Shown: piece after piece, positions 1 through 11,275 of the stretch | Numbering within the stretch: the stretch's first letter is position 1 | Layout: the number at the start of each line of letters is the position of its first letter | From: Pseudomonadota bacterium | Lineage (GTDB): Bacteria; Bdellovibrionota_C; UBA2361; OMIW01 | Length of the DNA: 11,275 nucleotides | Direction: 5' to 3' | Assembly: GCA_900299205.1 (NCBI GenBank) | Contig: OMIW01000084.1 | Location: forward strand, 1-11,275 | Notes under the pieces: model-generated | Database searches by the model: none | What the model saw: only the letters and a program-made list of their open reading frames with translations | What the model was told of the DNA's origin: nothing | Position numbers and translations under genes: made by a program

Positions 1-491
1 AGGGGAGGTGGCTGACTCTGTATTGCGAGCTCGTTCAATCTCTGGAAGAGAGAACCAGCGAGCGCACGAACAGAACCGGGAACGTCGGATGGCTGAATCT
101 GTTTGCCATTGTTGTTGCAGGAGGTGAGGCTCAGCCGCTCAAATTCAAAGCCGATGACGCCTCTCCATCCTCGTTTCTGGACCAGAATTCCGGCTCTTCC
201 GTTTTCCATGTTAAGAATGAAAGACAAGAACAGGTCGGCCGAACTCTTGGCACTGACCCAGCGAAGTTGTGCCTCAACAAAATCAACATCCAACGACTCG
301 AGTTGACGACGGATGAGTGCGTCAGAGTCGGGGAGAACTTCGAGCTGTAACCGCCGAGGATCCCCGCACGCGAGGTGCATCGTGCCCAATGAAAGGTGAC
401 GCTCAGAGGCACTTGAGCGCGAGCTCGAGGCGATCCTGGTCACCATCGTGATAAACACAATGTAGGAGAGAAACAGAAGGAGGAAATCCAT
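1..491 (-). CDS. Membrane-anchored hypothetical protein, 5' part only (3' end beyond left edge)
   Basis: This reading frame opens with ATG at 491 and stays open to base 1, giving 163 codons without a stop; an in-frame stop lies a few codons upstream of the ATG. Residues 2-20 (MDFLLLFLSYIVFITMVTRI) form a hydrophobic segment that could be a signal anchor. A Ser-rich linker (21-30) follows, then a mixed alpha/beta domain with balanced charged and hydrophobic residues, for example LQLEVLPDSDALIRRQLESL, GRAGILVQKRGWRGVIGFEF and VRALAGSLFQRLNELAIQ. Such composition is protein-like, unlike the Ser/Arg-rich overlapping frames on either strand. I do not recognise the family. The predicted topology is a short N-terminal anchor with the rest outside the cytoplasm. 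A GGAG touches the ATG directly, which is too close for a normal ribosome site, so a TTG two codons upstream or ATG 446 could be the true start. A terminator at 573-611 makes it its own transcription unit rather than part of the ftsH unit. Confidence 0.6.
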   Translation of the reverse strand, partial: MDFLLLFLSYIVFITMVTRIASSSRSSASERHLSLGTMHLACGDPRRLQLEVLPDSDALIRRQLESLDVDFVEAQLRWVSAKSSADLFLSFILNMENGRAGILVQKRGWRGVIGFEFERLSLTSCNNNGKQIQPSDVPGSVRALAGSLFQRLNELAIQSQPPP

Positions 492-514
492 CTCCAATAG
501 AACCGTTGTTTCTC

Positions 515-543
515 ACGCTACGGTGATTTTGAAATAAAATCAA
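515..543 (-). promoter_or_regulatory. Possible sigma70-like promoter for the left-edge gene
   Basis: On the minus strand TTGATT (543-538) and TAGCGT (520-515) are separated by 17 bases. The -35 box is fairly good and the -10 box is weak. The site lies between the terminator at 573-611 and the ATG at 491, where a promoter is needed. A 19-bp inverted repeat, TGATTTT-N5-AAAATCA (524-542), covers most of the spacer and part of the -35 box, so a repressor could bind there. This is inference from position and consensus only. Confidence 0.25.
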
Positions 544-572
544 TTCTATAAAGGCGAAAGGAGGGGTATTGG

Positions 573-611
573 TAAAAAAAAATGCCTCAGAGTCGTCTGG
601 ACTCCAAGGCA
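573..611 (-). terminator. Rho-independent terminator, minus strand
   Basis: Arms TGCCT (583-587) with AGGCA (607-611) and GAGTC (590-594) with GACTC (600-604) form a two-part stem with a 2x2 internal mismatch and a 5-base loop. Nine A's at 574-582 give a T9 run just after the stem on the minus strand, and there is no T run on the plus-strand side. It should end transcripts coming from ftsH and the intervening non-coding stretch, separating them from the left-edge gene. Confidence 0.8.
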
Positions 612-816
612 TAGGATATCGGTGACGGGACGGCCATGCGTCCTTTTACCGGTGAAACCTGCGGTAAAACCGTCGTAGAGACTCTCCGAGAGCAGTTTCT
701 ATTCAGAAGAGCCCGATGCGGTAAAGGTCGCGTCGAAAGGACGCAGCTCCAACCGCACCGGGGGTTGGCTCTCTTAGAGAGGAGACGGAGGAAATATGAG
801 CCGAGGCGCATACTTC
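612..816. other. Hairpin-rich non-coding stretch between ftsH and its terminator (possible structured RNA)
   Basis: No convincing protein frame is present. Several perfect inverted repeats lie in series: GGACG/CGTCC (628-632/639-643), directly abutting TTTTACCG/CGGTAAAA (644-651/662-669); TAGAGAC/GTTTCTA (676-682/695-701); and a nested set AGAGCC/GGCTCT (708-713/767-772), TGCGGT/ACCGCA (717-722/752-757), GCGTC/GACGC (730-734/740-744). On the plus strand the inner loop reads as CGAAAG and one A-C mismatch of the minus strand becomes a G-U pair. On the minus strand the stretch is followed by the terminator at 573-611, which suits an ftsH 3' UTR or a small RNA made from it. I do not recognise a known riboswitch or RNA family, and the strand is unresolved. 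Confidence 0.4.
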
Positions 817-2658
817 TTAGCCCTCCCGAGAGCTCCGAATATGGAACTGATCGGCGAGAGCGAGAAGCTCGTCGCGGTCGACCGTTTCCCGCTCGATGAG
901 CATTGCCGCAAGGGCATCGAGCGCATCCCGATGTTGCTCAAGAAGCCCACAGGTCTTCTCGAATGCGGCGTCAACCAACTCACGTTCTTCATCGTCGAGC
1001 CTCGCTGCGAGCTCCGGCGAGCAGTTCATCTCACCGCTACCGATCCGACGACCGAGGAAGATACCTCCTTGGCTTTGTCGGAGGGCCGCGTGACCGAGAA
1101 CATCGCCCATGCCCCATTCGGTACACATGCGATGTACTACTTCGGCGACCCGCTGGAGGTCGTTACTCGCTCCGTTGGTGAAGCCATCAGACCCGAATAC
1201 GAGGTATTCAGCTGCGCGGCCACCAAGCGCGACGCGAATCTCCTGGAGATAATAGCCCTTTGATCGGAGACCGAGGGCATTTTCATCCGGGGCAAACCAG
1301 GTGAGTCCCGCAGCCATTCCTCGTGGGACGATCGAGACCTTCTCCACAGAATCGTATCCTTGGCAGAGAAGTCCAATCAGCGCGTGGCCAGCCTCATGAT
1401 AGGCGACTAGCCGTCTCTGCTCAGTACCGATCACTCGCCCCTTCTTCTCAGCTCCCGCAACAACCCGCTCGATCGCAGCATTGATGTTTGCGATCGAGAC
1501 CTGCGCGACACCCTCACGAGCGGCCAAGATAGCAGCTTCATTGAGTACATTCGCGAGATCGGCTCCTGAGAAACCGGGAGTCCTCCTCGCAATACGTTGA
1601 AGGTCAACGTCATTTGCGAGCGGCTTTCCTTTGGCGTGCACCGCAAGAATCGCAGAGCGTCCGTTAATATCGGGAAGATCAATGACGACCTGCCGATCAA
1701 AGCGGCCGGGGCGGAGAAGCGCAGCATCAAGGACATCGGGCCGGTTAGTTGCTCCGATGAGAATCACGCCCGTGTTGCCTGCAAACCCATCAAGCTCCGT
1801 GAGGAGTTGATTGAGGGTCTGTTCGTGCTCGTCGTTCCCGTTGCCAAGTCCGTTTCCTCGCTGACGACCGACCGAGTCGATTTCATCGATGAAGATGATG
1901 CAGGGAGCTGCCTCCTTCGCCTTTCGGAAAAGGTCGCGGACGCGAGCAGCACCGACACCAACGAACATCTCGACGAACTGGGTGCCAGCCATCGAGAAGA
2001 AGGGAACTCCCGCCTCACCCGCAACAGCACGAGCAAGAAGGGTCTTCCCCGTCCCCGGAGGTCCGACGAGAAGAACGCCACGAGGAATGAGGGCTCCGAC
2101 GCTCGTAAACCGCGACGGGTCTTTGAGCGCCGTTACCACCTCCTCAAGTTCGACTTTTGCCTCGTCGGCGCCAGCCACATCGGAGAAGGTGACCCCCGTT
2201 CCTTGAACTACCACTCGGGCATTCGACCGTCCCCAGGAGAACGGAGACTGTCCTCCACCGCCACCTCGACCAGCCCGAAAGAGACCGATAAAGGCGAAAA
2301 TGAGGAACAGCGGGAGAAAGAGGGTCATCAAGATCTGGATGATCCCGAGTATCCCCATGTCCTGAGCAGGGCTGCGGTACTCGACCGGTACTTTCTTCTT
2401 GTCGAGAAGCTCCTGAATCCGGGGAGCCTGCGGTCCGATATGAGCGGTGTACCGCTCGTGATCGGTTCCCGTGATCGTTACGGTTTGACCGTCAGCGCTC
2501 ACGACTGCCCGAACTGCACCCCCGCCGTCAATCTTTTGGACCAGCCCGTCGTATGTGAGTTGAACTGGCCGCTTCTGAGGAGACCCCATGAGGGGGATCC
2601 AAAAAAGCGCGACGAGAGTGAGGATGATTATCCATCTACCTACATGATTGTTTTTCAT
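817..2658 (-). CDS. ftsH: ATP-dependent zinc metalloprotease FtsH
   Basis: FtsH is a hexameric inner-membrane AAA+ protease that extracts and degrades membrane proteins and unstable cytoplasmic regulators. At 613 residues the protein is of usual length. Order of parts: TM1 about 8-24, a periplasmic domain about 25-100, TM2 about 104-127, a Gly-rich linker (130-136), then the AAA+ module with Walker A GPPGTGKT (199-206), pore loop MFVGVG (231-236), Walker B IIFIDEID (254-261) and second region of homology [20 protein letters not shown] (303-322). The protease domain has the zinc motif HEAGH (421-425), with catalytic Glu422 and probable third zinc ligand Asp500. All catalytic residues are intact. 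The C-terminal tail after the protease domain is short and charged. The start ATG gives a sensible N-terminal anchor, but its ribosome site (AGG two bases before the ATG) is weak. No usual ftsH neighbour such as tilS, hpt, rlmE or folP is present. Confidence 0.97.
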
Positions 2659-2983
2659 AACCTGAAAGGAACCGTTGCTCTGTTGACTAGCACATTCCCC
2701 GCAGCACTCAAAGTCCTCCAGTCAGAAAATATCCGTCACGAAGGGGTATTGGGTTACCCCGTTCAATCCGAAATCGCAAACTATGTTCGGCAAATAAAGG
2801 CTGGCTTCCATCGCCACTCCCCTCGACAACCCCCTGTGATTATTGAAACAATCTCGCCAGGTGGCGTATTGGTTGAGAAGTGCATCCAAAAGAGACGAAG
2901 CATTGTATGAGGCGGGCTTCGGACATTTTTTGTAAGTGCGGTCCCGGGTTTGACGTATCTAACAGTGAGGAGGCAGGGAAGGA
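2659..2983. other. Divergent intergenic region between ftsH and the protease gene
   Basis: This 325-bp stretch must hold the promoters of ftsH (leftward) and of the three-gene cluster (rightward), but I see no convincing -35/-10 pair for either. It contains an inverted repeat GGGGTA-N6-TACCCC (2743-2760). On the minus strand a frame stays open from about 2958 to a TGA at 2722-2724. Within it, ATG at 2811, preceded by GGAG with good spacing, opens a 29-codon ORF ending 63 bases before ftsH. Just before the protease gene lies GAGGAGG (2967-2973) and an adjacent GGGAAGGA, a strong ribosome-binding region for the ATG at 2984. Confidence 0.5.
2722..2811 (-). CDS. Possible 29-residue small ORF upstream of ftsH
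   Basis: The frame starts at ATG 2811 behind AGGGGAG with six bases of spacing and encodes a short peptide rich in hydrophobic and aromatic residues, with one Cys. It ends 63 bases before ftsH on the same strand, so it could be a leader peptide or small protein. The same frame is open for about 78 codons in total, reaching back to a TAG near 2961, so it may instead be the remnant of a longer gene or chance. It overlaps the inverted repeat at 2743-2760. I recognise no family. Confidence 0.15.
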   Translation of the reverse strand: MEASLYLPNIVCDFGLNGVTQYPFVTDIF

Positions 2984-3652
2984 ATGATTGGCAGGATCAG
3001 AGAGATTCAGCAGAGGGCGTTACGCGCTGTTACTGAGCTGTCTAGGGGGCGGATCGTGGCCTTTCTCGCTATCGTCATTCTCTCGGCATGGTCGCTCTCT
3101 GTGGAAGCTCAAGGTAAAGAGGTTTTTGGATATGTCGAGCGCGTTCAGATTCGTGAGGCCGATTTCCCGATGCTCGCCAAGCTTGATACGGGCGCGGATA
3201 CCTCATCGATACATGGCCGTCACGTTAAGGAGTACCAGAAAGAGGGAGTGCCGTGGGTTCACTTCGAGATCAGGAACTTTCAGGGCAAGGTGAGTGAGAT
3301 CGAAGCACCGGTGGTGAGAGTTGCCGAGATTAAGCGTCATAGTGGGCCAGCTCAGCGGCGGGTAGTTATTAAGTTGGGGCTGTGTCTCGGTGATATGTTT
3401 CAGGAGGAATATGTAAGCATCGTTGATCGCTCCCGCTTCGAATACCAGTTTCTTCTCGGAAGGTCATTCCTCGCTGGTAATGCTATCGTTGATCCATCAG
3501 CCATGTTTACCTCTGCTCCGAGCTGCAAGCATTTCGTAAAGTCTCCACCTCCTGAGGAACCAAGTCCGTCTCCCACGGTTCCCTCTGCTGAACGTGATAT
3601 TAAGGAAAAGGGAGAGAAACTTGAAGATTCTGATAAAAAAGGATCCCCTTGA
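2984..3652 (+). CDS. Exported retropepsin-like 'ATP-dependent zinc protease' (RimB/PF05618 type)
   Basis: The family carries a retropepsin-like fold despite its 'zinc protease' name. It is usually found beside RimK-like ligases and is thought to cleave the peptide or amino-acid tags they make. Here residues 24-42 form a signal peptide or anchor with a likely cleavage after VEA (42). The catalytic motif LDTGADTSS is at 67-75, with candidate nucleophile Asp68, and the second conserved motif FLLGRSFL is at 157-163, typical of aspartic-protease folds. Residues 186-222 are a Pro/Ser then Lys/Glu-rich tail with no fold visible, longer than the usual end of the family. The start is supported by GAGGAGG ten bases upstream. 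It is the first gene of the three-gene cluster, 90 bp ahead of the transglutaminase/7-TM gene. Its export puts its site of action in the periplasm. Family assignment is firm; the substrate is unknown. Confidence 0.85.
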   Translation: MIGRIREIQQRALRAVTELSRGRIVAFLAIVILSAWSLSVEAQGKEVFGYVERVQIREADFPMLAKLDTGADTSSIHGRHVKEYQKEGVPWVHFEIRNFQGKVSEIEAPVVRVAEIKRHSGPAQRRVVIKLGLCLGDMFQEEYVSIVDRSRFEYQFLLGRSFLAGNAIVDPSAMFTSAPSCKHFVKSPPPEEPSPSPTVPSAERDIKEKGEKLEDSDKKGSP

Positions 3653-3742
3653 GAGAAATGGTGCGTGCCTTTTACGGGTCTAAAAATGTCCTCGTGCTCT
3701 GAAGCTTGCCACTCCGTGATCGTGTCTCAATGGTGATGGTTC

Positions 3743-5275
3743 ATGAGTAGCTCGAAACTATTATCAGTGACGCTTGTCGTTTCTCTGCTCATTGCGGTAG
3801 CAGTCAGCCTTGTTGGCTACAAGGTATTTGTGCTTGAGTTCCCGATAGCACCTGACTCTTCGTCCCGTTATTTTCTGATTGAGGCGCATCTCTCCTTTGA
3901 AGGGGTCGGTAAACCGACCAAGGCGTCCCTCTTCTTGCCGCGGACATCTTCCCGATTTCTCCTCAGCGACGAGAGTTTTGTCTCACGCGGATATGGGTTA
4001 ACAACTTCTGAGCGGGGAGAGAATCGGGTCGCTGAATGGACCACTCGCCGAGCGACGGGGACCCAGGGACTTTACTATCGGGCATTAGTGCTTGTGCGGC
4101 CGGAGGGGCATCTTGCAAAGCCGAAGGATAGAGGTGGAGAGATTGCGGTCGCTCCGGTAGAAGGTCCAGAGCGCGAGGTGATTCTCTCGATTCTTGCGGA
4201 TGGGCGACAACGGTCTGCTGATGCGAAGTCGTTGGTACAGGCGATAATATCCATCGTCAACGAGCGGGCTTCTGCCGGTCATGCAAAGCCACTGATAAGA
4301 AAGGGCGCGAATAACACCGAGCGAATACGGGCAGTCGTGGCGATTCTTCGGGAGGCAAATGTTCCTGCTCGTGTTGTCCGGGGGATCATAATTGCTGGGG
4401 CCCAGGGAAGAGCAGAACCCACGAGCCGTATCCACGTCCAGACAGAAGACGGGTGGCACATAGTGGATGCCGACGGACAATTTTATGATGACTCGATAGA
4501 TTTCCTCCCCTGGTGGTTTGGCTCCGACAATCTCGTATCCGCTCAGGGTGCGCGGGGGATGCGGGTATCGGTATCCTATCGGCAGACAGAAGAAGAGGCG
4601 GTTGATACTGTGCTCAGGGGAAATCAGACAGAAACCTCGGCCCTCGTACGATTCTCTTTGCTCAGGCTACCCCTCGAGGCTCAGTCTATCTTTCGAGTCC
4701 TCCTGCTTGTGCCATTCGGCGCGTTGCTGATCGTGATTCTCCGAAATATCGTTGGCATAAAATTACCGGGTACCTTTATGCCTGTGCTGCTTGCGCTCGC
4801 TTTTCGGGGGACATCTCTTGGGTGGGGGATTCTTATCTTCTCGGTCTTGACCGCCATCGGTTTATTCGCGCGCTCTGGTTTGGAGCGGCTCCGTCTTCTT
4901 CTCCTCCCTCGAGTAGGGGGCGTGTTGACGATAGTAGTCCTTCTGATGGTTGTTATTTCGATGGTTGCGAATGAGTTGGGTCTGGAGGTCGCAATCTCTG
5001 TCGCGCTCTTCCCCATGGTCGTAATCACCATGATGATAGAGCGAACCGCAATTATGTGGGAGGAATTGGGTCCAAAAGATGCGCTCCGTCAATGGATAAA
5101 CGGAACCCTCGGTGCGATTGCAGTGTACTATGTTATTACACCAGCTCCCCTCGGCTACTTTTTATTGCTATACCCCGAGGTTCTGCTGATCGTGCTAGCG
5201 GCGATGATAGTGCTCGGTCGATATACTGGCTACCGATTGAGTGAAATTCGCCGTTTTAAGGATGTCGCACGATGA
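3743..5275 (+). CDS. Inactive transglutaminase-like domain fused to a 7-TM domain
   Basis: This 510-residue membrane protein matches the inactive transglutaminase plus 7TM_transglut architecture (PF14400/PF14402). Residues 5-30 form an N-terminal TM helix; 31-310 are a large extracytoplasmic domain; 318-495 contain about seven TM helices (about 318-336, 341-356, 360-377, 391-409, 413-431, 455-470, 472-493). The transglutaminase core is recognisable at 185-245 (ERIRAVVAILREANVPARVV, then SRIHVQTEDGWHIVDADGQF). His231 and Asp242 of the triad are kept, but the Cys expected near residues 189-195 is absent, so the domain should bind peptide or amide groups rather than catalyse transfer. An in-frame TGA just upstream rules out a longer start; the ribosome site is weak. 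It overlaps the ligase gene by ATGA, implying translational coupling. It probably presents or positions a substrate across the inner membrane for the ligase and the periplasmic protease. Confidence 0.85.
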   Translation: MSSSKLLSVTLVVSLLIAVAVSLVGYKVFVLEFPIAPDSSSRYFLIEAHLSFEGVGKPTKASLFLPRTSSRFLLSDESFVSRGYGLTTSERGENRVAEWTTRRATGTQGLYYRALVLVRPEGHLAKPKDRGGEIAVAPVEGPEREVILSILADGRQRSADAKSLVQAIISIVNERASAGHAKPLIRKGANNTERIRAVVAILREANVPARVVRGIIIAGAQGRAEPTSRIHVQTEDGWHIVDADGQFYDDSIDFLPWWFGSDNLVSAQGARGMRVSVSYRQTEEEAVDTVLRGNQTETSALVRFSLLRLPLEAQSIFRVLLLVPFGALLIVILRNIVGIKLPGTFMPVLLALAFRGTSLGWGILIFSVLTAIGLFARSGLERLRLLLLPRVGGVLTIVVLLMVVISMVANELGLEVAISVALFPMVVITMMIERTAIMWEELGPKDALRQWINGTLGAIAVYYVITPAPLGYFLLLYPEVLLIVLAAMIVLGRYTGYRLSEIRRFKDVAR

Positions 5276-6255
5276 ATACTCTGACGAGCGGCATCGTGAG
5301 GAGTGGTGGCTTTGCCATGCTCAAGGCAGCAGGCGTTCTCGGTATGAATCGGCGCAATCTCGATTATATCGGTAGGTGGAATCCCCGAGAGTCTTTCCCC
5401 TTCGTTGATGACAAATTACTGACCAAGCAGATAGCAATCACCGCCGGAATCTCCGTTCCTGAACTTTATGGGGTGATTTCGATGTATCATGAGGTTCGCA
5501 CCCTCGATTCGATACTTGGCGATCACCGCGATTTTGCCCTCAAGCCCGCAGGCGGCAGCGGCGGAGAGGGGATAATCATTATTGAGAGTCGGCAAAAAGA
5601 ACGATTCAGAAAACCAAACGGGACAATCGTCCGTCGCGCTGAGTTAGAGGATCACATAGCGGAGATTTTGGGAGGGGTGTACAGCCTCGGAGGGCAGCCC
5701 GATAAGGTGATCTTTGAATATCGGGTGAAATTTGACCCGATATTCGACCCAATCAGTTATCTGGGGGTCCCCGATATCAGGATAATAGTATTTCTCGGAA
5801 TTCCGGTGATGGCGATGGTTCGGTTGCCGACCCGTCAATCGGATGGAAAGGCGAACCTTCACAAGGGTGCGGTGGGGGCCGGTATCGATATGCAGAGCGG
5901 TTGTACGCTCGGTGGGGTATGTCAGAACATCGCAACTGATGAGCACCCCGACACAGGAAACCCGGTCGCGGGGGTACAGATTCCGAATTGGGAGCAGCTT
6001 CTCACGATAGCATCGCGGTGTTACGAAATGACGAAGCTCGGGTATCTCGGGGTTGATATTGTCCTTGATCGGGACAAAGGTCCGCTCCTTCTCGAGTTGA
6101 ATGCACGGCCTGGCTTGAGTATTCAGATCGCCAACGGAGCAGGGTTAGTCCCTCGGCTAGAGGTAGTTGAGGCGCACCATCCGTCTCTCACAACGGCCGT
6201 TGATCGGGTCGCATTCGCTCGGGAGCGCTTCGGGATCAAGGCCGACTCAATATAA
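5272..6255 (+). CDS. RimK-type ATP-grasp ligase (alpha-L-glutamate ligase-related, TIGR02291 type)
   Basis: ATP-grasp enzymes of this group join an amino acid to a carboxylate through an acyl-phosphate; RimK itself adds glutamate to ribosomal protein S6, but this subgroup has no settled substrate. The 327 residues show the Gly-rich ATP loop KPAGGSGGEG (91-100), the adenine-pocket strand VIFEYRV (146-152), the DIRIIVF strand (168-174), a basic segment ANLHKGAVGAGID (194-206) and the metal-binding LLLELNARPGL (272-282) with Glu275 and Asn277. No signal peptide or TM segment is visible, so it acts in the cytoplasm. The start overlaps the stop of the 7-TM gene by ATGA. The neighbours (7-TM inactive transglutaminase and exported protease) suggest an envelope-linked ligation/cleavage cycle. 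Downstream the gene faces the gspK-like pair; no strong plus-strand terminator was found. Confidence 0.87.
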   Translation: MNTLTSGIVRSGGFAMLKAAGVLGMNRRNLDYIGRWNPRESFPFVDDKLLTKQIAITAGISVPELYGVISMYHEVRTLDSILGDHRDFALKPAGGSGGEGIIIIESRQKERFRKPNGTIVRRAELEDHIAEILGGVYSLGGQPDKVIFEYRVKFDPIFDPISYLGVPDIRIIVFLGIPVMAMVRLPTRQSDGKANLHKGAVGAGIDMQSGCTLGGVCQNIATDEHPDTGNPVAGVQIPNWEQLLTIASRCYEMTKLGYLGVDIVLDRDKGPLLLELNARPGLSIQIANGAGLVPRLEVVEAHHPSLTTAVDRVAFARERFGIKADSI

Positions 6256-6266
6256 GTCGTTGGTCC

Positions 6267-6290
6267 TTAAAAAACTCCGTGGTCCGGAGT
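6267..6290 (-). terminator. Rho-independent terminator for the gspK-like operon
   Basis: ACTCCG (6274-6279) and CGGAGT (6285-6290) form a perfect 6-bp stem with a 5-base loop. Six A's at 6269-6274 give a T run on the minus strand directly after the stem. It lies 62 bases past the gspK stop. On the plus strand no T run follows. A wider pair TGCCCC/GGGGCA (6290-6295/6321-6326) encloses a TTATTTTTT tract, which could give weak termination for the ligase operon. Confidence 0.8.
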
Positions 6291-6351
6291 GCCCCGGGAG
6301 ATAGCTGTCTTATTTTTTACGGGGCATCGAGTGCGCGTTCCCGAGGCTTCG

Positions 6352-7428
6352 TCAGCCGAAAAACTCGCGCGAAGTTACTTCGGGGGGCTCCTGTAATCCG
6401 CCTCGCCTCACCGTCGCTCTGGCAAAATATCGCCGGTCGCTGAACTGAACCTTGGCCGTTACTCGGAGGTCTGTGCTCTTGTCATCAATGATTCCTGATG
6501 CCTTGAGGGATTGATAATTGGGAAAATTGCTCGACAGAACACCCTCTCCGGCGGTGTTAAACGGACCAAAGGGCCCCTCGGACCCGTGGGCAAAATCGAA
6601 TATCGCTTGGGCTTTTTCGGGTGTCATATTGGGGTCGATCGCCGCGATTACCGCGGGGGATGCGAGGTTGATGTTGACTGAGATGATTGAGGCGAGTGGG
6701 GTGATGAGTGGACTTATCGCTTTGAGCCGCAAAGGAGTGAATCCGGGGATCATTGCAAGCTCATCGAGGGTAAGCCCACCACCGCCGGCGTTTGGACCCC
6801 GACCCTTTTCCGGAAAATAGTCCTTCGGTAAATCCTGCTCGAGACCTTTAAACTCTCCCTCTGAGTACGAGGTGGGATCATCATCGAGATAATCGATCAG
6901 GTTACCGACCATCTCTTTGCTGGAAAACGTCCGATCTCCGAAGAGTCCGGTATGATCAGTCTCGCCGTCATTGTCGAATCCTAGCCCCGAGAATAGACGC
7001 GCGAGGATATCACGCCAATCTCGATCGCGGGTGTTACCGGGGATGGGGAGAATTCGCATAATCGGTATGCGACTATTTTCTCCGGTTATCTCGAGTCCGA
7101 TCTCAAGTCGCGGATCCTCGATGCCGAGTACCGATGCTGGCACCGTTTTGCCTGAAGTGAAAAGACCCCACGAATCTTTCGGAGGATCCGGTTCGGGAGG
7201 GGCCTGAGCAATCAGCTCAAGACCCACGTTGAGCGCGCTTTTGAGAAGGAGCTCTGCCCGGAACCTGTCAACAAACGAGCGATGAAGCTGCGAGCCGATG
7301 TGGGTCGAATTGGTCAGGGCAATCCCCATGATGGAGAGGAGAGTGATCGTAAAGATGACCAGAAGCAGCGCAATTCCCGATTCTCGGGAGGGGGTGCGCG
7401 CGAGAGAAGAAATCAATCGACTACCCAT
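6352..7428 (-). CDS. GspK/PilX-type minor pseudopilin (type II secretion family)
   Basis: GspK caps the tip of the type II secretion pseudopilus. This 358-residue protein has a basic leader, a probable prepilin-peptidase site after Gly18 (SRESG then IALLLVIF) and a hydrophobic helix 19-38. It lacks the Glu at mature position 5, as is usual for GspK. The body shows NLIDYLDDDP (176-185), matching the conserved Asp-rich stretch of GspK, a helix-hairpin-helix-like part LTLDELAMIPGFTPLRLKAI (219-238), VNINLASPAVIAAI (251-264) matching the GspK INVNTAS region, and a C-terminal strand repeat ending in RRYFARATVRRGG. The ATG at 7428 shares its A with the TGA of the upstream gene (TGATG), so this start is preferred over a TTG two codons earlier. 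No other gsp or pil gene is within the window, so the protein is either an orphan pseudopilin or serves a machine encoded elsewhere. Confidence 0.8.
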   Translation of the reverse strand: MGSRLISSLARTPSRESGIALLLVIFTITLLSIMGIALTNSTHIGSQLHRSFVDRFRAELLLKSALNVGLELIAQAPPEPDPPKDSWGLFTSGKTVPASVLGIEDPRLEIGLEITGENSRIPIMRILPIPGNTRDRDWRDILARLFSGLGFDNDGETDHTGLFGDRTFSSKEMVGNLIDYLDDDPTSYSEGEFKGLEQDLPKDYFPEKGRGPNAGGGGLTLDELAMIPGFTPLRLKAISPLITPLASIISVNINLASPAVIAAIDPNMTPEKAQAIFDFAHGSEGPFGPFNTAGEGVLSSNFPNYQSLKASGIIDDKSTDLRVTAKVQFSDRRYFARATVRRGGLQEPPEVTSREFFG

Positions 7429-7757
7429 CAACAAAAGAGCTCCACCGCTGGCGGAGCGGGTTCTTCGCCTGCTAACAGTGCGACGACTTCGCGGGCATCA
7501 TCACGCAACATCGTTGAGATGCCGTTAATGATGCGGATACACCGCTCAACCGCCTCCCATGATTCCTGCTTCATAGCGTCCTCGAGTTCATCAGCCGCCC
7601 GCCGCTGCGCAAGGAGCATTGACTCGTATTGGTGGAGCCGTTCTTCAAGCTCGGGCCTTGCATCAATTCGATTCGCGAGCGCCCGGTGCGCCGCATGGAT
7701 CGATAATTCCAATTCATTTAATGATTCGAGTAAACGATCCAGCCCGTATGCCCGCAT
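7428..7757 (-). CDS. Small alpha-helical protein of unknown function, coupled to the gspK-like gene
   Basis: This 109-residue protein is almost entirely predicted helix with heptad-like spacing (LDRLLESLNELELSIHAAHR and LEERLHQYESMLLAQRRAAD), so a coiled coil or helical bundle is likely. The C-terminus is Pro/Ala-rich and ends in FC. There is no signal peptide, so it is probably cytoplasmic. The start ATG 7757 is chosen because GGGGGAGGA (7764-7772) lies seven bases upstream, an excellent ribosome site; the frame continues to a TTG at 7850, which has no such site. It shares one base with the gspK start and so is translated with it. In size and helicity it recalls flagellar-chaperone-like proteins, but I see no motif that would prove this. 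The gene is real on operon and ribosome-site evidence; its function is unknown. Confidence 0.65.
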   Translation of the reverse strand: MRAYGLDRLLESLNELELSIHAAHRALANRIDARPELEERLHQYESMLLAQRRAADELEDAMKQESWEAVERCIRIINGISTMLRDDAREVVALLAGEEPAPPAVELFC

Positions 7758-8041
7758 ATCAAATCCTCCCCCGGCTTTTCGAATGAGCCGTTCGTGTTCG
7801 CTGGCCAAACCGTAGCGCACCTGTGGAGGGATGAAAAGCTCTTGGCACAAAAGTTCGGCTCACAGGGAGTAATGCAAACGCCATTCGATAATGTTCGAAC
7901 CACAATCGGGGCCACGGAAAAGTTGGGATGTTTATCGATAGTTCAACTCGTGAGAGAGTATCGGGATATCGCATTAAGGAACAAGACGCGGCTCCACAAT
8001 CCGTTTGCGAGAGCAGTCAAGAGGAGAGGGGTGGAGGCACG
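7758..8041. other. Divergent intergenic region between the gspK-like pair and the MFS/meaB pair
   Basis: This 284-bp stretch should hold divergent promoters, though none is clear by consensus. An inverted repeat TTCGA-N6-TCGAA (7884-7899) is a candidate operator. On the plus strand an 83-codon frame (7794-8045) ends in a TGA that overlaps the GTG at 8042. Its composition is not clearly protein-like, so I do not call it a gene. On the minus strand the frame of the small helical gene stays open to 7850. Confidence 0.4.
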
Positions 8042-9328
8042 GTGAGGGAGGCACAGGGAAACAGAGTAAGCAACCGCATCATGAATCGGCACCATCCTCT
8101 CATTATCGTCGCGGTCCTGACGGTGGTGAATATTCTTAACTATCTTGATCGCAATCTGGTGCAGGCCGTGCGCCCGGCCATCGACGCATCGTGGCATCTC
8201 TCACAGCTCCAGTCCGGATTCTTTGTGTCCGCGTTCGTTATCGGGTACGCGCTCTTTTCCCCCGTCGCCGGCATCCTCGCTCATCAGAGCAATCGCCCCC
8301 GCTTGCTGACCGCCGGGCTTTGTCTCTGGAGCATCTGTACCGTGGCGACCGGCGTTGCACCAGGGCCCGCGCCCTTCGTCGCAGCGCGGATTGGAGTTGG
8401 GATCGGTGAGGCGCTCTTTGTGACCGTTGCAGCGACCTACTTGAGGGATCTTCTTGTTGACCCGATCCGGATTACCCGCGCATTTTCTCTCTTTTATGCG
8501 GCGATTCCGGTGGGTTCTGCGCTTGGGTATGTGGTGGGGGGATGGGTTGCAAATCGAGCGTCTTGGCAGGCGGCCTTTTATGTTGGTGCAGTGCCGGGAT
8601 TTCTCCTCGCGCCGGTGGTGGCCTTGTTGCCGAATCTCCCGAATGATTGCCAGTCCCGTTCGTCGAAAGATTCTACGGACGATCAGGGTATGTCGAATCG
8701 GTTGGGGCCGATAAAAGAGGTCCTGCGTTCACGCGCCGCGGTTGGAATCATCGCTGGTTATGTCGCTAATACCTTTGCTCTCGCGGGAGTAGCGGCGAAT
8801 GTGTCGTCGCATGGCACATCGCTTGGATATACGCTCGAACAGATAGGGGTACTCTTCGGAGGTACCCTCGTCATCGCAGGTTTTTTAGGGACGATTGGAG
8901 GTGGGTGGCTGTGCTCCTTTCTCGCCCGTGCCGCGCTGAGTCGTGAAGTGGTGATGCTCCGATTTTGTGCAGTGACCGCCCTTGTGGGGGCTCCACTTCT
9001 GGTCGTTGGATTTGAAACATCCTCGCGAGAGCTCTTTATTACCCTCTGCTTTTTTGCCGAGCTCTTTATCTTTGCAGGCACGGCGCCGATAAATTCGCTC
9101 CTGGTAACGGTGGTACCACCGCATCTTGTGGGTGCTGCCCAGGGACTCTGTATCGCGTCGATTAATATCCTCGGATCGTTTCTCGCTCCGATTGTGGTCG
9201 GCTTCGTCGCTGATACCGTCTCGCTTCGATGGGGGCTGCATCTCTGCGCAGTCGCGCTTGTGCTCTCGGGGGTGGGGTGGTGGGCGACATCTCAAAGAGC
9301 AACATTCGGCGAGGATCGAATAGTATGA
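8042..9328 (+). CDS. Spinster-like major facilitator superfamily transporter
   Basis: A 12-TM MFS protein of about 428 residues if GTG 8042 is the start (GGAGG four bases upstream), or 415 if ATG 8081 is used; the first TM begins about residue 19, so either fits. Family marks resembling Spinster transporters are NYLDR at the end of TM1 (33-37), the loop 2-3 motif GILAHQSNRPRLL (77-89) and RIGVGIGEALF in TM4 (116-126), followed by AIPVGSALGYVVGG in TM5. The motif-A Asp normally found in G-x-L-x-D-R is His81 here, and the next Arg is Gln, an unusual change at a position important for gating. Eukaryotic Spinster proteins move lysolipids or sphingosine phosphate; the bacterial substrate cannot be deduced. 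It overlaps meaB by ATGA, so the two are co-translated. Confidence 0.85.
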   Translation: MREAQGNRVSNRIMNRHHPLIIVAVLTVVNILNYLDRNLVQAVRPAIDASWHLSQLQSGFFVSAFVIGYALFSPVAGILAHQSNRPRLLTAGLCLWSICTVATGVAPGPAPFVAARIGVGIGEALFVTVAATYLRDLLVDPIRITRAFSLFYAAIPVGSALGYVVGGWVANRASWQAAFYVGAVPGFLLAPVVALLPNLPNDCQSRSSKDSTDDQGMSNRLGPIKEVLRSRAAVGIIAGYVANTFALAGVAANVSSHGTSLGYTLEQIGVLFGGTLVIAGFLGTIGGGWLCSFLARAALSREVVMLRFCAVTALVGAPLLVVGFETSSRELFITLCFFAELFIFAGTAPINSLLVTVVPPHLVGAAQGLCIASINILGSFLAPIVVGFVADTVSLRWGLHLCAVALVLSGVGWWATSQRATFGEDRIV

Positions 9329-10317
9329 AACCGTTACATCCATCACCCGAACTTGACGTTGCTGCTCTCGCCGATGGTATCAAGAGGGGAGTGGCCCGTG
9401 CGATTGCGCGGGGGATCACCATCGTTGAGCGGGGAGGAGCGTCAGCTCGTCGTCTCCTCGAACAGATATATTCAGCGGGGGGGCGTGCTCGAATCATCGG
9501 TTTCACCGGCGCACCGGGGGCGGGCAAGTCGACCTTGGTGGATCAGGTCGCTCTTTCTCTTCGACGTCGTGGGTATCGGGTGGCGATCATTGCAGTTGAT
9601 CCGACGAGCCCATTTACTGGGGGTGCTATTCTCGGTGACCGGATTCGCATGGCGGGGATCGTGGAGGACCCGACCGTATTCGTGCGGAGTATGGCGACCC
9701 GCGGTGCTCTCGGTGGGCTTGCACGCGCGACCTTTGATGCAATCGCTGTGCTTGATGCTGCACAAATTGATGTGATTTTGCTCGAGACGGTGGGGGTTGG
9801 TCAGGTCGAGGTCGATGTGGTTCGGATGGTTGATAGCTGCGTGGTGGTTCTCGTCCCGGGTATGGGTGATGCGGTTCAGGCATTCAAGGCGGGCATTCTC
9901 GAGATTGGGGATGTATTCGTGCTTAACAAAAGTGATCGAGAGGGTGCCGAGCTGCTTGCGCGTGATATGCGGCTTCTGCTCAGCCTTGAGCAACGCCGAG
10001 AAGGGGCATGGGAACAACCTCTCATCCGTACCGTTGCAACGAGCGGGGAGGGGGTAGAAATGCTGGTTGACCGTCTCCAAGGGCACACTGAGTTTCTCGC
10101 GATCAGCGGTGAAGGCCGGGCGCGTCGCAGCGCGATTGTGCGGGCAGGGCTCTTGCGGATCATCACCGATGAGATAGCAGCGTCGATTGTTGGGGGAGAG
10201 GCGGCGCTACTCGAGGATCTGGTGGTCCAATGTGCCGAGCGAAAGACCGATGTCTACACAGCAGCAGCGAGGTTGCGGGCGCAGTGGGTGGCGGGGGAGT
10301 TTTTTGGGGGGGGATGA
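9325..10317 (+). CDS. meaB: Methylmalonyl-CoA mutase-associated GTPase MeaB (ArgK/MMAA family)
   Basis: MeaB is a SIMIBI-class G protein that guards methylmalonyl-CoA mutase and gates delivery of adenosylcobalamin to it. The 330 residues fit the family length. The P-loop is GAPGAGKST (62-70); the conserved DPTSPFTGGAILGDRIRM (92-109) carries metal-site Asp residues; RSMATRGALGG is at 121-131; ETVGVGQ of switch II is at 154-160; and the guanine-specifying NKSD is at 201-204. The segment after ETVGVGQ reads VEVDVVRMVD where SETxVADMVD is usual. A predicted C-terminal dimerisation arm ends the protein. The start ATG overlaps the MFS stop by ATGA; the same frame is open upstream, but only as antisense or shadow of the MFS gene. 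No mutase gene (mutA/mutB) is next to it, so its partner lies outside the window. The last codons lie in a G8 tract. Confidence 0.93.
   Translation: MKPLHPSPELDVAALADGIKRGVARAIARGITIVERGGASARRLLEQIYSAGGRARIIGFTGAPGAGKSTLVDQVALSLRRRGYRVAIIAVDPTSPFTGGAILGDRIRMAGIVEDPTVFVRSMATRGALGGLARATFDAIAVLDAAQIDVILLETVGVGQVEVDVVRMVDSCVVVLVPGMGDAVQAFKAGILEIGDVFVLNKSDREGAELLARDMRLLLSLEQRREGAWEQPLIRTVATSGEGVEMLVDRLQGHTEFLAISGEGRARRSAIVRAGLLRIITDEIAASIVGGEAALLEDLVVQCAERKTDVYTAAARLRAQWVAGEFFGGG
10300..10313 (+). repeat. T6-G8 homopolymer tract at the end of meaB
   Basis: Six T's (10300-10305) are followed by eight G's (10306-10313), coding the final Phe-Phe-Gly-Gly-Gly just before the TGA. Loss of one G would move the frame past the stop and keep it open to 10546, adding roughly 75 residues; gain of one G would add only Met-Lys. 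Long G runs are prone to slippage and to sequencing error. Confidence 0.7.
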
Positions 10318-10515
10318 AGTAGGAAGTAGCAGGAGGTGTCAGAGACCTCGGGGAGAGGAAGGTCATCCTCAATCCATCGTTAATCGCCTGCGGCAAGGCT
10401 GCTCTACGGTTATTGCTTCAGTGCTCGACGAGGATTCCTCAACGCGCATCACTTGCCGCGCGTCGCGGGATTTCGAGCGTGGTGTCTCACTCTTCTCGGG
10501 CTTCACTCCCTCCTG
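10318..10515. other. Intergenic region between convergent meaB and fic, no clear gene
   Basis: I see no convincing coding frame. A small inverted repeat GAGGT-N7-ACCTC (10333-10349) and CCGCG-N3-CGCGG (near 10455-10470) are present, but neither is followed by a T run on either strand, so terminators for meaB and fic are not evident. The plus-strand frame extending from antisense of late meaB to 10546 is Ser/Arg-rich and looks non-coding. Confidence 0.4.
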
Positions 10516-11121
10516 TCACAAATCTTCAGTCCTAAATTCGCTATAGCCCTCGTAGAAATAACTCACATCAATGCCTTTCATAAAAATCTCGCGGTCATTG
10601 ATTTTATCCGTTAAGGCAGCAATCAGGAGCTGCTTGATTTCAATATCCTTGACGACACTTCGCTCCATGGCAGAAAGATAGGCGTCTTTGTCGATCAGGT
10701 TCCAATCGACTACTTTTTCGATTCCCTTCTTCAAAAGTATATCGAGCCAGATCCGGGTGGTGCGACCATTTCCTTCACGGAAGGGGTGAGCGATGTTCAT
10801 CTCAACATATTTTTCGACAATCTGATTGAAGTTGTTCTGAGACATTCCATCGATATATGCCAACGATTGCTCGAGATACATCAATGGTGCAAATCGGAAA
10901 TCGCCCTTAGCGATATTCACCTCACGAATTTTGCCCGCAAGGTCATAGATATCTTGGAACAATATCTGATGAATTTTTGCTAATCCCGCAAACGTCCCCA
11001 CCTCAATCGTATCAATCTCACCGCTCTCAAAAAGCTGCTTAGCCCTCTGCTTACTGATTTTCTCCTCAGCTCGGGCAAGCTCAACCTGGTTGGTGATATT
11101 TAGTTTGTTTGGTAACGTCAT
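10516..11121 (-). CDS. fic: Fic-domain protein AMP-transferase, class III-like (C-terminal inhibitory helix)
   Basis: Fic enzymes transfer AMP (or sometimes other groups) from a nucleotide to a Tyr, Ser or Thr of a target protein. The 201 residues include the complete active-site motif HPFREGNGRTTR (112-123), fitting HxFx(D/E)GNGRxxR, with catalytic His112, metal-binding Glu116 and phosphate-binding Asn118 and Arg120/Arg123. A flap-like segment lies around 65-80. At the C-terminus SYFYEG (187-192) matches the (S/T)xxxE(G/N) inhibitory motif, with Ser187 and Glu191; its place at the end marks class III, as in the Neisseria meningitidis Fic protein, where the enzyme inhibits itself. No antitoxin gene of the class I type is seen beside it. 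The gene is more AT-rich than the rest of the window, so recent acquisition is plausible. GGAGG (11125-11129) lies three bases before the ATG, inside a tandem repeat. Confidence 0.9.
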   Translation of the reverse strand: MTLPNKLNITNQVELARAEEKISKQRAKQLFESGEIDTIEVGTFAGLAKIHQILFQDIYDLAGKIREVNIAKGDFRFAPLMYLEQSLAYIDGMSQNNFNQIVEKYVEMNIAHPFREGNGRTTRIWLDILLKKGIEKVVDWNLIDKDAYLSAMERSVVKDIEIKQLLIAALTDKINDREIFMKGIDVSYFYEGYSEFRTEDL

Positions 11122-11124
11122 GGT

Positions 11125-11164
11125 CCTCCGTCATCCGTAGAATACCTCCGTCATCCTTAGAATA
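11125..11164 (-). repeat. Two tandem 20-bp direct repeats over the fic ribosome-binding site
   Basis: Units 11125-11144 and 11145-11164 are identical except for one base (G at 11137 versus T at 11157). On the minus strand each unit reads TATTCTA(A/C)GGATGACGGAGG, so each carries a -10-like TATTCT, an ATG and a GGAGG. The inner copy supplies the Shine-Dalgarno of fic. The two units could bind a regulator or, by slippage, change copy number. Confidence 0.85.
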
Positions 11165-11188
11165 GATGTGGGCCTCCGGCAAATACCT

Positions 11189-11275
11189 CTACGCCTCTGA
11201 GCTAAAGAGCCTCCACGTGTCGTTCGTTGTGGGAGAGTTGTCACCGGCTCCGAAGGGGGGGACAAGCTGTGGGGG
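11189..11275 (-). CDS. Possible C-terminal tail of a gene entering from the right edge
   Basis: A minus-strand frame is open from the right edge to a TAG at 11189-11191, giving 28 codons with a plausible ending (WRLFSSEA). It is too short to identify, and the stretch is too short to exclude chance. The same bases contain a tRNA-D-arm-like string (TTTAGCTCAGAGG) that does not complete into a tRNA. Confidence 0.15.
   Translation of the reverse strand, partial: PPQLVPPFGAGDNSPTTNDTWRLFSSEA

Follow-up and report, generated by a model that had tools for sequence, protein, structure and literature searches.

The gene set of a retropepsin-like protease, an inactive transglutaminase joined to seven membrane helices, and an ATP-grasp ligase was, reportedly, probably first described by Iyer et al. 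in 2009. The Pseudomonas aeruginosa operon (PA1768-PA1767-PA1766) received the name rloABC in 2025. That species has three secreted retropepsins with redundant action, a mutant lacking all three cannot grow on low-salt medium, and deletion of rloB or rloC rescues this mutant (PMC12239564). Tolerance of low osmolarity, biofilm, and cell shape are under the control of the operon, with phenotypes extending to cell-wall antibiotics and antibiotic tolerance; in vitro, RloA cuts poly-glutamate runs at least 8 residues long, and its R114 and R137 are important both in vitro and in vivo (PMC12239564).

Three further systems bear comparison. RimK/RimB, together with the hybrid RimBK, resembles rlo in pairing an ATP-grasp glutamate ligase with a retropepsin that cleaves poly-glutamate: RimK makes poly-alpha-glutamate and RimB cleaves it, with a precedent on RpsF (PMC11957791). 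It differs in that RimB is cytoplasmic, RloB is lacking, and the substrate is ribosomal protein S6. PgsBCA/CapBCA likewise combines a ligase, a small membrane protein, and a depolymerase, and the predicted helix order of CapC resembles that of RloB, but its ligase is not of the ATP-grasp type, its links are gamma, and no significant sequence similarity to rlo was found. Finally, the MATCAP/TMCP family (PF08014, TIGR02421 QEGLA) comprises HExxxH metalloproteases unrelated to retropepsins in fold and chemistry, of which human TMCP1 and TMCP2 shorten poly-glutamate on tubulin (PMC10499314); as reported below, MATCAP proteins replace the retropepsin in relatives of the present operon.

Results

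The window analyzed is a stretch of 11,275 nucleotides from a Pseudomonadota bacterium. Open reading frames and family matches identify three co-oriented plus-strand genes in the published rloABC order: an rloA-type gene for an exported retropepsin-like aspartic protease (2984..3652, 222 aa), an rloB-type gene for an inactive transglutaminase with a seven-helix membrane domain (3743..5275, 510 aa), and an rloC-type gene for an ATP-grasp protein resembling alpha-L-glutamate ligases (5272..6255, 327 aa). The first two are separated by 90 bases, while the rloB stop and rloC start share a 4-base ATGA overlap (5272..5275, plus strand) that recurs in 30 of 100 homologous loci. The original prediction of this arrangement and of the gene identities was borne out, with all four families it named found by profile search: PF05618 (105 bits) in RloA, PF14400 (130 bits) and PF14402 (270 bits) in RloB, and TIGR02291 (465 bits, above the cut-off of 314) in RloC. 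The cluster is a single-protease rloABC-type operon, of a kind already known, and falls outside the narrow name-level RloA1/RloA2/RloA3 and RloB models of NCBIfam (RloA3 103 bits against a cut-off of 210, RloA1 99 against 280, RloB 370 against 900); the NCBIfam RimB model also matches the locus, below its own narrow cut-off. Likenesses to the P. aeruginosa operon extend through gene order, domain make-up, export of the retropepsin, the dead transglutaminase with its seven helices, the ATP-grasp ligase, and the catalytic and glutamate-contact residues. P. aeruginosa differs in having three proteases rather than one, and the 90-base gap between the first two genes is a further distinction of the window. 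The neighboring genes belong to other functions. Upstream, ftsH is divergent from the operon, and a convergent gene downstream matches type II secretion protein K weakly (PF03934, 22.9 bits, below cut-off).

The window RloA begins with a signal peptide, read by eye, at residues 1-42 (2984..3109, plus strand), with the hydrophobic stretch IVAFLAIVILSAW and likely cleavage between VEA and QG. Its catalytic motif D68-T-G-A-D72 (3185..3199, plus strand) aligns with D48 of P. aeruginosa RloA, in keeping with the exported DTGAD protease that had been proposed from the sequence. The best PDB match was 9g58 (E 2.4e-19), and residues were mapped by alignment to that solved chain, every reported residue agreeing in type at an offset of 20. 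Residues K46, D48, R92, R114, and R137 of P. aeruginosa correspond to K66, D68, R112, R126, and R149, such that the catalytic Asp is kept along with each of the four conserved residues that contact glutamate, whereas K95 (an asymmetric contact) and R99 (a backbone contact) are replaced by E115 and H119 in the window RloA. This is the one PF05618 protein of the window genome and it carries the predicted export signal, with no cytoplasmic RimB without signal peptide found and no RimK above the TIGR00768 cut-off (best match 37 bits compared with 143) in an assembly about 90% complete. As assembled, the genome thus differs from most published RloABC carriers, which were reported to have RimB-RimK as well (PMC12239564). 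MATCAP was not found in it either.

RloC keeps the ATP-grasp Lys/Gly loop ALKPAGGSGGEG from residue 89 and the metal site LELNARPG from residue 274. An alternative explanation could be that this ligase joins a different amino acid or acts on a precursor of peptidoglycan or lipid, with the cleavage of poly-glutamate being a side activity of RloA. Consistent with this, Pfam places the window RloC in PF14397, "sugar-transfer associated ATP-grasp" (313 bits), and the P. aeruginosa phenotypes touch cell shape and cell-wall antibiotics (PMC12239564), but it would not account for the observation that mutation of R114/R137, both kept in the window RloA, abolishes RloA function in vivo (PMC12239564), nor for the exchange of the retropepsin with a family that shortens poly-glutamate. 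We consider such a product improbable.

The ectodomain in an AlphaFold2 model of RloB (20 sequences, mean pLDDT 81) takes the transglutaminase fold at residues 40-286 (3860..4600, plus strand), matching 3isr with Z 15.3 and rmsd 4.0 over 225 aligned residues. In the membrane domain (4673..5218, plus strand), delimited from PF14402 and the secondary structure of the model, seven helices are predicted at residues 311-337, 345-357, 359-381, 387-411, 419-442, 444-465, and 468-492. The active-site segment reads R-K-G-A-N-N-T, with G188-A-N-N191 at the position of the catalytic Cys, as expected from the original claim of a transglutaminase lacking this residue. In 100 aligned RloB proteins, residues 186-196 never include a Cys, nor is the column of the usual catalytic His conserved, so the description of a dead transglutaminase holds for the family. 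In Shewanella vesiculosa, a transposon screen connected vesicle production with a gene of the inactive transglutaminase-7TM kind (PMC12096838).

Linkage of the three genes is conserved, in agreement with the suggestion that the set recurs in bacteria, and the consistent separation of the genes that would have told against the original reading was not what the survey showed. PF14402 was found in 20 of 115 relatives, adjoined by TIGR02291 in every one and with PF05618 directly upstream or fused in 18; in one exception a contig end interrupts the locus and PF05618 lies on a different contig, and in the other, G100, there is no PF05618. Among 100 homologous loci the A-B-C order was present in about 90, a count pooling the script classes ABC, ABCC, and ABCa with the frame-overlap artefact ACB, whereas seven were without A within the stretch and one was an RloC-retropepsin fusion. 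The best-matching contigs include metagenome-assembled genomes (MAGs) named Dadabacteria, Desulfobacterales, Nitrospirales, SAR324, and Kuenenia as well as many Proteobacteria.

Another possibility is that the system exports its product as a free polymer, in the form of either an osmolyte made of glutamate or a chain like that of a capsule, with RloB as an exporter related to PgsC/CapC. Predicted helices of the two proteins occur in the same order (CapC 2-20, 29-35, 40-61, 68-88, 96-119, and 121-142), and a short common motif, G..(F/V)xPxxLAL, is placed in register by hhalign. The profile comparison was not significant, however, with probability below 1% in several alignments and a score of 17.0 compared with 13.6 +/- 2.2 for block-shuffled CapC, at least five of 100 such shuffled alignments scoring above the real one. 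Fold searches of the RloB and CapC models returned membrane matches at noise level only, and their PDB neighbors differed (NqrD, Z 7.3, for RloB; an Mtr-complex subunit, Z 6.0, for CapC; both within noise); no PgsC structure was found in the PDB by sequence. That the membrane domain of RloB is related to CapC/PgsC is accordingly a lead from helix order only, and an exported free polymer seems to us rather unlikely. Two long tandem CapC-like proteins (L162 and L163) considered as possible intermediates were set aside, their neighbors, inspected by eye, having no ligase or protease link.

Although RloB has been reported as 96% proteobacterial, rlo-type systems are common in a phylum where they are newly recognized here, with PF14402 in 109 of 379 sampled genomes. 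Because these genomes are small (mostly 0.5-1.4 Mb) at high completeness and ribosomal protein uL30 is absent from 56 of 59, compared with presence in 13 of 14 controls, we infer that the phylum fits CPR/Patescibacteria. The ligase lies directly downstream of RloB, with a retropepsin-like fusion, in almost every readable CPR-like locus. Long RloB proteins of this group have a PKD domain instead of the transglutaminase (six of six scanned) and short ones have little beyond the membrane domain. The complete 0.8 Mb genome G102, for example, has RloB without transglutaminase and RloC with a C-terminal retropepsin in which DTGA is intact; the protease is N-terminal in hybrid RimBK and C-terminal in these fusions. 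What stays constant in the CPR-like data is the membrane domain together with the ligase; the ectodomain can be exchanged or lost, and the hydrolase can be located on the cytoplasmic side. The compartments therefore differ from the Gram-negative model, the protease being cytoplasmic in these loci.

In one CPR-like group the RloC-retropepsin fusion runs on into a MATCAP domain (PF08014, E 2e-33 to 5e-57; TIGR02421 QEGLA) with HExxxH intact, while in a second a separate MATCAP gene follows directly. With the loci aligned on the active site, D-[ST]-G of the retropepsin was intact in all 55 loci without an operonic MATCAP but in only four of the 35 with one, and about half of those 35 have lost the Asp itself, a contrast which says that MATCAP relaxes selection on the retropepsin. 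On the ligase-domain tree the MATCAP state needs four changes, two of them forced by well-supported branches, so the exchange amounts to a few events rather than 35.

Discussion

The rlo operon probably makes short glutamate chains at the cell membrane and then cuts them. For the window, our reading is of a single-protease rloABC in which RloC joins glutamates, RloB hands them over, and RloA trims them, to which we would assign a probability of roughly 70%. Cytoplasmic RloC would use ATP to build an oligomer of alpha-linked L-glutamates, whether free or attached to an acceptor, and the membrane domain of RloB may then pass the chain to or across the inner membrane, with the dead transglutaminase ectodomain probably holding the chain or its acceptor. 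Exported RloA, as a homodimeric retropepsin, would cut chains that have reached about eight glutamates, thereby limiting the anionic chain in the envelope, which would matter most in low salt. Counted in favor of this reading are the family matches, the linkage across phyla, the kept Asp and contact residues, the P. aeruginosa genetics and biochemistry (PMC12239564), the activities of the related ligase RimK and related protease RimB (PMC11957791), the CPR-like fusions of ligase and retropepsin, the exchange with MATCAP, and a RimK-MATCAP pair beside rloABC within the window's order. To our knowledge no periplasmic poly-glutamate has been described. Published work has overtaken the initial statement that substrate and role were not settled, with poly-glutamate cleavage in vitro and the low-osmolarity role now reported (PMC12239564). 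The proposal of one enzyme making and another removing an amino-acid chain is supported.

It is also quite possible, at somewhat less than even odds, that RloC and RloB would tag a specific envelope acceptor, protein or lipid, with a glutamate chain which RloA removes, as RimK and RimB do but across a membrane. RpsF provides the precedent (PMC11957791), the suppression genetics fit a toxic tagged acceptor equally well as a free polymer (PMC12239564), and ectodomains of the PKD and transglutaminase types could both plausibly bind an acceptor. On the other hand, no acceptor gene was seen; the tally of the common core counted A, B, and C only, and in many small CPR-like genomes just the membrane domain, ligase, and hydrolase are left. 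Loci of the CPR-like phylum weaken the suggestion that the inactive transglutaminase links cytoplasmic synthesis to the periplasmic protease, in that they replace or lose the transglutaminase, fuse the protease to the ligase, and keep membrane domain and ligase together. With such a core and an ectodomain that can be exchanged or dispensed with, it is more probable that the dead transglutaminase serves Gram-negative versions as an accessory module for binding than that it forms an indispensable bridge.

Except for having one protease, and for the organism that carries it, the window copy is unremarkable, and the added interest lies in the variant loci, which point to the substrate. As a one-protease version it represents a simpler system for testing an operon that, in P. 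aeruginosa, affects survival at low salt as well as biofilm and the tolerance of antibiotics. Exchange of retropepsin for MATCAP provides independent evidence of a glutamate-chain product and supports poly-glutamate as the substrate class. TMCP1/MATCAP1 removes tyrosine as well, and for that reason the presence of MATCAP is no proof of glutamate. We would tentatively suggest, with slightly less confidence than a coin toss would carry, that RloB and RloC are an old membrane-bound poly-glutamate synthase extending far beyond Proteobacteria, with an interchangeable trimmer that may be an exported retropepsin, a ligase-fused retropepsin, or MATCAP beside a decaying retropepsin. By the same logic of trimmer exchange, the uncharacterized QEGLA proteins of bacteria would act as deglutamylases in partnership with RimK-type ligases, a function that could be tested. 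A partial literature search found no papers joining MATCAP and ATP-grasp in bacteria. Such pairs are present near rlo operons, as in G003, a genome from the order to which the window belongs, where a RimK-type ligase gene followed by MATCAP lies beside rloABC, and in a Magnetococcales MAG, where MATCAP and an ATP-grasp gene are directly upstream of rloABC. G100, the relative with B and C but without PF05618, has MATCAP elsewhere in its genome.

Related loci

Rlo-type loci were present in 109 of 379 sampled genomes of the CPR-like phylum (loci L102-L131, L164 and L167-L246), with the retropepsin fused to the ATP-grasp ligase and a membrane component that was either a PKD-7TM or a bare 7TM protein. 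MATCAP, a metallocarboxypeptidase, was fused or adjacent in some of these lineages, and there the retropepsin was decayed. Two ligase-retropepsin fusions carried an additional C-terminal domain (L198:1-2673, at least 891 aa, and L217:2219-4783, at least 854 aa); judged by eye, that of L198 looks like a second ATP-grasp domain.

Outside the CPR-like phylum, MATCAP also occurred beside rloABC. In G003, a genome from the window's order, L247:4062-6617 holds a gene for a RimK-type ligase and, after it, one for MATCAP/QEGLA; the two are convergent with rloABC and are a possible RimK deglutamylase pair. In a Magnetococcales MAG (L248:248-5679), the genes immediately upstream of rloABC, in its orientation, encode MATCAP and a glutathione-synthetase-like ATP-grasp protein. 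At L009:3227-3607 and L046:4089-4469, two loci of one genome, the end of the operon has a second, convergently oriented RloA-like protease gene.

The RloB membrane domain (window 4673-5218) has the same predicted helix order as CapC/PgsC (alignment A3), and profile comparison of the two gave no significance. Long proteins at L162:5257-7662 and L163:3287-6448 each combine a pair of CapC-like domains with a large, uncharacterised C-terminal region.

Other genes in the window

Divergent from rloA is an FtsH-type AAA protease gene (817-2658, minus strand), whose product matched the FtsH extracellular domain just weakly. Close to the window's end, a Fic-domain protein (HPFREGNGRTTR) is encoded at 10516-11121 on the minus strand, with local G+C below that of the adjacent meaB-type GTPase gene.
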